64,000 nt of DNA from Prochlorococcus sp. AG-363-B05 (GTDB lineage Bacteria; Cyanobacteriota; Cyanobacteriia; PCC-6307; Cyanobiaceae): assembly GCA_003278445.1 (NCBI GenBank), contig QCFD01000002.1:1-64000 (forward strand), read 5' to 3'. Below the pieces are notes generated by a model. The model searched no databases, was not told the DNA's origin, and worked only from the letters and a program-made list of their open reading frames with translations. Numbering within the stretch: the stretch's first letter is position 1; every line of letters begins with the position of its first letter. The translations under genes and the position numbers were made by a program. Of this stretch, positions 1 through 64,000 are shown in pieces.

Positions 1-620
1 TTCCAAATAATATTTCCGCTTGAGCCTAAAGAGAGTGCACCTATTCCATTCCAGAAAATTCCAACTAAAATCAAGGTATAAGCAACAGCGACAGAAAAAG
101 TTAGCTTAAATATAGTTATCATCCAAATCGTTACAAATAAGCCGGTGCCAGAAGAAAGATAACCATTCAAAAAACCAATAATAAAAAGACCTAAAAAGCC
201 AATAAAGAGTCTTAACTTAGTAATTAATATTTTTGGATTAGGACTCCCAAGGTCTTTATTATTAATTGAGTAGAAACAAAGAAATAAAGTCAGAAAACCT
301 AATAAAATAGTAGAAAAATCACTAGGTAGGATTAGAGCTGTATAAGCTCCTAATAATACACCTGGTATTCCTGCAATTAGCATTAAAAGGACATAATTTT
401 TTTTTAAAATCTTTCTTTTTAGATGTGGTATAGAAGCTCCTAAACCTAATGCAACACTTGCAACTTTATGAGTGGCTAATGCCTTAGAGAAAGGCAAGCC
501 AAATAACAAAAGAGCAGGTAATTGTATGAGGCCAGCACCTCCTCCAGATAAAGCTGAAATAAAGTTAGAAAAAAAAGATACAAATCCCAAAATTATTTGA
601 GTAAATATATCAAAATCCAC
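1..620 (-). CDS. TauE/SafE (TSUP) family membrane permease, 3' end cut off
   Basis: Reading the minus strand from a GTG at 620 gives an uninterrupted frame to the window edge (about 206 codons; the C-terminus lies outside). The protein is almost entirely hydrophobic helices. Near residues 25-34 it has a glycine-rich ALSGGGAGLI segment followed by a proline (QLPALL), the hallmark N-terminal repeat of the TauE/SafE sulfite/anion exporter family. A GTG one codon earlier (623) is an equally possible start. Family members export sulfite, sulfoacetate or other small anions across the inner membrane, or are uncharacterised; the substrate cannot be read from sequence. The next gene upstream on the same strand ends 41 bases away, so co-transcription is possible. 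Confidence 0.8.
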   Translation of the reverse strand, partial: MDFDIFTQIILGFVSFFSNFISALSGGGAGLIQLPALLLFGLPFSKALATHKVASVALGLGASIPHLKRKILKKNYVLLMLIAGIPGVLLGAYTALILPSDFSTILLGFLTLFLCFYSINNKDLGSPNPKILITKLRLFIGFLGLFIIGFLNGYLSSGTGLFVTIWMITIFKLTFSVAVAYTLILVGIFWNGIGALSLGSSGNIIW

Positions 621-660
621 CACAAAGTCTTTTATATAGAATAAATTACTAATATTATTA

Positions 661-870
661 CTATAAATTCTTAATCATTTCCCTTCTAATTAAATCAATA
701 CAATTTGGATGCTCATGAATATATCTATTGAACTCCATTGCAAGTAATCTTGCCTCATATGCATCACATGCGTAAAAACAATTCTCAAGACGATGGTTAT
801 CACAGTCTCTATAATGGACTGTATAAGGTCTTAAGCTTGATAGTGGGATTTTAAATTGATTTTGAATCAT
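661..870 (-). CDS. Small conserved-type hypothetical protein, cysteine-containing
   Basis: A 69-residue frame starting at an ATG (870); a TTG two codons upstream would give 71. I do not recognise the family. The product has no membrane segment, contains four cysteines (about residues 23, 31, 35 and 57) and a basic tail (RREMIKNL). The middle part (CDAYEARLLAMEFNRYI) looks like an amphipathic helix. It lies 41 bases upstream of the TauE-like gene on the same strand and could share its transcript. Coding status rests on the intact frame and the balanced, soluble amino-acid composition, which is unlike translated AT-rich spacer. Confidence 0.6.
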   Translation of the reverse strand: MIQNQFKIPLSSLRPYTVHYRDCDNHRLENCFYACDAYEARLLAMEFNRYIHEHPNCIDLIRREMIKNL

Positions 871-1022
871 TTTCAATTTATATTCCTTCTTTAGTTATGC
901 ATTCATTTGATTTTTTTATCTACAGATGTCTTGTAACCAATATAAATTAAAATTTATTTAAAATCTCCCTTTAACTTAAGGTTCGATTTATAAGAGATTA
1001 AATTAATTAAAAAAGGTTTTTT

Positions 1023-1217
1023 ATGTCCAAGATATATGACATAGATCTAGGTTCATTACTATTATCAACTTTTATCTTACTTGGATTCATAGCTACAGCT
1101 TTTGTCTTTATAAGACTAACGATCATTGGAATTAACTATGTAAAGGTTAATTATTTAAAAGAAGAAGGAGAAGGAAAGGACACAAAGGAAAACAAAAGCA
1201 AAACCAAAGGTTTTTAA
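1023..1217 (+). CDS. Small single-pass membrane protein, unknown function
   Basis: A 64-residue protein with a short polar N-terminus, one strong transmembrane helix at about residues 12-37 (LLLSTFILLGFIATAFVFI) and a very charged Lys/Glu tail (KEEGEGKDTKENKSKTKG). The architecture resembles the low-molecular-mass subunits that cyanobacteria attach to photosystems or NDH complexes, but no specific family motif is seen, so this is not claimed. It is followed at about 280-nt spacings by two further tiny membrane-protein genes after a DUF2862 gene. No strong Shine-Dalgarno is visible before the ATG. Confidence 0.6.
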   Translation: MSKIYDIDLGSLLLSTFILLGFIATAFVFIRLTIIGINYVKVNYLKEEGEGKDTKENKSKTKGF

Positions 1218-1343
1218 ACACGTTAAATAAAGAGAAAGAAGAAGAGCAGCTTTCCACTGCATAAAGAAATTATTAGTAGATGGATAGTTAATTCATTAAT
1301 TAGTAAAAATATGTTAATTTAGTAGAATCTAAAGTTAATCATA

Positions 1344-1742
1344 ATGGAAGTAAGTCCACTAATACCCATTGGGACAAAAATAAGAGTAGATAAGTCTAAA
1401 ATAGAAAATCTGCTACCAACCAAATTATTGAATAACTTACCACAAATAATAAATGGAGAGGTTGTAGATTATAAAATGACAGACGGTATGGGTATTGGAT
1501 ATGTATTAATGACTGAAGACAATCTAAAAATATGGATATTCAACACCGAGTTAAGTGAGGAAACAAGATATGAATATAAAATAGAAAGTACAAATGAATC
1601 TCTTAATGTAAACCCTAATGATCTATCAAAAGGTATATATAAAGTTAATTACGAGATAAATGGCAACAGAAATATTAAATCAATAGCGAATCCTATCAAT
1701 CTAATTAACTGGTTAATATTTACTCTAAAAGATATCTTTTAA
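1344..1742 (+). CDS. DUF2862-domain protein
   Basis: 132 residues. Residues 36-70 contain the pattern NGEVVDYKMTDGMGIGYVL followed by IWIFNTEL, which matches my knowledge of the cyanobacterial DUF2862 family (a short beta-barrel-like domain with a G-x-V-x-x-YKMTDGxGIG core and a W-F-x-x-EL end). The family has no established function. Here the DUF2862 core is followed by about 60 additional residues rich in Asn and Ile that end in a hydrophobic segment (LINWLIFTLKDIF), longer than the usual short members. The start ATG is the first in frame. Confidence 0.65.
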   Translation: MEVSPLIPIGTKIRVDKSKIENLLPTKLLNNLPQIINGEVVDYKMTDGMGIGYVLMTEDNLKIWIFNTELSEETRYEYKIESTNESLNVNPNDLSKGIYKVNYEINGNRNIKSIANPINLINWLIFTLKDIF

Positions 1743-2156
1743 GATGACAATAACTTTCATTTCATAATAATAAATAAACTCTAAAATTTATTTTTTTAAA
1801 AGATCGCTTGTTCAAGTCTTTATTATTAAGTAATTGACTATCGTAATTAGTAATGGTATCGAAATTTGTAATTCTCCAAATTTTTTTTGAAACTGATATT
1901 TAAGAAAATCTAGAAGGAGTGAACCTTTAGGTTCTAAATTTTTAGTTTTTGGATTAAAGGCTCTTTACTTCTACAAAACGAATCATCATCGTTAATCTGG
2001 TATAAATGATTATCAACCTTAAAAATATAATTATAAATAATATCTATTATATATAATTGAAATATCAGATCTATTGACATATTCAGATTTCAAAAAAGTT
2101 AAAAACCAAAAAAAAGATACTAAATAATATTAATATAACAGGCAAAGCGAATTAAA
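1743..2156 (+). other. Non-coding AT-rich stretch
   Basis: About 410 bases with no convincing reading frame on either strand. It contains a short hairpin at 1921-1934 (GAACC-TTTA-GGTTC followed by TAAATTTTT), which is weak as a terminator, and long T and A runs. I see no tRNA, no known small-RNA motif and no clear promoter. Confidence 0.5.
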
Positions 2157-2327
2157 ATGATCGTGGAAGCATTTGACCCAGCTATTAATTACGGACCAAA
2201 TGATGCAGGCATCTCAGCAATATCAATAGTTTTGGGGCTTGTAGGTCTTATAGCAATTTCATGGCTATTTGGGAAAGTCTATTCCCAGGTTTCTAAATTT
2301 TTTGAAGATAACAATAAAAATGATTAA
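2157..2327 (+). CDS. 56-residue single-pass membrane protein, unknown
   Basis: ATG to TAA frame of 57 codons. The N-terminus is acidic and polar (MIVEAFDPAINYGPNDAG), followed by one transmembrane helix at about residues 19-38 (ISAISIVLGLVGLIAISWLF) and a cytoplasmic or stromal-like tail (KVYSQVSKFFEDNNKND). The hydrophobic helix with flanking polar ends and conventional codon use support a real gene. No family is recognised; photosystem small subunits have similar size, but none of the known Psb, Psa, Pet or Ndh signatures fits. Confidence 0.5.
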   Translation: MIVEAFDPAINYGPNDAGISAISIVLGLVGLIAISWLFGKVYSQVSKFFEDNNKND

Positions 2328-2496
2328 TATATATATAATATAATAAGGACTTTTATATTTATCAAATCAAAAAGACTTCTTACCAAGTTATTTATAAAAA
2401 AACTGATAACTCAATATAGTTGTGAATTATTGCGAACTAAAAAAACAAAACTATTTAAAATGTAGTATTTTATTAATTATCTATTAATCGTTACTT

Positions 2497-2616
2497 ATGT
2501 TAGCTTCATTGATGGTTCATGAATGGGCGACGCCATTAAATCTTTCGGCTCCAATAGCTGGAATACTTACTATAGGTGGCTTTATGGGCTACTACAGTTT
2601 ATCTAGGAAATTTTAA
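2497..2616 (+). CDS. 39-residue single-pass membrane protein, unknown
   Basis: A 40-codon frame from ATG to TAA. The product has a short amphipathic start (MLASLMVHEWATPLN) and a glycine-rich hydrophobic helix (APIAGILTIGGFMGYY) ending in a basic SLSRKF tail, a positive-inside-like arrangement. It lies 44 bases upstream of the phosphoribosyltransferase gene on the same strand. The size and topology recall tiny thylakoid subunits, but I could not match it to any. Coding status is plausible rather than certain because the frame is so short. Confidence 0.45.
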   Translation: MLASLMVHEWATPLNLSAPIAGILTIGGFMGYYSLSRKF

Positions 2617-2660
2617 AATTCACTCCTTAACATTAAAGGGTACATATTATTAAGCTATAA

Positions 2661-3047
2661 ATGAATAAGTTAAGCTGGGTAGAATTTAATGACTGCATAT
2701 ATTCAATTTACAAGCAATGCAGAAACAAAAAGTTTATAGGAGTATATGGATTCCCTAGAGGTGGTCTTTGCCTTGCAGTCGCACTAAGTCATTCTTTGGG
2801 ACTACCTTTATTAGATGAGCCTAAAACAAATTCTCTCATAGTTGATGATATTTACGATACTGGCCATACACTTGAGAAAATAAAACATATAAAAGGTTCA
2901 GAAGCACATGTATGGGTTAGCAAAAAAAAACCTTCCTGGTGGAATTCCTATAAATATATTAAAGATAATGAATGGATTGTTTTCCCTTGGGAGAATATAA
3001 ATGCAGCTCCTAAGGATAGAGATTTATATTATAAATCTAGAACATAA
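2661..3047 (+). CDS. Phosphoribosyltransferase-fold protein
   Basis: 128 residues. The PRPP-binding loop is clear at residues 59-71 (LIVDDIYDTGHTL: hydrophobic strand, two aspartates, D-TG-T), and a GFPRGG turn at 30-35 corresponds to the N-terminal loop of xanthine/hypoxanthine-guanine-type PRTases. The central part is short (about 20 residues between the two motifs) compared with typical 150-200 residue purine PRTases, so the hood that determines base specificity is reduced. It may act on a purine or be a regulatory or degenerate PRTase. The tryptophan-rich C-terminal part (SWWNSYKYI, WIVFPWE) matches the end of XPRT-like proteins, where a W/F stacks on the base. Confidence 0.75.
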   Translation: MNKLSWVEFNDCIYSIYKQCRNKKFIGVYGFPRGGLCLAVALSHSLGLPLLDEPKTNSLIVDDIYDTGHTLEKIKHIKGSEAHVWVSKKKPSWWNSYKYIKDNEWIVFPWENINAAPKDRDLYYKSRT

Positions 3048-3054
3048 ATATTAT

Positions 3055-3561
3055 TTACCACATTAAGTCATCTTGACTATAAATCCTAGACATAGAATCT
3101 CCTTTTCTTAAGCTTAATAATTCATCTAATTTGATAGAAAATTCATAAGTATCTCCTTTCAGGCCAATATTAATATAATTATTGCTTATTTTTATTTTTT
3201 TCCTAAATTTCAATAAGCCTAAATATTTTTTCCATAGAATTTCATTATTATAATTATATGCCCATAGATCAAAAATATCTTCAATAATATCAATGGGAAT
3301 CTCGGAAGAATAACCTGTATTATAATTATCTAGTTTATATCGATCAAATTTTGAATCAAGAGATAGAATATCTAATGTTGTATTAATTGCTGACTTCACT
3401 TCAGTTGCACCTTCAAGACCAAATAATTCCTTTCTATAGCACTCAAGTAATTCAGCACTAAGAGAATTAAAAATATTCTGCTCCTCTGTAAAATTAACCA
3501 CCCAAAAAGCTATTCCATTACTTACACCTGATGCCAAATATAGATTAACAGATTTAGTCAT
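3055..3561 (-). CDS. Hypothetical protein, 168 residues
   Basis: An ATG-initiated frame converging on the phosphoribosyltransferase gene with a 7-base gap. The product is soluble, with an N-terminal beta-like stretch (SVNLYLASGVSNGIAFWVVNFTEEQ) and an otherwise helical, Leu/Ile/Lys-rich composition; it has no membrane segment and no recognised catalytic motif. I do not recognise the family. The N-terminal part, with many aromatic and glycine residues, differs from random AT-rich translation, which supports a real gene. Confidence 0.6.
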   Translation of the reverse strand: MTKSVNLYLASGVSNGIAFWVVNFTEEQNIFNSLSAELLECYRKELFGLEGATEVKSAINTTLDILSLDSKFDRYKLDNYNTGYSSEIPIDIIEDIFDLWAYNYNNEILWKKYLGLLKFRKKIKISNNYINIGLKGDTYEFSIKLDELLSLRKGDSMSRIYSQDDLMW

Positions 3562-3710
3562 TAATTAAAGTCTATAGACTATAGGAAATAAATAAAAGAT
3601 GGAAATTGCTAATTTAATAAAATGATATCTAAACATAAAATAATAATCTTTATGTACATAAATTGAAAAAAATATTTTTATTGTAAAAATAAAAACAACT
3701 TATCAAACAT

Positions 3711-5024
3711 ATGGAAAAAATAGTCTCAAGTAAATCCATTGGTTACAGAAAAAGTCTTGGCCCTGGAATACTTTTAGCTGCTGCATGCATCGGTGGTTCA
3801 CATCTAATGTCCTCTACTACCGCAGGAGCTAAATTTGGATTTTCTCTTATTGGACTTATTTTATTAACAAATCTTGTCAAATATCCATTTTTGCTTGTCG
3901 GTACAAGATTTACAGCTGTCACAGGGTTATCACTTTTAGAGGGATTTCAAAAACGTAATAAATTTTATTTACCAATATATTTAATAGTTGGATTAATAAC
4001 AGGTACATTTACTATTTCTGCCGTTAGCTTTGTTACGGGACTTCTTTTGAAAAATATAGTAATTTTTTCTTCCTTTCCTGCCTTAGATTTAGCTATATTT
4101 ATATTAATAGTCTGTTCATTAATATTATTTATAGGCCAATATAAAGCCCTTGATAAGATATCTAAAATTCTTGTATTTTTGCTTACATTATTAACATTTT
4201 TTGCTGTTATATCTTTACTCATAAAAGGCCCTGCTGGTGATATAAATATTTCATTCTTAAATAGCAGTCCATCTCCGTGGACCCTCTCAAACCTTGGTTT
4301 TTTAATCCCACTGATGGGTTGGATGCCTGGTCCAGTAGAGCTTTGTATATGGCCATCACTATGGATGTTTTCAAGAGCTAAAGATACAAAACATACTGCT
4401 ACCTTGAAAGAAGCAGAATTTGATTTCAATCTAGGATATTTTATTACAGTTATAACTGCTATTTTCTTTCTAATTCTTGGAGCATACACAATGTATGGCT
4501 CTGGCGATGAAATGATTACAGGCTCAGGTGTTAGTTTTGCTCAGAATTTAATCCGCTTGTATACAGAATCAATTGGTGGATGGGCAAAGTGGATAATTGT
4601 TCCTGCAGCTTTTGCCGCAATGTTCAGTACCACGCTGACATGCCTAGACGCCTATCCAAGGAGCATCTCATCAACTCACGGTCTTTTAGCTGGCTTAGAT
4701 AAAGGTAATAACTCTAGCCTGACAGAACAAAAACGTCTAAAGAAATGGATCATATTTCATGTATTTGCCTCACTTTGTGCACTTCTTATTGCCAAGTCAG
4801 GAGGAATTGGAGTTAAAGACTATGTCTTCGCTGCAATGACAGGAAGTTTCCTTACAGCTCCTTTGTTTGCCTGGATGGCTATGGATACAATGAATAGCTC
4901 TTTAGTTAAAAGTCAATTCCGTTATGGCTTTGTGCTTAAAACAATTTGTTGGTTTGGAATTTCATTCCTCTCAATTTTCAGTTTGTTATTTATATTCAAT
5001 GCATTTTTTGGTGTTGGACAATAA
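3711..5024 (+). CDS. Nramp-related metal-ion transporter with divergent metal-site motifs
   Basis: 437 residues, about 11 hydrophobic helices. The opening GPGILLAAACIGGSHLMSS followed by TTAGAKFGFSLIG aligns in pattern with TM1 of Nramp transporters, where canonical members carry DPGN; here the four positions read GGSH (residues 28-31). The TM6 segment reads MGWMPGPVEL (202-211) where Mn/Fe Nramps have an A-x-x-MPH motif. It therefore belongs to the broad Nramp superfamily but to a subgroup lacking the classic Asp/Asn metal ligands. Transport of a divalent cation in symport with H+ is inferred from the superfamily only; the substrate is unknown. It is a single gene, with no partners, ending just before the convergent ABC exporter operon. 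Confidence 0.8.
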   Translation: MEKIVSSKSIGYRKSLGPGILLAAACIGGSHLMSSTTAGAKFGFSLIGLILLTNLVKYPFLLVGTRFTAVTGLSLLEGFQKRNKFYLPIYLIVGLITGTFTISAVSFVTGLLLKNIVIFSSFPALDLAIFILIVCSLILFIGQYKALDKISKILVFLLTLLTFFAVISLLIKGPAGDINISFLNSSPSPWTLSNLGFLIPLMGWMPGPVELCIWPSLWMFSRAKDTKHTATLKEAEFDFNLGYFITVITAIFFLILGAYTMYGSGDEMITGSGVSFAQNLIRLYTESIGGWAKWIIVPAAFAAMFSTTLTCLDAYPRSISSTHGLLAGLDKGNNSSLTEQKRLKKWIIFHVFASLCALLIAKSGGIGVKDYVFAAMTGSFLTAPLFAWMAMDTMNSSLVKSQFRYGFVLKTICWFGISFLSIFSLLFIFNAFFGVGQ

Positions 5025-5080
5025 ATCTATTATTTTAGACATTTAGTCAACAGTAAAAATTAAACAAATTATCTATATAA

Positions 5081-5869
5081 TCAACTTGAGGCAGAAGTAT
5101 AATGTTTAAGTGCAAATTTCCAGAAAAATCTACTAAGAAAAAAAAATAAACCACATAACATCAGGCCAAAAAATAATATAGTAATTTTCAACTCTCCTAG
5201 AATCGCCTCAGCAGGAAAAGTTGTTAAAAAGGCTACAGGTAAAACCAAAGTAAATATAAACCTCAAGGTAACAGGATAAGCTGAAATTGGATATCTGCCT
5301 GCAGCTAACAAAGCCCTAAGAACTTCTGTTGCATTCCATGTCTTAACAAACCAAATACTAGATGCAGCAATTAAGAACCAAACGGAATAAAGAATAACAA
5401 AACCAATCAATAAGGAAATAATGAATAAAGATAATGAGTAAATTGAGAAAGAAGATCCTGATTGAATGGCCGCCCAAAAAACAATGGAAAGTCCCAAAAT
5501 AATTTCAGGTAATCCTGCAAAAGAAAATTTTTTAACTGATAACCAAAATTGACTATCAATAGGTTTTAATAAAACATAATCAAGAGTACCCTCTCTAACA
5601 TAATTAACTATTTCTGTTAAATTTGGTCTTAAGAGGGCATTCGTTAAACCATCTAGAAAAGTATAAACACCTTGAATAACTAAAGCAGACTCCCAAGACC
5701 AATCTCCTAATTGCCTTCCTTCAGTATAAAAAAGGGATAGTATAAACACACTTCCTAAAAGAGTTCCTAACATAGCTAATAACTCAATTAAAAAATTTAA
5801 TTGATATTCAAGTTGTGAAGCAAATGCTGTAGACCAAAATAATCTAATTGTTTTAAAATAACGATTCAT
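5081..5869 (-). CDS. ABC-2 type exporter permease (COG3694-like)
   Basis: About 262 residues with six hydrophobic helices. I chose the ATG at 5869 (MNRYFKTIRLFW) because it lies one base past the upstream permease stop; a more distal start at 5905 would overlap that gene by 35 bases. The segment NYVREGTLDYVLLKP is a conserved feature of this DUF990/ABC-2 permease group. It is the third gene of the ATPase-permease-permease operon 7663 to 5081, so it probably forms a heterodimeric channel with the preceding permease and exports an unidentified lipid, glycan or drug-like molecule across the inner membrane. Confidence 0.8.
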   Translation of the reverse strand: MNRYFKTIRLFWSTAFASQLEYQLNFLIELLAMLGTLLGSVFILSLFYTEGRQLGDWSWESALVIQGVYTFLDGLTNALLRPNLTEIVNYVREGTLDYVLLKPIDSQFWLSVKKFSFAGLPEIILGLSIVFWAAIQSGSSFSIYSLSLFIISLLIGFVILYSVWFLIAASSIWFVKTWNATEVLRALLAAGRYPISAYPVTLRFIFTLVLPVAFLTTFPAEAILGELKITILFFGLMLCGLFFFLSRFFWKFALKHYTSASS

Positions 5870-5870
5870 T

Positions 5871-6668
5871 TTAGGCACCCATAGCTGTATATCTTTTGAC
5901 ACCAAGTTTCCAAAGAATATTTACTGAGGGGATGAGAATTAACATCCACAAAATTTGGGCTATGAAACCATTCAAGATATCAACTGACATACCTGATAAT
6001 ATTTTTGCTGGAAAATTAATTAGATAAGGAAATGGTGTTAGCATTGCAACTTTTAGGACACTAGAAGGAAAGGCTGATAAAGGTACTAACAAACCAGAAA
6101 GGAATAAATAAGGAACGAATATTAATCTCTCAAGAGCACTTGATTTTTCAGTCCAAAAGCAAAGAGCAGCAACTAAACTTTGAAGAAGGAAAGCTATAGA
6201 AAAGGCTAAATGAGTTGATAAGTACGCTAAAAAAAATTGAGGTAATGAAGGAAGCCAAAAAGATGATGGATTTAGGATGAAAAAGGTTACTGCTATAGCT
6301 GCTGCGAAAGGAAGTCTTGTTGCCTGCTCTGCCAAGTGAGCAGCAACATATCTCAAAAGAGGGTGAAGAGGCTGAAGCAAATACGGAGATAATCGACCAG
6401 AAAGAGAGTCTTCCTCAAAAGAGAAAACGACCCAAACAACGGAAAATTGCCTCACTATAAAAGCACTTAAAAAATATCTTGCCAAACCAATATCATTTAG
6501 ACCAAATGTATTACCAACATCATTTTGACTCCACAGAGAAAACATAATAAATGGTAGTACTCCAGAAAGAGCCCACAAAGCTATTTCAATGCGATATTCC
6601 AACATGTATGCATATTGTGTTGTAAGTAAAGTCTTAATAACTTTGTAAGACAATCCAAATATTCTCAA
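5871..6668 (-). CDS. ABC-2 type exporter permease (COG4587-like)
   Basis: 265 residues with about six membrane helices. The TTG start overlaps the ATPase stop by four bases (TTGA), a typical translationally coupled junction. A central SGRLSPYLLQPLHPLLRY segment parallels the EGTLDYVLLKP segment of the partner permease, the signature loop shared by the COG4587/COG3694 pair. The two permeases and the COG4586-type ATPase make a complete exporter. The substrate is not known for the cyanobacterial members. Confidence 0.8.
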   Translation of the reverse strand: MRIFGLSYKVIKTLLTTQYAYMLEYRIEIALWALSGVLPFIMFSLWSQNDVGNTFGLNDIGLARYFLSAFIVRQFSVVWVVFSFEEDSLSGRLSPYLLQPLHPLLRYVAAHLAEQATRLPFAAAIAVTFFILNPSSFWLPSLPQFFLAYLSTHLAFSIAFLLQSLVAALCFWTEKSSALERLIFVPYLFLSGLLVPLSAFPSSVLKVAMLTPFPYLINFPAKILSGMSVDILNGFIAQILWMLILIPSVNILWKLGVKRYTAMGA

Positions 6669-7663
6669 TTAACTTCCCCCTTCATAAATAATTCTCCTAT
6701 TAATTGATCAATAGGAGGATCACTAATCTCTAAATCTAGAATATCAAAATCAGTTAATAGATTACTAACTACTTCTGTCAGTTTACCCCTAGAAACTAAC
6801 AAGCAGACAAAACGATCATTCAAATCTTGAATCTCACCATATTTTTTAAATTGGTCTATTGAACATGGATTTTTTAATTCAACTTTTACCTCTCTTGATG
6901 GTGATAACGAATTAGCAAGTGAATCAAGATCACCATCATAAAAAAGATTTCCTTTATGAATACAAATTACTCTTGGACATAAAGCAGTGATATCAGCCAT
7001 GTAATGACTGGTAAGCAAAATTGTCGCACCAGTTCTTTTATTGTATTCGGATAAAAAACTACGAACTCTAGCTTGAGCATTTACATCTAGACCAAGAGTA
7101 GGTTCATCTAGAAAAAGGACAGATGGCTTATGCAATAAAGCAGCAAGAATCTCAGATTTCATTCTTTGTCCTAACGACAACTTTCTGACAGGTCTTGTAA
7201 GTTCTTCTCCAAGCTCCAACATATCTGCTAATTCATTGATTCTTACTTTTGCTTCGTGGTCAGACAAACCATATACAGCAGCGTTTACGTATAAAGAATC
7301 CATAGGAGGAAGGTCCCAGATCAATTGCTGCTTTTGCCCCATAACCAAAGTTATCTCCTTTAGAAAAGCCGTTTGCCTTCTTTGAGGAGAGAAACCACCA
7401 ACATCAACTAATCCTGTCGATGGATGAATAAGACCACACATCATTTTTAATAATGTGGTTTTACCAGCTCCATTAGCCCCAAGGAATCCGACTACTTCTC
7501 CCGGTGAGATTTTAAAACTTATATCAGTTACGGCAGGGACGTCATAAGTCTTTCGATCGAAAAAATGCTTAAGAGTACCCTTAAAACCTGGCTGTTTGTT
7601 TGCAACTCGATAATATTTAGTCAGCTGATCTACAACGATCAAGTCACTAGGGTTATTGTGCAA
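6665..7663 (-). CDS. ABC exporter ATP-binding protein (COG4586-like)
   Basis: 332 residues. Walker A GANGAGKTT lies at 62-70, the signature LSLGQ at 162-166 (a natural variant of LSGGQ), Walker B VLFLDEP at 182-188 and a switch histidine in the LLTSHYMAD stretch. An approximately 100-residue C-terminal domain follows, as in the COG4586 subfamily of daunorubicin/multidrug-like exporters. The start is TTG (LHNNPSDLIVV); no in-frame ATG lies nearby upstream. It is the first gene of a three-gene operon with two ABC-2 permeases and powers export by that pair. Confidence 0.85.
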   Translation of the reverse strand: MHNNPSDLIVVDQLTKYYRVANKQPGFKGTLKHFFDRKTYDVPAVTDISFKISPGEVVGFLGANGAGKTTLLKMMCGLIHPSTGLVDVGGFSPQRRQTAFLKEITLVMGQKQQLIWDLPPMDSLYVNAAVYGLSDHEAKVRINELADMLELGEELTRPVRKLSLGQRMKSEILAALLHKPSVLFLDEPTLGLDVNAQARVRSFLSEYNKRTGATILLTSHYMADITALCPRVICIHKGNLFYDGDLDSLANSLSPSREVKVELKNPCSIDQFKKYGEIQDLNDRFVCLLVSRGKLTEVVSNLLTDFDILDLEISDPPIDQLIGELFMKGEVN

Positions 7664-7759
7664 TTAATTTTCAAATGCTTCAACATTAAGATAAAACATT
7701 TTTGCCTACATAGCAGATAAAATCTACGTAAAGAAAGATCTATAGGTTGTTAAAACCAA

Positions 7760-8152
7760 ATGGAAGAACAAAAATATGTAATAGCTATAGCTCTTGCAGA
7801 GCAAAATAATAAAAGATTAATGCCTCTTGGAGGAAAAACTAGTGCTGGAGTAGATATTTTAAGTCAATCATCTAAAAAAGAAGCCGAAAAGATAATACTT
7901 GATTTATTACTAAGGTTATTTCAAAGAACTACTGAAGGGAGTCTAAAAATATCAAACGATAAAGCAGGTTTATTACTAGCTGAAATTAGTTTTGAAAGTA
8001 TGCACAAAAATATTCCTGTAATCAAATCAAATTGGATTAATACTGGAGATACAGATACTTTAATAGAGTCATTAAAATCAATATGTTCAAACCTTTGGAG
8101 TGTTAAATTCAAAAAACATGAAGGAATACTATTTAATGACTTAAATAAATAA
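7760..8152 (+). CDS. Hypothetical protein, 130 residues
   Basis: An ATG-initiated frame, divergent from the ABC exporter operon with a 96-base intergenic region that presumably carries both promoters. The protein is soluble, Lys/Ile/Leu-rich, with a glycine-containing N-terminal strand region (PLGGKTSAGVDIL) and no recognisable catalytic motif, signal peptide or membrane helix. I do not recognise the family. Composition and length argue that it is a real gene. Confidence 0.6.
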   Translation: MEEQKYVIAIALAEQNNKRLMPLGGKTSAGVDILSQSSKKEAEKIILDLLLRLFQRTTEGSLKISNDKAGLLLAEISFESMHKNIPVIKSNWINTGDTDTLIESLKSICSNLWSVKFKKHEGILFNDLNK

Positions 8153-8156
8153 TAAA

Positions 8157-8285
8157 CTATCCTGAAATCTTTAATTGAGCTTTCTCAGCCTTACGAATAA
8201 TCTTCTGGGCCTCGTCACGAGATATACAAGACTCAGCTTTAGTTTGCAACTTTATAAGTTTTGCATGCTGCTTCTCCAACTTCAT
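8157..8285 (-). CDS. 42-residue basic helical peptide, hypothetical
   Basis: ATG at 8285 to TAG at 8157. The predicted product is lysine- and glutamine-rich and helical (KLEKQHAKLIKLQTKAESC, then SRDEAQKIIRKAEKAQLKIS) with a single cysteine. The codons use G and C at third positions (AAG, GAG, CAG, GCC, CGT) far more than the surrounding AT-rich spacer, which supports a coding origin. It converges on the gene ending at 8152 with a 4-base gap. Its function is not known. Confidence 0.5.
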   Translation of the reverse strand: MKLEKQHAKLIKLQTKAESCISRDEAQKIIRKAEKAQLKISG

Positions 8286-8383
8286 AAAATAGATCTAATA
8301 ATTAAATATCAAACATTAATATAATATACTTCTTTGCATATGTAAATAAGATAAGTTATCAAATAGCAATTATTAAAATAATT

Positions 8384-9247
8384 CTAGTGATATATTCTGT
8401 TGTTTGAGATGTATCTATGCAGTACAGAAACATCTAATTCACCTAAACCAAGTTGCATTAATCCTTGCTCGATTTCTTTTACTCTAGATGCAATTGGTAA
8501 ATCAATATTTATAGATTTAGCTAGATCAATGGCAATAGATAAATCTTTATGATGCAACTCTAATTTAAAACCTAATGGATGTTTATCAATCAACATTGCT
8601 TTTGATCTATTTTCTAATGGCCATGAATTCGCTGCTCCAACTTTTAAAGCAGAAACCACGTCATCCATCGGCAATTCAAGCGATTTTCCTAATTCGATTG
8701 CCTCGGCTACAGCTGCATATGTTCCTGCAACTAATATCTGATTAAGAGCTTTGACTTGTTGACCTTTTCCTACTCCATTAAAGTAATTAATTGATTTACC
8801 AAGGACTTCAAATATATGTTCAAAAGATAGACACTCTTTTTTACTTGCACCAATAAACAAAGAAAGTGCACCTTTATGAGCTCCTTCTGTTCCCCCAGAG
8901 ACTGGACAGTCAACATATAAAATATTTTTCTTACTTAATTCTTTGTGGATCGAAATAGATTTATTAGGACTTATTGTAGAGAAATCAATCACAAAAGAGT
9001 TAGTCTTTAATGATTCTGATACCCCGTTTTCACCAAACAGAACAGAATCAACAGCATTATCATCAGTAACACAAATCAAAAGGCCATCGCAGTCACTAAC
9101 AGCTTCTATAGGATCAACAAAATATTTTCTTTTATCGTCCTTATTTTGTTTGGTTCTCTGATATAAATTCAAATCATAGCCATTTTTAATGAGACGCTCA
9201 GACATGGGCTTCCCAATAGCGCCAAGGCCAATAAAAGCTAGTTTCAT
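8384..9247 (-). CDS. 3-hydroxyisobutyrate dehydrogenase-family oxidoreductase
   Basis: About 287 residues starting at ATG 9247 (a TTG one codon upstream is less likely). The Rossmann motif GLGAIG occurs within the first 13 residues, the substrate-site signature DCPVSGGTEGAHKGALS in the middle, and the catalytic-lysine segment GKGQQVKALNQ further on. These define the beta-hydroxyacid dehydrogenase family, whose members oxidise 3-hydroxyisobutyrate, tartronate semialdehyde, glyoxylate/succinate semialdehyde or similar acids with NAD(P). Which substrate is used here cannot be decided; glyoxylate/succinic-semialdehyde reduction is a common role in phototrophs. It is monocistronic in this context. 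Confidence 0.85.
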   Translation of the reverse strand: MKLAFIGLGAIGKPMSERLIKNGYDLNLYQRTKQNKDDKRKYFVDPIEAVSDCDGLLICVTDDNAVDSVLFGENGVSESLKTNSFVIDFSTISPNKSISIHKELSKKNILYVDCPVSGGTEGAHKGALSLFIGASKKECLSFEHIFEVLGKSINYFNGVGKGQQVKALNQILVAGTYAAVAEAIELGKSLELPMDDVVSALKVGAANSWPLENRSKAMLIDKHPLGFKLELHHKDLSIAIDLAKSINIDLPIASRVKEIEQGLMQLGLGELDVSVLHRYISNNRIYH

Positions 9248-9383
9248 CAAAATCAGATCTTCATTTAAAACGAACTAAGAGTAATAAGTCCAACAAAGGT
9301 TTGAAGTATTACTATAAAAAATTAATATGGTACCAAAAGAAGAAAATATGATGCGATAATTAATTAATTAAATACTTAAGAAA

Positions 9384-9602
9384 TTGACTAATCTTACAGA
9401 TTCCAAGAATGCAACTCATCATTGGTATCCATTCTTGAAGTATCAAGAGGAATGTGAAGCCGCTGGCAAGGAAGCTAGTGTTAATGATTGGATGAGAGCT
9501 TCAGGGCAACTACAAAACAGAATTGATTTTGAAGAAGCAAAGAAAGCAGCTGAAGCTGAGGCTCTTAAAGCAAAGGCTGAAGCACCAAAAAAAGAGGCTT
9601 AA
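9384..9602 (+). CDS. Small charged protein with Ala/Lys/Glu-rich tail, unknown
   Basis: 72 residues from a TTG start. The N-terminal half holds a compact tryptophan-containing module (HHWYPFLKYQEECEAAGKEA, then NDWMRASGQL), and the C-terminal half is a low-complexity helix of Ala, Glu and Lys (EEAKKAAEAEALKAKAEAPKKEA). It is higher in GC than the flanking spacer. I recognise the pattern as the kind of small protein found in marine picocyanobacteria but have no function for it. No membrane segment is present. Confidence 0.65.
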   Translation: MTNLTDSKNATHHWYPFLKYQEECEAAGKEASVNDWMRASGQLQNRIDFEEAKKAAEAEALKAKAEAPKKEA

Positions 9603-9802
9603 ATAAATAATTATCAATTAAGAAAAGCTTTATATATATACCCCTTTTAAATAATTAGAAAGATTACTTACAGATAATAAGAAAATCTTGTGAAGATCTA
9701 TCAAACTATTTGAGTCTATGTTATTCCTTTTACTAAAGTTGTATGATTAAGGTCCTAGGAAATATCATGCCTAAGATCAAGACCATTTTAGATTCTTAAA
9801 TA

Positions 9803-10138
9803 ATGTCGGAGACCAAAACCCTGAATATTCTTCTTGCCCCAGAAGGCCAATTACAGGGTAATGGACAATTAAGAGAATCCTTTCATGAAAGAAGGTCTCG
9901 CAAAGGTGAAGAATATCCTATGTGGTTCTTAAATTCTTCATTAGTTAACAAATTCAATATCACTGAAGAAGAAGGTTATGAAGCTGTTGTAGCGGAAGAT
10001 TCAACAACGATTGCTTGGTTAAAACTTCGATTTGGCGGAGAAAGGTTAACTAAAACATTAGATATTGAAGAGCTTTGGCAATATGCAAGTCAGCCACCTG
10101 AACCGCCAGAAAGAAGAGACATAACACCGCCGAAATAG
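9803..10138 (+). CDS. Ycf54-like (DUF2488-like) protein, candidate cyclase accessory factor
   Basis: 111 residues. The protein shows the overall Ycf54 pattern: an N-terminal strand (LNILLAP), a helix ending in ESFHERRSR, a W-F-L strand (EYPMWFL) and the segment EAVVAEDSTTIAWLKLRFGG, which resembles the AAIVSTxxxFIxWLKLR segment of Ycf54. Ycf54 is about 106 residues in other cyanobacteria and is required for the Mg-protoporphyrin monomethyl ester cyclase. It lies 7 bases before a ferredoxin gene, and the cyclase gene acsF follows convergently, which supports the idea. The similarity is moderate and remembered, not computed, so this is a candidate assignment; the proline-rich C-terminus (PPEPPERRDITPP) is unusual. 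Confidence 0.5.
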   Translation: MSETKTLNILLAPEGQLQGNGQLRESFHERRSRKGEEYPMWFLNSSLVNKFNITEEEGYEAVVAEDSTTIAWLKLRFGGERLTKTLDIEELWQYASQPPEPPERRDITPPK

Positions 10139-10145
10139 ATATTCA

Positions 10146-10532
10146 ATGAAACCAATTCACCAAATAACTATTCATCACAAACAGGAGGGAAAAACATATA
10201 CCTTTGATGTACCTGAAGGTGAGTACATATTGAGAAATTTTGAATCAAAAGATGAAAATGGACAAATTATCGGAGACACATTGCCATTCTCTTGCAGAAA
10301 TGGCTGTTGTTCAGAATGTGCAGTTAAGATAATTTCAGGAGAAATTGATCAACAAGCTTGTATTGGTCTATCCAAAGAGATGAGGGATAAGGGATACGGT
10401 TTGTTATGCGTTTCAAAAGCTATTGGGCCATTGGAATGCGAGACTCAAGATGAAGACGAAGTCTATAACGCTCAATTTGGAAAATATTTCAAAGGATTGG
10501 ACACACAAGCCGGTAATCCATTTGATATTTAA
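10146..10532 (+). CDS. Plant-type [2Fe-2S] ferredoxin (FdC-like)
   Basis: 128 residues. The cluster ligands are Cys50, Cys55, Cys58 and Cys88 (C-x4-C-x2-C-x29-C), within FSCRNGCCSECAV and GLLCVS. It is longer than photosynthetic PetF ferredoxins (about 97-99 residues), with an extended acidic C-terminus (ECETQDEDEVYNAQFGKYF). This fits the FdC-type, non-housekeeping plant-type ferredoxins with C-terminal extensions. It probably forms a transcript with the Ycf54-like gene (7-base gap). Electron delivery to AcsF or another plastid-lineage oxygenase is plausible from context but is inference. Confidence 0.85.
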   Translation: MKPIHQITIHHKQEGKTYTFDVPEGEYILRNFESKDENGQIIGDTLPFSCRNGCCSECAVKIISGEIDQQACIGLSKEMRDKGYGLLCVSKAIGPLECETQDEDEVYNAQFGKYFKGLDTQAGNPFDI

Positions 10533-10547
10533 TTTTTCTAAATAGTC

Positions 10548-11651
10548 TTATTTATCTGTCCAAAAATTTAAAATATCCTGACCTGTAAAATTCACGTTTT
10601 TATCATATCTCAATGCATTTGTCTTCTCCATTGGGAGTGCAAATTGCTTAAATATCAAAGTAGCGAATTTCACAAATTTAACTGGTTTTGTTAAACCTTT
10701 AGCACCAACAAAAGCTCTAAATGATTCGATAATTTTGTTTCTCAAATCCCAAAACTTATTGTCATCAAGATTAAAAACCCAAGGGAAGGCATTTTTAGAT
10801 GTGTGGTTTGTTCTTTTTATCACTTCCTCATCAAATTCCTTTGGATCAATACCAAGCAATTCATAAAACTCACCTCTTTCGCAAACTGTCAAAGTATGAG
10901 TAAGGAAAACACTCCACAGGAAGAAACGACTTAATAGCTTACCTCTAAGTCCTTTGGTAATTCCTGGCCAACATCTCATCATTACTGTAAAACAATCACC
11001 ATGTCTGTTCTCGTCTTGACACCATGGCTCAAAGAAATCAAAAAGAGGAGCAAAAGCCTGATCTGGATTAGCCTTAAGGTGCCTATCCATCAAGATATAT
11101 CGCCAATACCCAATTTTTTCTGAAAGATAAACAGAATAAATTACCCAGCTAATTGGGAACCAAGTCGCTGCTCTTTTCCCACCTAAATGAGGGAGATCAA
11201 CTTCAATACCCTCTGCAACTAATGCTCTGCTAAGAAAGCCTGCATGTCTAGCTTCATCTCTAGCTAAAAACTGAAATAGTTTGCCAAGATCCCTGTTTCC
11301 TTCTTTTTTTAAACGATTTGAAATCTCCTTGAAGAGTAGGAATCCAGAAAACTCAGAGATAACTGATCTAACTAAATAACTCTCATAAGTCTCTTTAGCC
11401 TTCTGGGGCAATTCTTGTAATCGATCTAGACTTGCCTTCCTATCAAAATGAGTACAGTTATAATCCGCTTTCATTTCTGAGAGCATTGCTTCAAACTCTT
11501 CTCGAGCATCAGTTAATTCTGTCTTAGCTGCTTTTTTAAATTCAGTTACGTAAAAACGAGGGGTTAAAAGGTTTTCATCTAAATGAGGCGGCAACTCATT
11601 TGTTCCGCGTGTATCAACTCTTAGTTTTGGTGAAGAAGCTGTAGCGGTCAT
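10548..11651 (-). CDS. acsF: Mg-protoporphyrin IX monomethyl ester (oxidative) cyclase, AcsF
   Basis: 367 residues. It catalyses O2-dependent formation of the isocyclic E ring of chlorophyll. The diiron ligands are visible: Glu100 (VISEFSGF), Glu133-x2-His136 (ARDEARHAG), Glu178 (LSEKIGYWRY) and Glu214-x2-His217 (QDENRHGDC). The length matches the family (about 350-370). It converges on the ferredoxin gene with a 15-base gap, so the oxygenase and a likely electron donor sit end to end. The start ATG is immediately followed by a polar leader; there is no transit or signal peptide. Confidence 0.93.
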   Translation of the reverse strand: MTATASSPKLRVDTRGTNELPPHLDENLLTPRFYVTEFKKAAKTELTDAREEFEAMLSEMKADYNCTHFDRKASLDRLQELPQKAKETYESYLVRSVISEFSGFLLFKEISNRLKKEGNRDLGKLFQFLARDEARHAGFLSRALVAEGIEVDLPHLGGKRAATWFPISWVIYSVYLSEKIGYWRYILMDRHLKANPDQAFAPLFDFFEPWCQDENRHGDCFTVMMRCWPGITKGLRGKLLSRFFLWSVFLTHTLTVCERGEFYELLGIDPKEFDEEVIKRTNHTSKNAFPWVFNLDDNKFWDLRNKIIESFRAFVGAKGLTKPVKFVKFATLIFKQFALPMEKTNALRYDKNVNFTGQDILNFWTDK

Positions 11652-11876
11652 CCCTAATTATCAAGCAAGAACATAATTGTATGTCTTTATTTGAAAAAAA
11701 GGTGAATTTTTAATCAGGTAGTAATAGAGCTTTGCTTAAAACGAATAAAAAAAGGGCTAAAAAATAATTATTCAAATTTATATTTAATATTTTAGAGAAA
11801 TAAAATTTACAAAATTAATATTAGTTATATTAAAAATATGAAAGATAATGAACTAGATAATTAGCAAAAAAAATGT

Positions 11877-14800
11877 TTAGGAATGAATATCTTGTAAAGC
11901 TGAAACAGATAGAATTTGATTCTGCAATGCCTCTATACCTTTTACCGCAGCACTAGCACCCTTTAAGGTTGTCAAAGTAGGTACAGAGTAGTCAAGAGCG
12001 GCTTTTCTAAGATATTTATCATCATAAATCGCTTGACGTCCAATTGGTGTATTTATTACCAACTGAACCTTTCCAGATCTAATCATATCCTCAATATTTG
12101 GTCTTCCTTCGTGTACTTTGAGAACCCTTTCTACATTTAAATCAAATTTTTCGAGATACTTGGAAGTGCCGGATGTTGCTAAAACTGAAAAACCTAGTTC
12201 AATTAATTTCTTTGCCACCGGAATCAATGCAGGTTTATCTCGATCATTAGTAGATAAGAAAACAAAACCAGAAGTAGGCAATCCCTCACCGGCTGCGAGT
12301 TCAGATTTTGCATAGGCCATACCAAAAGTTTTTGCAGATCCCATCACCTCACCAGTAGAACGCATTTCTGGTCCTAAAACACTGTCTGAGCCAGGAAAAC
12401 GTCTAAAAGGCATAACAGCCTCTTTTATTGCTTGAAGTGGTGGGATTGGTTCTTGATTTAATCCAATATCTTTTAATGTTTTACTTAAAAGTAACTGTGT
12501 TGCAATTTTCGCAAGAGGGACTCCAGTGGCTTTAGAAACGAAAGGAACGGTTCTTGATGCCCTTGGATTGGCCTCAATAATATATACAGTCTCAATGCCC
12601 TCAAAATCTCTCTTGACAGCAAATTGAAGATTAATTAGACCAACCACATCTAATTCAGTAGCCAAAGATTTTGTCCAGTGCTTAATTGTTTTAATTGATT
12701 CTTTAGATAGCGTTATAGAAGGAAGGCAACATGCTGAATCGCCAGAATGAATTCCCGCCGGCTCTATATGCTCCATCAATCCTCCAATCACAACATTTTT
12801 GCTTACATCACACAAAGCATCAACATCAACCTCAATTGCATTCTCTAAATATTGATCTATAAGAATTGGATGATCTGGCTCAACGTTTACAGCTTCCTTT
12901 ATGTATCTTTCCAATTCATCTTGCTCATAAACAATTTCCATAGCTCTCCCACCGAGAACATATGAAGGCCTAACAACCAATGGATAGCCAACTTTATTAG
13001 CTACAGCCAATGATTCTTCAAAAGTTCTAGCAAGGCCATTTTTGGGTTGCCTAATGTCCAATTTTCTCAAAACCTTGTCAAATTGCTCTCTATCTTCAGC
13101 TAAATCAATAGATCTAGGGGATGTACCTAAAACTTTTGTTAGTAATTTTGAGTTTTCCGATTTCTCTAACCAATTGACTATTGGTAAAGAGAGTTTTAAA
13201 GGAGTTTGCCCTCCAAATTGAACTACTATTCCATAAGGTTCCTCAAATTCAATAACATTTAGAACATCTTCTAGAGTTAGAGGTTCAAAATAAAGTATGT
13301 CGCTTGTGTCATAATCAGTAGAAACCGTTTCGGGGTTACTATTTATCATTATTGTTGCAAAGTCTTCCTCTTGAGCTTGATAAGAAGCATGACAACAACA
13401 ATAATCAAATTCAATACCTTGCCCAATACGGTTTGGACCTCCACCTAGAATTAAAATTTTATTTTTATTATCATTTTTAATTTCATTATGATTAATATTT
13501 TTAATAATATTTCCTTCGATATCAATCCTATAGGCAAGTCTTTCATATGTAGAATAATGATATGGAGTATTGGAGGAAAATTCAGAAGCACATGTGTCAA
13601 CTGTTTTAAAAACAGGTAATACTTTTAGGGAAGCTCTTCTAGATCTAACTGTTAATTCATCTGAATCTAATGCAAAAGCAATCTGACGATCAGAAAAGCC
13701 CAGTTGTTTTAGCTTGAGAAGGAAACCTGGACTTAATTGACTAATATTTTCATACTTAAGTAATTCATACTCTGCATCTACGATATTCCTCAACTTTGAT
13801 AAAAACCAAGGATCTATTTTAGAAAAAGAGTATATATCACCATCACTACGACCATTCTTCATTGCCAGACGAACATACATTATTCTTTCAGGAGAAGGAG
13901 TCCTTAGTAGTCTTTCTAATTCGATAGTAGAAATATTTTCATCAACTCGATCACAACCCCAACCACCGAGTCCTGTTTCTAAAGATCTTATTGCTTTTTG
14001 AAAAGATTCTTCAAAACATCTTCCTATTGCCATTGCCTCTCCTACAGACTTCATAGAAGTAGTAAGTATTGGAGAACTGCCAGAAAACTTTTCAAAAGCA
14101 AAGCGAGGGATTTTGGTAACTACATAATCAATTGAAGGTTCAAAACATGCAGGGGTTTTACCAGTAATATCATTAATTATTTCATCTAATCGATAACCAA
14201 CGGCCAAAAGAGCAGCAATTTTTGCTATTGGAAAACCAGTAGCCTTACTTGCCAAGGCAGATGATCTGCTAACACGTGGATTCATCTCTATTACAATAAT
14301 ATCTCCGTTAACTGGATTAATCGCAAATTGAATATTACTTCCACCAGTTGCCACACCAATTTCTCTGATTATAGATATTGAATAATCTCGTAATCGCTGA
14401 TACTCTCTATCAGTTAATGTTTGCGCAGGAGCTACTGTAATAGAATCACCAGTATGAACTCCCATAGGGTCAACATTCTCAATACTGCATATAATTACGA
14501 CATTATCTGATAAATCTCTCATAACTTCCAACTCAAATTCTTTCCACCCTAAGAGGGATTTTTCTATCAGTATTTGAGAAACAGGACTAGCATCTAATCC
14601 TGTTTTACATAATTCTAAGAATTCTTCCTGGTTATAAGCTATACCCCCTCCACTTCCTCCTAAAGTAAAAGCAGGACGAATAATTTTGGGGAATGAAGAT
14701 ATTTTATTTCCTACTATCTCAGCTTCTTGAAGATTCGAAGCAATACCAGATGGACATACTTCGACACCAATATTGTTCATAGCTATTTTAAATAAATTTC

Positions 14801-15185
14801 TATCCTCAGCTTTTTTAATTGCTTTAAGATCTGCACCAATTAATTCGATATTGTGTTTATCTAAAATCCCAGATTCTGCTAGTTCTACTGAAATGTTTAA
14901 AGCAGTTTGCCCTCCCATTGTGGGTAAAAGAGCATCAGGTCTTTCTTTTTCAATAATTTGCTTAACAACATGAGCAGTAAGTGGTTCAACGTAGGTCCTG
15001 TTAGCAGTTTCAGGATCAGTCATTATTGAAGCTGGATTAGAGTTAACTAAAACGACTTCAAAACCTTCTCTTCTTAGTGCTTTACATGCCTGGGTACCGG
15101 AATAATCGAACTCACAAGCCTGACCAATAACAATTGGTCCAGACCCTAGTATCAAAATCCGACTTATATCTTTACGCCGTGGCAT
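11877..15185 (-). CDS. carB: Carbamoyl-phosphate synthase large subunit
   Basis: 1102 residues, matching the family (about 1,070-1,110). It makes carbamoyl phosphate from glutamine-derived ammonia, bicarbonate and two ATP for pyrimidine and arginine synthesis. The N-terminal half opens with [21 protein letters not shown] and the second synthetase half with [19 protein letters not shown], the characteristic duplicated ATP-grasp domains. A C-terminal MGS-type allosteric domain is seen near residues 950-1090 ([18 protein letters not shown]). The plus-strand frames inside it are shadows. It diverges from the DUF3318 gene. Confidence 0.97.
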
Positions 15186-15303
15186 CAGAATTTCTTGTAA
15201 ACTTCATTTATGTCAGCATTCTAGGTATCTGTTTATCATCTACTGTCTAGATCGGCAAACTACTATTAAAGTTTAGCTAACCTCAGAATAATAAACAAAA
15301 AGT

Positions 15304-15939
15304 ATGAGCGAACTACAGCGCCTTAAAGGGCTGCTGCCACCAGAAAACCAAAGCTGGGTATTTATTGAAGCCGCAGCAGCAATAGATCCACCTTTAATCA
15401 CGCTCGAAGAGATAGGGCGAGATGAAGTTGAGATTCAAGTTGACCTTGAGCAATGGGATTACTTAGCTCAAGATCATAGAAATCTATTGTTTTGGCATGA
15501 GGTGGGACGCATTCAAAATGACACGATCCCTAGAGACGGATGGGAAATGGCTGCTCTTGCAATAGGTTTGGGAGGTGCTATAGGAGAACTATGGGTTCAA
15601 GATGGATTGCTACTTTTAATGGCACTTGGATTGTCAGGTTTTGCAGGTTATAGATTGTATTTAAAAAATAATTCAGAGAAACGCTTACAAGATGCCATAT
15701 CAGCTGATGAGAGGGCTATAGATCTAGCTTGTAGATTTGGATATAGCGTTCCAAATGCCTATAAAAGTCTTGGGGGTGCATTAAAAGACTTAGTAGAAAA
15801 ATCTAGAAAGAAAAAAAAGCGAACATTTTATGAAGATAGATTAGAAGCCTTAAGGAAAAGCGCTGAAAGAGCACGTGCAGAAATGGCCTCTCAAGAAGGT
15901 TCTAACCAATCTATTACTAGTGAGAATGTTTATGGATAG
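15304..15939 (+). CDS. DUF3318-domain membrane protein
   Basis: 211 residues. The N-terminus ELQRLKGLLPPENQSWVFIE is the typical opening of the cyanobacterial DUF3318 family; a middle hydrophobic block (about residues 80-118, with ALAIGLGGAIGEL and LLLLMALGLSGFAGY) probably spans the membrane twice. The C-terminal third is charged and helical (DRLEALRKSAERARAE). No biochemical role is established for the family. Its last 8 bases overlap the rsfS start, and rsfS-CGLD27-asparaginase follow with overlaps of 8 and a gap of 3 bases, so this is probably the first gene of a four-gene transcript. Confidence 0.8.
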   Translation: MSELQRLKGLLPPENQSWVFIEAAAAIDPPLITLEEIGRDEVEIQVDLEQWDYLAQDHRNLLFWHEVGRIQNDTIPRDGWEMAALAIGLGGAIGELWVQDGLLLLMALGLSGFAGYRLYLKNNSEKRLQDAISADERAIDLACRFGYSVPNAYKSLGGALKDLVEKSRKKKKRTFYEDRLEALRKSAERARAEMASQEGSNQSITSENVYG

Positions 15940-16306
15940 TAGTTTTCTAGTTGAATTAGCTGCAGTTGCTTGCGATGATATAAAAGCCGGAAATATAAAA
16001 CTTTTAAAAGTTGATGAAGTAACAAGTCTAACTGATTGGATATTAATAACAGAGGGACTTTCTGATGTTCAAGTTAGAGCAATAATTAATAACGTGGAAA
16101 AGACATTAAAAGAAGAAGCAGATATTTCACCTCTAAGAAAGGAAGGAATTAATGAAGCAAAATGGGTTTTGTTAGATTATGGTGATCTGATAATTAACGT
16201 TTTACAGCCTAGTGAAAGAAAATTCTATGATTTAGAATCATTTTGGAGCAATGGAATTATCCATAATTTTAGTGATAACAAATTGATAGAATTAAAAAAT
16301 GAATAA
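15932..16306 (+). CDS. rsfS: Ribosome silencing factor RsfS (Iojap)
   Basis: 124 residues from the ATG at 15932, the start that gives the expected N-terminus (MDSSFLVELAAVACDDIK); a longer frame from 15875 would add a non-conserved extension. The DUF143/Iojap core is clear: TDWILITEGLSDVQVRAI, the EGINEAKWVLLDYGDLI stretch and the RKFYDLE end. The family binds ribosomal protein uL14 and blocks 30S-50S joining under nutrient shortage. The start overlaps the DUF3318 stop (ATGGATAG). Confidence 0.85.
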   Translation: MDSSFLVELAAVACDDIKAGNIKLLKVDEVTSLTDWILITEGLSDVQVRAIINNVEKTLKEEADISPLRKEGINEAKWVLLDYGDLIINVLQPSERKFYDLESFWSNGIIHNFSDNKLIELKNE

Positions 16307-16796
16307 TTCTATATGCCCTGTTCCTTTAAATCAAAGGCCATTAAATGAATTTAATAACATTAGAGATTCATGGGTAATCTCCTGGCCTTTACTAGAAAAG
16401 AATATTTTTTATACAAAGTTAGCATATAGTTGGGTTATTACTATTCCAGTTAGTCTATTAATATCTTACGGTAGTAATTACCTAAAAAATAATATTTTAT
16501 TCCTTACCCTTATAAGCTTAGCAGCATCACTTTTTTTTCCTATGTTATTACTATCAAGGCAATGGCTAAGCTGGATATATATATATAAACGTCTTAATTC
16601 TGAAAATATTGAGTACGAAGAAACTGGTTGGTATGATGGCCAGGTTTGGGAAAAGCCAGTTGATTGGAGAGCAAAAGATTTACTAATAGCTCAATACCAG
16701 GTAAAACCTATTTTAGACCACCTAAAAATCGTTATTATTAAATTAACTGCTGTTATATTTGTTTCATTGTTAATTATAATTTTACTAATAAACTGA
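16299..16796 (+). CDS. CGLD27/Ycf36 family membrane protein
   Basis: 165 residues. The N-terminus has the family signature CPVPLNQRPLNEFNNI and the C-terminal half the pattern ETGWYDGQVWEKP followed by DLLIAQYQVKPIL, both characteristic of DUF1230 (CGLD27, plastid Ycf36). Two membrane-helix regions flank this: residues about 40-85 (two helices) and about 143-164. Green-alga/plant CGLD27 members are linked to iron and photosynthetic acclimation, but the biochemical role is not established. It overlaps rsfS by 8 bases and is separated from the asparaginase by 3. Confidence 0.85.
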   Translation: MNNSICPVPLNQRPLNEFNNIRDSWVISWPLLEKNIFYTKLAYSWVITIPVSLLISYGSNYLKNNILFLTLISLAASLFFPMLLLSRQWLSWIYIYKRLNSENIEYEETGWYDGQVWEKPVDWRAKDLLIAQYQVKPILDHLKIVIIKLTAVIFVSLLIIILLIN

Positions 16797-16799
16797 TTA

Positions 16800-17762
16800 A
16801 TGAATATACAAACTGAGTATTCAAAAACAAATACAAATGCTCTGAAGATTCTAGTTAAAAGAGGTTCAAGTGTTGAATCAATTCATAGAGCCCACGCTTC
16901 TATCTGTAATACGAAAGGGAGAACATTAATGAAAGCAGGCTCAAGTGAATATGAAACTTTCATAAGGTCAGCTTTAAAGCCTTTCCAAGCATTGCCATTC
17001 GTTACTAGTGGTACTTCAGAAAAATACAATTTAGACAATAAATCGATAGCTCTTGCATGTGGGTCCCACTGTGGTTCAGCAGATCAAGCCAGAACAGCTT
17101 TTAAGCTCCTATGGAATGCAGAAATAGATATAAAAGAACTCAAGTGCCCCATTCCTCAAGATAGGGAAAGCAAACTTCAACATAATTGTTCAGGAAAACA
17201 TTCAGCATTTTTAGCAACTTGTAAAAAAATGAACTGGGATCTAGATAGCTATTTAATGGGACATCATCCACTTCAGAAAGAAATTTTTAGAAGAGTTGCA
17301 GAGTTATTAAAAATACCAGCCGAAGAATTAATTGCAGAAAGAGATGACTGTGGTGCTCCAACTTTACTTTTGAGATTATCTCAAATGGCTATTTTATACG
17401 CACATTTATCAAGATCAGACAATCCAGAATTTGAAAAAATAACTCGTGCGATGACAGGTCATCCAGATCTTGTCGCTGGAGAAGGATGCTTTGATTCAGA
17501 ATTAATAAAAAGGGGTCATAACCAAATCATTAGCAAAGGAGGAAGTGAAGGTATTCAATGTATTGGTCTTCTGGGAGAAGGCATGGGACTCTCAATAAAG
17601 GTTGAAGACGGATCAAAAAGAGCTAAACATGCCGTAGCCATACACCTTCTTCGCCAGCTTGAATGGATCACTCCATCTGCATTAGAAGAACTTGATGAAA
17701 TCATGCTCCAGAAAAAGCCAGGAATCTATCTAGAAGTTGAAGGAAAACTAAAGGTCCCATAA
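16800..17762 (+). CDS. L-asparaginase type II (AnsA/pfam06089-like)
   Basis: 320 residues. The fold-type is the asparaginase II family found in cyanobacteria and rhizobia, recognised by the segments ALACGSHCGSADQARTAF, the HNCSGKHSAFLATCKKM motif and the glycine-rich GGSEGIQCIGLLGEGMGL region. This group hydrolyses asparagine to aspartate and ammonia and is unrelated to E. coli AnsB. It is the last gene of the DUF3318-rsfS-CGLD27 run, 3 bases after CGLD27; the tRNA-fMet follows 50 bases downstream with its own putative promoter. Confidence 0.85.
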   Translation: MNIQTEYSKTNTNALKILVKRGSSVESIHRAHASICNTKGRTLMKAGSSEYETFIRSALKPFQALPFVTSGTSEKYNLDNKSIALACGSHCGSADQARTAFKLLWNAEIDIKELKCPIPQDRESKLQHNCSGKHSAFLATCKKMNWDLDSYLMGHHPLQKEIFRRVAELLKIPAEELIAERDDCGAPTLLLRLSQMAILYAHLSRSDNPEFEKITRAMTGHPDLVAGEGCFDSELIKRGHNQIISKGGSEGIQCIGLLGEGMGLSIKVEDGSKRAKHAVAIHLLRQLEWITPSALEELDEIMLQKKPGIYLEVEGKLKVP

Positions 17763-17773
17763 CTAAAACAAAC

Positions 17774-17804
17774 TAGACATTATCGTCGCAAAAAGATGTA
17801 TGCT
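17774..17804 (+). promoter_or_regulatory. Putative promoter of tRNA-fMet
   Basis: A TAGACA at 17774-17779 and TATGCT at 17799-17804 are separated by 19 bases, with the tRNA starting 11 bases after the second element. The spacing is slightly long for sigma-70-type promoters, so this is tentative. It is based only on position and partial consensus. Confidence 0.3.
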
Positions 17805-17814
17805 TATTGAACAT

Positions 17815-17888
<74 letters not shown>

Positions 17889-17901
17889 TAAAATAAGAAC
17901 T

Positions 17902-17921
17902 AAGCCCTTATGGGCTTTTTT
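17902..17921 (+). terminator. Rho-independent terminator after tRNA-fMet
   Basis: A hairpin AAGCCC-TTAT-GGGCTT followed by TTTTT, 13 bases after the tRNA. The six-pair stem with adjoining U-tract is a classic intrinsic terminator for the tRNA transcript. Confidence 0.85.
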
Positions 17922-18399
17922 CATGTATTAAACTGACTTGAAAAAGCTTAAATTACTCAAACAACTACACATGACAAAAAATTTTTATATTCGATATAAC
18001 TAAATAGTCATAAGATTTTTATTAAATTAATTTCTCACATTAAAAAAAGATTAAAACCATAACTGAAATAAAACACTAGAGAAAGTTAAGAGTGTTAAAA
18101 CGAATTCAAGAGATTTAAGTAAGAAATTCCAAAAAAGCTTTTAACTGCAAAAAAAGATCCAGACATTTAACATATTAAATTAAAGTTTTGTCTATTATGA
18201 ATTCAATTAAATATATTATTGACTAGTCTTAGTTTTAAGAATAAATATGAGAGTTATAAATTTTAAGAAAAGAAGGTTTTGATAGAATTATTATTTTCAC
18301 TTTTCAAGTAAAAAAGATATTGAAAATAAGCAATAATAAATTATTGAGAATCTTTATTATAATAAAATGAATTCAACTCTTTCATCAAAATCTATATAA
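17922..18399 (+). other. Long AT-rich spacer, no gene seen
   Basis: About 480 bases between the tRNA terminator and the 56-residue ORF. Reading both strands yields only very short frames, no recognisable tRNA, no clear long inverted repeat and no known small-RNA motif. Many A/T homopolymer runs. It is a likely place for an unannotated small RNA or lost gene, but nothing visible supports either. Confidence 0.5.
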
Positions 18400-18570
18400 A
18401 TGAAAAAAGACAATTTAAAAAGAATCATCCAACAGTTCGAAACATTGATAGAAGAATTAAAAAGCGAGGTCTACTCTGATAAAGATTCATATGTTCATCC
18501 TTGGGATGAGCATATGAAAAACACCCCTAGAATAATCAACTCAGAAGATGACGATGGCTACGCAGATTGA
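18400..18570 (+). CDS. 56-residue hypothetical protein, polar
   Basis: ATG (18400) to TGA (18570). The N-terminus is helical (KKDNLKRIIQQFETLIEELK), the middle holds a compact YVHPWDEHMKN segment and the C-terminus is strongly acidic (NSEDDDGYAD). No membrane helix, no known family. The balanced aromatic/charged composition distinguishes it from translated spacer; it is too short for most ORF callers. The neighbouring frame on the opposite strand is unlikely to be coding. Confidence 0.5.
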   Translation: MKKDNLKRIIQQFETLIEELKSEVYSDKDSYVHPWDEHMKNTPRIINSEDDDGYAD

Positions 18571-18697
18571 TTAGCACTTGGGAATCTTTTAGAACATAAA
18601 ATAAAAGCAAAGATTTCCAACTCAAGGCTTATATTAGTAAATTTACCTATTGCAAGGGAAAGATATTGAAAGCAAATTAAGAAAAAAGAAATTTTAA

Positions 18698-18889
18698 ATG
18701 TCCTCATTACCTCAACTAGTAAAAGCCACCCCACAGGGAGGAACAATTCATGAATATCAACTAACTGGAGGAAAAACCTCTTTCATGAGATACCTAGGCT
18801 GTTACCTTGGTACATGCAAATTCTGTAATGATATTGAGGAAGCATCGGAATTCGTTTCCAGCATAGAGGTTACCCCAAAAACCTTTTAA
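18698..18889 (+). CDS. 63-residue hypothetical protein with C-x3-C-x2-C cysteines
   Basis: An ATG-started frame, 63 residues. It carries a glycine/threonine-rich start (SLPQLVKATPQGGTIHEYQLTGG), then RYLGCYLGTCKFCND with cysteines at about residues 35, 39 and 42 that could bind a metal or form a disulfide. The function is unknown. The GC content of the gene is visibly higher than the surrounding spacer (many ACC, GGA, CCC codons), which argues for coding. It is located about 190 bases upstream of the Rieske oxygenase gene on the same strand. Confidence 0.6.
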   Translation: MSSLPQLVKATPQGGTIHEYQLTGGKTSFMRYLGCYLGTCKFCNDIEEASEFVSSIEVTPKTF

Positions 18890-19020
18890 TCAAAAGATTT
18901 CTAAGAGTTAATAAATTCTTTAATGTATTGGTTTGAACAGCTAGGTAAGTTTGAAGTTTTTTTATGTAAATTTAATCGATACTCGAAGGCTTTAGGTGCT
19001 ATTTTTTTTTAGTCTTAATC

Positions 19021-19031
19021 TATAAAAGGAG
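19021..19031 (+). promoter_or_regulatory. Overlapping TATAAA and AAAAGGAG elements upstream of the Rieske gene
   Basis: TATAAA at 19021-19026 resembles a -10 box and overlaps AAAAGGAG (19024-19031), a good Shine-Dalgarno. If the first is the promoter, transcription would start near 19033, at the foot of the following stem-loop. If the second is the ribosome site, the stem-loop lies between it and the ATG at 19083. I cannot tell which from sequence alone. Confidence 0.35.
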
Positions 19032-19035
19032 AATA

Positions 19036-19072
19036 ATCTTTTAATGAGACGGATCTCATCTCACTAAAAGAT
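19036..19072 (+). repeat. 14-bp stem-loop in the Rieske-gene leader
   Basis: The left arm ATCTTTTAATGAGA (19036-19049) pairs with the right arm TCTCACTAAAAGAT (19059-19072) through 13 Watson-Crick pairs and one G-U, leaving a 9-base loop (CGGATCTCA). No T-run follows, so it is not an intrinsic terminator. It ends 10 bases before the ATG of the Rieske gene and therefore must influence ribosome access or mRNA stability. Confidence 0.7.
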
Positions 19073-19082
19073 CGGCTCTGAC

Positions 19083-20417
19083 ATGAAAGAAGAAAAAGAC
19101 CAAAATAATAAATCATTTGAATATGAGAGTAACGACCTCATAAGAACTAACTTTAATGAAAAAAATAATTTAAAAGAATTAGAAAATACAGCTCCCAAGC
19201 CAACCAATCAACTAACAAATGGACTTCTAGGTTGGTATTCAGTTTCAAGTAGTGAATCAATAAAAGAAAGTAAATTAAATCACTTCACAATATACAATGA
19301 GCCAATTGTTTTATATCGCGACAGAGAAGGTATTGTTCGATGCGTAAAAGATGTATGCCCTCATAGAGGTGCTTCGTTTTTAGGAGGAGAAGTTATAAAT
19401 GGACAACTTGTTTGCCCTTATCATGGTGCAAGATTCTCATCTCAAGGTAGTTGCACAAATTTAGATAGAATAACTTGTCAGCATATAATAGATTCTAATT
19501 ACGATAATTACGCAAAAAGCATAAAACTTCTCCAATATCCTTGTATAGAAAAAGAAGGTTATATATATATTTATTATACTGGTAAACCTCTTGCAAATAT
19601 TGAAGACTTTGAGATAAAATCTTCAATAAATAGCTTACTTCCTGATTCATATGGATTCCCATCTCTAGAATATGAATATGAAGAAGTATATGTAGATTTC
19701 AAAGCAGACTGGGCAAGAATAATTGAAAATCACCTTGATATATTACATGTATTTTGGATGCATGGAGATACCATCCCAGACAAGAACGTCAACAGAGAAA
19801 CAATAACTAGTTTCAATCAAAAAATAAAAAGAGATCATAGACAAATAGAAAGCATCTATTCATATAAGACAAATGGTCAAGAAGAATTTATCAGAATAAA
19901 ATTTGTTCCACCTGGAAGAATATTTATATATAAAGGCTCACCAGAAAGCACTAGATATATTCAAGTTCTTGATCATATTCCAATAGGAAATAATAAAGCA
20001 AGAGTAATAGTTAGACATTATAGGAAATTCCTAAAAAATAAATTATTCACGAACCTAGTATTATTTAGTAATCTACAACAAAGAACCTTTTATAAAATAT
20101 TCTCAGAAGATTATCTAGTCTTAAAGACACAAACATTTAATGAGCAAATGGGTTATATACAAAAGGATAATGTTAAATTATTGGGAGAAGACAAAATGGT
20201 TCAATACTATTGGGATTGGTTACAAAATGCGTTGATCAAAGAAAAACCATGGGATTTGCATCCAACTTGTTCATTAACCAACTCAGTACATAATGATAGG
20301 GGTATGCAATATCCACCAGAGAATCCAGATATGGCAATAAAAAACAATAGAAAGATACTAATTAAGCTTTTGACTAGGCTATTATTCCCAATAAGTTTTA
20401 TTCTATTATTAATATAA
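19083..20417 (+). CDS. Rieske [2Fe-2S] mononuclear-iron oxygenase, candidate chlorophyll-modifying enzyme
   Basis: 444 residues. The Rieske centre is Cys92-x-His94 and Cys111-x2-His114 (CPHRGASF and CPYHGARF); the mononuclear iron site is Asn216-x2-Asp219-x2-His222-x4-His227 (NHLDILHVFWMH). About 48 N-terminal residues are polar and low-complexity, and a single C-terminal helix (427-443) would anchor it in the membrane. This layout matches the pheophorbide a oxygenase/Tic55/chlorophyllide a oxygenase group of plastid-lineage enzymes. With Pcb, which binds divinyl-chlorophyll a and b, nearby at 22470, a role in chlorophyll b formation (chlorophyllide a oxygenase) is an attractive inference, but other Rieske roles remain possible. 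The ORF is complete and begins at ATG. Confidence 0.8.
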   Translation: MKEEKDQNNKSFEYESNDLIRTNFNEKNNLKELENTAPKPTNQLTNGLLGWYSVSSSESIKESKLNHFTIYNEPIVLYRDREGIVRCVKDVCPHRGASFLGGEVINGQLVCPYHGARFSSQGSCTNLDRITCQHIIDSNYDNYAKSIKLLQYPCIEKEGYIYIYYTGKPLANIEDFEIKSSINSLLPDSYGFPSLEYEYEEVYVDFKADWARIIENHLDILHVFWMHGDTIPDKNVNRETITSFNQKIKRDHRQIESIYSYKTNGQEEFIRIKFVPPGRIFIYKGSPESTRYIQVLDHIPIGNNKARVIVRHYRKFLKNKLFTNLVLFSNLQQRTFYKIFSEDYLVLKTQTFNEQMGYIQKDNVKLLGEDKMVQYYWDWLQNALIKEKPWDLHPTCSLTNSVHNDRGMQYPPENPDMAIKNNRKILIKLLTRLLFPISFILLLI

Positions 20418-20454
20418 TTTTTCAAACTAACAATCTCATAATATTTAAATACAA

Positions 20455-21267
20455 ATGAGAATTGATTATAAAAAAGATTTAAAATGTTGGGCTAATTTCA
20501 AAAATATAGATGTCTGTGTTGAGCAAAAAAAAATCCTATCCAATATCAACATAAATCTCAATTATGGAGAAAATACAGCAATATTAGGCCCAAATGGATC
20601 GGGGAAATCAACTTTTTTAAAGCTATTAAATAGATCAATATATCCAATCAATTCAAGCCATAGCTCATTGAAATTATTTAACAAAGAGAATATAAATATT
20701 TGGGATTTAAGAAGAAAAGTGGGCTTTCTATTTAAAGAAATGGAGCAGAGGGTAAACAATGAGGTTAGCTTATATGATTTAATTGCTTCAGGTTTTTCTG
20801 GTACATTTAATGCTCGGTATTCCAATTTAATTTCAAGAATTGAGAAAACAAAAATAGAGAATTTGATTAATGATTGGGAACTAGATAATATAATTAATAA
20901 TAAATTCCATTCATTATCAGATGGGCAGAAAAGAAGGGGTTTACTTGCTAGGGCACTTGTTTATGAACCGTGTTTTATTGTACTTGATGAGCCATTTTGC
21001 AATTTAGATATAAAATCAAATTTTATTTTAAATAAGAATCTAAATAATTTAATAAATAAGTCTATAAATATACTATATGTCACTCATGATTTAGAATCAA
21101 TTCTGGCTAAGACAAATAGAATTATTTTAATGAAAGAAGGTAAAATAGTTAATGATGGTATCCCAACTGAAATAATGAGATCGAATATATTAAGTGATCT
21201 TTTCAATATATCTATTAATGTAATTAAACAAGGTGATTATTGGAGAGGCATCCCTGCAATCAACTAA
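20455..21267 (+). CDS. Orphan ABC transporter ATP-binding protein
   Basis: 270 residues. Walker A GPNGSGKST lies at 45-53, a signature LSDGQKRRG around 154-162 (D in place of the usual G), Walker B in CFIVLDEPF near 173-181 and a switch-histidine segment YVTHDLES. Its overall organisation (ILSNININL, NILYVTHDLESIL) resembles the COG1119/ModF-like family of soluble ABC proteins. No permease gene is adjacent: the gene lies 37 bases after the Rieske oxygenase and meets the zinc-ribbon gene tail-to-tail with a 4-base overlap. It may work with a permease elsewhere or in a non-transport role. Confidence 0.8.
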   Translation: MRIDYKKDLKCWANFKNIDVCVEQKKILSNININLNYGENTAILGPNGSGKSTFLKLLNRSIYPINSSHSSLKLFNKENINIWDLRRKVGFLFKEMEQRVNNEVSLYDLIASGFSGTFNARYSNLISRIEKTKIENLINDWELDNIINNKFHSLSDGQKRRGLLARALVYEPCFIVLDEPFCNLDIKSNFILNKNLNNLINKSINILYVTHDLESILAKTNRIILMKEGKIVNDGIPTEIMRSNILSDLFNISINVIKQGDYWRGIPAIN

Positions 21268-21488
21268 ATAATAACAAGAATAAATGCAAATACTAATATT
21301 GAAATAAACAACCAATATTGTCTCAAAAAATGAAAAGGAATGAAATTATTTATATTTTTTCTTCCTGCTTTTCTAACGCCATAAGGATTGCCACATGAAG
21401 TACATACTAATCTTCCCGATAATGCACGATCCGCCCTCAAATTAGAACTTCCGCAAACAAAACATCTACTTACAATCATTATCTTCAA
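21264..21488 (-). CDS. Zinc-ribbon membrane protein, 74 residues
   Basis: The N-terminus contains paired CxxC knuckles (Cys9-x2-Cys12 in SRCFVCGSS and Cys29-x2-Cys32 in LVCTSCGNP) and is followed by a positively charged linker (VRKAGRKN). A C-terminal hydrophobic helix occupies about residues 57-74. The product would be a membrane-anchored zinc or rubredoxin-like ribbon. The family is unrecognised. It overlaps the ABC gene by 4 bases (tail-to-tail) and abuts the start of the next gene (1-base gap), so it is probably in an operon with 21490-22215. Confidence 0.65.
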   Translation of the reverse strand: MKIMIVSRCFVCGSSNLRADRALSGRLVCTSCGNPYGVRKAGRKNINNFIPFHFLRQYWLFISILVFAFILVII

Positions 21489-21489
21489 G

Positions 21490-22215
21490 TCAATTCAGGA
21501 AATCATCAAGGAATGATAATGGTGAACTCATTTTATTTGAGTACCCTAATAGACTGTCAGAAATAAATTCATACAAGATCTCATCATTTTCATTTAATAA
21601 AATTGTAGCTCCTCTTTGAGTTAAGAATGACGAGTCAGGTACATATATACTCCAATTCGAAAGGATCTCAACCATATTCATAAGTCGTCTAGTAGCTAGC
21701 TCAAAAGGGCGTAAAATTTCTTGTTTAGAAAAAAACTCAAACATTTTTCCTTTAAATAAAGGAAAAGGCCCAATTTTTATATCATCATTAGGGTCAAATA
21801 AATTTACTGCATTTTTATCACCCAAATAACCTCTTAAAACCTCCTTAATTGTCCCCTGGGAATTTATACCAGCACACATAAGCAGCAAATTCATAATTTT
21901 TGGCAATGGTGAAACAAGACCAGGATTCAACTTAAGTTTTTCATGAAGATCAGCATTCTTAACAGCTATTACAGTTTGAATATCAACTTTGTTAAATCTA
22001 CAAAAAAATTCTTTGGACTTTTCACTCCCGATACCAATCATAATTAAATCAATTGAGTGCTTAGCTAGCTTCTTTGATTGTGCAGATAATTGTTGACAGT
22101 ATTCAAAGCTATCAAAATCTGCAAAAGAACCCATCAAAACAATTAATTGCTTATTTTTTGAAAAAAAAATCCTTTCATCAGGAAAAAACTCATGAAGGAT
22201 ATTTTTAGTGTCCAT
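21490..22215 (-). CDS. Thioredoxin-fold protein, AhpC/TSA_2-like, without catalytic CxxC
   Basis: 241 residues. The N-terminal half follows the AhpC/TSA_2 (peroxiredoxin-like 2) pattern seen in many cyanobacteria: IVLMGSFADFDSFEYCQQLSAQSKKLA, then the strand DLIMIGIGSEKSKEFF. The usual peroxidatic/resolving CxxC is not present, only scattered cysteines. The C-terminal half has a second segment with LRGYLGD and GPFPLFKGKMFEFF. The role is not known; a thylakoid or stress-redox function is only suggested by family and neighbours. It is divergent from pcb with about 254 bases between. Confidence 0.6.
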   Translation of the reverse strand: MDTKNILHEFFPDERIFFSKNKQLIVLMGSFADFDSFEYCQQLSAQSKKLAKHSIDLIMIGIGSEKSKEFFCRFNKVDIQTVIAVKNADLHEKLKLNPGLVSPLPKIMNLLLMCAGINSQGTIKEVLRGYLGDKNAVNLFDPNDDIKIGPFPLFKGKMFEFFSKQEILRPFELATRRLMNMVEILSNWSIYVPDSSFLTQRGATILLNENDEILYEFISDSLLGYSNKMSSPLSFLDDFLN

Positions 22216-22386
22216 TAGATTAACTAAACTTTTTTTTCAAAATAACAAATTCGGAAAGGTAAATTTGACCATTTAAGAATTTAAAAAGCAAAAAACATAG
22301 TGAAGCTAACGTATTTAACAATTTCTCAAGCCCTTAACACGAAGATCTTATTCAGTAGCAGATGATCACCAAATATGTACAAAACC

Positions 22387-22392
22387 TACAAT
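22387..22392 (+). promoter_or_regulatory. Possible -10 element of the pcb promoter
   Basis: TACAAT at 22387-22392 is a good sigma-70 -10 hexamer located about 78 bases upstream of the pcb start, giving a leader of about 70 bases. The -35 region (around 22364) shows no TTGACA. Many cyanobacterial light-responsive promoters lack a -35, so the assignment is possible but weak. Confidence 0.3.
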
Positions 22393-22469
22393 TTCAATAA
22401 GCAATGTGAAGGGATATGGAACTTATAGAGCTCTAAATATATCCTCTTACTGTTCTTTGTTTTTTTCTC

Positions 22470-23528
22470 GTGCAGACCTACGGGAATCCCAACGTTACCT
22501 ATGACTGGTACGCGGGTAATTCAGGGACAACAAACCGCTCAGGAAAATTCATCGCAGCGCATGCTGCCCATGCTGGATTGATGATGTTCTGGGCAGGTGC
22601 GTTTACCCTATTTGAGCTTGCTCGTTACGACTCATCCGTTGCGATGGGTAATCAAAACTTGATTTGCTTGCCTCACCTTGCAACTCTTGGAATAGGTGGA
22701 ATTGAAAATGGAGTAATAACTGAGCCTTATGGCATGACAGTTGTTGCTGTACTTCACCTAATCTTCTCTGGTGTTCTTGGCGCTGGTGGAATACTCCACT
22801 CCACAAGATATGACGGAGATCTTGGAAACTACCCAGAAGGAAGTCGTCCTAGAAAGTTTGACTTCGAATGGGATGATCCAGATAAACTTACATTTATTCT
22901 TGGTCACCACCTTATTTTTCTAGGTTTAGCAAACATTCAGTTCGTTGAATGGGCTCAATATCATGGAATTTGGGATAGTGCACTTGGTGCTACTCGTACA
23001 GTTTCTTATAACCTTGATCTAGGAATGATTTGGAATCACCAAGCTGATTTCCTTCAAATTTCTAACTTGGAAGATGTAATGGGTGGTCATGCTTTCCTTG
23101 CCTTCTTCCAAATAATTGGTGGAGCTTTCCACATTATTACAAAGCAATTCGGTGAGTACACTGAATTCAAAGGTAAAGGTCTTCTCTCTGCAGAAGCTGT
23201 TCTTTCTTACTCTTTAGCTGGAGTTGGTTACTGTGCTCTTGTTGCAGCTTTCTGGAGCTCCACAAACACAACAGTTTATCCAACTGAATTTTTTGGAGAC
23301 GTACTTCAATTGAAGTTTGACTTTGCTCCTTATTTCGTTGACACTGATGCTTCATTAGCAACTGGTGCTCATACAGCAAGAGCTTGGTTAGCGAATGTTC
23401 ACTTCTATCTTGGTTTCTTCTTCATTCAGGGACACCTCTGGCATGCACTAAGAGCTATGGGATTTGACTTCAGACGTGTAGGTAAAGCGTTCGACAATAT
23501 GGAAAACGCAAAAATCACCAACGGTTGA
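22470..23528 (+). CDS. pcb: Pcb chlorophyll a/b antenna protein (CP43/IsiA family)
   Basis: 352 residues from a GTG start (MQTYGNPNVTYDW). This is the antenna of Prochlorococcus, a member of the CP43/IsiA family that binds divinyl-chlorophyll a and b. The pattern WYAGNSGTTNRSGKFIAAH at the N-terminus, six hydrophobic helices with His-rich chlorophyll ligand positions (FIAAHAAHAGL, AVLHLIFSG, LGHHLIFLG, NHQADF, GHLWHALRAMGFDFRR) and the ending RVGKAFDNME are diagnostic. It lacks the large lumenal loop E of true CP43, as expected. No good Shine-Dalgarno precedes the GTG; a strong terminator follows. The gene is higher in GC than its surroundings, as usual for a highly expressed gene. Confidence 0.95.
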   Translation: MQTYGNPNVTYDWYAGNSGTTNRSGKFIAAHAAHAGLMMFWAGAFTLFELARYDSSVAMGNQNLICLPHLATLGIGGIENGVITEPYGMTVVAVLHLIFSGVLGAGGILHSTRYDGDLGNYPEGSRPRKFDFEWDDPDKLTFILGHHLIFLGLANIQFVEWAQYHGIWDSALGATRTVSYNLDLGMIWNHQADFLQISNLEDVMGGHAFLAFFQIIGGAFHIITKQFGEYTEFKGKGLLSAEAVLSYSLAGVGYCALVAAFWSSTNTTVYPTEFFGDVLQLKFDFAPYFVDTDASLATGAHTARAWLANVHFYLGFFFIQGHLWHALRAMGFDFRRVGKAFDNMENAKITNG

Positions 23529-23567
23529 TTAATACCAAAACACCTAATCACTAATTTGTGAATTCAA

Positions 23568-23596
23568 AAGGTCCGCTAAGCGGGCCTTTTTTTTTT
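23568..23596 (+). terminator. Rho-independent terminator of pcb
   Basis: A hairpin AAGGTCCGC-TAA-GCGGGCCTT with nine pairs (one G-U) followed by a run of about 10 T. It lies 40 bases after the pcb stop codon and closes that transcript before the Crp-family gene. Confidence 0.9.
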
Positions 23597-23812
23597 CTAA
23601 AAATATCGATACCAATCGATCTACTCGAATGTCACAATCAACACACGCAATGTCTAGAAATGAACCATAAGCAATCAAGTGATGTGATTTTTTATACCTA
23701 AACAAGTAAAAAGGGTCATCAAGATCTCAAGAGCTTGTTGCTATTGAGAATCGGTTGCAAAAGGCGTCATCTATTGTGTAAGTTATAGGTCCAATCAAGC
23801 TCCATTATCGTG

Positions 23813-24409
23813 ATGAGCTTTAGATCATACTCAGACACGCCAACATCAGCAGTACGGATGGCTACTGGTCAATCTGTGCTAATAGACCCTTCATCAAGAA
23901 GAGGAGATTCTTGCTTAGAAGTTATAGATGGCATAGCTCGTGTTTATTGCCCTTGTGAAGAAACCGAAGGGATGACTCTAGCATTTTTACAATCAGGTGA
24001 TCAATTACGAACAGATAGGCTATGCAGCGAAGGAGTATGTGTAGAGGCCTTAACACCCCTTTGCTTTAGAAGTGATGCTGAGTCATCAGACGAAGCAGGA
24101 GGATATGATGCTGTTAATGAGTGGACTCTTCAACTTCTTAGGATTAGACATTTAGGGAATGCTGAACAAAGGCTTCAAGCATTATTTGCGTTACTAGTTA
24201 ATAGACTAGGCAGAAGATGCGGTGATTGGTGTCAATTACCATTTAGGTTAACCCATGAAAGAATTGGAGAATTAATTGGATCTACAAGAGTGACATCTAC
24301 AAGATTAATTTCAAGACTTAGAACAGCAGACTTACTCAAAGCGCCATCAGGTGATCCCACTCTAAGCCTTTCTCCAGAATTCATTGAGTCTTCACCATTA
24401 ACTGCATAA
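23813..24409 (+). CDS. Crp/Fnr-family transcriptional regulator
   Basis: About 198 residues from the ATG at 23813 (a GTG immediately before it is an alternative start). The N-terminal part follows the cupin-like cNMP-binding fold (IDGIARVYCPCEETEG, the FLQSGDQLRT segment). A winged helix-turn-helix is seen at about residues 145-180: FRLTHERIGELIGSTRVTSTRLISRLR. It is distantly related to NtcA but lacks the NtcA-type C-terminal helix sequence, so the target is unknown. It is placed between pcb and the ferritin gene, with 6 bases to the next plus-strand ORF, suggesting regulation of antenna/iron genes; this is inference. Confidence 0.75.
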   Translation: MSFRSYSDTPTSAVRMATGQSVLIDPSSRRGDSCLEVIDGIARVYCPCEETEGMTLAFLQSGDQLRTDRLCSEGVCVEALTPLCFRSDAESSDEAGGYDAVNEWTLQLLRIRHLGNAEQRLQALFALLVNRLGRRCGDWCQLPFRLTHERIGELIGSTRVTSTRLISRLRTADLLKAPSGDPTLSLSPEFIESSPLTA

Positions 24410-24415
24410 AAAATA

Positions 24416-24697
24416 ATGAATCAATATCTTTTACCTTATTCAGAATCTCTTGTTTTATCACTTAGCAAAGAGATAGAATATATAAAAAGTAGATCTAAAA
24501 ATATCAATTACTCACTCAAGACATGTCAAAACAAGACTCTATCATCACGATTAAGGCAGGAACTTAATAACTTAAATAAAAATAGATTGAAAATAATAAA
24601 TATTGCCGAGAGTATGTTCAAAAGAAACTGCAACGAATTATCATATGAGCTTCTATTAGAAATCACTAAAAGATCAAACTATCTACAACAAATATGA
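24416..24697 (+). CDS. Helical hypothetical protein, 93 residues
   Basis: Starts 6 bases after the Crp-family gene, so probably co-transcribed. The product is strongly helical with no membrane segment: Leu/Ile/Asn/Lys-rich (LSLSKEIEYIKSRSKNIN, then RQELNNLNKNRLKIINIAE). I do not recognise a family. Placement between a regulator and the ferritin gene (22-base convergent gap) hints at iron/antenna physiology without proof. Confidence 0.55.
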   Translation: MNQYLLPYSESLVLSLSKEIEYIKSRSKNINYSLKTCQNKTLSSRLRQELNNLNKNRLKIINIAESMFKRNCNELSYELLLEITKRSNYLQQI

Positions 24698-24719
24698 AAT
24701 TGAAAAATCTATTGTTTAC

Positions 24720-25271
24720 TTAGTTTATTTTTAATTCATTATCAATAATAAATAACGCAGATGGATCGTTATTAGAAAATTTAACCTTTCCAAGCAGATA
24801 AGCCATTTCATCTTCAGATTTAATTTGCTCGTCTATAACTGGATCTAAAAATACAGTAGTGCGAGAATCATTTGACCTCTCTGCCATTGAATAAAGTTGC
24901 TGAACAGATGTTGTAACATCAGCCTCCATTTGAAAAGATAAAGTAATTAATTCTTCAACTGTTTTCCAATTTTGTATTGGTTTAATTACTTCATCTAATA
25001 CAACACTTTGACCCCTAGCGATAATATATTTTGCGAAGTTAAATCCATGCTCCTGCTCGGATAATGACTCTTTTTTAAAAAAACTAGAAAAGCCACGTAG
25101 CTCTCTTTCTAAGAACCAAAGGGACATTGATAGATATTGTGCACTTGAAACCCTTTCAAGGGAAGTATGTTGATACAAAGCATCTAGGAGATCAACATCA
25201 ATTGGCTGTGCAATAGCACGACCAGAAGGTCCTAAATTGAGACTTATTTTTTTAGATGTAGCTGATTGCAT
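24720..25271 (-). CDS. Ferritin-family iron-storage protein
   Basis: 183 residues, ATG start. It has the four-helix ferritin pattern: an A-helix with E-x-x-S-x-A-Q-Y-L-S-M (LERVSSAQYLSMSLWF), the B-helix ligand segment SEQEHGFNFAKY (Glu-x2-His), the C-helix ligand region SFQMEADVTTSVQQLYSMA and the D-helix VIDEQIKSEDEM. Together these give the di-iron ferroxidase ligands. It stores iron in the cytoplasm. An N-terminal extension of about 25 residues (SATSKKISLNLGPSG) is atypical. It is convergent with the Crp/ORF pair and shares strand with the iron-type ABC ATPase downstream, fitting an iron-homeostasis neighbourhood. Confidence 0.8.
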   Translation of the reverse strand: MQSATSKKISLNLGPSGRAIAQPIDVDLLDALYQHTSLERVSSAQYLSMSLWFLERELRGFSSFFKKESLSEQEHGFNFAKYIIARGQSVVLDEVIKPIQNWKTVEELITLSFQMEADVTTSVQQLYSMAERSNDSRTTVFLDPVIDEQIKSEDEMAYLLGKVKFSNNDPSALFIIDNELKIN

Positions 25272-25442
25272 AACGAAAAAGGAAGGTAAATGAACGAAAA
25301 GCTATTATTATTTTTAAAAATCACAAATTAACTCTAACTCTTTTTGTATCATTTTGTTGAAAGTATCAATAAATTTAAAACTTATTTACTTGATAATGAA
25401 TCTCAATTGCTTAAAAGTATTTGAATTATATTTACAACTTTA

Positions 25443-26504
25443 TTAGAAATTTAATTTAATTTTTTCAGGTAAAATAAAAAATTCTTTCCCTGAAATAGAA
25501 CTAACTTTGCATTTATCTCCTATACTTAAGACTGTATCCATTCCAGTCTCTATACTTATTTTCTGATCAGAATTAATCACTGTATAAACATAATTATTCA
25601 TGCGAAATTCTTTTGATATAACAGTAAATAGTCCATTTTTATCTAATTCAATATGAATTGATTTTTTATCGAACATACATACTGAGTTACTAGAAATATT
25701 TTCATTAGGAGAGATGCTCAATTCGCCAATACATGTAGAATAAGTATGGTTACCATAATGAATAGGCAGAATATTTCTTTGCAAAACAAATTGACCTATA
25801 AAATCATTTGATGGGCTTGAAGCCATCTCTAAAGGAGTTGCATATTGTTGAATCACACCATTTCTAATTACAACTACTCGATCACAAATTGCTAAAGCCT
25901 CATGAGGATCGTGAGTGACTAAAAGAGCAGATGCAGAGCATGATCTTAAGACTGAAGATAGTTCGGACCGCAACCTAGCTCTCACTTCAACATCTAAAGA
26001 GCAAAAAGGTTCATCCAATAAAACTAAAGAAGTACCCGGAGCTAGGGCACGAGCCAATGCAACTCTCTGACTCTGTCCGCCGGAGAGCTCGTGAGGATAC
26101 CTACTTTTATACTCATAGATCCCTAATAAACTCAATAGCCAGTTTGCTCTATCTATTGATTGTTTTTTCTTCGTTATGCCAAAACAAACATTCTCCCAAG
26201 CATTCAAATGAGGGAAAAGAGCATAATCCTGAAAGACCATTCCAATTTGCCTTCTTTCAGGTGAAAGAAGATAATTGTTTTGCGAAATTATTTGCCCATT
26301 CTTTTTAATTAGTCCACGATTAGGCTTTTCAAAGCCTGCAATCAATCTTAGAAGAGTTGTTTTACCACAACCAGAAGGACCTAATAAACCAATCAACTCA
26401 CCTGGTTTTAAAGAGAAATTAATATCTTTTAAAATCCAATTACTATTCGTATTATTTTTAAACTTATACCATAAATTATGGATTTCTAGCTCAGTATGTA
26501 CCAA
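25443..26504 (-). CDS. Fe3+-type ABC transporter ATP-binding protein (FutC/AfuC-like)
   Basis: 353 residues from a TTG start (LVHTELEIHN). Walker A GPSGCGKTT lies at 42-50, the signature LSGGQ at 140-144 and Walker B LVLLDEP at 160-166, with an SALLVTHDPHEAL switch region. The approximately 120-residue C-terminal region with beta-strand pattern is a TOBE-like regulatory domain typical of Fe3+/POTRA-type importers (FutC, AfuC, FbpC). No permease or substrate-binding gene is nearby, so it may energise a FutB-like permease elsewhere. Its placement next to a ferritin and a Crp-like regulator makes iron import the best guess; thiamine or sulfate/spermidine substrates are alternatives. Confidence 0.7.
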   Translation of the reverse strand: MVHTELEIHNLWYKFKNNTNSNWILKDINFSLKPGELIGLLGPSGCGKTTLLRLIAGFEKPNRGLIKKNGQIISQNNYLLSPERRQIGMVFQDYALFPHLNAWENVCFGITKKKQSIDRANWLLSLLGIYEYKSRYPHELSGGQSQRVALARALAPGTSLVLLDEPFCSLDVEVRARLRSELSSVLRSCSASALLVTHDPHEALAICDRVVVIRNGVIQQYATPLEMASSPSNDFIGQFVLQRNILPIHYGNHTYSTCIGELSISPNENISSNSVCMFDKKSIHIELDKNGLFTVISKEFRMNNYVYTVINSDQKISIETGMDTVLSIGDKCKVSSISGKEFFILPEKIKLNF

Positions 26505-26687
26505 AACTATTTTTTCCTATTCTATTCACCAAGAATCCATTAAAGATAAATTAGACAGAAAAACTAATCCAGAAAGACAAAAAGCACCTTATCATGTATA
26601 AAATGCTACATCTATTACTTCTTTGATTCTGGCGATTAAATCTAGAGTTTCTAATTAGGTAGATTAAAATAAAGCGTTAATACCTCA

Positions 26688-27341
26688 ATGAAAAGAAGTG
26701 AAAGAGTTGAAATTATAATAAAGCGACTTGAAGAAATATATCCAGAAACACCTATACCTTTAGATCATAAAAATGATTTCACATTACTTGTAGCAGTTGC
26801 TTTAAGTGCTCAATCTACTGACAAGAAAGTTAATGAATTAACGAAAAATCTATTCAAAGTATCTCCAACAGCTGAGAAGATGTATAAACTAGGAGAAAAA
26901 AGAATATATGATCATATAAAACAACTAGGACTGGCTAAAACAAAGGCCAGAAATATCTATAACTTATCAAAGATTGTTTTTGAAACTTATAATAATAAAA
27001 TCCCTAAAACATTCAAAGAATTGGAGTCTTTACCTGGAGTTGGTCATAAAACAGCAAGTGTGGTGATGTCACAGGCATTTGGTATACCAGCATTCCCTGT
27101 AGATACACATATTCATCGATTATCACAAAGATGGGGTTTGTCTTCTGGTAAAAATGTAAAACAAACAGAATATGATCTTAAAAAACTTTTTCCTAGAGTT
27201 CTTTGGAATAAATTACATTTACAAATGATTTTTTACGGGAGAGATTATTGCTCTGCTAGAGGATGTAATGGAACAAACTGTAAATTATGTAAAGAGCTTT
27301 ACCCTTCTAGAACTAAACCGGTTGTTTGTACAAAGGCTTAA
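26688..27341 (+). CDS. nth: Endonuclease III (DNA glycosylase/AP lyase)
   Basis: 217 residues. It removes oxidised pyrimidines from DNA and cleaves the abasic site. The helix-hairpin-helix LPGVGHKTA (residues 115-123) contains catalytic Lys121, and Asp139 sits in PVDTHIHR. The C-terminal cysteines (188, 193, 198, 201, 214) are spaced C-x4-C-x4-C-x2-C-x12-C rather than the classical C-x6-C-x2-C-x5-C of the [4Fe-4S] cluster, so the cluster geometry is altered or lost. It is a single gene with a 183-base upstream gap. Confidence 0.9.
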   Translation: MKRSERVEIIIKRLEEIYPETPIPLDHKNDFTLLVAVALSAQSTDKKVNELTKNLFKVSPTAEKMYKLGEKRIYDHIKQLGLAKTKARNIYNLSKIVFETYNNKIPKTFKELESLPGVGHKTASVVMSQAFGIPAFPVDTHIHRLSQRWGLSSGKNVKQTEYDLKKLFPRVLWNKLHLQMIFYGRDYCSARGCNGTNCKLCKELYPSRTKPVVCTKA

Positions 27342-27420
27342 TATTATTCAATTATTTTTATTATCTCAACAAAAAGTACTATTTTTTGCTAGAAAACATA
27401 CCTATTTAATTTAAATTCTA

Positions 27421-28089
27421 ATGAAAGTAGCAATAACAGGAGCTTCTGGAAAGACAGGTTTTCGTGTAGCAGAAGAGGCAATTTCAGCTGGATATGAGGT
27501 GAGATTAATAATCAGATCACAATCAGAGATTCCAGATTCGATAAAAGGCTGCGAAAGATACTTATTGTCAGATACTAACGGAATCACTCTTGACTACGCT
27601 CTAAAAGGTTGTGACAGCCTAGTAATAGCAACAGGTGCCAGGCCCTCAATCGATTTAACAGGTCCAGCAAAAGTCGATTATTTAAATATCCAAAAACAAG
27701 TAGAAAGTTGCAAAAGACAAAAGTTAAAAAGGGTTATCTTAGTCAGTTCTCTTTGTGCAGGGAAATTAATACACCCTCTAAATTTATTTGGACTAATACT
27801 TATTTGGAAAAGATTAGGTGAACAATCACTTCAAAAAAGTGGCTTAGATTGGACTGTTATTCGTCCAGGAGGTCTAAATGAAAATGAAACCAACTTAAAA
27901 ACTCAAAATATTTTGTTTTCTGGTCAGAAGACACAAGAAGAAGGATCAATTCCAAGACGCTTAGTTGCAAAAAGCTGTATCGAGGCTTTAAAAACAAAAG
28001 AATCCATTGAAAAAATTATTGAGATTACTAGTAGCGAAGAAAATCAAAAGACTACTATGAGTAAAGCAATAAAGACGTTTAAAATTTAA
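27421..28089 (+). CDS. NAD(P)-binding atypical SDR (NmrA/HSCARG-like)
   Basis: 222 residues. The N-terminus MKVAITGASGKTG has the GxxGxxG dinucleotide motif (residues 7-13), followed by a long-chain atypical SDR/NmrA-type order of strands (YEVRLIIRS, SLVIATGARPS). The YxxxK active-site pair of classical SDRs is not obvious. The family includes NADP-dependent redox sensors and plastid-type proteins; no substrate can be assigned. A downstream 21-base gap leads to the 67-residue ORF on the same strand. Confidence 0.75.
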   Translation: MKVAITGASGKTGFRVAEEAISAGYEVRLIIRSQSEIPDSIKGCERYLLSDTNGITLDYALKGCDSLVIATGARPSIDLTGPAKVDYLNIQKQVESCKRQKLKRVILVSSLCAGKLIHPLNLFGLILIWKRLGEQSLQKSGLDWTVIRPGGLNENETNLKTQNILFSGQKTQEEGSIPRRLVAKSCIEALKTKESIEKIIEITSSEENQKTTMSKAIKTFKI

Positions 28090-28110
28090 ATATCAAATCT
28101 AAAATTCACC

Positions 28111-28314
28111 ATGAACACCAACGCTAAAATTGATGCGTTGCAGCTAATGCTTACTGATCTAAGAACTAGAAATGAATCAATAAGACATAAAGCTGCATTC
28201 AGGGGATGTCAACCAGAATTCCAATCATTAGTTACTACACTTATTGATCAATTAGAATCTCAATTAAATGAAGAGAAACAAATACATAGAGAAAAATTAA
28301 ACTCCAATAGATGA
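28111..28314 (+). CDS. 67-residue hypothetical helical protein
   Basis: ATG to TGA, 67 residues, with coding-like composition (MNTNAKIDALQLMLTDLRTR, then RGCQPEFQSLVTTLIDQLE). No membrane segment; likely alpha-helical hairpin. Located 21 bases after the NmrA-like gene and converging on the GNAT gene, with which it shares a 12-base gap. I do not recognise the family. Confidence 0.6.
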   Translation: MNTNAKIDALQLMLTDLRTRNESIRHKAAFRGCQPEFQSLVTTLIDQLESQLNEEKQIHREKLNSNR

Positions 28315-28326
28315 CAAGCTAAAGTC

Positions 28327-29214
28327 CTAACCCAATTCCAAACAAGCTAAACCATATACATCATTCATAGAGACAGGTGGTTGATAACCTCTATACATTC
28401 TGAATGTTTCAGATTCAGATTTAAAACCTAGCTCTTTAAACAATTTAGAAGCAACGTTATTTAAGCCAGGGGCATCGATAATTATTAAGCCAGGATGACT
28501 ATCAATTAATCTCTTCAATAAAATTTTTAAAAGTTTAGGCGTATCAGCCATTAAAGGACCAATTCTCCATCCATCCCCGCTTTTTAAAAGACATGGTCTA
28601 ATACGACCGAAACCATGACATCGACCCTGTTTATCAATAACTGCTATCACCTTACCTGCTGGATGATTTAGCCAATTCGCGAGAAAATGAGGTCTAGGAG
28701 TAGTTTCTCTTTTTTCATCAAATTTCTCTATGGCATTTGAAGGTATTGAGGCTCCTTCAACAAAACGAAAATTATATAAATCATCAATACTTAAGCTCTC
28801 CTTAAGTAATTTTCCATCGCCCATCCACTGCCATCTAGTTGTTTTCGAAGAAAGAGTGAAGCCCCACTTTGAATAATCAGCAATTCTCTCTGGAGCAGCC
28901 TCCAAACCAACACAAGGTAAATCATTTAAATGATCTAATGCTTTTTTCCAAAGCTGCAGACCAAATCCTCTTCCTCTATACTTTTCTATTACTAAAAACA
29001 AACCAAGAAATCCATAGTTTTCATTATATCTAACACCTGCAATACAACCAATAGGAATATCATTCAACCAACCCACCCAAAGTCCCTGTTTATCGGTATT
29101 TTGATAGATTCCTAAATCTCCAACCCCAGGGGCAAAACCTTCTCTTCTAGATATTTCAGTAACAAAATCAATGTCACCATCACATAAGGGTTTAATAGAT
29201 AAAAAATTATCCAT
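28327..29214 (-). CDS. Double GNAT-domain N-acetyltransferase
   Basis: 295 residues, ATG start. The N-terminal half is a standard GNAT fold with the acetyl-CoA pyrophosphate loop KYRGRGFGLQLWK near residues 80-92, and the C-terminal half (about 145-290) repeats a GNAT-like arrangement, as seen in the YitH/DUF-type acetyltransferases (HGFGRIRPC, RIGPLMADTPK). The acceptor is unknown. It converges with the 67-residue gene. Confidence 0.75.
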   Translation of the reverse strand: MDNFLSIKPLCDGDIDFVTEISRREGFAPGVGDLGIYQNTDKQGLWVGWLNDIPIGCIAGVRYNENYGFLGLFLVIEKYRGRGFGLQLWKKALDHLNDLPCVGLEAAPERIADYSKWGFTLSSKTTRWQWMGDGKLLKESLSIDDLYNFRFVEGASIPSNAIEKFDEKRETTPRPHFLANWLNHPAGKVIAVIDKQGRCHGFGRIRPCLLKSGDGWRIGPLMADTPKLLKILLKRLIDSHPGLIIIDAPGLNNVASKLFKELGFKSESETFRMYRGYQPPVSMNDVYGLACLELG

Positions 29215-29344
29215 GAATTATATTTTTCATTAAAGATTAATATAATAAAACTAAATGATATATCTATAAATATGAGCATAAAAAAACACAGAAAGTTTTA
29301 GCTCATCTAAAAAATCTTATAATATGAAAAAATAAAATATATCA

Positions 29345-29839
29345 TTAGAAAACATCAAAGAAAAAAAACAAAAAACAAAAAAGAATGTTATTGTAATTTA
29401 AAACTAAAAGCTGACAAGAAATAAGTTTAAATAAAGTAGCATTTAAAGACAGTTCTGAAAGTTCAGAATGGCAAACATTTAATTCATCACTTATAAAAAT
29501 TTGAGGGAAAGTATTAATATTAATTTTATCATTAACCTTACCAAATTTATGATTATTAGTGATCAAATAATAATTATATTTCATATGCTATGACAGAAGA
29601 AGTTTAATAGCTCTTTTTAACCAAGGACAATCTTGCAAAACATAAACATCTACAATATCAGGTTTATCATTAATATTTCCTATTGTTTTATACTGTAGAT
29701 TAGGAATAACACTAAGCAAGATATCTAAAGACTTAAGAACAATCGTCCCAGAAAGAAAAAGACCTCCAATCACATGAAAATCATCATCAGATACACTAAT
29801 ATGAAGATGGGGATCTAATAATTTTAAATAGCCACTCAA
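29345..29839 (-). pseudogene. Broken glutaredoxin-like frame interrupted by an in-frame TAG
   Basis: Two adjacent minus-strand frames (29839-29588 and 29584-29345) are in the same phase, separated by one TAG codon at 29590-29588 and a single histidine codon. Read through, the C-terminal part resembles a glutaredoxin: DVYVLQDCPWLKRAIKLL looks like the CPYC/CPFC active-site helix with the second Cys changed to Leu, and NTFPQIFISDELN followed by CHSELSELS looks like the Pro-Gln-Ile-Phe-I strand with the GG turn changed. The N-terminal about 60 residues have a beta-rich pattern (LHISVSDDDFHVIGGLFLSG) of unknown family. The residue loss, the stop and a probable missing start codon (TTG or further upstream) suggest a decaying gene, but readthrough or two small genes cannot be excluded. 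Confidence 0.45.
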
Positions 29840-30051
29840 AGCAATTATTTCTATTATTTGGTCAATAATTAAAGGCTTATTATTTAATGGTCATCTAAAT
29901 GAAGCTATTTAAAGATCGCCAAGAGGACTTATTACAAAAAAAAATTAGACTCTTGATATATATGCAAGTTATTAAATGAATTTAATACATATACTCCAGG
30001 GTTGATTTATAAGAAATGCATTCCATTCTATTTCTCGAGTTAGAATTTAAA
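29840..30051 (+). other. AT-rich spacer, no gene seen
   Basis: About 210 bases upstream of the broken glutaredoxin-like frame and before the 26-codon minus-strand candidate. No clear promoter, hairpin or reading frame is visible. The frame of the broken gene stays open for about 20 codons into this region before a TGA, without an ATG. Confidence 0.45.
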
Positions 30052-30132
30052 CTATTCTTGATCTAATTTTTTTACGATAAATGACATTGTTACTAAAGAT
30101 AAGAAGAACATAAAGATAAGAAAGGTTGTCAT
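30052..30132 (-). CDS. 26-residue candidate membrane peptide
   Basis: ATG (30132) to TAG (30052) on the minus strand, 26 residues: a hydrophobic helix (TTFLIFMFFLSLVTMSFIV) with a charged tail KKLDQE. The frame is too short to be convincing from composition alone, but the architecture is that of the tiny single-pass subunits common in cyanobacteria. It is divergent from pgsA (about 100 bases apart) and lies in an otherwise empty stretch. Confidence 0.3.
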   Translation of the reverse strand: MTTFLIFMFFLSLVTMSFIVKKLDQE

Positions 30133-30230
30133 GATTTTAGCCAACTATAAGTAATTATATTATAATTTATTCTATATTCATTATACTTAAGAATTTTTAA
30201 CCAAATTCTCTATATCTAATCCAAATATAA

Positions 30231-30803
30231 ATGAAGAAAAGAATTATCAAAACAATGAGATTAATAACATGGCCAAGAATTATTCTCGGACTAACACTTT
30301 CAAGGATGATACTAGGTTTACCAATTATTCTGGCATTAAAAAGTGGCTACAACGATATTTTTATTCTTCTAATTCTAATAGGTGGGCTTACAGATTTCTT
30401 CGATGGATATTTTGCTCGTAAATATAATCATCAATCTGTTCTTGGTGCAAAATTAGATCCTTTAGCAGATAAGATCCTTATTATAGGGCCAATGATTTGG
30501 TTGTTCCATCAGAATTTAGTACCATTATGGGCAATATGGATATTAATATCTAGAGAGCTCTTAATAACTAGTTGGCGTGCAAATAAAACTTCAGGAGGGC
30601 CTGCTTCAATTCAGGGTAAATATAAAACAACACTTCAATTCATAAGTATAATTCTATTATTATGGCCGAAAGATTGGGGTAATAATCACACTATTTATAT
30701 TCTCAATAAAATAGGTTATATATCATTTTGGATTTGCTTATTTCTTGCTATCAGCTCCGCTATAAAATATATATTCAATCAAAAAGAACATCGTCAGAAC
30801 TAA
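30231..30803 (+). CDS. pgsA: Phosphatidylglycerophosphate synthase
   Basis: 190 residues. It transfers a phosphatidyl group from CDP-diacylglycerol to glycerol-3-phosphate. The catalytic CDP-alcohol phosphotransferase motif is complete at residues about 63-85: DGYFAR, a spacer of eight, G-x3-D-x3-D (in LGAKLDPLADK). Four or five membrane helices surround it. Phosphatidylglycerol is an essential thylakoid lipid, so it is expected in a phototroph. The last 29 bases overlap tail-to-tail with the epimerase gene on the other strand. Confidence 0.93.
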   Translation: MKKRIIKTMRLITWPRIILGLTLSRMILGLPIILALKSGYNDIFILLILIGGLTDFFDGYFARKYNHQSVLGAKLDPLADKILIIGPMIWLFHQNLVPLWAIWILISRELLITSWRANKTSGGPASIQGKYKTTLQFISIILLLWPKDWGNNHTIYILNKIGYISFWICLFLAISSAIKYIFNQKEHRQN

Positions 30804-31692
30804 AATCAATTTGGTTCTGTTTAATTAGGAGATAATCATTTTTATAACTATCTTTTAAACCATTTAATAAATCAAATTTAGGCTCCCAAGATAAATCTTT
30901 TTTGATTTTTGAAATATCAGTAAAGAAGTTAGTTAATCGTAAAGGGAAAACTTTCCTAGCCTTAGGCTCCAGTTTTGAAGGATCAAAAGAACGGAAATTA
31001 AAATCAGAAATCCTATTACCAGTAGCTAAAATTGCGCTTTCAATTAACCCTTTGAAAGTTACTGCTTTGCTTCCTGAGCAATTATAGATTTGATTCATCG
31101 CTTTATCTGTCTCAAGAGATTTTAAAATAGCCTCCGCCAAATCAGAAACATGCCCTAATTGTGTGATTATCTGACCATCAAGAGGGATTGGAATAAATCG
31201 GCCAGTAGTTATGCGGTCAAAAAACCATTTTTCAATAGGATTATAATTACCTGGTCCATAAATATATGTTGGACGAAAACTAGTAAAAGGAATACCTTTT
31301 GCCGTCAACCAAGACTCTGTTTTAGCCTTACCTATATGACGGCTTTCCATATCTATTGGACTACATTCACTAACAGGTAAGAATTGTGTGTTTTTATATA
31401 CACCTGCAGAACTTATATAGATGAATCTAAAACTTGGAAAACCTGAAAATTTAATAAGTCTTTGAGTATCTTCCAAGCTTCTTCCAGAACTATCAACGAT
31501 AAGATCAAAAGAATGTTCAGATATTTTTTTTAAATCATCGTCATTTGTCCTATCTCCTTTAATGTGAATTGCATTTCTAGGAACAGGTAAATTCCCACGA
31601 GTAAAAACAAATATTTCATGACCTTTTGCTAGCAATCCCGAGACAAGAGCTTTTCCTACAAACCTTGTTCCACCGAAAAAAAGAACTTTCAA
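30775..31692 (-). CDS. NAD-dependent epimerase-like protein (CSP41-like)
   Basis: 305 residues from a TTG start. The Rossmann motif GGTRFVG is at residues 7-13. The order of motifs (RFIYISSAGVYK, RPTYIYGPGNYNPIEKWFFDR) fits the plastid-type CSP41 subfamily of atypical SDR proteins, which in chloroplasts bind and cleave RNA stem-loops or ribosomes. It may also be a nucleotide-sugar epimerase; the SYK-like catalytic triad is only partly present (S-x-A, Tyr in VYK). It converges on pgsA with a 29-base overlap, and hisA is divergent upstream. Confidence 0.7.
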   Translation of the reverse strand: MKVLFFGGTRFVGKALVSGLLAKGHEIFVFTRGNLPVPRNAIHIKGDRTNDDDLKKISEHSFDLIVDSSGRSLEDTQRLIKFSGFPSFRFIYISSAGVYKNTQFLPVSECSPIDMESRHIGKAKTESWLTAKGIPFTSFRPTYIYGPGNYNPIEKWFFDRITTGRFIPIPLDGQIITQLGHVSDLAEAILKSLETDKAMNQIYNCSGSKAVTFKGLIESAILATGNRISDFNFRSFDPSKLEPKARKVFPLRLTNFFTDISKIKKDLSWEPKFDLLNGLKDSYKNDYLLIKQNQIDFSSDDVLFD

Positions 31693-31785
31693 GATCCTTT
31701 ATTAAAAAAGATATATTAAAGCCTATAGATAATCTCCCACAGCCACATAAATGTTGTTAGATAAATAGTAATAATTATTTTTTTG

Positions 31786-32556
31786 ATGGAAGTCATACCT
31801 GCAATAGATCTACTTAATGGAAAATGTGTTCGACTAAATCAAGGAAATTACAATGAGGTTACCAAATTCAATAGTGATCCCGTAAAACAAGCTCAAATCT
31901 GGGAAAGCCAAGGAGCAAAACGACTACATCTAGTAGATCTAGATGGTGCTAGGACTGGAGAACCTATAAATGATCCAACAATTAAGAAAATAAAGAAATC
32001 TATTTCGATCCCTATACAACTTGGTGGAGGGATTAGGAATGCAGACCGTGCGAAAGAATTATTCGATAATGGAATAGATAGAATAATTTTAGGGACAATT
32101 GCTATAGAGAATCCAACTTTAGTAAGAGTTCTTTCTAAAGAATATCCAAAAAAAATTGCAGTAGGTATTGATGCTAAGGAAGGAATAGTAGCTACAAGAG
32201 GTTGGTTAAAAGAAAGCAAAATATCATCGCTAGAATTAGCTAAACAACTTAATGATCTTGAGTTGGCCGCAATAATATCAACTGATATTTCAACTGATGG
32301 CACATTGAAAGGGCCTAATATTCAAGCCTTAAGGGAGATTGCTGATATAAGTATTAATCCTGTAATTGCATCAGGTGGAATAGGTTCTATTGCAGATTTG
32401 ATTTCTCTAGTAGATTTAGAAAGGGCAGGTATTGGGGCAATTATTGTAGGAAGAGCACTGTATGACGGATCAATAGATCTAAAAGAAGCTCAGTTAACAC
32501 TAAAAAATCTTGCCCTTCAAGATTCATTTAATGATCAAAATAAATTTGTTGTCTAA
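31786..32556 (+). CDS. hisA: ProFAR isomerase, HisA
   Basis: 256 residues from the ATG at 31786 (a TTG one codon earlier is an alternative). It isomerises ProFAR to PRFAR in histidine synthesis. The TIM-barrel motifs are clear: catalytic Asp in PAIDLLNGKCVRL, phosphate-binding LGGGIRN, the second acid in GIDAKEGIVATRGW, and the C-terminal phosphate loop SGGIGS and IVGRALYDG. The length fits (about 255). Confidence 0.95.
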   Translation: MEVIPAIDLLNGKCVRLNQGNYNEVTKFNSDPVKQAQIWESQGAKRLHLVDLDGARTGEPINDPTIKKIKKSISIPIQLGGGIRNADRAKELFDNGIDRIILGTIAIENPTLVRVLSKEYPKKIAVGIDAKEGIVATRGWLKESKISSLELAKQLNDLELAAIISTDISTDGTLKGPNIQALREIADISINPVIASGGIGSIADLISLVDLERAGIGAIIVGRALYDGSIDLKEAQLTLKNLALQDSFNDQNKFVV

Positions 32557-32650
32557 CATTTTCAAGAAAAAATATTATTCATGCAGATTTATTGACTAGG
32601 GCTGGAAGTATTTTTAAATCAAGTTATCTTAAAAAGGATAGATTCTTGAA

Positions 32651-34288
32651 TTGAACTTGATCGAAGAAAGACCAAAACAAATTTTAATGATAGCTCCTTC
32701 TCTCCTGGGTGAGTCAGTGGCTTTGCAGCTAACATCTCAAGATAATAATTTAGAAATAATCCTAGATAAAAAAAATATAAATGGTTTACCTAAACTTATT
32801 CTATTTTGCCTTGAAAATGTAGAACTATCAAACTCGATAAAGCTGGAAATTCTAAAGTTAAAAGAAAGATGGGCTAAATGTCCTATTTTAGTTGTAATCC
32901 CAAAAAGTATTAAATTATCTTCTACAGATTTGATGACTTTCGGGAGTGAAGGTATTATTCAAGACCCAACAATTGACCTGCTAAAAGAAACAATTAATAT
33001 TTTGCTTTCAGGCGGGAGAGTTTTCAAAATAAATAACGAGACTTATTACAATCCTAACTCAATTAACAAATCATATGGATTAGGTCATTGGCTATTAACT
33101 AGTGGCATATCACAAATAAATAAAGATTTAAATACGATAGAATATATGATAGAGAAAAAATCAATAAATACATTTTATCTTTTAATATTAATTGGCCGGA
33201 GAAGAGAACTATTAACTGCAAAAAAATTGATTCTATGGTTATGGGGGCCTCTAGAAGTTTTAATAGATTCTCCAATTAAAAATACAAATAATACTAATTC
33301 AAATATAATTAACAAATATAGTACTGATATAACAATAAAAAACTCCTCAACTCAAGAGATATGGAAAGTAATTTATAAACGAGTAGAGGATAGTATTAAA
33401 GAAGACCTTACAAATCCTACCGATGAACTTGCAGCCCTATTTTCATTAAATAAAATCAAAAGGAGCAATCTCTTACGAACTCTTCTTCATGAATTTTCAA
33501 TAATTATAAGAAAAATTGACTCGAGGAACAGCCAAGAGAAAGGATTTGGAAACAACATTCAATCCATCACATCAGATATAAGAGCTAATACATTACGAAA
33601 TTTCATAGATTCCTATGATCGTCTACAAAAAAACGGTCTTGATGTTTCTATTTCAGAATTCTTAGTGAAAAATGCAGAGCTTGATATACTGGATGATGAG
33701 TTGCCTTCAATTGATTTAATAATAGATCCGATCTTAAATAATAAGCCTATGCTTATAGATGGTAAGTATTTATCAGTAGAGGACCCAAGATCAGTTATTC
33801 AATTAGAAATGCTTATTCTAAACTGGATACTTAGAACTGCAGAATTAGTATGTGAGGAGATTATATCTTCATGTTCTGAGTGGCCAGAATTACGTAAATA
33901 CTTCTTAAATAAAGAATTAGTTTCAACAAGGGAATTAGAACGCAAAAGGAATCTTATTAATACAAAAAATCAACTTCAAAATATTTTCAGAAAACCAGTT
34001 AGATTGTATGAGAGCAAGAGATTATATTATACCATTAAGAATAATAAAATAGAAAAGATCATCATTCTTGAGCCTAGGGATGATGAGTTAAGGAAATTAG
34101 ATTGGGCTCAGAGACAAATAGCATTTATTATAGAATTAAGAGATGCTCTAGCGCCACAAGTGCACTCAATAATTCAATACATGGGTGATTTAATAGTTTT
34201 AATTCTTACAAAAGTGGTTGGAAGATCTATAGGATTAATAGGAAGAGGCATTGCTCAGGGTTTGGGCAAAAATCTATCTAAGGAATAA
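32651..34288 (+). CDS. DUF3685 (Ycf55-like) protein
   Basis: 545 residues from a TTG start. The C-terminal pattern LRDALAPQVHSIIQYMGDL and GRSIGLIGRGIAQGLG is the hallmark of DUF3685, related to plastid Ycf55. The N-terminal 120 residues resemble a response-regulator receiver in secondary-structure order (ILMIAPSLLGESV, PILVVIPKSI) but have no obvious phospho-acceptor aspartate. The function is unknown. The next gene starts about 55 bases downstream on the same strand. Confidence 0.75.
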   Translation: MNLIEERPKQILMIAPSLLGESVALQLTSQDNNLEIILDKKNINGLPKLILFCLENVELSNSIKLEILKLKERWAKCPILVVIPKSIKLSSTDLMTFGSEGIIQDPTIDLLKETINILLSGGRVFKINNETYYNPNSINKSYGLGHWLLTSGISQINKDLNTIEYMIEKKSINTFYLLILIGRRRELLTAKKLILWLWGPLEVLIDSPIKNTNNTNSNIINKYSTDITIKNSSTQEIWKVIYKRVEDSIKEDLTNPTDELAALFSLNKIKRSNLLRTLLHEFSIIIRKIDSRNSQEKGFGNNIQSITSDIRANTLRNFIDSYDRLQKNGLDVSISEFLVKNAELDILDDELPSIDLIIDPILNNKPMLIDGKYLSVEDPRSVIQLEMLILNWILRTAELVCEEIISSCSEWPELRKYFLNKELVSTRELERKRNLINTKNQLQNIFRKPVRLYESKRLYYTIKNNKIEKIIILEPRDDELRKLDWAQRQIAFIIELRDALAPQVHSIIQYMGDLIVLILTKVVGRSIGLIGRGIAQGLGKNLSKE

Positions 34289-34343
34289 TTTATTTATTAA
34301 AAATTAGCTAGATTAGCTTTATGACTTTAGAATTATAAAAAAT

Positions 34344-34913
34344 GTGTATTTTACATTGATCTTATTTAGAGTATTCTCATCACTACTAATACTTTTTATT
34401 CTCTCAGTTAATCCAGTATATTCTGCAAGAGATACTAATAGTTATGATGGAAATATATTCCCCATATATGCTGGTAATGGCTCATTAGTTCCTCCAGCAA
34501 GCACATTAACTGAATCATTAAAAAATGGGAGAACAAGTGTTTTAGTTTTCTATCTAGATGATAGCGCTACTAGTAAAGAATTTGCGCCTGTCGTTTCAGG
34601 AATTAAATTATTATGGAGTTCATCTATTGACTTGATTCCACTATCGATTGACGAAATAGACAATAATGAAAAAAAATCATTTAAAGATCCAGGTTATTAC
34701 TGGCATGGGAAAATACCTCAGGTAGTCATTCTTGATGGGAAAGCTAATATACTCTTAGATAAAGAAGGTCAAGTCTCATTTGATGAAATTAATGATGCCA
34801 TAACAAAAGGAACAGGTCTTAAAAAACCTGATTTTGACCTAACAGTTAAAAGCTTTAATGAATACAATAGTGAGCCTTCTAAAGATGGTTACACAAGACC
34901 TAGAGGAACATAA
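34344..34913 (+). CDS. Thylakoid thioredoxin-like protein with signal peptide, no CxxC
   Basis: 189 residues from a GTG start. A signal-peptide-like hydrophobic stretch covers residues 5-26 with a cleavage-like site (NPVYSAR), then a thioredoxin fold (TSVLVFYLDDSATSKEFAPV, then GKIPQVVILDGKANIL) lacking the CxxC dithiol. The segment RDTNSYDGNIFPIYAGNGSLVPP is the pattern I know from marine-cyanobacterial thylakoid membrane proteins. It is presumably exported to the lumen or anchored in the membrane. Its role is not established. Confidence 0.7.
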   Translation: MYFTLILFRVFSSLLILFILSVNPVYSARDTNSYDGNIFPIYAGNGSLVPPASTLTESLKNGRTSVLVFYLDDSATSKEFAPVVSGIKLLWSSSIDLIPLSIDEIDNNEKKSFKDPGYYWHGKIPQVVILDGKANILLDKEGQVSFDEINDAITKGTGLKKPDFDLTVKSFNEYNSEPSKDGYTRPRGT

Positions 34914-34970
34914 AATGATAGAGAATTAACTAAAAATATCAAATCAAATCATCAAACTAACTTAAGCTAA

Positions 34971-36134
34971 ATGTTATTAAGCATCCTTTCAATCATAATA
35001 ACAGTTTATATCTTGATTGAATTAAATCAAAAGTTAAGGATACATTCTCCTTTAAAGCTTAAACCAATAGAGTTTAAAAAAAATACATTTGGCTCAAAGC
35101 AAAAATATACTGTTTTGATTAAAGTTACAAATACTCATAAAAAAATGGAGGTTATGATTCCATTTTTAAAAGTAAATCCTCAGCTAATTGGTATTAACAA
35201 AGATGACTTAATAAACATTCATACAATAATCAAACCTCATCACCCTGATCATGAAGAACAAAAATCTGACTACTGGACTGCATATATATTAAAAAGCAAT
35301 AAATCTACATTTGTCCAAATCGAGGTTACATATGAGCTTAAGAATACAGCAATTAACAATCTCAAATGTATTTGGCTAGATATTAAATGGGGGAATTATG
35401 GACCATTCGGATCTTTCACAAGATATGATGGTTTTGTTTTACCTAATTATTCAAATACATTTAAAAATATAATACCTAATAATAATTTGGTAGAACCAAT
35501 TAAGACCCATATTCTTGGTACTTTAGATGATCCTATTACTATACTAAAGTCATATATTCCAAAGGATTATTTACCTACAGATATCATCACCATTGGAGAA
35601 TCGCCTCTAGCAATAATGCAAGGTAAATATATTGATTTTAGAAGCATTAATGTAGGTCCAATTGCAAGGTTACTTTGTCTAGGATTTCACCCAACAAGCA
35701 GCCTAGCAACTGCTTGTGGAATGCAAACACTCATAAATATTTCTGGTCCAACACGCGTAATAATTTCATGTTTAGCGGGAGGATTATTCAAATCAATTGG
35801 AGTTAAAGGTGTCTTTTATCGTTTAGCCGGAGAGCAAGCAAGATTGATTGACGATATTACTGGTACAACACCTCCATATGACAAAAGTATAGTATTAGGC
35901 CCCATAGATTCTCAATCATTTTGTACAAAAGCCTCAAAAGAACTTCAGGTTAATGTGGCTGTTGTAGATGTAAATGATCTAGGAAGAGTTAAAATTTTAT
36001 CGACTAGTAATATTCAAAATAAATCAATTATAAAACATGCATTACAATCAAATCCAGCTGGTAATGCTAACCAGCAGACACCAATTGTACTTATCAGACA
36101 GAAAGAAATAAATTCAAGGTCACATGATAGTTGA
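34971..36134 (+). CDS. CofE-like (F420-0:glutamate ligase-related) membrane protein
   Basis: 387 residues. One N-terminal membrane helix (residues 2-17) precedes an approximately 140-residue uncharacterised part and a C-terminal domain with motifs of the F420 ligase superfamily: GESPLAIMQGKY, then GPIARLLCLGFHPTSS, an ATACGMQTLI helix and an AGEQARLIDDITGTTPPYD segment followed by IVLGPIDS. Cyanobacteria like this one are not known to make F420, so the substrate is unclear. Located 57 bases after the thioredoxin-like gene and 20 bases before the GNAT-like gene, in a co-directional series. Confidence 0.7.
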   Translation: MLLSILSIIITVYILIELNQKLRIHSPLKLKPIEFKKNTFGSKQKYTVLIKVTNTHKKMEVMIPFLKVNPQLIGINKDDLINIHTIIKPHHPDHEEQKSDYWTAYILKSNKSTFVQIEVTYELKNTAINNLKCIWLDIKWGNYGPFGSFTRYDGFVLPNYSNTFKNIIPNNNLVEPIKTHILGTLDDPITILKSYIPKDYLPTDIITIGESPLAIMQGKYIDFRSINVGPIARLLCLGFHPTSSLATACGMQTLINISGPTRVIISCLAGGLFKSIGVKGVFYRLAGEQARLIDDITGTTPPYDKSIVLGPIDSQSFCTKASKELQVNVAVVDVNDLGRVKILSTSNIQNKSIIKHALQSNPAGNANQQTPIVLIRQKEINSRSHDS

Positions 36135-36154
36135 AAATATAATAAAATAATCAA

Positions 36155-37189
36155 ATGCTAAAAGTTGAAGCTTTACCTTCAAATTTAATAATTGAGCCTC
36201 TTAAGCTCAAGCATTTATCTATGCTTAGAGCCAACAATAATAATAAATACCTTGGAATATTCCAAATACTATTATGCAAAAAATGGTTTTCTTCTTTGGA
36301 AGCAAATCTTACCAATCTAATTCCGACACGAAATTCAAGATGTTTTATAGCAATAGAAAGAAATAACATAATTGCCTATATTTTAGCTACACCAATTAAT
36401 ATAAGAGGCTCTTGCTGGTCAATATCAGAACCATATTTTATAGAAGAATCAATATCATATAGTCGTTATAATTTATTACAGAATTTATTAAGGAAAGTTC
36501 TCCAAGAAAGCAAGATTAATACACAAAGTTTTTTGACTTCTATAAATACAAATGATAATCAAAACTTATCCATAATAAGACAATCTGGTTTTCAACCTCT
36601 TAAAATAATAAAGCACTGGAAGAAAAAGGAAAACTTCAAGTATAAAAATAATGACTACCAAGATAACTTTATCTGGGAAAAACTCAATGAAGAAAATAGT
36701 CAAGAAATCTGGAGACTAGAACAAGCTAGAGAATCAATTAATTTTCGTTCGATTTTTGATAGACAATGGTATGATATTTATCAAAAAAGAAATATATTAA
36801 GTGGTGTTATAAAGTCCAAAGAAAATAACATTATTGCTGGTTTAATACCATCTATTTATCCTCAACATGAATGTTCCTTAGAACTAATAAGAGGCTTATC
36901 ATGGGATGAGAGACTAAATCTATCTATTCCACAAAGAATTAATAGTATAAAACATGGGAAAAAGAAATATTATATAGAGACAACTAGTGAAGATAACAAG
37001 TTAAATGAGATCCTAAAAAAAAGCAATTGGGAAATAAGAGAAGAGAGAGTTCTTCTAGGAAGAAGTATATGGAAAAGACAAAATGGGTACAGATTAAAAT
37101 CCATAGAGACTGAAATCTTAACTAATCTTGTGGGAAATTTACAACAACAGCCAGAATTACCTTCTACTTTTCAAATTTTAAAGAAATAA
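36155..37189 (+). CDS. GNAT-like acyltransferase upstream of ruvX
   Basis: 344 residues. The N-terminal half has a GNAT-like order (RCFIAIERNNIIAYILATP, an alpha-helical stretch SRYNLLQNLLRKVLQESK, and the second strand FLTSINTND). I see a possible second GNAT-like repeat after residue 170. The acetyl-CoA loop is not canonical, so activity is doubtful. The gene ends exactly one base before the ruvX ATG (TAA then ATG), an arrangement seen in many cyanobacteria. Confidence 0.6.
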   Translation: MLKVEALPSNLIIEPLKLKHLSMLRANNNNKYLGIFQILLCKKWFSSLEANLTNLIPTRNSRCFIAIERNNIIAYILATPINIRGSCWSISEPYFIEESISYSRYNLLQNLLRKVLQESKINTQSFLTSINTNDNQNLSIIRQSGFQPLKIIKHWKKKENFKYKNNDYQDNFIWEKLNEENSQEIWRLEQARESINFRSIFDRQWYDIYQKRNILSGVIKSKENNIIAGLIPSIYPQHECSLELIRGLSWDERLNLSIPQRINSIKHGKKKYYIETTSEDNKLNEILKKSNWEIREERVLLGRSIWKRQNGYRLKSIETEILTNLVGNLQQQPELPSTFQILKK

Positions 37190-37624
37190 ATGATTCAACC
37201 AATACCTTGTTCAGTTTTAAGTCTAGATATTGGTAATAAAAGAATAGGCATTGCAGGTTGTGATCCACTTGGTATATCAATAACTCATTTGCCTGCAATT
37301 TTCAGAAAAACCTTTGATGATGATCTTAAAGAATTCTACAGAATATGTTCTAAAAGGAAAGTTCAGGGACTGATTATTGGAAATCCTCTTGATATGCATG
37401 GAAAGGAAACCAAACAATCTATTAGATGTAAAAAATATGGAATTAAATTAGCAGCATGTTTAAACCTTCCTGTGGCATTTATAAATGAACATTGCTCAAC
37501 CTTAGAGGCTAAAGAAAAATTCTCATTAGAAAATGATAAAACTGGAAGAATTGACAGTGCATCAGCCGCTATACTTTTACAACAATGGCTTATTGAGGGA
37601 CCTAATTTAGATGACCAACATTAA
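37190..37624 (+). CDS. ruvX: Holliday-junction resolvase-like RuvX (YqgF)
   Basis: 144 residues. The RNase H-fold N-terminus [18 protein letters not shown] carries the catalytic Asp of the YqgF family; later motifs [12 protein letters not shown] and [12 protein letters not shown], then the [13 protein letters not shown] helix, complete the fold. The family resolves Holliday junctions or processes 16S rRNA ends. The start ATG is the base after the previous stop, so translation is probably coupled. Confidence 0.9.
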
Positions 37625-37689
37625 ATTTTGAATATGATATAAAAACATAATCAAAATAAATTCAGATACTTACTTATAAATCCTCACTT

Positions 37690-38226
37690 ATGTCAACAAC
37701 AAATAAAAGCGACGAAGTACCTACACTTTTAGTTAAAGATTCTCAAGGATCAGATCTACTATGTTTCCTGGAACAAGTAGTGCCTCTAGAAGGGAATGAA
37801 TATGCTCTTTTAACGCCTGTAGACACACCAGTTTCTCTTTTTCAATTAATTGATGATCAAGATCCAAAGCTCATAGAAACAATTGAAAAGAACGAACCAA
37901 TACTCGAAGTAGCGGATGTTGTCCTTCAAGAACATGATCTAAGACTTGTTCGCTCAGCCATCACACTTACAGTCTCAGGTGAATTAGATGAGCCCGAGCC
38001 AGAAGAAATTGAAGAAGAAGATATTGATGACGAATCTGAAACTTACGAACTTCTTGTTAATTTCAGAGTTGATGATAACGAGTATGGACTATATATACCT
38101 CTGGATCCATTCTTCATAGTTGGAAAGCTAGAGGATGGTGAAGTAAAGCTTGTTGAAGGCGAAGAGTTTGACAGGATACAATCTGGAATAGAAGCTGAAC
38201 TTGAGGAGACGGGATTATCAGAATAA
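37690..38226 (+). CDS. DUF3727-domain acidic protein
   Basis: 178 residues, very acidic, especially residues 98-117 (ELDEPEPEEIEEEDIDDE). The duplicated pattern LLVKDSQGSDLLCFLEQVVPLEGNEYALLTPVDTP and LLVNFRVDDNEYGLYIPLDP fits the DUF3727/DUF1292-like beta-barrel family conserved in cyanobacteria and plastids. No enzymatic motif. The next gene probably begins within or just after its stop (see the HAD gene). Confidence 0.8.
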   Translation: MSTTNKSDEVPTLLVKDSQGSDLLCFLEQVVPLEGNEYALLTPVDTPVSLFQLIDDQDPKLIETIEKNEPILEVADVVLQEHDLRLVRSAITLTVSGELDEPEPEEIEEEDIDDESETYELLVNFRVDDNEYGLYIPLDPFFIVGKLEDGEVKLVEGEEFDRIQSGIEAELEETGLSE

Positions 38227-38294
38227 ATATCAAAGAGTTACTTAAACCTCATTGGAAAGTAAACTATGAAATTTCAAAGATACCTATAAATGAT

Positions 38295-38735
38295 TTGCTT
38301 TCGAAAGATATAAAAGCACTAATACTTGATGTAGATGGCACACTAACATCTGGTAACAAGCCAGTAGTATCTAATAGTATAAAAAATTGGATACTGAACT
38401 CAAAAAAACATTTCTATATCTACCTATGTAGCAACAACCCATCTAAAAAAAGAATCAAACTAATTGCTGAAGAATTAGATTTAGAATTTACATACTCAGG
38501 AGGGAAACCTAGTAAAAGGAAATTAAAGAAAGTATTAGATAGAATTCCATATTCATCTAAAGAAATTGCAATAATTGGAGATAGAATTTTTACTGATATT
38601 CTTGTAGGCAATAGATTAGGAATGTATACAATATTAGTAGATTCAGTAGATTCTTATGGGAAAAGAGTTGAAAGAAATAACTTTCAATCCATAGAAAGAT
38701 ATATAGCAAAAATTATAACTGGAGATTTTTCATGA
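38295..38735 (+). CDS. YqeG-type HAD phosphatase (subfamily IIIA)
   Basis: 146 residues as drawn from a TTG at 38295. The HAD motif [11 protein letters not shown] and motif [17 protein letters not shown] are clear. The upstream bases in the same frame (38214-38294) also translate into the known YqeG N-terminus (NIKELLKPHWKVNYEI and IPINDLLSK) without an ATG, GTG or TTG, so the real start may be an ATT or ATA between 38214 and 38223 overlapping the DUF3727 stop. The enzyme is predicted to dephosphorylate phosphatidylglycerophosphate or a sugar phosphate. It overlaps proB by four bases (ATGA). Confidence 0.8.
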
Positions 38736-39814
38736 CAACATGGGTAATTAAGATCGGCACAAGCCTTTTAAGAGGGAATAAAAAACATACAACTTTTGAT
38801 ATCATTAATCATTATTGTTCATACATATCGAGAGCCCAACAAAAAGGAGATAAAATTGTATTAGTTTCTAGTGGTGCAGTAGGACTTGGGTGCCATAAAA
38901 TGAATTTCAAAATTAGACCTAAAGAAATTATTTCTTTACAAGCTTCTGCAGCAATAGGCCAACTTCATTTAATGGCATTATATGAAAATATAATGAGTAA
39001 ATTTGGATATAACGTTGCTCAAATATTATTAACGCGCTCAGAGTTGGGTTCAAGAAATAGTTATAAATCTGCTTCTCAAACATTAAAAAAATTAATTGAG
39101 TGGAATGTTATTCCAATAGTAAATGAAAATGATATAACCTCAGATGAAGAATTGAAATATGGTGATAATGATACTTTGTCAGCATTAGTTGCAACTGCTA
39201 TATCTGCTGATCAACTAATATTATTAACTGATATTGATCATCTGTACTCCTCCGATCCAAAAACTGATAGTAAAGCAAAACCAATCAAAAATATTAATAA
39301 TTCAAGTGAATTAAATAAGGTTGGATTAGCTAATCAACAAACAAGTTGGGGAACTGGAGGAATAAAAACCAAGCTTATTGCAGCAAAAATAGCCACTGAA
39401 AGCGGAATAAAAGTTCAATTAGCAGATGGAAGAAATCCTAAGACTTTAGGAGAATTACTTGATGGAAAAGAATTAGGAACAATTTTCCACCCACATCCAA
39501 AGCCTATTGGGAATAGAAAGAGTTGGTTATCTCATGCAATCAAACCAGTAGGAGAAATCCTCTTAGACCATGGTGCTAGTGAAGCTATTAAAAATAAAGG
39601 TGCTTCACTACTACTTGTTGGGGTTAAGAAAGTTAGTGGGAATTTTATTTCGAATCAACCTGTAAAAGTTATTAACAATAAAGGAGAAGAAATTGCTAGA
39701 GGAATTTGCTCAATGAGCAGTGATGCTATAAAAATAGGAATTAATTCAAAATCCACAACAACAGGTTCCCCTCTTGTTATACATAGAGATGTTCTGGTTC
39801 TCACCACTGAATAG
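38732..39814 (+). CDS. proB: Glutamate 5-kinase
   Basis: 360 residues, first enzyme of proline synthesis. The N-terminal kinase opens with [12 protein letters not shown] and [11 protein letters not shown], followed by the [13 protein letters not shown] helix and [20 protein letters not shown]. The C-terminal about 90 residues form a PUA domain ([20 protein letters not shown]). The length matches the PUA-containing form (about 365). It overlaps the HAD gene by four bases, an operon-type junction. Confidence 0.95.
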
Positions 39815-39860
39815 CTCAGATAAAAATAGTAATCCTCACTTTCTCAATTAATTCTAAATC

Positions 39861-40913
39861 ATGCAATTCAATGAAATTGTCGAAAAACTTAAGGAAGGTC
39901 AATCTGGCTTAGTTGACTTTGAAATAAAAAATAATCAAAATATTATCTCTGCTGCTTCTTTAGAAAAAGCAAAAGAAAATGACATAAGTTTTTTAGATAA
40001 TAATAGTCCATTAAATCTTAGAGATATCATCAAAGACTCAAAAGCATCTGCTCTATTATTACCCTCAGAAGATAAGAATATTACTGAAATAATAAAGAAC
40101 CTAACAGTCAATTGGATACTAATTAAAGATCCGAAAATTGCTTTTGCAGAAACATTAGAGTTCCTTTATCCCTCTGAAATTGAAAAAGAAGGTATTCATG
40201 AGACTGCTGTTATTGGTGAGAATGTAAAAATTGGTCCTAACGTTTCAATTGGAGCTAATGTTTACATAGGAGATCATAGTGAAATTGGAGCTGAGACAAT
40301 TATTCATGCAGGAGTTGTTGTCTACAGAAAAGTTATTATTGGCTCCAAAAATATTATTCATGCAAATAGCGTTATTCATTCAGATTCAAAACTTGGAGAC
40401 GAATGTGTAATAAATGCTAATGCCGTTATTGGTGGCGAAGGTTTTGGATTCGTACCCACCTCTAAAGGATGGAAGAAAATGCCTCAAGTGGGAAAAGTCA
40501 TACTCAATAATAAAGTAGAAATTGGTAGCGGATCAACTATTGATAGGCCTTCAGTCGGAGAGACAATTCTTGGGGAAGATACAAAAATTGATAACCTAGT
40601 TCAAATAGGTCATGGAGTGACAACTGGGAAAGGCTGCGCAATGGCTGCGCAAGTAGGTATAGCTGGAGGAGCACAAATAGGTAATTCAGTTATTCTTGCT
40701 GGGCAAGTAGGTGTAGGGAATAAAGTAATAATTGGAGACAGAGTAATTGCCAGTTCAAAAACAGGAATCATTTCAAATATCGACGCAGGTAAGGTTGTTA
40801 GCGGCTTCCCCGCGATTCCAAATAAACTATGGTTGAGATGCTCTGCTAATTTTAAAAAACTACCTGAGATTGCTAAAGCCATTCGTGAATTAAATCGAAA
40901 AAACTCCAGGTAA
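39861..40913 (+). CDS. lpxD: UDP-3-O-acyl-glucosamine N-acyltransferase, LpxD
   Basis: 350 residues. It adds the N-linked acyl chain during lipid A synthesis. The N-terminal uridine-binding region is followed by a long left-handed hexapeptide-repeat helix (AVIGENVKIGPNVSIGANVYI onward, with repeats to about residue 320) and a short C-terminal helix (IAKAIRELNRKNS). The catalytic histidine segment QIGHGVTTGKG is visible around residue 248. The plus/minus shadow frame inside is not a gene. Confidence 0.93.
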   Translation: MQFNEIVEKLKEGQSGLVDFEIKNNQNIISAASLEKAKENDISFLDNNSPLNLRDIIKDSKASALLLPSEDKNITEIIKNLTVNWILIKDPKIAFAETLEFLYPSEIEKEGIHETAVIGENVKIGPNVSIGANVYIGDHSEIGAETIIHAGVVVYRKVIIGSKNIIHANSVIHSDSKLGDECVINANAVIGGEGFGFVPTSKGWKKMPQVGKVILNNKVEIGSGSTIDRPSVGETILGEDTKIDNLVQIGHGVTTGKGCAMAAQVGIAGGAQIGNSVILAGQVGVGNKVIIGDRVIASSKTGIISNIDAGKVVSGFPAIPNKLWLRCSANFKKLPEIAKAIRELNRKNSR

Positions 40914-40938
40914 GTTTTCCATTAATTAATAGGAGCAA

Positions 40939-42018
40939 ATGAAGTCTTACAAAATAACATTATTGCCAGGTGATGGAATTGGGCCAGAGATAACACAAGT
41001 CACACATCAGATCCTTCATCTCATCTCAAAGAAGTTTGATTTTGAACTCAAATTCAAAGAAATGCCCTTTGGTGGATCAGCTATTGAGTCTGATGGTATT
41101 CCTTTCCCTGATAAAACGCTTCAAGAATGCAAGAACTCTGATGCTGTTTTGTTAGCCGCCATAGGTAATCCCAAGTATGACAAATTGCCCAGAGAAAAAA
41201 GGCCCGAGACCGGTTTACTTAATTTAAGATCTTCTTTAGATCTTTTTGCAAATATACGACCTGTAAAAATAATTCCATCCTTAACTAAAGCAAGCAGTCT
41301 TAAAGAAGAATTTGTTAACAAAGTTGACTTAGTTGTAGTTAGAGAACTTACCAGCGGAATATATTTTGGAGAACCAAAAGGAAGGATAAAAACAGAAACT
41401 GGAGAAAGAGCTTTTAATACGATGACATATACTTCCGAAGAAATTAAACGAATAGCAGAGATTGCCTTCACATTGGCAAAACAAAGAAATAAAAAAGTTT
41501 GTTCAGTTGATAAGGCAAATGTTCTAGATGTAAGTCAATTATGGAGAGAAGAAACAATATTGATTTCAAAAAAGTTCAAAGAAATAGATTTAACTCATCA
41601 ATATGTAGATAATGCAGCAATGCAACTTATTAGAAATCCAAGTCAATTTGATGTGATTCTTACAAGTAATTTATTTGGAGATATTCTTAGTGACATTGCA
41701 GCAATGCTTACAGGCTCAATTGGAATGCTTCCTTCTGCATCATTAAGCAAAGATGGACCTGGTGTATTTGAACCTGTGCATGGTTCTGCTCCTGACATAG
41801 CAGGAAAGAATATAGCCAATCCAATAGCTATGCTTTTATCTGCTGCAATGATGTTAAAAATTGCTTTTAATGAAACTCATGCTGGGAACCTTTTAGAAAA
41901 TGCAATTAATGAAATTTTAAATGAGGGTTATAGAACTTCTGACCTAATGAGCAGTGGTTCAGGGAAAAAGGTTAGTTGCTCACAAATGGGCGAACTTTTA
42001 ACAGGGAAATTGAAATAA
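40939..42018 (+). CDS. leuB: 3-isopropylmalate dehydrogenase
   Basis: 359 residues. It oxidatively decarboxylates 3-isopropylmalate in leucine synthesis. Motifs include ITLLPGDGIGPEIT, the substrate arginine/tyrosine region LNLRSSLDLFANIRPVK, REL-TSGIYFGEPKG and the metal/NAD region SNLFGDILSDIAAML with FEPVHGSAPDIAGK. The 25-base gap after lpxD includes an AGGAG ribosome site 6 bases before the ATG. Confidence 0.96.
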   Translation: MKSYKITLLPGDGIGPEITQVTHQILHLISKKFDFELKFKEMPFGGSAIESDGIPFPDKTLQECKNSDAVLLAAIGNPKYDKLPREKRPETGLLNLRSSLDLFANIRPVKIIPSLTKASSLKEEFVNKVDLVVVRELTSGIYFGEPKGRIKTETGERAFNTMTYTSEEIKRIAEIAFTLAKQRNKKVCSVDKANVLDVSQLWREETILISKKFKEIDLTHQYVDNAAMQLIRNPSQFDVILTSNLFGDILSDIAAMLTGSIGMLPSASLSKDGPGVFEPVHGSAPDIAGKNIANPIAMLLSAAMMLKIAFNETHAGNLLENAINEILNEGYRTSDLMSSGSGKKVSCSQMGELLTGKLK

Positions 42019-42106
42019 TTAGTTCACAAATTAAAAATCTCTATGAGTAGTTTCCCTTTGATGGTCAGTCGACCTGTAAAAATAAAAAGTCAATACATAA
42101 GCGTCG

Positions 42107-43009
42107 ATGTCAAAGCTTCATCCAGTAGTAGCTGTAACAGGTTCATCCGGAGCAGGAACAAGCACAGTCAAAAGGGCATTTGAGCATATATTTGCTCGTG
42201 AAAATATTGTTCCCGCTGTCGTCGAAGGTGATAGTTATCACCGTTTTGAAAGAATGCCTATGAAGAAGGCAATGTCTGAAGCTCTATCTAGAGGTGAAAA
42301 TTTTTCTCATTTTGGACCAGAAGCAAATTTATTCGACAAATTAGAGGACTTATTTAGTCAATATGGGAAAACGGGTGGAGGGCAAAAAAGATATTATTTG
42401 CATAGCCCTGAAGAAGCGGATGAACACAATACTCGCCTAGGGACAAAGTTAGATCCAGGTCAATTTACTCCCTGGGAAGATATTCCAACAGGAACAGACC
42501 TTTTGTTTTATGAAGGACTCCACGGTGGCGTAGTAGGGGAAAATTATGATGTAGCATCATTTGCTGATTTACTTGTTGGGGTAGTGCCAATTACTAATCT
42601 CGAATGGATACAAAAAATACATAGAGATAATGCAGAGAGAGGATACTCAGCAGAAACAATCGTAGATACAATTTTAAGAAGGATGCCTGATTACATTAAT
42701 CACATATGTCCTCAATTCAGCCGGACAGATATTAATTTCCAAAGAGTACCTACAATTGACACCTCTAACCCATTTATTTGTAGAAATATTCCAACTCCAG
42801 ATGAAAGTTTTGTGATAATTCACTTTAGAAAAGGTTCAAGAGAAAAATGGGGCATAGATTTCCAATATTTATTAGGAATGATTCATGATTCATTCATGTC
42901 AAGTCCTACAAGTATTGTAGTAAATGGTGGAAAAATGGGATTTGCTATGGAACTTATCCTTACACCAATTATTCATAAAATGATAGAAGAGAAAAAAGCA
43001 GCAGGCTAA
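42107..43009 (+). CDS. prk: Phosphoribulokinase, proteobacterial (class I) type
   Basis: 300 residues. It phosphorylates ribulose-5-phosphate to ribulose-1,5-bisphosphate in the Calvin cycle. The P-loop VTGSSGAGTSTVKRAFEHIF, catalytic VEGDSYHRF, LLFYEGLHGGVV, IGWI-like NLEWIQKIHRD and NFQRVPTIDTSNPFI segments match the purple-bacterial PrkA/PrkB (about 290 residues) rather than the 333-residue plant/cyanobacterial enzyme. The paired N-terminal regulatory cysteines of the plant/beta-cyanobacterial enzyme are absent; the only cysteines are in HICPQFSR and FICRNIP. This implies no thioredoxin/CP12-type cysteine switch. Confidence 0.93.
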   Translation: MSKLHPVVAVTGSSGAGTSTVKRAFEHIFARENIVPAVVEGDSYHRFERMPMKKAMSEALSRGENFSHFGPEANLFDKLEDLFSQYGKTGGGQKRYYLHSPEEADEHNTRLGTKLDPGQFTPWEDIPTGTDLLFYEGLHGGVVGENYDVASFADLLVGVVPITNLEWIQKIHRDNAERGYSAETIVDTILRRMPDYINHICPQFSRTDINFQRVPTIDTSNPFICRNIPTPDESFVIIHFRKGSREKWGIDFQYLLGMIHDSFMSSPTSIVVNGGKMGFAMELILTPIIHKMIEEKKAAG

Positions 43010-43597
43010 TATATTAAAAATAAGATAACTCAGTTAGGAATAAAAAAATTGAATTTTAAGAATAATGCGAATTCATAAATTATTTACTTTTATATTTTAT
43101 TAGATATATTTTTTGCCATCTCAAGTGAATTCATAAGAAGAATATTAATCAGCTAAACTAAATCAAGAATCAAAGCTATTCAAAGTGAATTTACTTAGCA
43201 TATTTATGTTCAATAAGTAAAAAAATATTCTGGATTTATTTTTTAATAATTCTTCTTTCAAGCTTATTATATTTCTTATAATGTATTAAGAAAATATCTA
43301 CAAGTTGTAAATCTATTGAGTAACTTCATTTTTTATAGGTGATATAAAATTATTTTCTATTCGAAAGAGATTGAAAAGTATTAAAATAATTTAACATCAT
43401 AATGTTTTGGCTCTTTTATCTAATATATATTTTCTACTTAAAAATCTTATAAAAAATTTAAAATATTTTATCAAAATCATTTCATACCATTTCTATCAAT
43501 TTGAATATTTTGTTCTTAGATTTTAGATAAAGTTTAAACGTTCTAAACCCTTTAAAGGGATGCAAGGTAATAAAATACCTTTAATCACAAAATAGCT
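43010..43597 (+). other. 588-base intergenic region, no gene identified
   Basis: Between prk and accD. It is extremely AT-rich with short frames only, such as a 16-codon hydrophobic peptide at 43402 (FWLFYLIYIFYLKI) that I do not call. No strong terminator for prk is visible and no known small-RNA motif. A promoter for accD should lie near its 3' end (GTG at 43598). It is one of the largest gaps in this window and is a reasonable place to search for an RNA. Confidence 0.5.
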
Positions 43598-44482
43598 GTG
43601 TCATTATTCGACTGGTTTGCTGATAGAAGGAAAGGCCAATTCGTTGGCAAAGTCACTCAGGAATCTGAAGAGAGTGATGGACTATGGGAAAAATGTCCAG
43701 AATGTGGTCAAGTCGTATATAGAAAAGATTTAATAGATAATTGCAGTGTCTGTAGCAATTGTGGTCATCACAATCGAATAGATAGCAAAGAAAGAATAAG
43801 ACTAATAACTGATCCGAATTCATTTAAATCAATCAATAATCATTTAACTCCTGTTGACCCACTAGGTTTTAAAGATAGAAGAGCTTACGCAGACAGGCTT
43901 AGAGAAAGTCAAGCAAGTACTGGACTTAAAGACGGTGTAATAACAGGTATATGCGAAGTTGATACTATTCCAATGGCAATAGCCGTAATGGATTTCAGAT
44001 TCATGGGTGGCTCAATGGGATCTGTTGTAGGAGAAAAGATTACACGTCTTATCGAATACGCAACAAAGGAACAATTACCATTGCTAATTGTTTGTGCATC
44101 GGGTGGAGCTCGAATGCAAGAAGGTATGTTAAGCCTAATGCAAATGGCAAAGATTTCCGGAGCACTAGAACGACATAGAGATGCTCATTTGCTCTATATG
44201 CCTTTACTTACTCATCCCACCACTGGTGGTGTGACTGCTAGTTTTGCGATGCTTGGAGATTTAATAATTGCAGAGCCTAAAGCACTTATTGGATTTGCTG
44301 GTAGAAGAGTAATTGAACAAACACTGAGAGAGAAACTACCTGATAATTTCCAAACAGCAGAATATCTTCAAGATCATGGTTTCGTAGATACTATTGTACC
44401 AAGAACGGAACTTAAAAAAACTTTAGCAAAACTACTTCGATTACATAAGACACAAGAAGTAAAACGACAAGCTAATGTATGA
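43598..44482 (+). CDS. accD: Acetyl-CoA carboxylase carboxyltransferase beta subunit
   Basis: 294 residues from a GTG start ([12 protein letters not shown]). The N-terminal zinc-ribbon [13 protein letters not shown] then [14 protein letters not shown] (four cysteines) and the carboxyltransferase fold motifs [30 protein letters not shown] and [11 protein letters not shown] are clear. It transfers carboxyl from biotin to acetyl-CoA with AccA. The last 8 bases overlap the next ORF's start. Confidence 0.95.
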
Positions 44483-44885
44483 AATAAATCAAAAAGCCAA
44501 AAATAATTTACAAATTTTATTGAATATATTTATAATAATGTTATTAATTTTTTTATGTAGTTCTAATAAAGTATACGGAGCTAACAAGGCTTGGAATAAA
44601 GTTAGCAAAACTGATACTGGTATTCAATATGTTGATAGAGATAGTATAAATTATATAGATAAAGGAGTATTAGAAATAAAAACAAAATATTTGAAAGTTG
44701 ACAATACATCAAAAGTAGTTGAGGAAGATATATATACAATGAGAATCAATTGTTTAACTAATAGATTCAAAGATATTTCAGTTAATGATAAAAAGATTTT
44801 AAATGCAAAATGGGAAGAACCTAATGGGGATAAACTAATAAATGATGTAATTTACGATAGCTGTAAAAATGTTAAAACTAACTAA
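44475..44885 (+). CDS. Secreted or membrane-anchored hypothetical protein (surface-adhesin E-like)
   Basis: 136 residues. A hydrophobic segment at about residues 12-30 ([21 protein letters not shown]) is a signal peptide or anchor. The mature part ([19 protein letters not shown], then [23 protein letters not shown]) resembles the surface-adhesin protein E domain, with two cysteines near the ends. It overlaps accD by 8 bases, so it is co-transcribed with it. The function is unknown. Confidence 0.65.
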
Positions 44886-44896
44886 AGATTAAAACG

Positions 44897-45997
44897 ATGA
44901 GCAATAACAATCAACCAATTAGAATAGCAATTGCAGGGTTAGGTTTTGGGGAAAGTGTTCATATTCCTGCAGCATTATCTAATAAAAACATAGAGCTTGT
45001 AGGTTTGTGGCATCATAGGCCAGAAAGGCTAGAAGAAGCATGCATAAAGCATAATCTTTTTGCATATAAAACTTGGTCGCATCTATTAAATGATCCAACA
45101 ATTGACGGAATAATTATAGCCACTCCACCAGAACCTAGATTCGAGCTAGCACTAGAGGCAATAAAAGCAAAAAAACATCTCTTACTAGAAAAGCCAACTT
45201 GCTTAAATACTAATGAAGTGATGGAACTTCAGCGAAACGCTCTCAAAAGAAATTTAAAAATAGCAGTCGATTACGAATATCGTGCTGTTCCTATTTTCAT
45301 GCAAGCAAAGAGACTAATTAATGAGAAAAAACTTGATGAACCATATTTTGTAAAACTTGATTGGCTAATGAGTAGCAGAGCTAATCCAGATAGGCCATGG
45401 AATTGGTACTCAGATGAAACCTTAGGCGGTGGTGTTTTAGGCGCATTGGGGACTCACGCTTTTGACATGATTCATTGGCTCATTGGGCCTACATATTCTT
45501 TAAACGCAATAAATTCAACATCGATCAAAGAAAGAACTTGCCCTCTATCAAAAAAAGCTAAAACAGTCACCAGTGAAGATGTAAGTATTTCTCAATTACA
45601 AATAAAAAGTATTAATAACAATTTAATTCCAGGCCAAGTAAATCTTTCAGCAGTTACAAAAAACAGTAAAGGGTTCAGTTTGGAAATCTACTGCAAAAAT
45701 GGAACATTAATTCTAAGTAGCGAAAACCAAAAGGATTATGTCCATGGATTCGGTCTATGGTTTTCAAATAAAGGTGATATTCTCAAAAATATTCAACCAG
45801 ATTCAGATCTAGCTTTCTCAAAAATTTGGACAGATGGTCGAATAGCCCCAGTAGCAAGAATCCAAAACTGGTGGGGCCAAAGCATAAAAGACAACACTCC
45901 TATTATTCCAGGATTGGTGGAGGGATTAGCCAGTCAAAAAGTTTGCGATAAAGTCAAAGAATCAAATTCAATAGGAATAAAAATAGAAATCAATTAA
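44897..45997 (+). CDS. Gfo/Idh/MocA-family oxidoreductase
   Basis: 366 residues. The N-terminal Rossmann motif AGLGFGESVHIPA, the EKP motif (LLEKPTCLN, with catalytic Lys) and the C-terminal alpha/beta domain (GGGVLGALGTHAFDMIHWL, His as proton donor) are diagnostic. The family oxidises or reduces sugars, inositol and related polyols with NAD(P); the substrate is not readable. It is separated from the adhesin-like gene by 11 bases. Confidence 0.85.
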   Translation: MSNNNQPIRIAIAGLGFGESVHIPAALSNKNIELVGLWHHRPERLEEACIKHNLFAYKTWSHLLNDPTIDGIIIATPPEPRFELALEAIKAKKHLLLEKPTCLNTNEVMELQRNALKRNLKIAVDYEYRAVPIFMQAKRLINEKKLDEPYFVKLDWLMSSRANPDRPWNWYSDETLGGGVLGALGTHAFDMIHWLIGPTYSLNAINSTSIKERTCPLSKKAKTVTSEDVSISQLQIKSINNNLIPGQVNLSAVTKNSKGFSLEIYCKNGTLILSSENQKDYVHGFGLWFSNKGDILKNIQPDSDLAFSKIWTDGRIAPVARIQNWWGQSIKDNTPIIPGLVEGLASQKVCDKVKESNSIGIKIEIN

Positions 45998-46115
45998 AGA
46001 AATTCAAAAACACAAAAGATTTGTCTACAAAAATAAAAAAAACTTATTTAGGTGTAATAAGCAACAAAAGGGGCCTTTGATATGGAATAATCTTAAGGAA
46101 ATTTTTGTTGCATAA

Positions 46116-47183
46116 ATGGCACTCTCGTACTACGCAGAAGAACTAAAGAAGACAGCAAGTGCCATAGCCCAGCCAGGCAAAGGGATTCTTGCTGTTGATG
46201 AATCAACTAAAACAGTAGGTAAAAGGCTTGCTTCAATAGGTGTTGAGAACACTGAGGACAACAGAAAAGCTTACAGAGGTATGCTTTTCACCACAGAAGG
46301 TCTTGGAAACTTTATAAGTGGAGCAATCCTTTTTGAAGAAACTCTTTTCCAGAACCATCCAGATGGTGAGCCAATGGTTAAAAAGCTTGAAAAGCTAGGA
46401 ATAATTCCAGGAATCAAGGTTGACAAAGGTCTAAGACCATTAGCTGGAGGACACGATGTTGAAACTTTTTGTTCAGGTTTAGACGGTCTTGTTGAAAGAG
46501 CTGCTGATTACTACGAGCAAGGTGCAAGATTTGCCAAGTGGAGAGCAGTACTTCAAATAACTGATGATGGTTGCCCTTCTAAACTCTCTATCAGGGAAAA
46601 TGCTTGGGGTTTAGCTAGATACGCTAGATCTGTACAGGAATCTGGTTTGGTCCCAATTATTGAACCAGAAATCCTTATGGATGGTTCTCATTCAATTGAA
46701 AAGACAGCAGCAGTTCAAGAAGAAGTAATTAAAGAAGTTTATCTAGCTTGCCAGGTAAACGGAGTACTTCTAGAAGGAACTCTTCTTAAGCCATCTATGA
46801 CAGTGCAAGGCGCTGACTGCTCAACAAAAGCTGATCCTCAGCAAGTTGCTGAGATGACAATCCGCACAATGGAACGCTGTGTACCAGCAAGTGTCCCTGG
46901 TATTACTTTCCTTTCAGGGGGCTTGAGCGAAGAAGCTGCATCAGTTTATCTAAATCTGATGAATAAGATCGACAGAAAAGCCAAGTGGAATGTTTCATTC
47001 TCATATGGTCGTGCTTTACAACATTCATGTCTAAAAGCATGGAAAGGCACAAACACTGCTGATGGTCAAAAAGCACTAATAGCAAGAGCTCAAGCAAACT
47101 CTGAGGCATCAAAAGGATTGTATGTTGCAGGTTCTCAGCCTTCTTCTGATGAACAATTATTTGTAGCTGGATACAAGTACTAA
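46116..47183 (+). CDS. Fructose-bisphosphate aldolase, class I (animal/plant type)
   Basis: 355 residues. It condenses or cleaves fructose-1,6-bisphosphate and, in the Calvin cycle, sedoheptulose-1,7-bisphosphate. The start ALSYYAEELKKTASAIA, the GILAVDESTKTVGKR motif, the Schiff-base region LEGTLLKPSM (Lys in the conserved position), IPGITFLSGG, and C-terminal YVAGSQPSSDEQLFVAGYKY support a class I, non-metal enzyme. Highly expressed: followed by a strong bidirectional-looking terminator. It is one of the few genes here with relatively high GC. Confidence 0.93.
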   Translation: MALSYYAEELKKTASAIAQPGKGILAVDESTKTVGKRLASIGVENTEDNRKAYRGMLFTTEGLGNFISGAILFEETLFQNHPDGEPMVKKLEKLGIIPGIKVDKGLRPLAGGHDVETFCSGLDGLVERAADYYEQGARFAKWRAVLQITDDGCPSKLSIRENAWGLARYARSVQESGLVPIIEPEILMDGSHSIEKTAAVQEEVIKEVYLACQVNGVLLEGTLLKPSMTVQGADCSTKADPQQVAEMTIRTMERCVPASVPGITFLSGGLSEEAASVYLNLMNKIDRKAKWNVSFSYGRALQHSCLKAWKGTNTADGQKALIARAQANSEASKGLYVAGSQPSSDEQLFVAGYKY

Positions 47184-47196
47184 ACTAAAAAACTAA

Positions 47197-47234
47197 AAAA
47201 AGCTGCTATCTCTCATTTTGATAGCAGCTTTTTT
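47197..47234 (+). terminator. Bidirectional terminator between aldolase and purQ
   Basis: A 14-bp stem AAAAAGCTGCTATC / GATAGCAGCTTTTT (A-tract on one side, T-tract on the other) with loop TCTCATTTT, right after the aldolase stop and 20 bases before the purQ end. Both strands show a stem followed by a U-run, so it can serve the converging transcripts. Confidence 0.85.
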
Positions 47235-47253
47235 AATACCTTGATTTATAAAT

Positions 47254-47907
47254 TCAAGAAAGAAGAGTACTAAGGATTGATTTCCCATCAATACCACCTA
47301 AAGCATCATCACAAGCTCTTTCAGGATGAGGCATCATCCCCAAAACATTTCCCTCTTTATTAGTAATTCCAGCAATATCATGGATTGAACCATTTGGATT
47401 ATCTGCGTATCTAATAGCAATCGAATCATCATCCTGCAATTTTTTCAAGACATCAGGGCTGCATTGATATCTCCCCTCTCCATGAGCAATAGGAAGTAAA
47501 ATAGAATCATTCTTTTTATAGTTTTTCATCCAAGATGATTTTGTGCTTTCAATAGATAAATTTACTTTTTCACAAATAAAATGAAGGTTCTTATTTCTTG
47601 TCAAAGCTCCTTGCAAGAGACCAAGTTCAGTAAGTATTTGAAACCCATTGCAAATTCCAAGAACTTTTCCACCTTTATTAACAAAAGATATTAAAGAATT
47701 TAAAACAGGTGCAAACCTTGCTATCGCTCCACAACGTAAATAATCTCCATAACTAAAGCCCCCAGGAATGACAATCGCGTCATAACAATCAATTTCAGTA
47801 GTTTCATGCCAAAGAAAACTTGTAGGGAGTCCAAGGCATCCTTCAGTAGCCCATCTAACATCCCTGTCGCAATTTGATCCAGGAAAAACAATAATGCCGA
47901 TATTCAT
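47254..47907 (-). CDS. purQ: FGAM synthase glutaminase subunit
   Basis: 217 residues. It supplies ammonia from glutamine for formylglycinamidine ribonucleotide synthase (with PurL and PurS). The N-terminal [14 protein letters not shown], catalytic-Cys motif [11 protein letters not shown], and C-terminal His/Glu of the class I amidotransferase triad ([11 protein letters not shown] and [11 protein letters not shown]) are all present. purS lies directly upstream with a 4-base gap, so the two subunits are co-transcribed; purL is not in this window. Confidence 0.95.
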
Positions 47908-47911
47908 ATTT

Positions 47912-48184
47912 TTAGTTTTTAATTAATTTATGTTCGTCGTTAAATTCCAAAGTCCAATCCTCAATTACGGGGTTTGCTAGCAATCGATCGCTCATTAATT
48001 CAATTTTCGATCGTGCATCATTTTTATTTTCAGCTTCTATCTCAAGTTCAATAGACTTTCCAATTCTTATCTGAGTAACCCCATCTATTCCTAATCTCTT
48101 AGTGGCTGACATTGTAGCTTCTCCTGCTGGATCCAAAACAGAAGGTCTTAAATGCACAAAAACTCTTGCTTTAAATAGAGACAC
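47912..48184 (-). CDS. purS: FGAM synthase PurS subunit
   Basis: 90 residues from a GTG start ([14 protein letters not shown]). PurS is the small bridging subunit that transfers ammonia between PurQ and PurL. The pattern [22 protein letters not shown] and [13 protein letters not shown] matches the family. It is immediately upstream of purQ with 4 bases between. Confidence 0.93.
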
Positions 48185-48272
48185 TTTTAAAAATTAATTG
48201 AGTTTTTACTTTTCTTGGCTAACCCAAGAAAGAAGGTTTTCAAAATCATTCTAGATAAAATTTAATAAATTT

Positions 48273-48458
48273 CTAATTGATATTTTCTCGTTGATCACTT
48301 ACTAGTCCTTTCCCTAAGCATGTCAGACAAGTGTGATAACAATTTGGGCTGGTTTTCATGTAACCGTTACCTCCACATTTATTGCAAGTATTCATTTCCA
48401 CGGAATTGGAAATACTATGAACTTTATTTTCCTTGGTAGTAGAAAATGATTGACTCAC
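48273..48458 (-). CDS. DnaJ-type zinc-finger small protein (CxxCxGxG)
   Basis: 61 residues. The segment NTCNKCGGNGYMKTSPNC then HTCLTCLGKGLV has CxxCxGxG and a second CxxCxGxG-like pair, the zinc-binding motif of DnaJ-type proteins. No J domain is present, so this is a stand-alone zinc-finger. The role, perhaps partnering a chaperone or metallochaperone, is inference. Confidence 0.65.
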   Translation of the reverse strand: MSQSFSTTKENKVHSISNSVEMNTCNKCGGNGYMKTSPNCYHTCLTCLGKGLVSDQRENIN

Positions 48459-48598
48459 GAAAAAAATCCCATTAGAAACTATTAATAAGAGGATGCAAGA
48501 GAATTATCTCCTAACTCACAAAGAATCGCGGATAAAAACAAAAAAACAACCTATTTTTAATATAAATATGGAAAATCGACCAAAAGATTAGAGCTTAA

Positions 48599-49690
48599 TT
48601 AAAACGAAGCCTCGAAAGCTTCTTTGACTCCGCGTTTCAAGCTCAAAAATACTAAATCAATTCCATCTTTAGAAGGTTTCCAAGCACCTTTAGGAGCAAT
48701 CTCAAACCATGAATTAAATCGGGTTCCAACCATTTGTATCTGTAGCGGCAAAGTTTTCCCTTTAATCCAGCATCTACCTTTTATTCGAAGAATTTGATAC
48801 TCCAGGGCAAGGCTCACAAGTATCTGTTTCAAAACATCTTGATTAATTGGAGTTTCCAATATTAAATGTTCACTAATTACATCAACATGGTCATGGTCAT
48901 GGTCATGGTCATGGTCATGGTCATGGTCATGGTCATGGTCATTTTGATCCAAAAGAGAACTATTATCTTGTTCATGACAAAGGCCGAGAATTAGTGCAGG
49001 ATCAATTTTCCCATTAGATATAGGCAATATATTAGTAATGGAATTTCCTTGCTTTTTCACCTCATTCTTAACCAATAAAAAACCTTTTGCAGAAAGCAAA
49101 TCAGACCTACTAATCAAAACGAGATCAGCAGAAATCAATTGATCTCTAAAAAGCTCATTTATTGGAGTTAGATGGTCAATACTATTATCGTTTGTTATTT
49201 GTTGTTTAATACTTTTCAAATCACCAACAGGGCTTCCATGTGAGAGAGCATATCCATCCACTAAAGTTACAACGCCATTAATGAAAACTTTACTTCTTAT
49301 TGCAGGCCAATTAAGAGCTTGAAGTAAAGGCTTTGGCAAAGCAAGACCACTGGTTTCAATAATGATTCCATCAAGCTGATTTGATCTAAGAAGCAAAGCT
49401 TCCATTGCAGGAAGGAAGTCCTCTTGAACGGTGCAACATAAGCAGCCATTATTCAACTCTACTATTCTTTCATCTGCTTCATAGTCAGGGCAAAAACCAC
49501 AGCTTTTAAAAAGGTCTCCATCTAAACCTACTGTTCCAAATTCATTAACAACTACAGCTAGACGTTGATTTCCTTCGCTCAAAAGATGTCTTAAGAGTGT
49601 TGTCTTGCCAGAACCTAAGAATCCTGTGATTACAGTAACTGGCAGACGACTATCGCTTACTTCATATTTGCTTAACAAATCAGCAACCAA
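48599..49690 (-). CDS. COG0523 (CobW/ZNG1) metallochaperone GTPase with His-Asp tract
   Basis: 363 residues from a TTG start. The GTPase motifs are GFLGSGKTTLLRH (residues 23-35), GCLCC metal-binding motif at 82-86 (CxCC) and the C-terminal CobW domain. Residues 251-268 form nine alternating Asp-His pairs, a likely metal-ion loading tail; many COG0523 proteins have His-rich loops, but this strict DH repeat is unusual and comes from a (CATGGT)9 repeat in the DNA. Family members deliver Zn2+ or Co2+ or take part in low-zinc stress. It overlaps the pentapeptide gene by 11 bases, so translational coupling is likely. Confidence 0.88.
   Translation of the reverse strand: MVADLLSKYEVSDSRLPVTVITGFLGSGKTTLLRHLLSEGNQRLAVVVNEFGTVGLDGDLFKSCGFCPDYEADERIVELNNGCLCCTVQEDFLPAMEALLLRSNQLDGIIIETSGLALPKPLLQALNWPAIRSKVFINGVVTLVDGYALSHGSPVGDLKSIKQQITNDNSIDHLTPINELFRDQLISADLVLISRSDLLSAKGFLLVKNEVKKQGNSITNILPISNGKIDPALILGLCHEQDNSSLLDQNDHDHDHDHDHDHDHDHDHVDVISEHLILETPINQDVLKQILVSLALEYQILRIKGRCWIKGKTLPLQIQMVGTRFNSWFEIAPKGAWKPSKDGIDLVFLSLKRGVKEAFEASF
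48886..48942 (-). repeat. (CATGGT)n hexamer microsatellite
   Basis: Nine and a half perfect CATGGT units in 57 bases inside the COG0523 gene, read on the plus strand. On the coding strand they specify alternating His-Asp. Perfect identity between units suggests recent expansion by replication slippage and predicts copy-number variation between strains; each unit gain or loss keeps the frame. Confidence 0.95.
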
Positions 49691-50192
49691 GACTATAACT
49701 GGTGTCCTCTGCGGTCTTTGAATTTGTTCCCGAAGCCATAGAACAAAGTTCTTTTTGCTGAATCCGACTAATTACCGCATCTGTAAAATCCGCTCCTTCA
49801 ATAAGCGAATTTGTGAACGTACTTTCCATCAGTAATGCTCCAGTAAAGTCTACGTCCCTTAAATCAGCTCCTTCAAAATCAGTCGCATATGCCAATGAGT
49901 CATTTAATTGAGCACCATGCAAATCAGCATTATTCAATTTACTGTTATTAAAAACTGCTCCAGTAAGGTTAGAATCACTGAAATTAATTCCCTTTAAATC
50001 TAATTTCACAAAATCATTACCACTTAAATCTTGGTTAGACATATCTGAGGAAATATTGAGTTCCTCTTGATTTCGAATCTCAGGAGGTCTTTTAGCAAAT
50101 ACGCTTTGCGAAGGAAATATCAAAACAAAGATAAGTAATACAGCAAAAACAATTGCTTTAAATTCAGAGATGAAAGAAGTTTTTTTGTTCAT
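49680..50192 (-). CDS. Pentapeptide-repeat protein with signal peptide
   Basis: 170 residues. A signal-peptide-like stretch (residues about 13-33, AIVFAVLLIFVLIFPSQSVFA) is followed by roughly 12 pentapeptide repeats with A(D/N)Lxx-type periodicity (NADLHGAQLNDSLAYATDF and GADLRDVDFTGALL). A lumenal or periplasmic right-handed beta-helix is expected, as in thylakoid lumen pentapeptide proteins. Two C-terminal cysteines may form a disulfide. It is the upstream partner of the COG0523 gene, with which it overlaps. Confidence 0.85.
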   Translation of the reverse strand: MNKKTSFISEFKAIVFAVLLIFVLIFPSQSVFAKRPPEIRNQEELNISSDMSNQDLSGNDFVKLDLKGINFSDSNLTGAVFNNSKLNNADLHGAQLNDSLAYATDFEGADLRDVDFTGALLMESTFTNSLIEGADFTDAVISRIQQKELCSMASGTNSKTAEDTSYSLGC

Positions 50193-50263
50193 TGGAGCTT
50201 AAAAGGACTTTTAACAGGTAATTTAATTATTCACGTTATGGCAAATAAGGCCAAGAATGAATC

Positions 50264-50881
50264 ATGTCAATGAGCTTAAGAGTAATAGTTCCTCCACACC
50301 CACTCATATCACATTGGTTAACTATCTTAAGGAACCCTACTACCCCAGAAATCCTTTATGCAACAGGACTAGAACAACTTGGTACCTGGCTAACTTATGA
50401 AGCACTTAGAGATTGGATCCCAAGTAAAAAAGAACAGCTCACTACATCAACAGGCACTACTGAATGCTCAATTATTGATCCAAATATACCTATTTTGGCA
50501 ATTCCTTATTTGCCAGCAGGGTTAGAGCTCTTTAGAGGTGCTAGAAACTTAATTCCTAATTTAAATTTGTGTATAGGAGGTCTACCTAAAGAAATTGAAG
50601 AGAATGCAGGAATTATTTTTTACATAGATCAAATAACAACTGGTAAAAATCTTTTAAAAGATTTAAATCATCTTAAAGATAAAAAAATTGATTCAAGAAG
50701 GGTAAGAGTGATTACTGCATTAGCCGCAAATCAAGGCCTTAAACAAATTGGTGAAAATATTCAAGATTTGAATATTTATTGTGCTTGTATAGATCCTGAA
50801 TTAATATCAGAAAGTGAACTATCACCTGGGATTGGTGATCCATCATTACGTATCAAAACGAGAGTCACCTCGACTGATTAG
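50264..50881 (+). CDS. Uracil phosphoribosyltransferase-like protein
   Basis: 205 residues. The N-terminus VIVPPHPLISHWLTILRN and the end PGIGDPSLRI fit UPRTase (the family has PGxGDxGDR). The PRPP loop VDPMLATGG of canonical enzymes is represented by YIDQITTGKN (residues about 121-130), keeping the Asp and TG but altered elsewhere. It would salvage uracil to UMP, but the altered loop makes catalysis less certain. It is divergent from the pentapeptide gene with a 71-base spacer. Confidence 0.8.
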   Translation: MSMSLRVIVPPHPLISHWLTILRNPTTPEILYATGLEQLGTWLTYEALRDWIPSKKEQLTTSTGTTECSIIDPNIPILAIPYLPAGLELFRGARNLIPNLNLCIGGLPKEIEENAGIIFYIDQITTGKNLLKDLNHLKDKKIDSRRVRVITALAANQGLKQIGENIQDLNIYCACIDPELISESELSPGIGDPSLRIKTRVTSTD

Positions 50882-50905
50882 CATTTTAAGAAGTTTTTCA
50901 AAGTT

Positions 50906-51205
50906 ATGAGCCAATACCGAGATTCAAATTCAGGAAGTTTGTCATCATTAATTAGTGGTGCCGTTCTTGGAGCTGCTGGCCTTGCATGGTGGTTGCTTTC
51001 TGAAGCCGAGAAAAGGCAAGAAACTAGAAAGCAAAAAGCAATGCTTTATGCACCAAGAATTCAAGATGGCTCTGAGGCAACTGAATTAGCCTCTGATTCT
51101 CTAACAAATCAAAGCAATGAGCACCTTGAGCAACGTGTTGAACAACTTAATTCGGCCATAGCAGACGTTCGAAAACAGTTAGAAGAACTGGGATCTTCAA
51201 ATTAA
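50906..51205 (+). CDS. Hypothetical membrane protein with coiled-coil tail
   Basis: 99 residues. A glycine-containing hydrophobic helix at about residues 11-30 ([20 protein letters not shown]) is followed by a charged region and a predicted coiled coil ([25 protein letters not shown]). Such proteins are common in cyanobacteria without known function. It sits between the UPRT-like gene (24 bases) and ilvD (34 bases), all on the same strand. Confidence 0.65.
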
Positions 51206-51239
51206 TTCTACTTTTTTTAAACAATTAAATAGGTACCAA

Positions 51240-52910
51240 ATGCTTAGATCAAATGCGATAACACAGGGTATTCAACGGTCACCGAATAGAGCAATGCTTA
51301 GAGCTGTCGGTTTTGATGATGATGACTTTAATAAACCAATAATTGGAATTGCTAATGGTCACAGCACAATAACCCCATGCAATATGGGGTTAATGGTTTT
51401 AGCTAATAAAGCAGAGTTAGCTTTAAAAGAGGCTGGTGCAATGCCTCAAACTTTCGGAACAATAACTGTTAGTGACGGTATCTCTATGGGAACAGAAGGG
51501 ATGAAATATTCATTGGTTTCAAGAGAAGTTATTGCAGATGCAATCGAAACAGCCTGCAATGCTCAAAGCATGGATGGTGTGTTAGCTATTGGTGGATGCG
51601 ACAAAAACATGCCGGGCGCAATGTTATCAATGGCAAGAATGAATATACCTTCAATTTTTGTTTATGGAGGAACAATTAAGCCTGGGAAATTAGACGGTTG
51701 CGACTTAACCGTAGTGAGTTCATTTGAGGCTGTCGGTCAATTAGCAAGCGGAAAAATCGATGAAGAACGTCTAATAGCAGTAGAGAAAAATGCTATTCCT
51801 GGCCCAGGTAGCTGCGGGGGAATGTTTACTGCGAACACAATGTCTGCAGCCATCGAAACGATGGGTTTTAGTTTGCCATTTAGTTCAACAATGGCTGCTG
51901 TAGATGATGAAAAAGCAGAGAGTGCAGCTAAAAGTGCTCAGGTTCTTGTTAATGCCGTAAAGAACAACATCAGGCCATTAGATTTACTAACAAAAAAAGC
52001 CTTTGAGAATGCAATCAGTGTCATCATGGCTGTTGGTGGATCAACAAATTCTGTCCTTCACCTACTTGCTATAGCTAGGACTGCAGGAGTTGATTTAACA
52101 ATTGATGACTTTGAACGTATAAGACAAACTGTTCCGGTAATTTGCGATCTCAAACCAAGCGGTAAATATGTAACTGTCGACTTACATCAAGCTGGGGGTA
52201 TTCCTCAAGTAATGAAATTACTCCTCGATGCAGGAATGCTCCATGGAGAATGCAAAACTATTGAAGGTAAAACAATTAAAGAAGTTCTTAGAGATGTCCC
52301 CTCGAAGCCCAAAGAGAATCAAGATGTTATTAGACCTATATCAAGACCTATCTATAAAAAAGGACATCTAGCTATTCTCAAAGGGAATTTAGCTAGTGAA
52401 GGGAGTGTCGCAAAAATTAGTGGGGTGAAAAATCCTGTATTAACTGGGCCTGCAAGGGTCTTTGAAAGTGAAGAAGAATGCTTATCTGCCATTCTTGACA
52501 ATAGAGTCAAAGATGGAGATGTAGTAGTCGTTAGATATGAAGGTCCTGTAGGTGGACCAGGGATGAGGGAAATGCTCTCTCCAACTTCAGCGATTGTGGG
52601 TCAAGGTTTGGGAGAGAAAGTTGCACTGATTACTGACGGGAGATTTAGTGGCGGATCATATGGATTAGTGGTTGGTCACGTTGCCCCAGAAGCAGCCGTC
52701 GGAGGGACAATTGGGTTAGTAGAGGAAGGAGATAGTATTACCGTTGACGCTAATAAATTGTTAATTCAATTAAATGTCGAAGACCAAGAACTTGCAAGAA
52801 GGAAAGAGAAATGGAAGAAGCCAAAGCCTAGATATAAGACAGGCATTCTAGGGAAGTATTCTAGATTAGTAAGTTCATCAAGCCAAGGAGCTACAACCGA
52901 TCAAATATAG
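51240..52910 (+). CDS. ilvD: Dihydroxy-acid dehydratase
   Basis: 556 residues, matching the family (about 550-560). It catalyses dehydration of 2,3-dihydroxy acids in valine and isoleucine synthesis. Cluster cysteines are in [10 protein letters not shown] (Cys47), [10 protein letters not shown] (Cys120) and [14 protein letters not shown] (Cys192). The C-terminal part shows [11 protein letters not shown] and [17 protein letters not shown]. The stop is 2 bases before the end of the converging hypothetical gene. Confidence 0.96.
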
Positions 52911-52911
52911 T

Positions 52912-53307
52912 TCAAGTCAATAACGCCTTAAAAACCGTTCTGAGTCTTCGTGCAAGGGCCTCAAATTCTTTTCCATATAAAGGCGTCTCGCATTGCACTC
53001 CAGAAGAGCTATCCATCCAAACAGCATGCTTGCCTTGCCATAAAATTGGCCTATCAATTAAAGATTTCCACCCTATAGTCATATTCACCTCCTTTCCACT
53101 TTTATAAACTTCAAGTTCAATATCCATAGATTCTTCTCTTTCACCATCTATATTTCTACATTGAATTTTAAAAATCAATTCATCAAGATCATTGTCATCA
53201 TCCAATTTATTTTCTAAAAAAGCCGAATGAACATATGGCTTCATACAAAGATCTGCAGCCTTAGCGACTTCAGCTATTAAGCCTTCTGTAGAATTATGAG
53301 TATGCAC
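52912..53307 (-). CDS. Hypothetical protein downstream of CIA30
   Basis: About 131 residues from a GTG at 53307, which removes most of the overlap with CIA30; the longest frame begins with TTG at 53343. The product has a helical start (NSTEGLIAEVAKAADLCMKPY) and a C-terminal beta-rich half (YKSGKEVNMTIGWKSLIDRP). It is not recognised. It overlaps the end of the CIA30 gene by about 14 bases in this model and is probably translated together with it. Confidence 0.55.
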   Translation of the reverse strand: MHTHNSTEGLIAEVAKAADLCMKPYVHSAFLENKLDDDNDLDELIFKIQCRNIDGEREESMDIELEVYKSGKEVNMTIGWKSLIDRPILWQGKHAVWMDSSSGVQCETPLYGKEFEALARRLRTVFKALLT

Positions 53308-53869
53308 TAATTGACTTAAGTAAGACTTTAATAGGACCAGCAAAAAATCCTGAGTTCATTTTGTCTGGCTGTCCAAATTTTGAATGCAATAATTGAAATC
53401 TATTGATACAAGTGGGATCAAATTTTAAAGGTAGTCGAACAGACTTTGCTCGACGAGCAGGTTCTAAAGTTTTAAAAGGTATTTTAATTCTACTCACTCC
53501 CTCTTTCCTTGTAGGCATTGATGCAACCCAGCGGATATCACCCTTTAAAAGGTTTGATAATGACAAAGGTTTCTTTGCACAAGCAATGGCAAATTTTAAT
53601 GTTCTTCCCTCTCCTTCAACGTCAAGAATTAATCCAGAAAACTCAGAAAGATCTAAGGGTTTTGTAAGAATTGGAGAGCGACAACTAACAAAGCCTCCAC
53701 CTTCTTCTACTAAGTTACCCTCAAGAAATAAACCTTTATCTGAGGGTATACAATTTGCACGACTTGATCCTCCCATAATTGTGTCATTTAGAGATTTCCA
53801 ATCTGAAAATTCTGAACCCTTTATGAGAGGAGTTATTTGAATTTCTGTCGGTGGTGAATCAGGAATCAA
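53294..53869 (-). CDS. CIA30-domain protein
   Basis: 191 residues from a TTG start. The pattern WKSLNDTIMGGSSR and FLEGNLVEEGGGFVSCRSP, then SGLILDVEGEGRTLKFAI, fits the CIA30 family (NADH:ubiquinone oxidoreductase complex I intermediate-associated protein 30), a jelly-roll domain conserved in cyanobacteria and plastids. A role in NDH-1 assembly is suggested by the family only. The plus-strand frame at 53403-53840 is its shadow. Confidence 0.8.
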   Translation of the reverse strand: MIPDSPPTEIQITPLIKGSEFSDWKSLNDTIMGGSSRANCIPSDKGLFLEGNLVEEGGGFVSCRSPILTKPLDLSEFSGLILDVEGEGRTLKFAIACAKKPLSLSNLLKGDIRWVASMPTRKEGVSRIKIPFKTLEPARRAKSVRLPLKFDPTCINRFQLLHSKFGQPDKMNSGFFAGPIKVLLKSISAYS

Positions 53870-53904
53870 TTAAGAAATAATTCTCTACTCATACAATAAT
53901 CTAA

Positions 53905-54621
53905 CTAGAAAGATGGGTAAGCATCTTTATCAGCCAAGACAATAATTTCAGAACTTGGCGCAACTAATTTTGCAGGGGTTCGCTCCCAAGATTCTGATTG
54001 ATCAAGTAGACGTTTAAGAGCCGTTTGTTTAGCAGATCCACTGATCAAGAAGACCACATTATCTGCAGAACTAAGCAATTTACTGGTAAAAGTAATTCTT
54101 TTATGACCTTTACCTTCTCCAACAGTTATGAGGCTATCTCTTTCAAATAATGCATCCGAGCCAGGAAATAGAGAGGCTGTATGCCCATCATCTCCCAAGC
54201 CCAATAAAATCAAATCAAATTTTGGTGGATCCCCATCCATATTATTTATCAAAATTCTTTCGTAATCGTCAGCACTTTCCTCTGGTGATGACAATTCAAC
54301 AGTTGAAACACTAAAAAAAGATGCCGCCAGGGAAGGATTACCCTCTTTAAATAATGAATTATTTAATAAAAAACAATTACTATCTTGCGATTTATTATCA
54401 ACCCATCTTTCATCTCCAAGAAACAAATCGACGTTACTCCATTCAATATTTTTTTTACCTATTAAAGAATAGGTAGCTTTAGGAGTAGATCCGCCACAAA
54501 GAGCAATTTTTGCTCTACTTTTATCTTTTAAAGTTGACTCAATAATTTGAGCAATCAAATTCGAGGCTGCATGAGCGAGAGAGGTTTTGTCTTCTAAAAG
54601 TTGAATTTGGTATTTAGTCAT
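53905..54621 (-). CDS. pgl: 6-phosphogluconolactonase
   Basis: About 238 residues from the ATG at 54621 (a TTG at 54630 would overlap gnd by four bases). It hydrolyses 6-phosphogluconolactone in the oxidative pentose-phosphate pathway. The NagB-like fold motifs are ALCGGSTPKATYSLI, VDLFLGDERWVD and LILLGLGDDGHTASLFPG. It follows gnd on the same strand, with 5 bases between, so the lactonase and 6-phosphogluconate dehydrogenase are co-expressed. Confidence 0.92.
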   Translation of the reverse strand: MTKYQIQLLEDKTSLAHAASNLIAQIIESTLKDKSRAKIALCGGSTPKATYSLIGKKNIEWSNVDLFLGDERWVDNKSQDSNCFLLNNSLFKEGNPSLAASFFSVSTVELSSPEESADDYERILINNMDGDPPKFDLILLGLGDDGHTASLFPGSDALFERDSLITVGEGKGHKRITFTSKLLSSADNVVFLISGSAKQTALKRLLDQSESWERTPAKLVAPSSEIIVLADKDAYPSF

Positions 54622-54626
54622 TGATA

Positions 54627-56045
54627 TCAATCAATCCACTCAGTGTGGAATGATCCAGCCTTATCTACCCGCTCATAGGTATGCGAGCCAAAGCAGTCTC
54701 TCATTGCCTGAACCAAGTTTTGTGGAAGTCTAGAAGTTCTAAAGCTGTTTATATAATCAAGTGTACTACTAAAGCAAGGAACTGGAATACCAGAATTAGC
54801 AGCCGCAGATACTACCTTGGTTAGTCCAGAGAGACGATTATTCACTTGATCGGTAAACCAATTATCTAAAATAAGATTGGTCAACTTAGGATCTTTCCTA
54901 AAAGCATCTTGTATGCGACTCAAAAGGGTAGACCTTATAATGCAACCACCTTTCCAAATTTGAGCAATGGAGGGCATCTCAAGATCGTAATCATATTCAT
55001 CCGAAGCGAGTCTTAAGATATCCATGCCTTGGGCATAGCTAGCAATAGTAGCTAATACAACTGCATCCATTAGCAAAGGCATTCCATCTGAGGGCAATCC
55101 AAAATCAACATAGGAAGGCTTATTACCGCTCAAAATTGTTTCTGCGAAATTTCTTTGATCTTTCATGGAGCTCATAACCCTTCCATTCAAAGAAGCATAG
55201 ATAGTTGGAACTGAAGCTCCTAGCTCAAGTGCACTAACGACCGTCCAAAGGCCAGTACCTTTTTGACCAGCCTTATCCATTATCTTTTCGACTAGATCGG
55301 AACTATCCACAGGATCCTTAACTCTTAGACATGCCTCTGTGATTTCTACAAGATAAGAGGAAAGCTCTTCAGTTTTGTTCCAATAGCCCATAACAGATGC
55401 CATTTCATCTCCATTCATCCCACAAACTCTTTTCATCAAGTCATATGCCTCAGCAAGAATTTGCTCAATTCCATATTCAATTCCGTTATGAACAGTCTTT
55501 ACAAAATGTCCTGAGCCACCTGGGCCTATATAAGTAACACAAGGTCCATCTTCAACCTGAGCTGCCATTTTCCTTAACAAACTTTCTATTGCGTCATATG
55601 AAGTCTTTGTCCCACCAGGCATCATGCTAGGTCCTTCTAACGCACCTTTGGCTCCACCAGAAACACCCATCCCAATATATCCAAAACTTTTACTCTCAAG
55701 TTCTTTTACTCTTCTTTCTGTATCCATAAATTGAGCATTTCCACCATCAATAAGCAGATCTCCTTCTTCTAGAAAAGGAGAAATCTGATTAATGACAGCA
55801 TCAGTTGCATCACCAGCTTTAACCATCATTAATACTCTTCTTGGACGTTCAAGCTTAGAAACGAATTCTTGAAGATCCTTCGCTCCTTCAATTGCTTTAT
55901 TTAAGCCTCTACCCAAAAGGAAATCTTCCGTCTTTTGGTAGGTACGGTTATAGACCACGCTAGAAAAACCATTTCGCTCAGCATTAAGAACTAGGTTTTC
56001 TCCCATCACTCCAAGACCGACTAATCCAAAATGTGCCTTGGTCAT
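54627..56045 (-). CDS. gnd: 6-phosphogluconate dehydrogenase (decarboxylating)
   Basis: 472 residues. It oxidises 6-phosphogluconate to ribulose-5-phosphate, CO2 and NADPH. The Rossmann motif GLGVMG (residues 10-15), DGGNAQF, the substrate segment GVSGGAKGALEGPS and HFVKTVHNGIEYG (with catalytic Lys), plus the late GSHTYERVDK end are typical of the long dimeric form. It is the upstream gene of the gnd-pgl pair. Confidence 0.96.
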   Translation of the reverse strand: MTKAHFGLVGLGVMGENLVLNAERNGFSSVVYNRTYQKTEDFLLGRGLNKAIEGAKDLQEFVSKLERPRRVLMMVKAGDATDAVINQISPFLEEGDLLIDGGNAQFMDTERRVKELESKSFGYIGMGVSGGAKGALEGPSMMPGGTKTSYDAIESLLRKMAAQVEDGPCVTYIGPGGSGHFVKTVHNGIEYGIEQILAEAYDLMKRVCGMNGDEMASVMGYWNKTEELSSYLVEITEACLRVKDPVDSSDLVEKIMDKAGQKGTGLWTVVSALELGASVPTIYASLNGRVMSSMKDQRNFAETILSGNKPSYVDFGLPSDGMPLLMDAVVLATIASYAQGMDILRLASDEYDYDLEMPSIAQIWKGGCIIRSTLLSRIQDAFRKDPKLTNLILDNWFTDQVNNRLSGLTKVVSAAANSGIPVPCFSSTLDYINSFRTSRLPQNLVQAMRDCFGSHTYERVDKAGSFHTEWID

Positions 56046-56212
56046 TCAGTTAATAAGTTTCTACTTGAGCTAGTGTGACGAGTGTCGAATCATTTCGCTG
56101 CAGTAAAAAGCTAAATGTCAGGATTGAAGCATTCTTTACTAATTACTTGATGATAAAATCAGGAAAAAACCAGTTTTATTACTTACTAGAAAATTAAATA
56201 AAATTCAAATAT

Positions 56213-57508
56213 TTAAATAATCGTCCCATCCGGGATCGTGGCATTTTTGACAATAACAACAATTCCATTACGAATATAAAAGCCCTGATCAGCTCTATCA
56301 GCTTCTTCCACATTATCTTTATTGACTATCGTCACGTTATCTCCAATTCGAGCATTCTTATCGAGAATTGCTCTTTTAACTGTTGTTCCTTGTCCAACAC
56401 CTAGAGGAATCCCCCCACCATTTCTAAGCGCTATTCTTTCCTCATAAGATTCGTAAAAATCAGAACCCATTACTAATGTTTCCTTTAAAACTACATCACT
56501 TTCAATTCTGCTCCTAACACCTAATACACAATGATGAATGCTACAAGATTTAAGAATGGATCCTTCGGAAACTATTGAATCAGTTATTTGCGTGTCAACA
56601 ATTTTTGAGGGTGGCAAATATCTAGGTCTTGTGTAAATAGGAAACTTCTCATCGTAAAAACTAAATGGAGGAGTTGGTTGCTGAGTCAAAGCTAAATTTG
56701 ATTCAAAAAATGCACCAATAGTTCCAATGTCTTCCCAATAATCATTAAACACATAGCTTTTAAGTTTGTCTCCTCTGCCTAAAGCCTCAGGAATAATTTC
56801 TTTTCCAAAATCCGTATAAGAAGGAAATTTATTTAACAAATCAAACAAAGTGGAACGGCTAAAAACATATATTCCCATTGAAGCTAAATAAGGTTTTTCT
56901 ATTGCTTCACTTGCTTCCAATCCAAACCTGGAAGTATCTACAGCCATTGCTTTCAAAGAATCACCAGTTGGTTTTTCACGAAACTCCTTAATATTTCCAG
57001 AATCATCAGTACGCATCAAACCGAATGCCTCGGCCTGAGCGGAATCAACTGGCAAAGCTGCAACCGTCAAGTCTGCCCCTGTTTTTCTATGTTGTTCAAC
57101 AAATAAGCTGTAATCCATTCGATAAAGCTGATCTCCAGAGAGAATCAAATATTCATCAACATCCCACTCTTGAAAAAGCCATTGATATTTTCTTACAGCA
57201 TCTGCGGTCCCCTCAAACCAAGATGGTGTTTCAGGTGTTTGCTGAGCAGCTAAAACCTCAACAAAGCCTTGTCCAAAAGGTCCGCTAAGATTATAAGTTT
57301 GTGCAATATGTCTGTTAAGCGAAGCACTATTGAATTGCGTTAATACGTACATTTTACTGATGTCCGAATTTATGCAATTACTAATGGGAATATCTATTAA
57401 TCGATATTTACCCGCTAGTGGAACAGCAGGTTTTGCCCTCATTTTTGTTAATGGATATAGGCGTGAACCTTTTCCACCGCCAAGAATTATGGCAAGTACT
57501 CTCTTCAT
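56213..57508 (-). CDS. glgC: Glucose-1-phosphate adenylyltransferase (ADP-glucose pyrophosphorylase)
   Basis: 431 residues, ATG start. It makes ADP-glucose, the committed step of glycogen synthesis. The nucleotide-binding N-terminus [23 protein letters not shown], the [13 protein letters not shown] segment, the [18 protein letters not shown] motif and a C-terminal hexapeptide-repeat helix are diagnostic. Located upstream (on the same strand) of gnd, with a 167-base gap, and downstream of hemA. The small plus-strand frames within are shadows. Confidence 0.96.
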
Positions 57509-57615
57509 GTAGACACTATCAATCGACTATTCGGTGCCAAACTTACTGGATAGAGTGCACATTAATCCAGAAAAAAGTGATCTGTAGTAAGAATTTCCGA
57601 AGTAAATAAAAATTA

Positions 57616-58941
57616 TCAGTTGTTTTTGGGCTTGTTCAAAGAACTAGAAACATCAAGATTAAAAAGTTTTTCAATCACATCCAAAGAAGCTCTACGATCA
57701 CTCCTTGATTGAGGTGCTCTTAATTTTGTTACTGGTGTATGAAGTATTTTATTAATGATACCTTTGCTTAATGCCTCAACAACTTTTCTTTCTCTAGCAG
57801 AAAAATCGGGTCCCATTCTGCTTAAGGCCTTTTGAAGTTCCTCTTTCCTTATTGACTCCAAACCAGATCTAAGACAATTAATAGTTGGAACTGCCGCCAA
57901 GCTATCCCACCATTCTAAAAATATACGACACTCTTCTTCCACCAAACCTTCAGCTTCTAAGGCAAGTTTTTGTCTTGCTTCTTGATTTCTTGAAACAACC
58001 TCTTGAAGGTCATCAACATCATGGGATTCTATTCCAGATACAGATTTTGCATCAGAGGAAATATTTCTTGGAACTCCAATATCAATAAGTCTCAGCAATG
58101 GTTGTCTCTGGATGTTCATAAGTTTTTCAGCATTAATTATTGGTTCATTAGCTGCTGTACTTGTAAAGACAAGGGTACTAAGTGAAAGACAACTATCAAG
58201 CTCATCAATCAATCGACAATTAATTTGAATATCGGGAAAAGAAGCAGAAAGATCCTCAGCCCTTTTCTTAGTTCTATTTAAAAGAGTCAGAGAGCAACAT
58301 CCTTTGGATTGGAGATGCTGAAGCAACAAACGACTCATTCTTCCAGCACCAACTACAGCAATTTTTTCAGACTCTAAAGTCATTAATTGATCTTTTCCGT
58401 GAGCTTGTCCAAGTTTTAATTGTGCTAGTTCTACAGCTGCAGAACTTATAGAAACGGCTCCACTTCCAAGATTTGTCTCACTTCTAACTCGTTTACCAGT
58501 ACTAACTGCCTGAGTTAATAATCTATTCAAAATAGGGCCTAAACTTTGATGATCTTGACCAAGACGAACCATTTTCTTTACTTGAGAAAGGATCTGTCCC
58601 TCTCCTAAAACCAAACTATCCAAACCAGCAGAAACCCTCATCACATGAGAAACAGCTTTCTCTTGAACAAAGCTAAATAAGTTTGGATATAAAGTCTCAC
58701 AATCTAGGCCAGAATATTCTAGAAGAAAAGATTTAATAGCTTCAATTCCTAATTGAGGATCTTTAACGAGGCTATAAATTTCAAGCCTATTACAAGTACT
58801 CAATATTGAAACTTCTAATATTTGATCAATATTTTTTAAGCTATTAAATGATTTTTCAACTAACTCCTCTGGAATACTTAGCTTTTCGCGCACTTCTACT
58901 GGGGCCGTGCGATGGCTAAGACCGACGACAGCAATATGCAT
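57616..58941 (-). CDS. hemA: Glutamyl-tRNA reductase
   Basis: 441 residues. It reduces glutamyl-tRNA-Glu to glutamate-1-semialdehyde, the regulated entry to tetrapyrrole synthesis. The catalytic Cys50 lies in ILSTCNRLEIYS; the NADP-binding motif AVVGAGRMSRLL and the C-terminal dimerisation helix (RKVVEALSKGIINKILHTP) are clear. This feeds the chlorophyll pathway in which acsF (10548-11651) also acts. It lies upstream of glgC, with 107 bases between, and 30 bases downstream of glpX. Confidence 0.96.
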   Translation of the reverse strand: MHIAVVGLSHRTAPVEVREKLSIPEELVEKSFNSLKNIDQILEVSILSTCNRLEIYSLVKDPQLGIEAIKSFLLEYSGLDCETLYPNLFSFVQEKAVSHVMRVSAGLDSLVLGEGQILSQVKKMVRLGQDHQSLGPILNRLLTQAVSTGKRVRSETNLGSGAVSISSAAVELAQLKLGQAHGKDQLMTLESEKIAVVGAGRMSRLLLQHLQSKGCCSLTLLNRTKKRAEDLSASFPDIQINCRLIDELDSCLSLSTLVFTSTAANEPIINAEKLMNIQRQPLLRLIDIGVPRNISSDAKSVSGIESHDVDDLQEVVSRNQEARQKLALEAEGLVEEECRIFLEWWDSLAAVPTINCLRSGLESIRKEELQKALSRMGPDFSARERKVVEALSKGIINKILHTPVTKLRAPQSRSDRRASLDVIEKLFNLDVSSSLNKPKNN

Positions 58942-58971
58942 AAATAGCCCCTTATTTCATTGACTTAGATC

Positions 58972-59976
58972 TCACTTCAAAGAGATGCTTTGAGCACCAT
59001 CTTTGATGTGGACTGTATTCGTAAATCTTGCCGTTTGATCAAGCGTGCTAATCACAAGACTACTTGTTCTAGTGCAATCTTTTTCAAATTTTACTCCATC
59101 AAAAAGTAATCCATCTGTGATCCCACTTCCAGCAAAAACAACATTTTCCCCTGAAGCAAGTTCATTGGCCTCGTAGATCTTGTCAATATCTGTTATTCCC
59201 ATTTCATTCAGCCTTTTAATATTTCCCTCTTTTGTATAGTCTGCCCATTCTGATGTTTGAGCTATCGCAGGATCATAAACAAGCTGTCCCTGAAAATGAC
59301 CCCCAAGTGCTCTCATTGCAGCAGCAGAGATAACACCTTCAGGGGCGGCTCCAATACCCATCAAGCAATGTGTTCCAGTACCTTCGAACCCACATGCTAT
59401 TGCAGCTTGAACATCTCCATCTGAAATAGGCTGTATTCTGGCACCAGTAGATCTGATTTCAGAAACCAAATTTTTATGTCTTGCCCTATCCATAACAACG
59501 ATAGTTAAATCACTTATTGATATTCCAAGACAATCACTCAAGATTTTTATATTTTCTGTAGGAGTTTTTCTTATATCAACTTTGCCTTTAGCAGCTGGAG
59601 GTGCAGCTAATTTATTCATATAAAAATCTGGAGCGTTGAACAATCCACCCCTATCTGAAGCTGCTAAAACAGCCATGGATCCACGCTGGCTGTTAGCACA
59701 TAAATTTGTACCCTCACAAGGATCTACTGCAAAGTCAACACCAGGGCCATCACCTGATCCAACTTCTTCTCCTATATAAAGCATTGGAGCTTCGTCTCTT
59801 TCACCTTCTCCAATAACGATCCGACCTTGCATCTGAATCGATCCCATTCTTTTTCGCATTGCCTCAACGGCAGCTGCATCAGCCTCATCTTTTTGACCCA
59901 AACCAGTCAATTGAGCTGAAGCAATAGCAGCTTGCTCAACCACTTCAAGAATTTCTTGGACGAGAGTACGATCCAC
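58972..59976 (-). CDS. glpX: Class II fructose-1,6/sedoheptulose-1,7-bisphosphatase
   Basis: 334 residues from a GTG start ([15 protein letters not shown]). It dephosphorylates both bisphosphates of the Calvin cycle in cyanobacteria. The metal-binding motifs [11 protein letters not shown] (56-66) and DPCEGTN (85-91), the [10 protein letters not shown] segment and the [12 protein letters not shown] end are characteristic. Only 30 bases separate it from hemA. The 200-base gap to rpe carries the divergent promoters. Confidence 0.95.
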
Positions 59977-60176
59977 TTTTTGCAGCTAGGTAAAGAAATT
60001 TACGCCATAAGGCAGACAATATTGTAAGTAATTGAGGGCATTGAAAAATGCTCAGAAAAAAGTACTCACAAAAAACTTATTGTCTGTTGATAAGCGGTTG
60101 TTACTTTAACAGTGCAAGGTCACACTAGAACTTGTGACCATGAATTAATAGAATCTTTGCCATAAGACAAAAAACA

Positions 60177-60929
60177 ATGATCAAATCCATTTCTTCACCA
60201 ATTTTTTCTGAACACCGCCCAGTTCAAATAATCCCATCGGTTTTACCTGCTGACTGGGCAAATATGGGCAAATGCGTAAAAGAGCTCGAATTAGCGGGTG
60301 TAGACAGAATTCAATTTGATGTCATGGATGGAAACTTTGTTCCAAATCTCACATTTGGACCAGAAATGATCTCAGCATGCCGGAAGTACTGCAATGTTCC
60401 ATTCGAGACTCAGTTAATGGTCAGTCAATACAACTGTGAAACCATGCTTGAGGGATATGTCGAAGCAAGTAAAGGGGCAAATGGAGAACCAGGGGTTGTA
60501 ATTGCTCATGCTGAAGCAAATATTCATCTTCATCGAATTCTTGGAAAGATACGTCAACTAGGCGGATCTCCATCAGTGGCACTCAATCCTCATACTCCAA
60601 TGGAAATGGTAAAAGATGTACTTGATATGGTTGACCATGTACTAGTAATGACTGTTAACCCTGGATTTGGTGGTCAAGCTTATATACCAACAATGCTCAA
60701 CAAGATTACTCAATTAAGAAAAATAATTTTAGAGAATGGATTCGATGTAGATATAGAAGTTGACGGTGGAATAAAAGCAGATTGGTCATTATCTCAGTGC
60801 TGCGCAGCTGGAGCAAACTGCTTCATAGCAGGTAGTGGAATGTTTGCTTACCCAACACTTAAAGAAGGTTGTGATGAACTAAGAAAAGTTGCAAATGATG
60901 CACAGAATGGAATAATCCAAGAAAAATAG
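60177..60929 (+). CDS. rpe: Ribulose-phosphate 3-epimerase
   Basis: 250 residues. It interconverts ribulose-5-phosphate and xylulose-5-phosphate in the Calvin and pentose-phosphate pathways. TIM-barrel motifs: QIIPSVLPADWANM, FDVMDGNFVPNLTFGP, HVLVMTVNPGFGGQAY and the phosphate site DVDIEVDGGIKADWS with ANCFIAGSGMFA. It is divergent from glpX and convergent with ccsA (29-base gap). Confidence 0.95.
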   Translation: MIKSISSPIFSEHRPVQIIPSVLPADWANMGKCVKELELAGVDRIQFDVMDGNFVPNLTFGPEMISACRKYCNVPFETQLMVSQYNCETMLEGYVEASKGANGEPGVVIAHAEANIHLHRILGKIRQLGGSPSVALNPHTPMEMVKDVLDMVDHVLVMTVNPGFGGQAYIPTMLNKITQLRKIILENGFDVDIEVDGGIKADWSLSQCCAAGANCFIAGSGMFAYPTLKEGCDELRKVANDAQNGIIQEK

Positions 60930-60957
60930 TTTATTGATTTTCAATAACTAACAATAA

Positions 60958-61902
60958 CTAAACATCAAAGAACCAACCATAACTGTGCAAACCAACGCCT
61001 AGCAGGTTCACCCCTATATAGCAAACAATAACAACAAAAAAGCCTGCCATTGCAAGCAATGCAGGCTTTTTACCTTGCCAACCTCTTGTTAACCTAGCAT
61101 GCAAATAAGCAGCATAAACCAGCCAACATATTAGAGCCCAGGTCTCTTTAGGATCCCAACTCCACCAACTACCCCAGGCCTCATTAGCCCATACAGCACC
61201 ACTTATAAGTCCGACTGTAAGTAATAAAAATCCAGCCGTAATTGCTCTATAACTTAATGAATCTAATTCCTCAGCATTTGTAAAACCAATCGGCTTAATT
61301 GAATTGGATTTATCATTTATCTGATCAAAATATAAATCGGTATTTGGCCTAAATTCACCAGAACCAAAGGAACTATTTCTAATATTCAATTGTTTATTCC
61401 AGTCAACAAGAAAGACACCAAAAGATAAAATCGAGCCAATAAGTAAAGCGGCATAACTACACATAATCACACTGACATGCATTATCAACCAACTTGAACG
61501 AAGTGCGGGTACTAATGGAGCTGATAATTGCAAATTATCTGGTAAAGCAAAGCTAGCAAAACCTATAGAGAGCAAAGAAATAGGAGTCGCTACGGCAGGA
61601 ACAAGAGGAGAGTTCCATGCTCTCTCAACAAAGAGTTGGGTCAAAGTACAGCCCCAAGTTAGGAAACAAAGCGATTCGTAAAGATTACTAATTGGGAAAT
61701 GACCTGATTGCCACCATCTAAGTATTAATTGACTAGTCAGCAAAAGATTTGCAATCGCAATTAAAAATCTAATAAAAGTAGAATTATGTCCACCAGCAAC
61801 TGACCAAAAAGAAATAGGTAAAGATATCAATAAGATAAAAAAAGCTATAAGTCCTAAGGCTAAAACAGGTTCTATAAGAAAGTAAGAGGCAAGATCAGTC
61901 AA
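60958..61902 (-). CDS. ccsA: Cytochrome c biogenesis protein CcsA
   Basis: 314 residues from a TTG start. Seven or eight membrane helices and the tryptophan-rich [13 protein letters not shown] heme-handling motif near residue 241-253 are diagnostic of the CcsA/CcmC-type protein of system II. With Ccs1 it moves heme across the thylakoid membrane and ligates it to apocytochromes such as cyt c6 and cyt f. The ATT/TTG start region is poorly defined, so the true start may lie nearby. Confidence 0.9.
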
Positions 61903-62017
61903 GATTCACAAAGGAATTGGACATTTCAATAAATTATAGTATTCCCAAGATTAAAAGCAGGAAGATGAAAAAACAGTAAGAAATTCAGATAATATCTTAT
62001 AATAATTAAAAAATTGT

Positions 62018-63640
62018 ATGGGTCTTGTTTTTACAAATTTAATATATTCAATAGTATTTATTATATTAACAACGAAGGAGTTGATTACTGATAAATATGA
62101 TCACGATATAGATCAATTTATGTATTTCGGGAGCAGGGTATTACATGGCGAATTAATATGGACAACCGAATTCGACGATAAGTCACCAATTATTCAATAC
62201 ATTTTTTCATTACCAGCGGCATTCAAAAATACAAGTATATTTGTTCTTATAACGTTAATAGTTAGTCTTATTTCAGCATGCCTCGGATATTTAATGTTAA
62301 AAGATATACTGCAAAAAAGTGATTTAGAAATAAATAAAAATGTTGAAAGCTCAATACTATATTTTGGTATTATATTATATTTAACTTTATTAGTTTGTAT
62401 ATATGGATCTTTTCATCATATAAATGCAATTAGTTCATCTCTATGTCTAATTACAATAGTGATAACTTACTTCAATAAGAAACTAAATAATAAATTATTG
62501 ATAAACATATCTGCTATAACATCTGCAATCTCAATTTCCATAAGGCCTTATTACCTGCCAAGCATAATAGTTCTACCATTGTGGTTGTTTACGAGAGAAG
62601 CATATAAAAATAAAAAAAACGAAAATTTTAGAATTAGAATATATTTAGATTACATAAAAAATCAGATAAACTGGATTCTATTAATAACTTTCTATATAAT
62701 ACTTTTCAACCTTACACCCTATTTATTGACGGGTAACATATCGGCCTTTATATATGGCATAAAGCTAAACTCTATAGACTATATAAACCATAATATTTTC
62801 GAAAGACAGTATATAAATATTGGTAGGAATCCTATCCTATATCCAATTCTATTTGGAATGGTAATTCTACCTTTGATAAGGATATATTATAGAGAAATTA
62901 TTTATCAATATTATCGAAAGAAAGTAAATGGTCTTACAAATCTAAATAAAATTAATGTCGATATAATATTTTTTGGAATAGTAAGTCCTGTACTTCTAGA
63001 GATAATGTTTTACAGGAAACATTTCTTTGGACATTACTTTACATTATTCTGTCCATATATATTAATAGTTTTTGTTATATTAATAGCAATGTTATATAAA
63101 ATAAATAAATTAATTTATAATTACAATATTTACAAACAAGCAATAAAAAGCTTTTCTATAATGCTTCTGATTGCTTGCTTGCTTACGAATCAAAGCTTAC
63201 CTGACACCATAAATGAATTTGCAGATAATAAGACCTCAAGTAAATCATACAAGTTAGAATTAATCAAAGAATTTATTAATAAAGAAAGGCTAGAAAACAA
63301 AAATTTAGGATTCCTAGCACCGGAAAATAATTATATTCATTGGCAATTAGGTGAATCGCGACATGGATTCCCACAGAAAGCTGTATTTAGAAATATCTCA
63401 ACAGGAAAAATGGATGGCATGGTAAAGCAACACAACAAATTAAATTACAAATTCTTATTACCAACTAGTACTGATTTATGTGGAACTCTAAACAGCAAAG
63501 CTCCTAAATATATAATAACTAAAAACAATGATTTCTCATTCAATTGCTTAAACAAAGTCTCATCTAAATACGAGTTATTATCTACAACTGAAAATCTAAA
63601 TAAACAAAATATATTTATCTTCAAAAGATTTAAAGAATAA
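62018..63640 (+). CDS. GT-C-like multi-pass membrane protein, putative glycosyltransferase
   Basis: 540 residues with about 10-11 hydrophobic helices and a roughly 130-residue soluble C-terminal part. The first loop after helix 1 has an Asp-containing pattern (DHDIDQFMYFGSRVLHGELI and TEFDDKSPIIQYIFSLPA) that resembles the DxD-type loop and dK-P pattern of GT39/ArnT-type glycosyltransferases. This makes a lipid-linked sugar transferase plausible. The coding region is extremely AT-rich and its codons favour Ile/Asn/Lys, unlike nearby core genes, which might reflect foreign origin or weak selection. I do not recognise it beyond this. Confidence 0.6.
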   Translation: MGLVFTNLIYSIVFIILTTKELITDKYDHDIDQFMYFGSRVLHGELIWTTEFDDKSPIIQYIFSLPAAFKNTSIFVLITLIVSLISACLGYLMLKDILQKSDLEINKNVESSILYFGIILYLTLLVCIYGSFHHINAISSSLCLITIVITYFNKKLNNKLLINISAITSAISISIRPYYLPSIIVLPLWLFTREAYKNKKNENFRIRIYLDYIKNQINWILLITFYIILFNLTPYLLTGNISAFIYGIKLNSIDYINHNIFERQYINIGRNPILYPILFGMVILPLIRIYYREIIYQYYRKKVNGLTNLNKINVDIIFFGIVSPVLLEIMFYRKHFFGHYFTLFCPYILIVFVILIAMLYKINKLIYNYNIYKQAIKSFSIMLLIACLLTNQSLPDTINEFADNKTSSKSYKLELIKEFINKERLENKNLGFLAPENNYIHWQLGESRHGFPQKAVFRNISTGKMDGMVKQHNKLNYKFLLPTSTDLCGTLNSKAPKYIITKNNDFSFNCLNKVSSKYELLSTTENLNKQNIFIFKRFKE

Positions 63641-63769
63641 AAATTAAATTTTCTATATTTTTTGTAGACTATCTAATAAACAGTTAAGAGGTGTATTCCC
63701 AATAGAATGTATATCACAAGGAAAAATTAATAATAAAGAAATAACAAAACTAAAATTTAATTTTTATAG

Positions 63770-64000
63770 TTACCTATTTGCATACTTCATCAACAAGAGT
63801 CCTGTAATACTTGAAATAAAAACAGGCGACCAAGCTGCTGAAATATGAGAAATGGAGCCCTTTACACCAAGTGAACTAAAGGTGAAGCTTAATATATAAT
63901 AGAATAGAATTAATATGATACTTATACCAAAACCTTGGGTTCCGTTAGTCTTAGAATTAGGAATTGAAGCCAAGCTACTCCCAATCAAAGAAAATACAAT
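63770..64000 (-). CDS. LptF/LptG-type permease, C-terminal part (5' end outside window)
   Basis: The minus-strand frame continues past position 64000 without a stop and ends at 63770. The visible about 76 residues show the C-terminal pattern of YjgP/YjgQ lipopolysaccharide-export permeases: FSLIGSSLASIPNSKT, then GFGISIILILFYYILSFTFSSLG, then ISAAWSPVFISSITGLLLM. The family moves LPS or lipoprotein outwards with LptBC. The gene is partial here and neighbours a GT-C-like protein, suggesting an envelope-related region. Confidence 0.7.
   Translation of the reverse strand: MVFSLIGSSLASIPNSKTNGTQGFGISIILILFYYILSFTFSSLGVKGSISHISAAWSPVFISSITGLLLMKYANR

Follow-up and report, generated by a model that had tools for sequence, protein, structure and literature searches.

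Three genes lying end to end in the genome of Prochlorococcus sp. AG-363-B05 raise the question whether a Ycf54-like protein, a ferredoxin and an AcsF can together make up a complete cyclase for the E-ring step. They are found in a stretch of 64,000 nucleotides (contig QCFD01000002.1, positions 1 to 64,000), further called the window, and an annotation drawn from the letters alone, the original prediction, had marked them as a possible complete cyclase module. All three members proved to be of known kinds and were recovered as a syntenic Ycf54 relative, an FdC2-type ferredoxin and an AcsF; that they suffice for a complete module is what we infer. In a full-text literature search, with most subscription papers outside its scope, we found no report of the Ycf54 relative (here named d54), its pairing with AcsF2, the empty ycf54 site or the linkage of the ferredoxin described below. 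Oxygenic phototrophs are reported to possess Ycf54 throughout (PMC7319587), and the locus points to abundant ocean phototrophs that possess only a Ycf54 paralogue which standard profiles miss.

Gene order and identity of the 111-residue protein

The first gene, d54 (9803..10138, forward strand), encodes a protein of 111 aa that contains the motif WLKLRFGG and is a divergent Ycf54 paralogue, proposed as assembly or stability partner of AcsF2. It is followed, after a gap of 7 bases, by the gene of a 128-aa ferredoxin with a C-terminal extension, of the FdC2/Fed2 type and a proposed electron donor of the cyclase (10146..10532, forward strand), and, 15 bases further, by the convergent acsF gene of the AcsF2 (ChlAII) type (10548..11651, reverse strand, 367 aa). 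The three reading frames, the WLKLR feature, the orientation of acsF and both gaps, as calculated from the ORF coordinates, are all as the original prediction had placed them. The order d54, ferredoxin, acsF2 recurred in 63 out of 63 low-light (LL)-type loci from named genomes and in 30 out of 30 fetched LL loci, the two being overlapping sets, and is not due to chance in LL loci. At the locus itself, neither an Rfam RNA nor a terminator-like site was detected, and promoter-like sites were not in excess there. Two further reading frames near the module, at 7760-8152 (130 aa) and 9384-9602 (72 aa), had no match in Pfam and none of significance in NCBIfam.

The original prediction had proposed a profile search of the 9803-10138 product against Ycf54 as a check, and on its own this search fell short. 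The Ycf54 family PF10674 was the best Pfam match of the protein and spanned residues 42-77 in the right register, with a score of 13.3 bits (E 0.099) against a curated cut-off of 25 bits; the best d54 relative tested reached 22.3 bits. Single-sequence searches with the 111-aa protein returned no NCBIfam match and no match to a solved Ycf54 in the PDB. Since single-sequence searches of Pfam, NCBIfam and the PDB gave no significant Ycf54 match, we turned to profiles, predicted fold and distribution over genomes, and since the protein stays below the PF10674 cut-off, we class it as a Ycf54-like paralogue and not as a member of that family as currently drawn.

Hereby, relatives were gathered from whole genomes and aligned, 42 for d54 and 24 for canonical Ycf54, and a profile-profile comparison of both alignments with hhalign gave a probability of 95.9 (E 6e-9) over 72 columns. 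When the HMM of the 42 d54 sequences was searched against all PDB sequences, the top five matches were five Ycf54 chains, with 3hze as the best one (E 1.9e-6). Searched against Cyanobacteriia genomes, the same HMM matched strongly in picocyanobacteria only, and those of its matches elsewhere that were compared (E about 1e-8 to 1e-4) coincided with the canonical ycf54 places found by PF10674, e.g. G170:C2:90661. An AlphaFold2 model of the protein (pLDDT 87.8) retrieved Ycf54 entries at ranks 1-4 in Foldseek, and VIA-align superposed it on five Ycf54 crystal structures with Z scores of 8.8-9.5, the next unrelated row being at 5.5. PDB folds other than Ycf54 could be dismissed, as they scored 5.5 or less, in the range of common ferredoxin-like arrangements. 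By homology and predicted fold, the 111-aa protein is a divergent picocyanobacterial Ycf54 paralogue. The Ycf54 identity that had been proposed from the sequence pattern holds for a relative recognised by profile, profile-profile comparison and fold, and has to be given up for an ordinary Ycf54, the protein being a deeply divergent paralogue instead.

The comparison with known Ycf54 proteins (PF10674; Slr1780 of Synechocystis, LCAA of tobacco) shows what was retained. The fold is the same (Z 9.1-9.5 to 5m2p, 5m2u and 3jsr), as are the size, the register of A9, E22, E26, W41, W78 and R82 and the association with an AcsF. Seven highly conserved residues of Synechocystis Ycf54 have been examined (A9, F13, E22, E26, D39, F40 and R82); D39 and F40 are needed there for AcsF binding, and loss of R82 abolishes this binding (PMC5317394). 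Four of them, A9, E22, E26 and R82, correspond to A12, E25, E29 and R76 of the window protein and are invariant in all 42 d54 sequences, together with W41, W72, L73 and the RFGG motif. D39, F40 and F13 are not kept, the window protein having P39, M40 and Q16 at these positions, and F40 is retained in 20 of the 42 relatives. In a published AF3 model, R82 of Ycf54 pairs with D216 of AcsF1 (PMC13297055); judged by motif position, this residue would be the last Asp of DENRHGD, which is present in the window AcsF. Where Ycf54 has FL-x-x-EEP-x-x-E and RLEYV, d54 carries GQL-x-x-[ND]-GQL-x-E and RFGG, and its central loop is shortened. It also differs from Ycf54 in being confined to Cyanobiaceae within the class sample, in always having AcsF2 in the same genome and in occurring alongside canonical Ycf54 in some Synechococcus. 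A phage origin of the module was considered and rejected: d54 relatives are absent from viral contigs and acsF from phage records, and phage ferredoxins are PetF-like only (about 36%).

The AcsF type and the linked ferredoxin

The window AcsF scored 342 bits with TIGR02029 (cut-off 192.5), also passed PRK13654 and contains the diiron motifs DEARH and DENRH in its translation. In an unrooted tree, made by a quick method with SH-aLRT support only, AcsF of high-light (HL) Prochlorococcus, AcsF1 of Synechococcus and a single copy per genome from 14 other cyanobacteria formed an AcsF1 clade (SH-aLRT 100%). AcsF of LL Prochlorococcus, including the window protein, lay outside it in a fully supported clade with the second AcsF of Synechococcus, and the AcsF2 copies from other cyanobacteria formed a grade. 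As the root is unplaced and AcsF2 appears as a grade, the link between the picocyanobacterial AcsF2 and ChlAII rests on the position outside AcsF1 and on gene neighbourhood. Among other cyanobacteria, ho2 or hemN was located within 1.5 kb of 9 out of 16 AcsF2-type copies compared to 0 out of 14 AcsF1-type copies, a neighbourhood expected of ChlAII (PMC4500134), and the Synechococcus AcsF2 copies that share the clade of the LL AcsF adjoin ho2/hemN. By these sequence criteria, the window AcsF is of the ChlAII/AcsF2 low-oxygen type; its predicted membership of the AcsF family stands, with the correction that it is not the aerobic AcsF1. The enzyme type is not new here, since Table 1 of PMC4500134 already lists the LL strains NATL1A, NATL2A, SS120 and MIT9313 with chlAII only and HL strains with chlAI; the text of the same paper calls ChlAI ubiquitous.

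The original prediction also spoke of a plant-type ferredoxin with a C-terminal extension, and such a protein is present: it matched Fer2 (E 8e-12) and reached 57 bits with fdx_plant, below the cut-off of 81, and its alignment to PetF stops at residue 107 of 128, leaving about 21 residues beyond. Each picocyanobacterial genome contains one orthologue with at least 49% identity to the window ferredoxin, well apart from the PetF copies of the same genome. Together with this architecture and single-copy orthology, the motif CRNGCC, which we take to be FdC2-like, indicates a ferredoxin of the FdC2/Fed2 type. In barley, FdC2/VirK is required for the cyclase step and can donate electrons in vitro, and the Synechocystis orthologue Fed2 is essential (PMC8408499, PMC10947542). 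The window protein has the same plant-type 2Fe-2S domain, C-terminal extension and one orthologue per genome as these proposed cyclase donors (PMC8408499, PMC10947542), and differs from them in the linkage of its gene to the presumed client acsF2, of which we found no earlier report.

This linkage is restricted to LL Prochlorococcus, where the ferredoxin gene occurs nowhere but in the cyclase module. In HL Prochlorococcus and Synechococcus it adjoins an inositol-monophosphatase-like gene near htpG and dnaK (names by sequence recognition). The gene has left this conserved slot and moved next to acsF2 in LL strains. A linkage of d54, ferredoxin and acsF2 throughout picocyanobacteria is ruled out, as the ferredoxin lies elsewhere in HL Prochlorococcus and Synechococcus; the synteny put forward as a check extends over LL Prochlorococcus and stops there. 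LL-type assemblies without acsF and d54 also have no ferredoxin, which is what a gap in the assembly over linked genes would produce.

Distribution of the two pairs and the empty ycf54 site

PF10674 exceeds its cut-off in 276 of the 291 Cyanobacteriia. A bona fide Ycf54 elsewhere, the counter-case named with the original prediction, did not turn up: PF10674 was above its cut-off in 0 out of 41 genomes of the window's genus, and 8 LL-type genomes in the class sample also had no canonical Ycf54. Among 121 Cyanobiaceae genomes, 42 contain AcsF2 and d54 only, 36 AcsF1 and canonical Ycf54 only and 16 both pairs; in another 10, canonical Ycf54 alone accompanies both AcsF types, 13 assemblies have none and 4, all assemblies of 62-96% completeness in 90-380 contigs, are mixed. 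In this same set, d54 was never found without AcsF2 (59 out of 59 d54 genomes) and canonical Ycf54 accompanied AcsF1 in 62 out of 63 genomes; these co-occurrence counts are uncorrected for relatedness, so that Fisher values calculated from them are not probabilities of independent events. Genomes that we take to be those of the LL strains NATL2A, SS120, MIT9313 and MIT9211 contain d54 only, in agreement with the named LL records, and those presumed to be the HL strains MIT9312 and MIT9301 contain canonical ycf54 only. LL Prochlorococcus has only d54 and AcsF2, and HL strains keep canonical ycf54, the Ycf54 of the HL strain MED4 being part of a published alignment (PMC7319587).

AcsF2 without d54 occurs in ten genomes of Synechococcus/Cyanobium type (G045, G075, G094, G101, G108, G111, G115, G137, G140 and G148), most of which have ho2 and hemN nearby. 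AcsF2 is consequently not always dependent on d54 and can presumably use canonical Ycf54, like ChlAII of Synechocystis, and these genomes are natural controls for such an exchange of partners. Two assemblies stood apart. G066 (99% complete, 30 contigs; L327) has no acsF, no Ycf54 of any type and no FdC2-type ferredoxin, carB being followed by other genes; the linked module probably falls into a gap between contigs, although its absence is unusual for a near-complete phototroph. G063 (3.9 Mb), with AcsF1 and canonical Ycf54, carries acsF2 as two fragments about 2.5 Mb apart (C1:338449-338946 and 2890767-2891177), apparently a decayed or split low-oxygen cyclase.

The loss of ycf54 can be seen at its original position. 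In HL Prochlorococcus and Synechococcus, ycf54 follows pdxJ, and in HL strains recC comes next. Of ten LL genomes examined, every one has recC after pdxJ in the same orientation, and ycf54 is found neither between the two nor elsewhere in the locus. The pdxJ-recC gap measures about 20 to 500 bases in eight of these, with the reading frames meeting or slightly overlapping in one, and about 1.3 kb in two MIT9313-like genomes. With hmmsearch --max and the canonical Ycf54 alignment, the HL and Synechococcus loci were matched (E 1e-45 and 2e-53) and no Ycf54 was found at the LL pdxJ-recC loci. The identity of pdxJ was confirmed by TIGR00559, and the recC product matched TIGR01450 (E 2e-75; a partial protein, below the full-length cut-off). 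Canonical ycf54 was thereby shown to be absent from its ancestral pdxJ-recC slot in LL Prochlorococcus.

A proposed low-oxygen cyclase and its history

In Synechococcus and Cyanobium, acsF2 belongs to a cluster in which hemN, ho2, d54, the genes for an aldehyde-decarbonylase-like and a GT8-like protein, acsF2 itself and those for an ArsR-type regulator and a pentapeptide protein succeed one another in this order, single members being missing in some genomes. In Synechococcus, d54 is transcribed divergently from the adjoining ho2 and is not beside acsF2, and both canonical Ycf54 and the ferredoxin are encoded outside the cluster. The chlAII-ho2-hemN cluster of Synechocystis 6803 and acsFII-ho2-hemN-desF of Synechococcus 7002 (PMC4500134) share the AcsF type and the ho2/hemN neighbours, whereas d54 and the aldehyde-decarbonylase-like and GT8-like genes are additional in picocyanobacteria. 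LL Prochlorococcus kept only acsF2 and d54 of this cluster and added the ferredoxin. Two LL loci, of MIT 0701 and AG-412-I05, still have acsF2 flanked by the ArsR and pentapeptide genes, which indicates that the LL module stands at the site of the low-oxygen cluster. The long-chain aldehyde decarbonylase-like protein (PF11266, E 4e-66) and the GT8-like protein are encoded inside the picocyanobacterial cluster at, among others, L070:3562-4275 and L068:5657-6361. The ArsR-type regulator and pentapeptide-repeat genes flank acsF2 (L070:8095-9002 and the Synechococcus clusters) where other cyanobacteria have the MarR-type ChlR, making the former a candidate low-oxygen regulator of the cluster.

We propose that the three genes very probably encode a complete O2-dependent E-ring cyclase of LL Prochlorococcus that derives from this low-oxygen cluster. 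AcsF2, of the ChlAII type, would be the diiron enzyme; d54 would dock on it through the conserved R76 (R82 of Ycf54) and be needed for its assembly or stability, and the adjacent FdC2/Fed2-type ferredoxin would reduce its diiron centre. The AcsF2-d54 pair would stem from the picocyanobacterial low-oxygen tetrapyrrole cluster (acsF2, ho2, hemN and the ArsR-type regulator), with LL Prochlorococcus losing AcsF1 and canonical Ycf54 and pulling the ferredoxin gene into the cluster's place, and the resulting module would suit low O2. Docking, support of AcsF2 assembly, electron donation and adaptation to low O2 are all steps that we infer. Our confidence is high that the 111-aa protein acts as the Ycf54 of AcsF2, and the linked ferredoxin is likely to be the physiological donor. 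That AcsF1/Ycf54 and AcsF2/d54 have partners which cannot be interchanged is a suggestion we would put forward tentatively. The same caution applies to the wider picture of two dedicated cyclase holoenzymes with non-interchangeable partners, in which LL strains would live on the low-oxygen one alone, with FdC2 as wired-in donor, as a relic of low-oxygen ancestry; we hold it slightly less probable than its opposite.

Two other explanations concern the partners of AcsF2. The 111-aa protein might retain the Ycf54 fold while doing something else in the low-oxygen cluster, e.g. acting as a regulator or partnering heme oxygenase 2, and have come to lie beside acsF2 in LL Prochlorococcus only by shrinkage of the cluster. 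The divergent arrangement with ho2 in Synechococcus, the ten genomes in which AcsF2 does without d54 and the loss of D39, F40 and F13 would all fit this; however, no HO2 or HemN is listed for the LL strains of the published survey (PMC4500134) and neither gene lies near the LL module, yet d54 is beside acsF2 in every LL locus. As d54 moreover never occurs without AcsF2, keeps R82 and E22/E26 invariant and is the only Ycf54 relative of LL strains in a class where Ycf54 is near universal, we regard another job as very improbable. It is less far-fetched, though still unlikely, that the ferredoxin landed between d54 and acsF2 by accident and is a bystander which, as an essential FdC2 of general use, serves other enzymes. 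PetF can drive the cyclase in vitro and roles in iron homeostasis have been proposed for Fed2 (PMC10947542), and in HL Prochlorococcus and Synechococcus the gene lies away from acsF. Against an accident, a slot common to these two groups was abandoned for a new linkage present in every named LL locus, and barley that has lost FdC2 is blocked at the cyclase step (PMC8408499).

With respect to the history of the two pairs, the slots and the AcsF1 tree are explained most simply by a Prochlorococcus ancestor in possession of both, from which HL lineages lost one pair and LL lineages the other. As HL strains are nested among LL lineages, the LL clades being paraphyletic grades (PMC11559063), LL lineages must have lost genes several times in parallel under such vertical retention, a cost that would be avoided if the ancestor had already been without AcsF1 and canonical Ycf54 and HL strains, as the odd ones, had regained both by transfer. 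Yet HL acsF1 occupies the Synechococcus slot, before a tldD/pmbA-like gene, ycf54 likewise sits at pdxJ-recC, and the sampled Synechococcus AcsF1 together form the sister group of HL AcsF1, which does not branch within them; we consider regain doubtful, if somewhat less so than a bystander ferredoxin, and homologous replacement in place is a possible route for it. With its kept R82 and lost D39 and F40, d54 provides a natural test of the essential functions of Ycf54, and the d54/AcsF2 pair one of partner choice, which may differ between AcsF1 and AcsF2. The move of an FdC2-type gene beside acsF2 bears, as independent evidence from cyanobacterial genomes, on the identity of the ferredoxin that supplies the cyclase, and at a step that requires O2 the LL/HL split of Prochlorococcus can be tied to a defined enzymatic difference.

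Both forms of the module were observed in tandem on one Prochlorococcus MAG contig, CATBLW010000233.1 (L070 = G042:C233:1-9000; L186), in the order hemN, ho2, d54, GT8-like, ADO-like and acsF2, followed directly by d54, ferredoxin, acsF2 and ArsR/pentapeptide; this contig is either chimeric or preserves an intermediate of tandem duplication.
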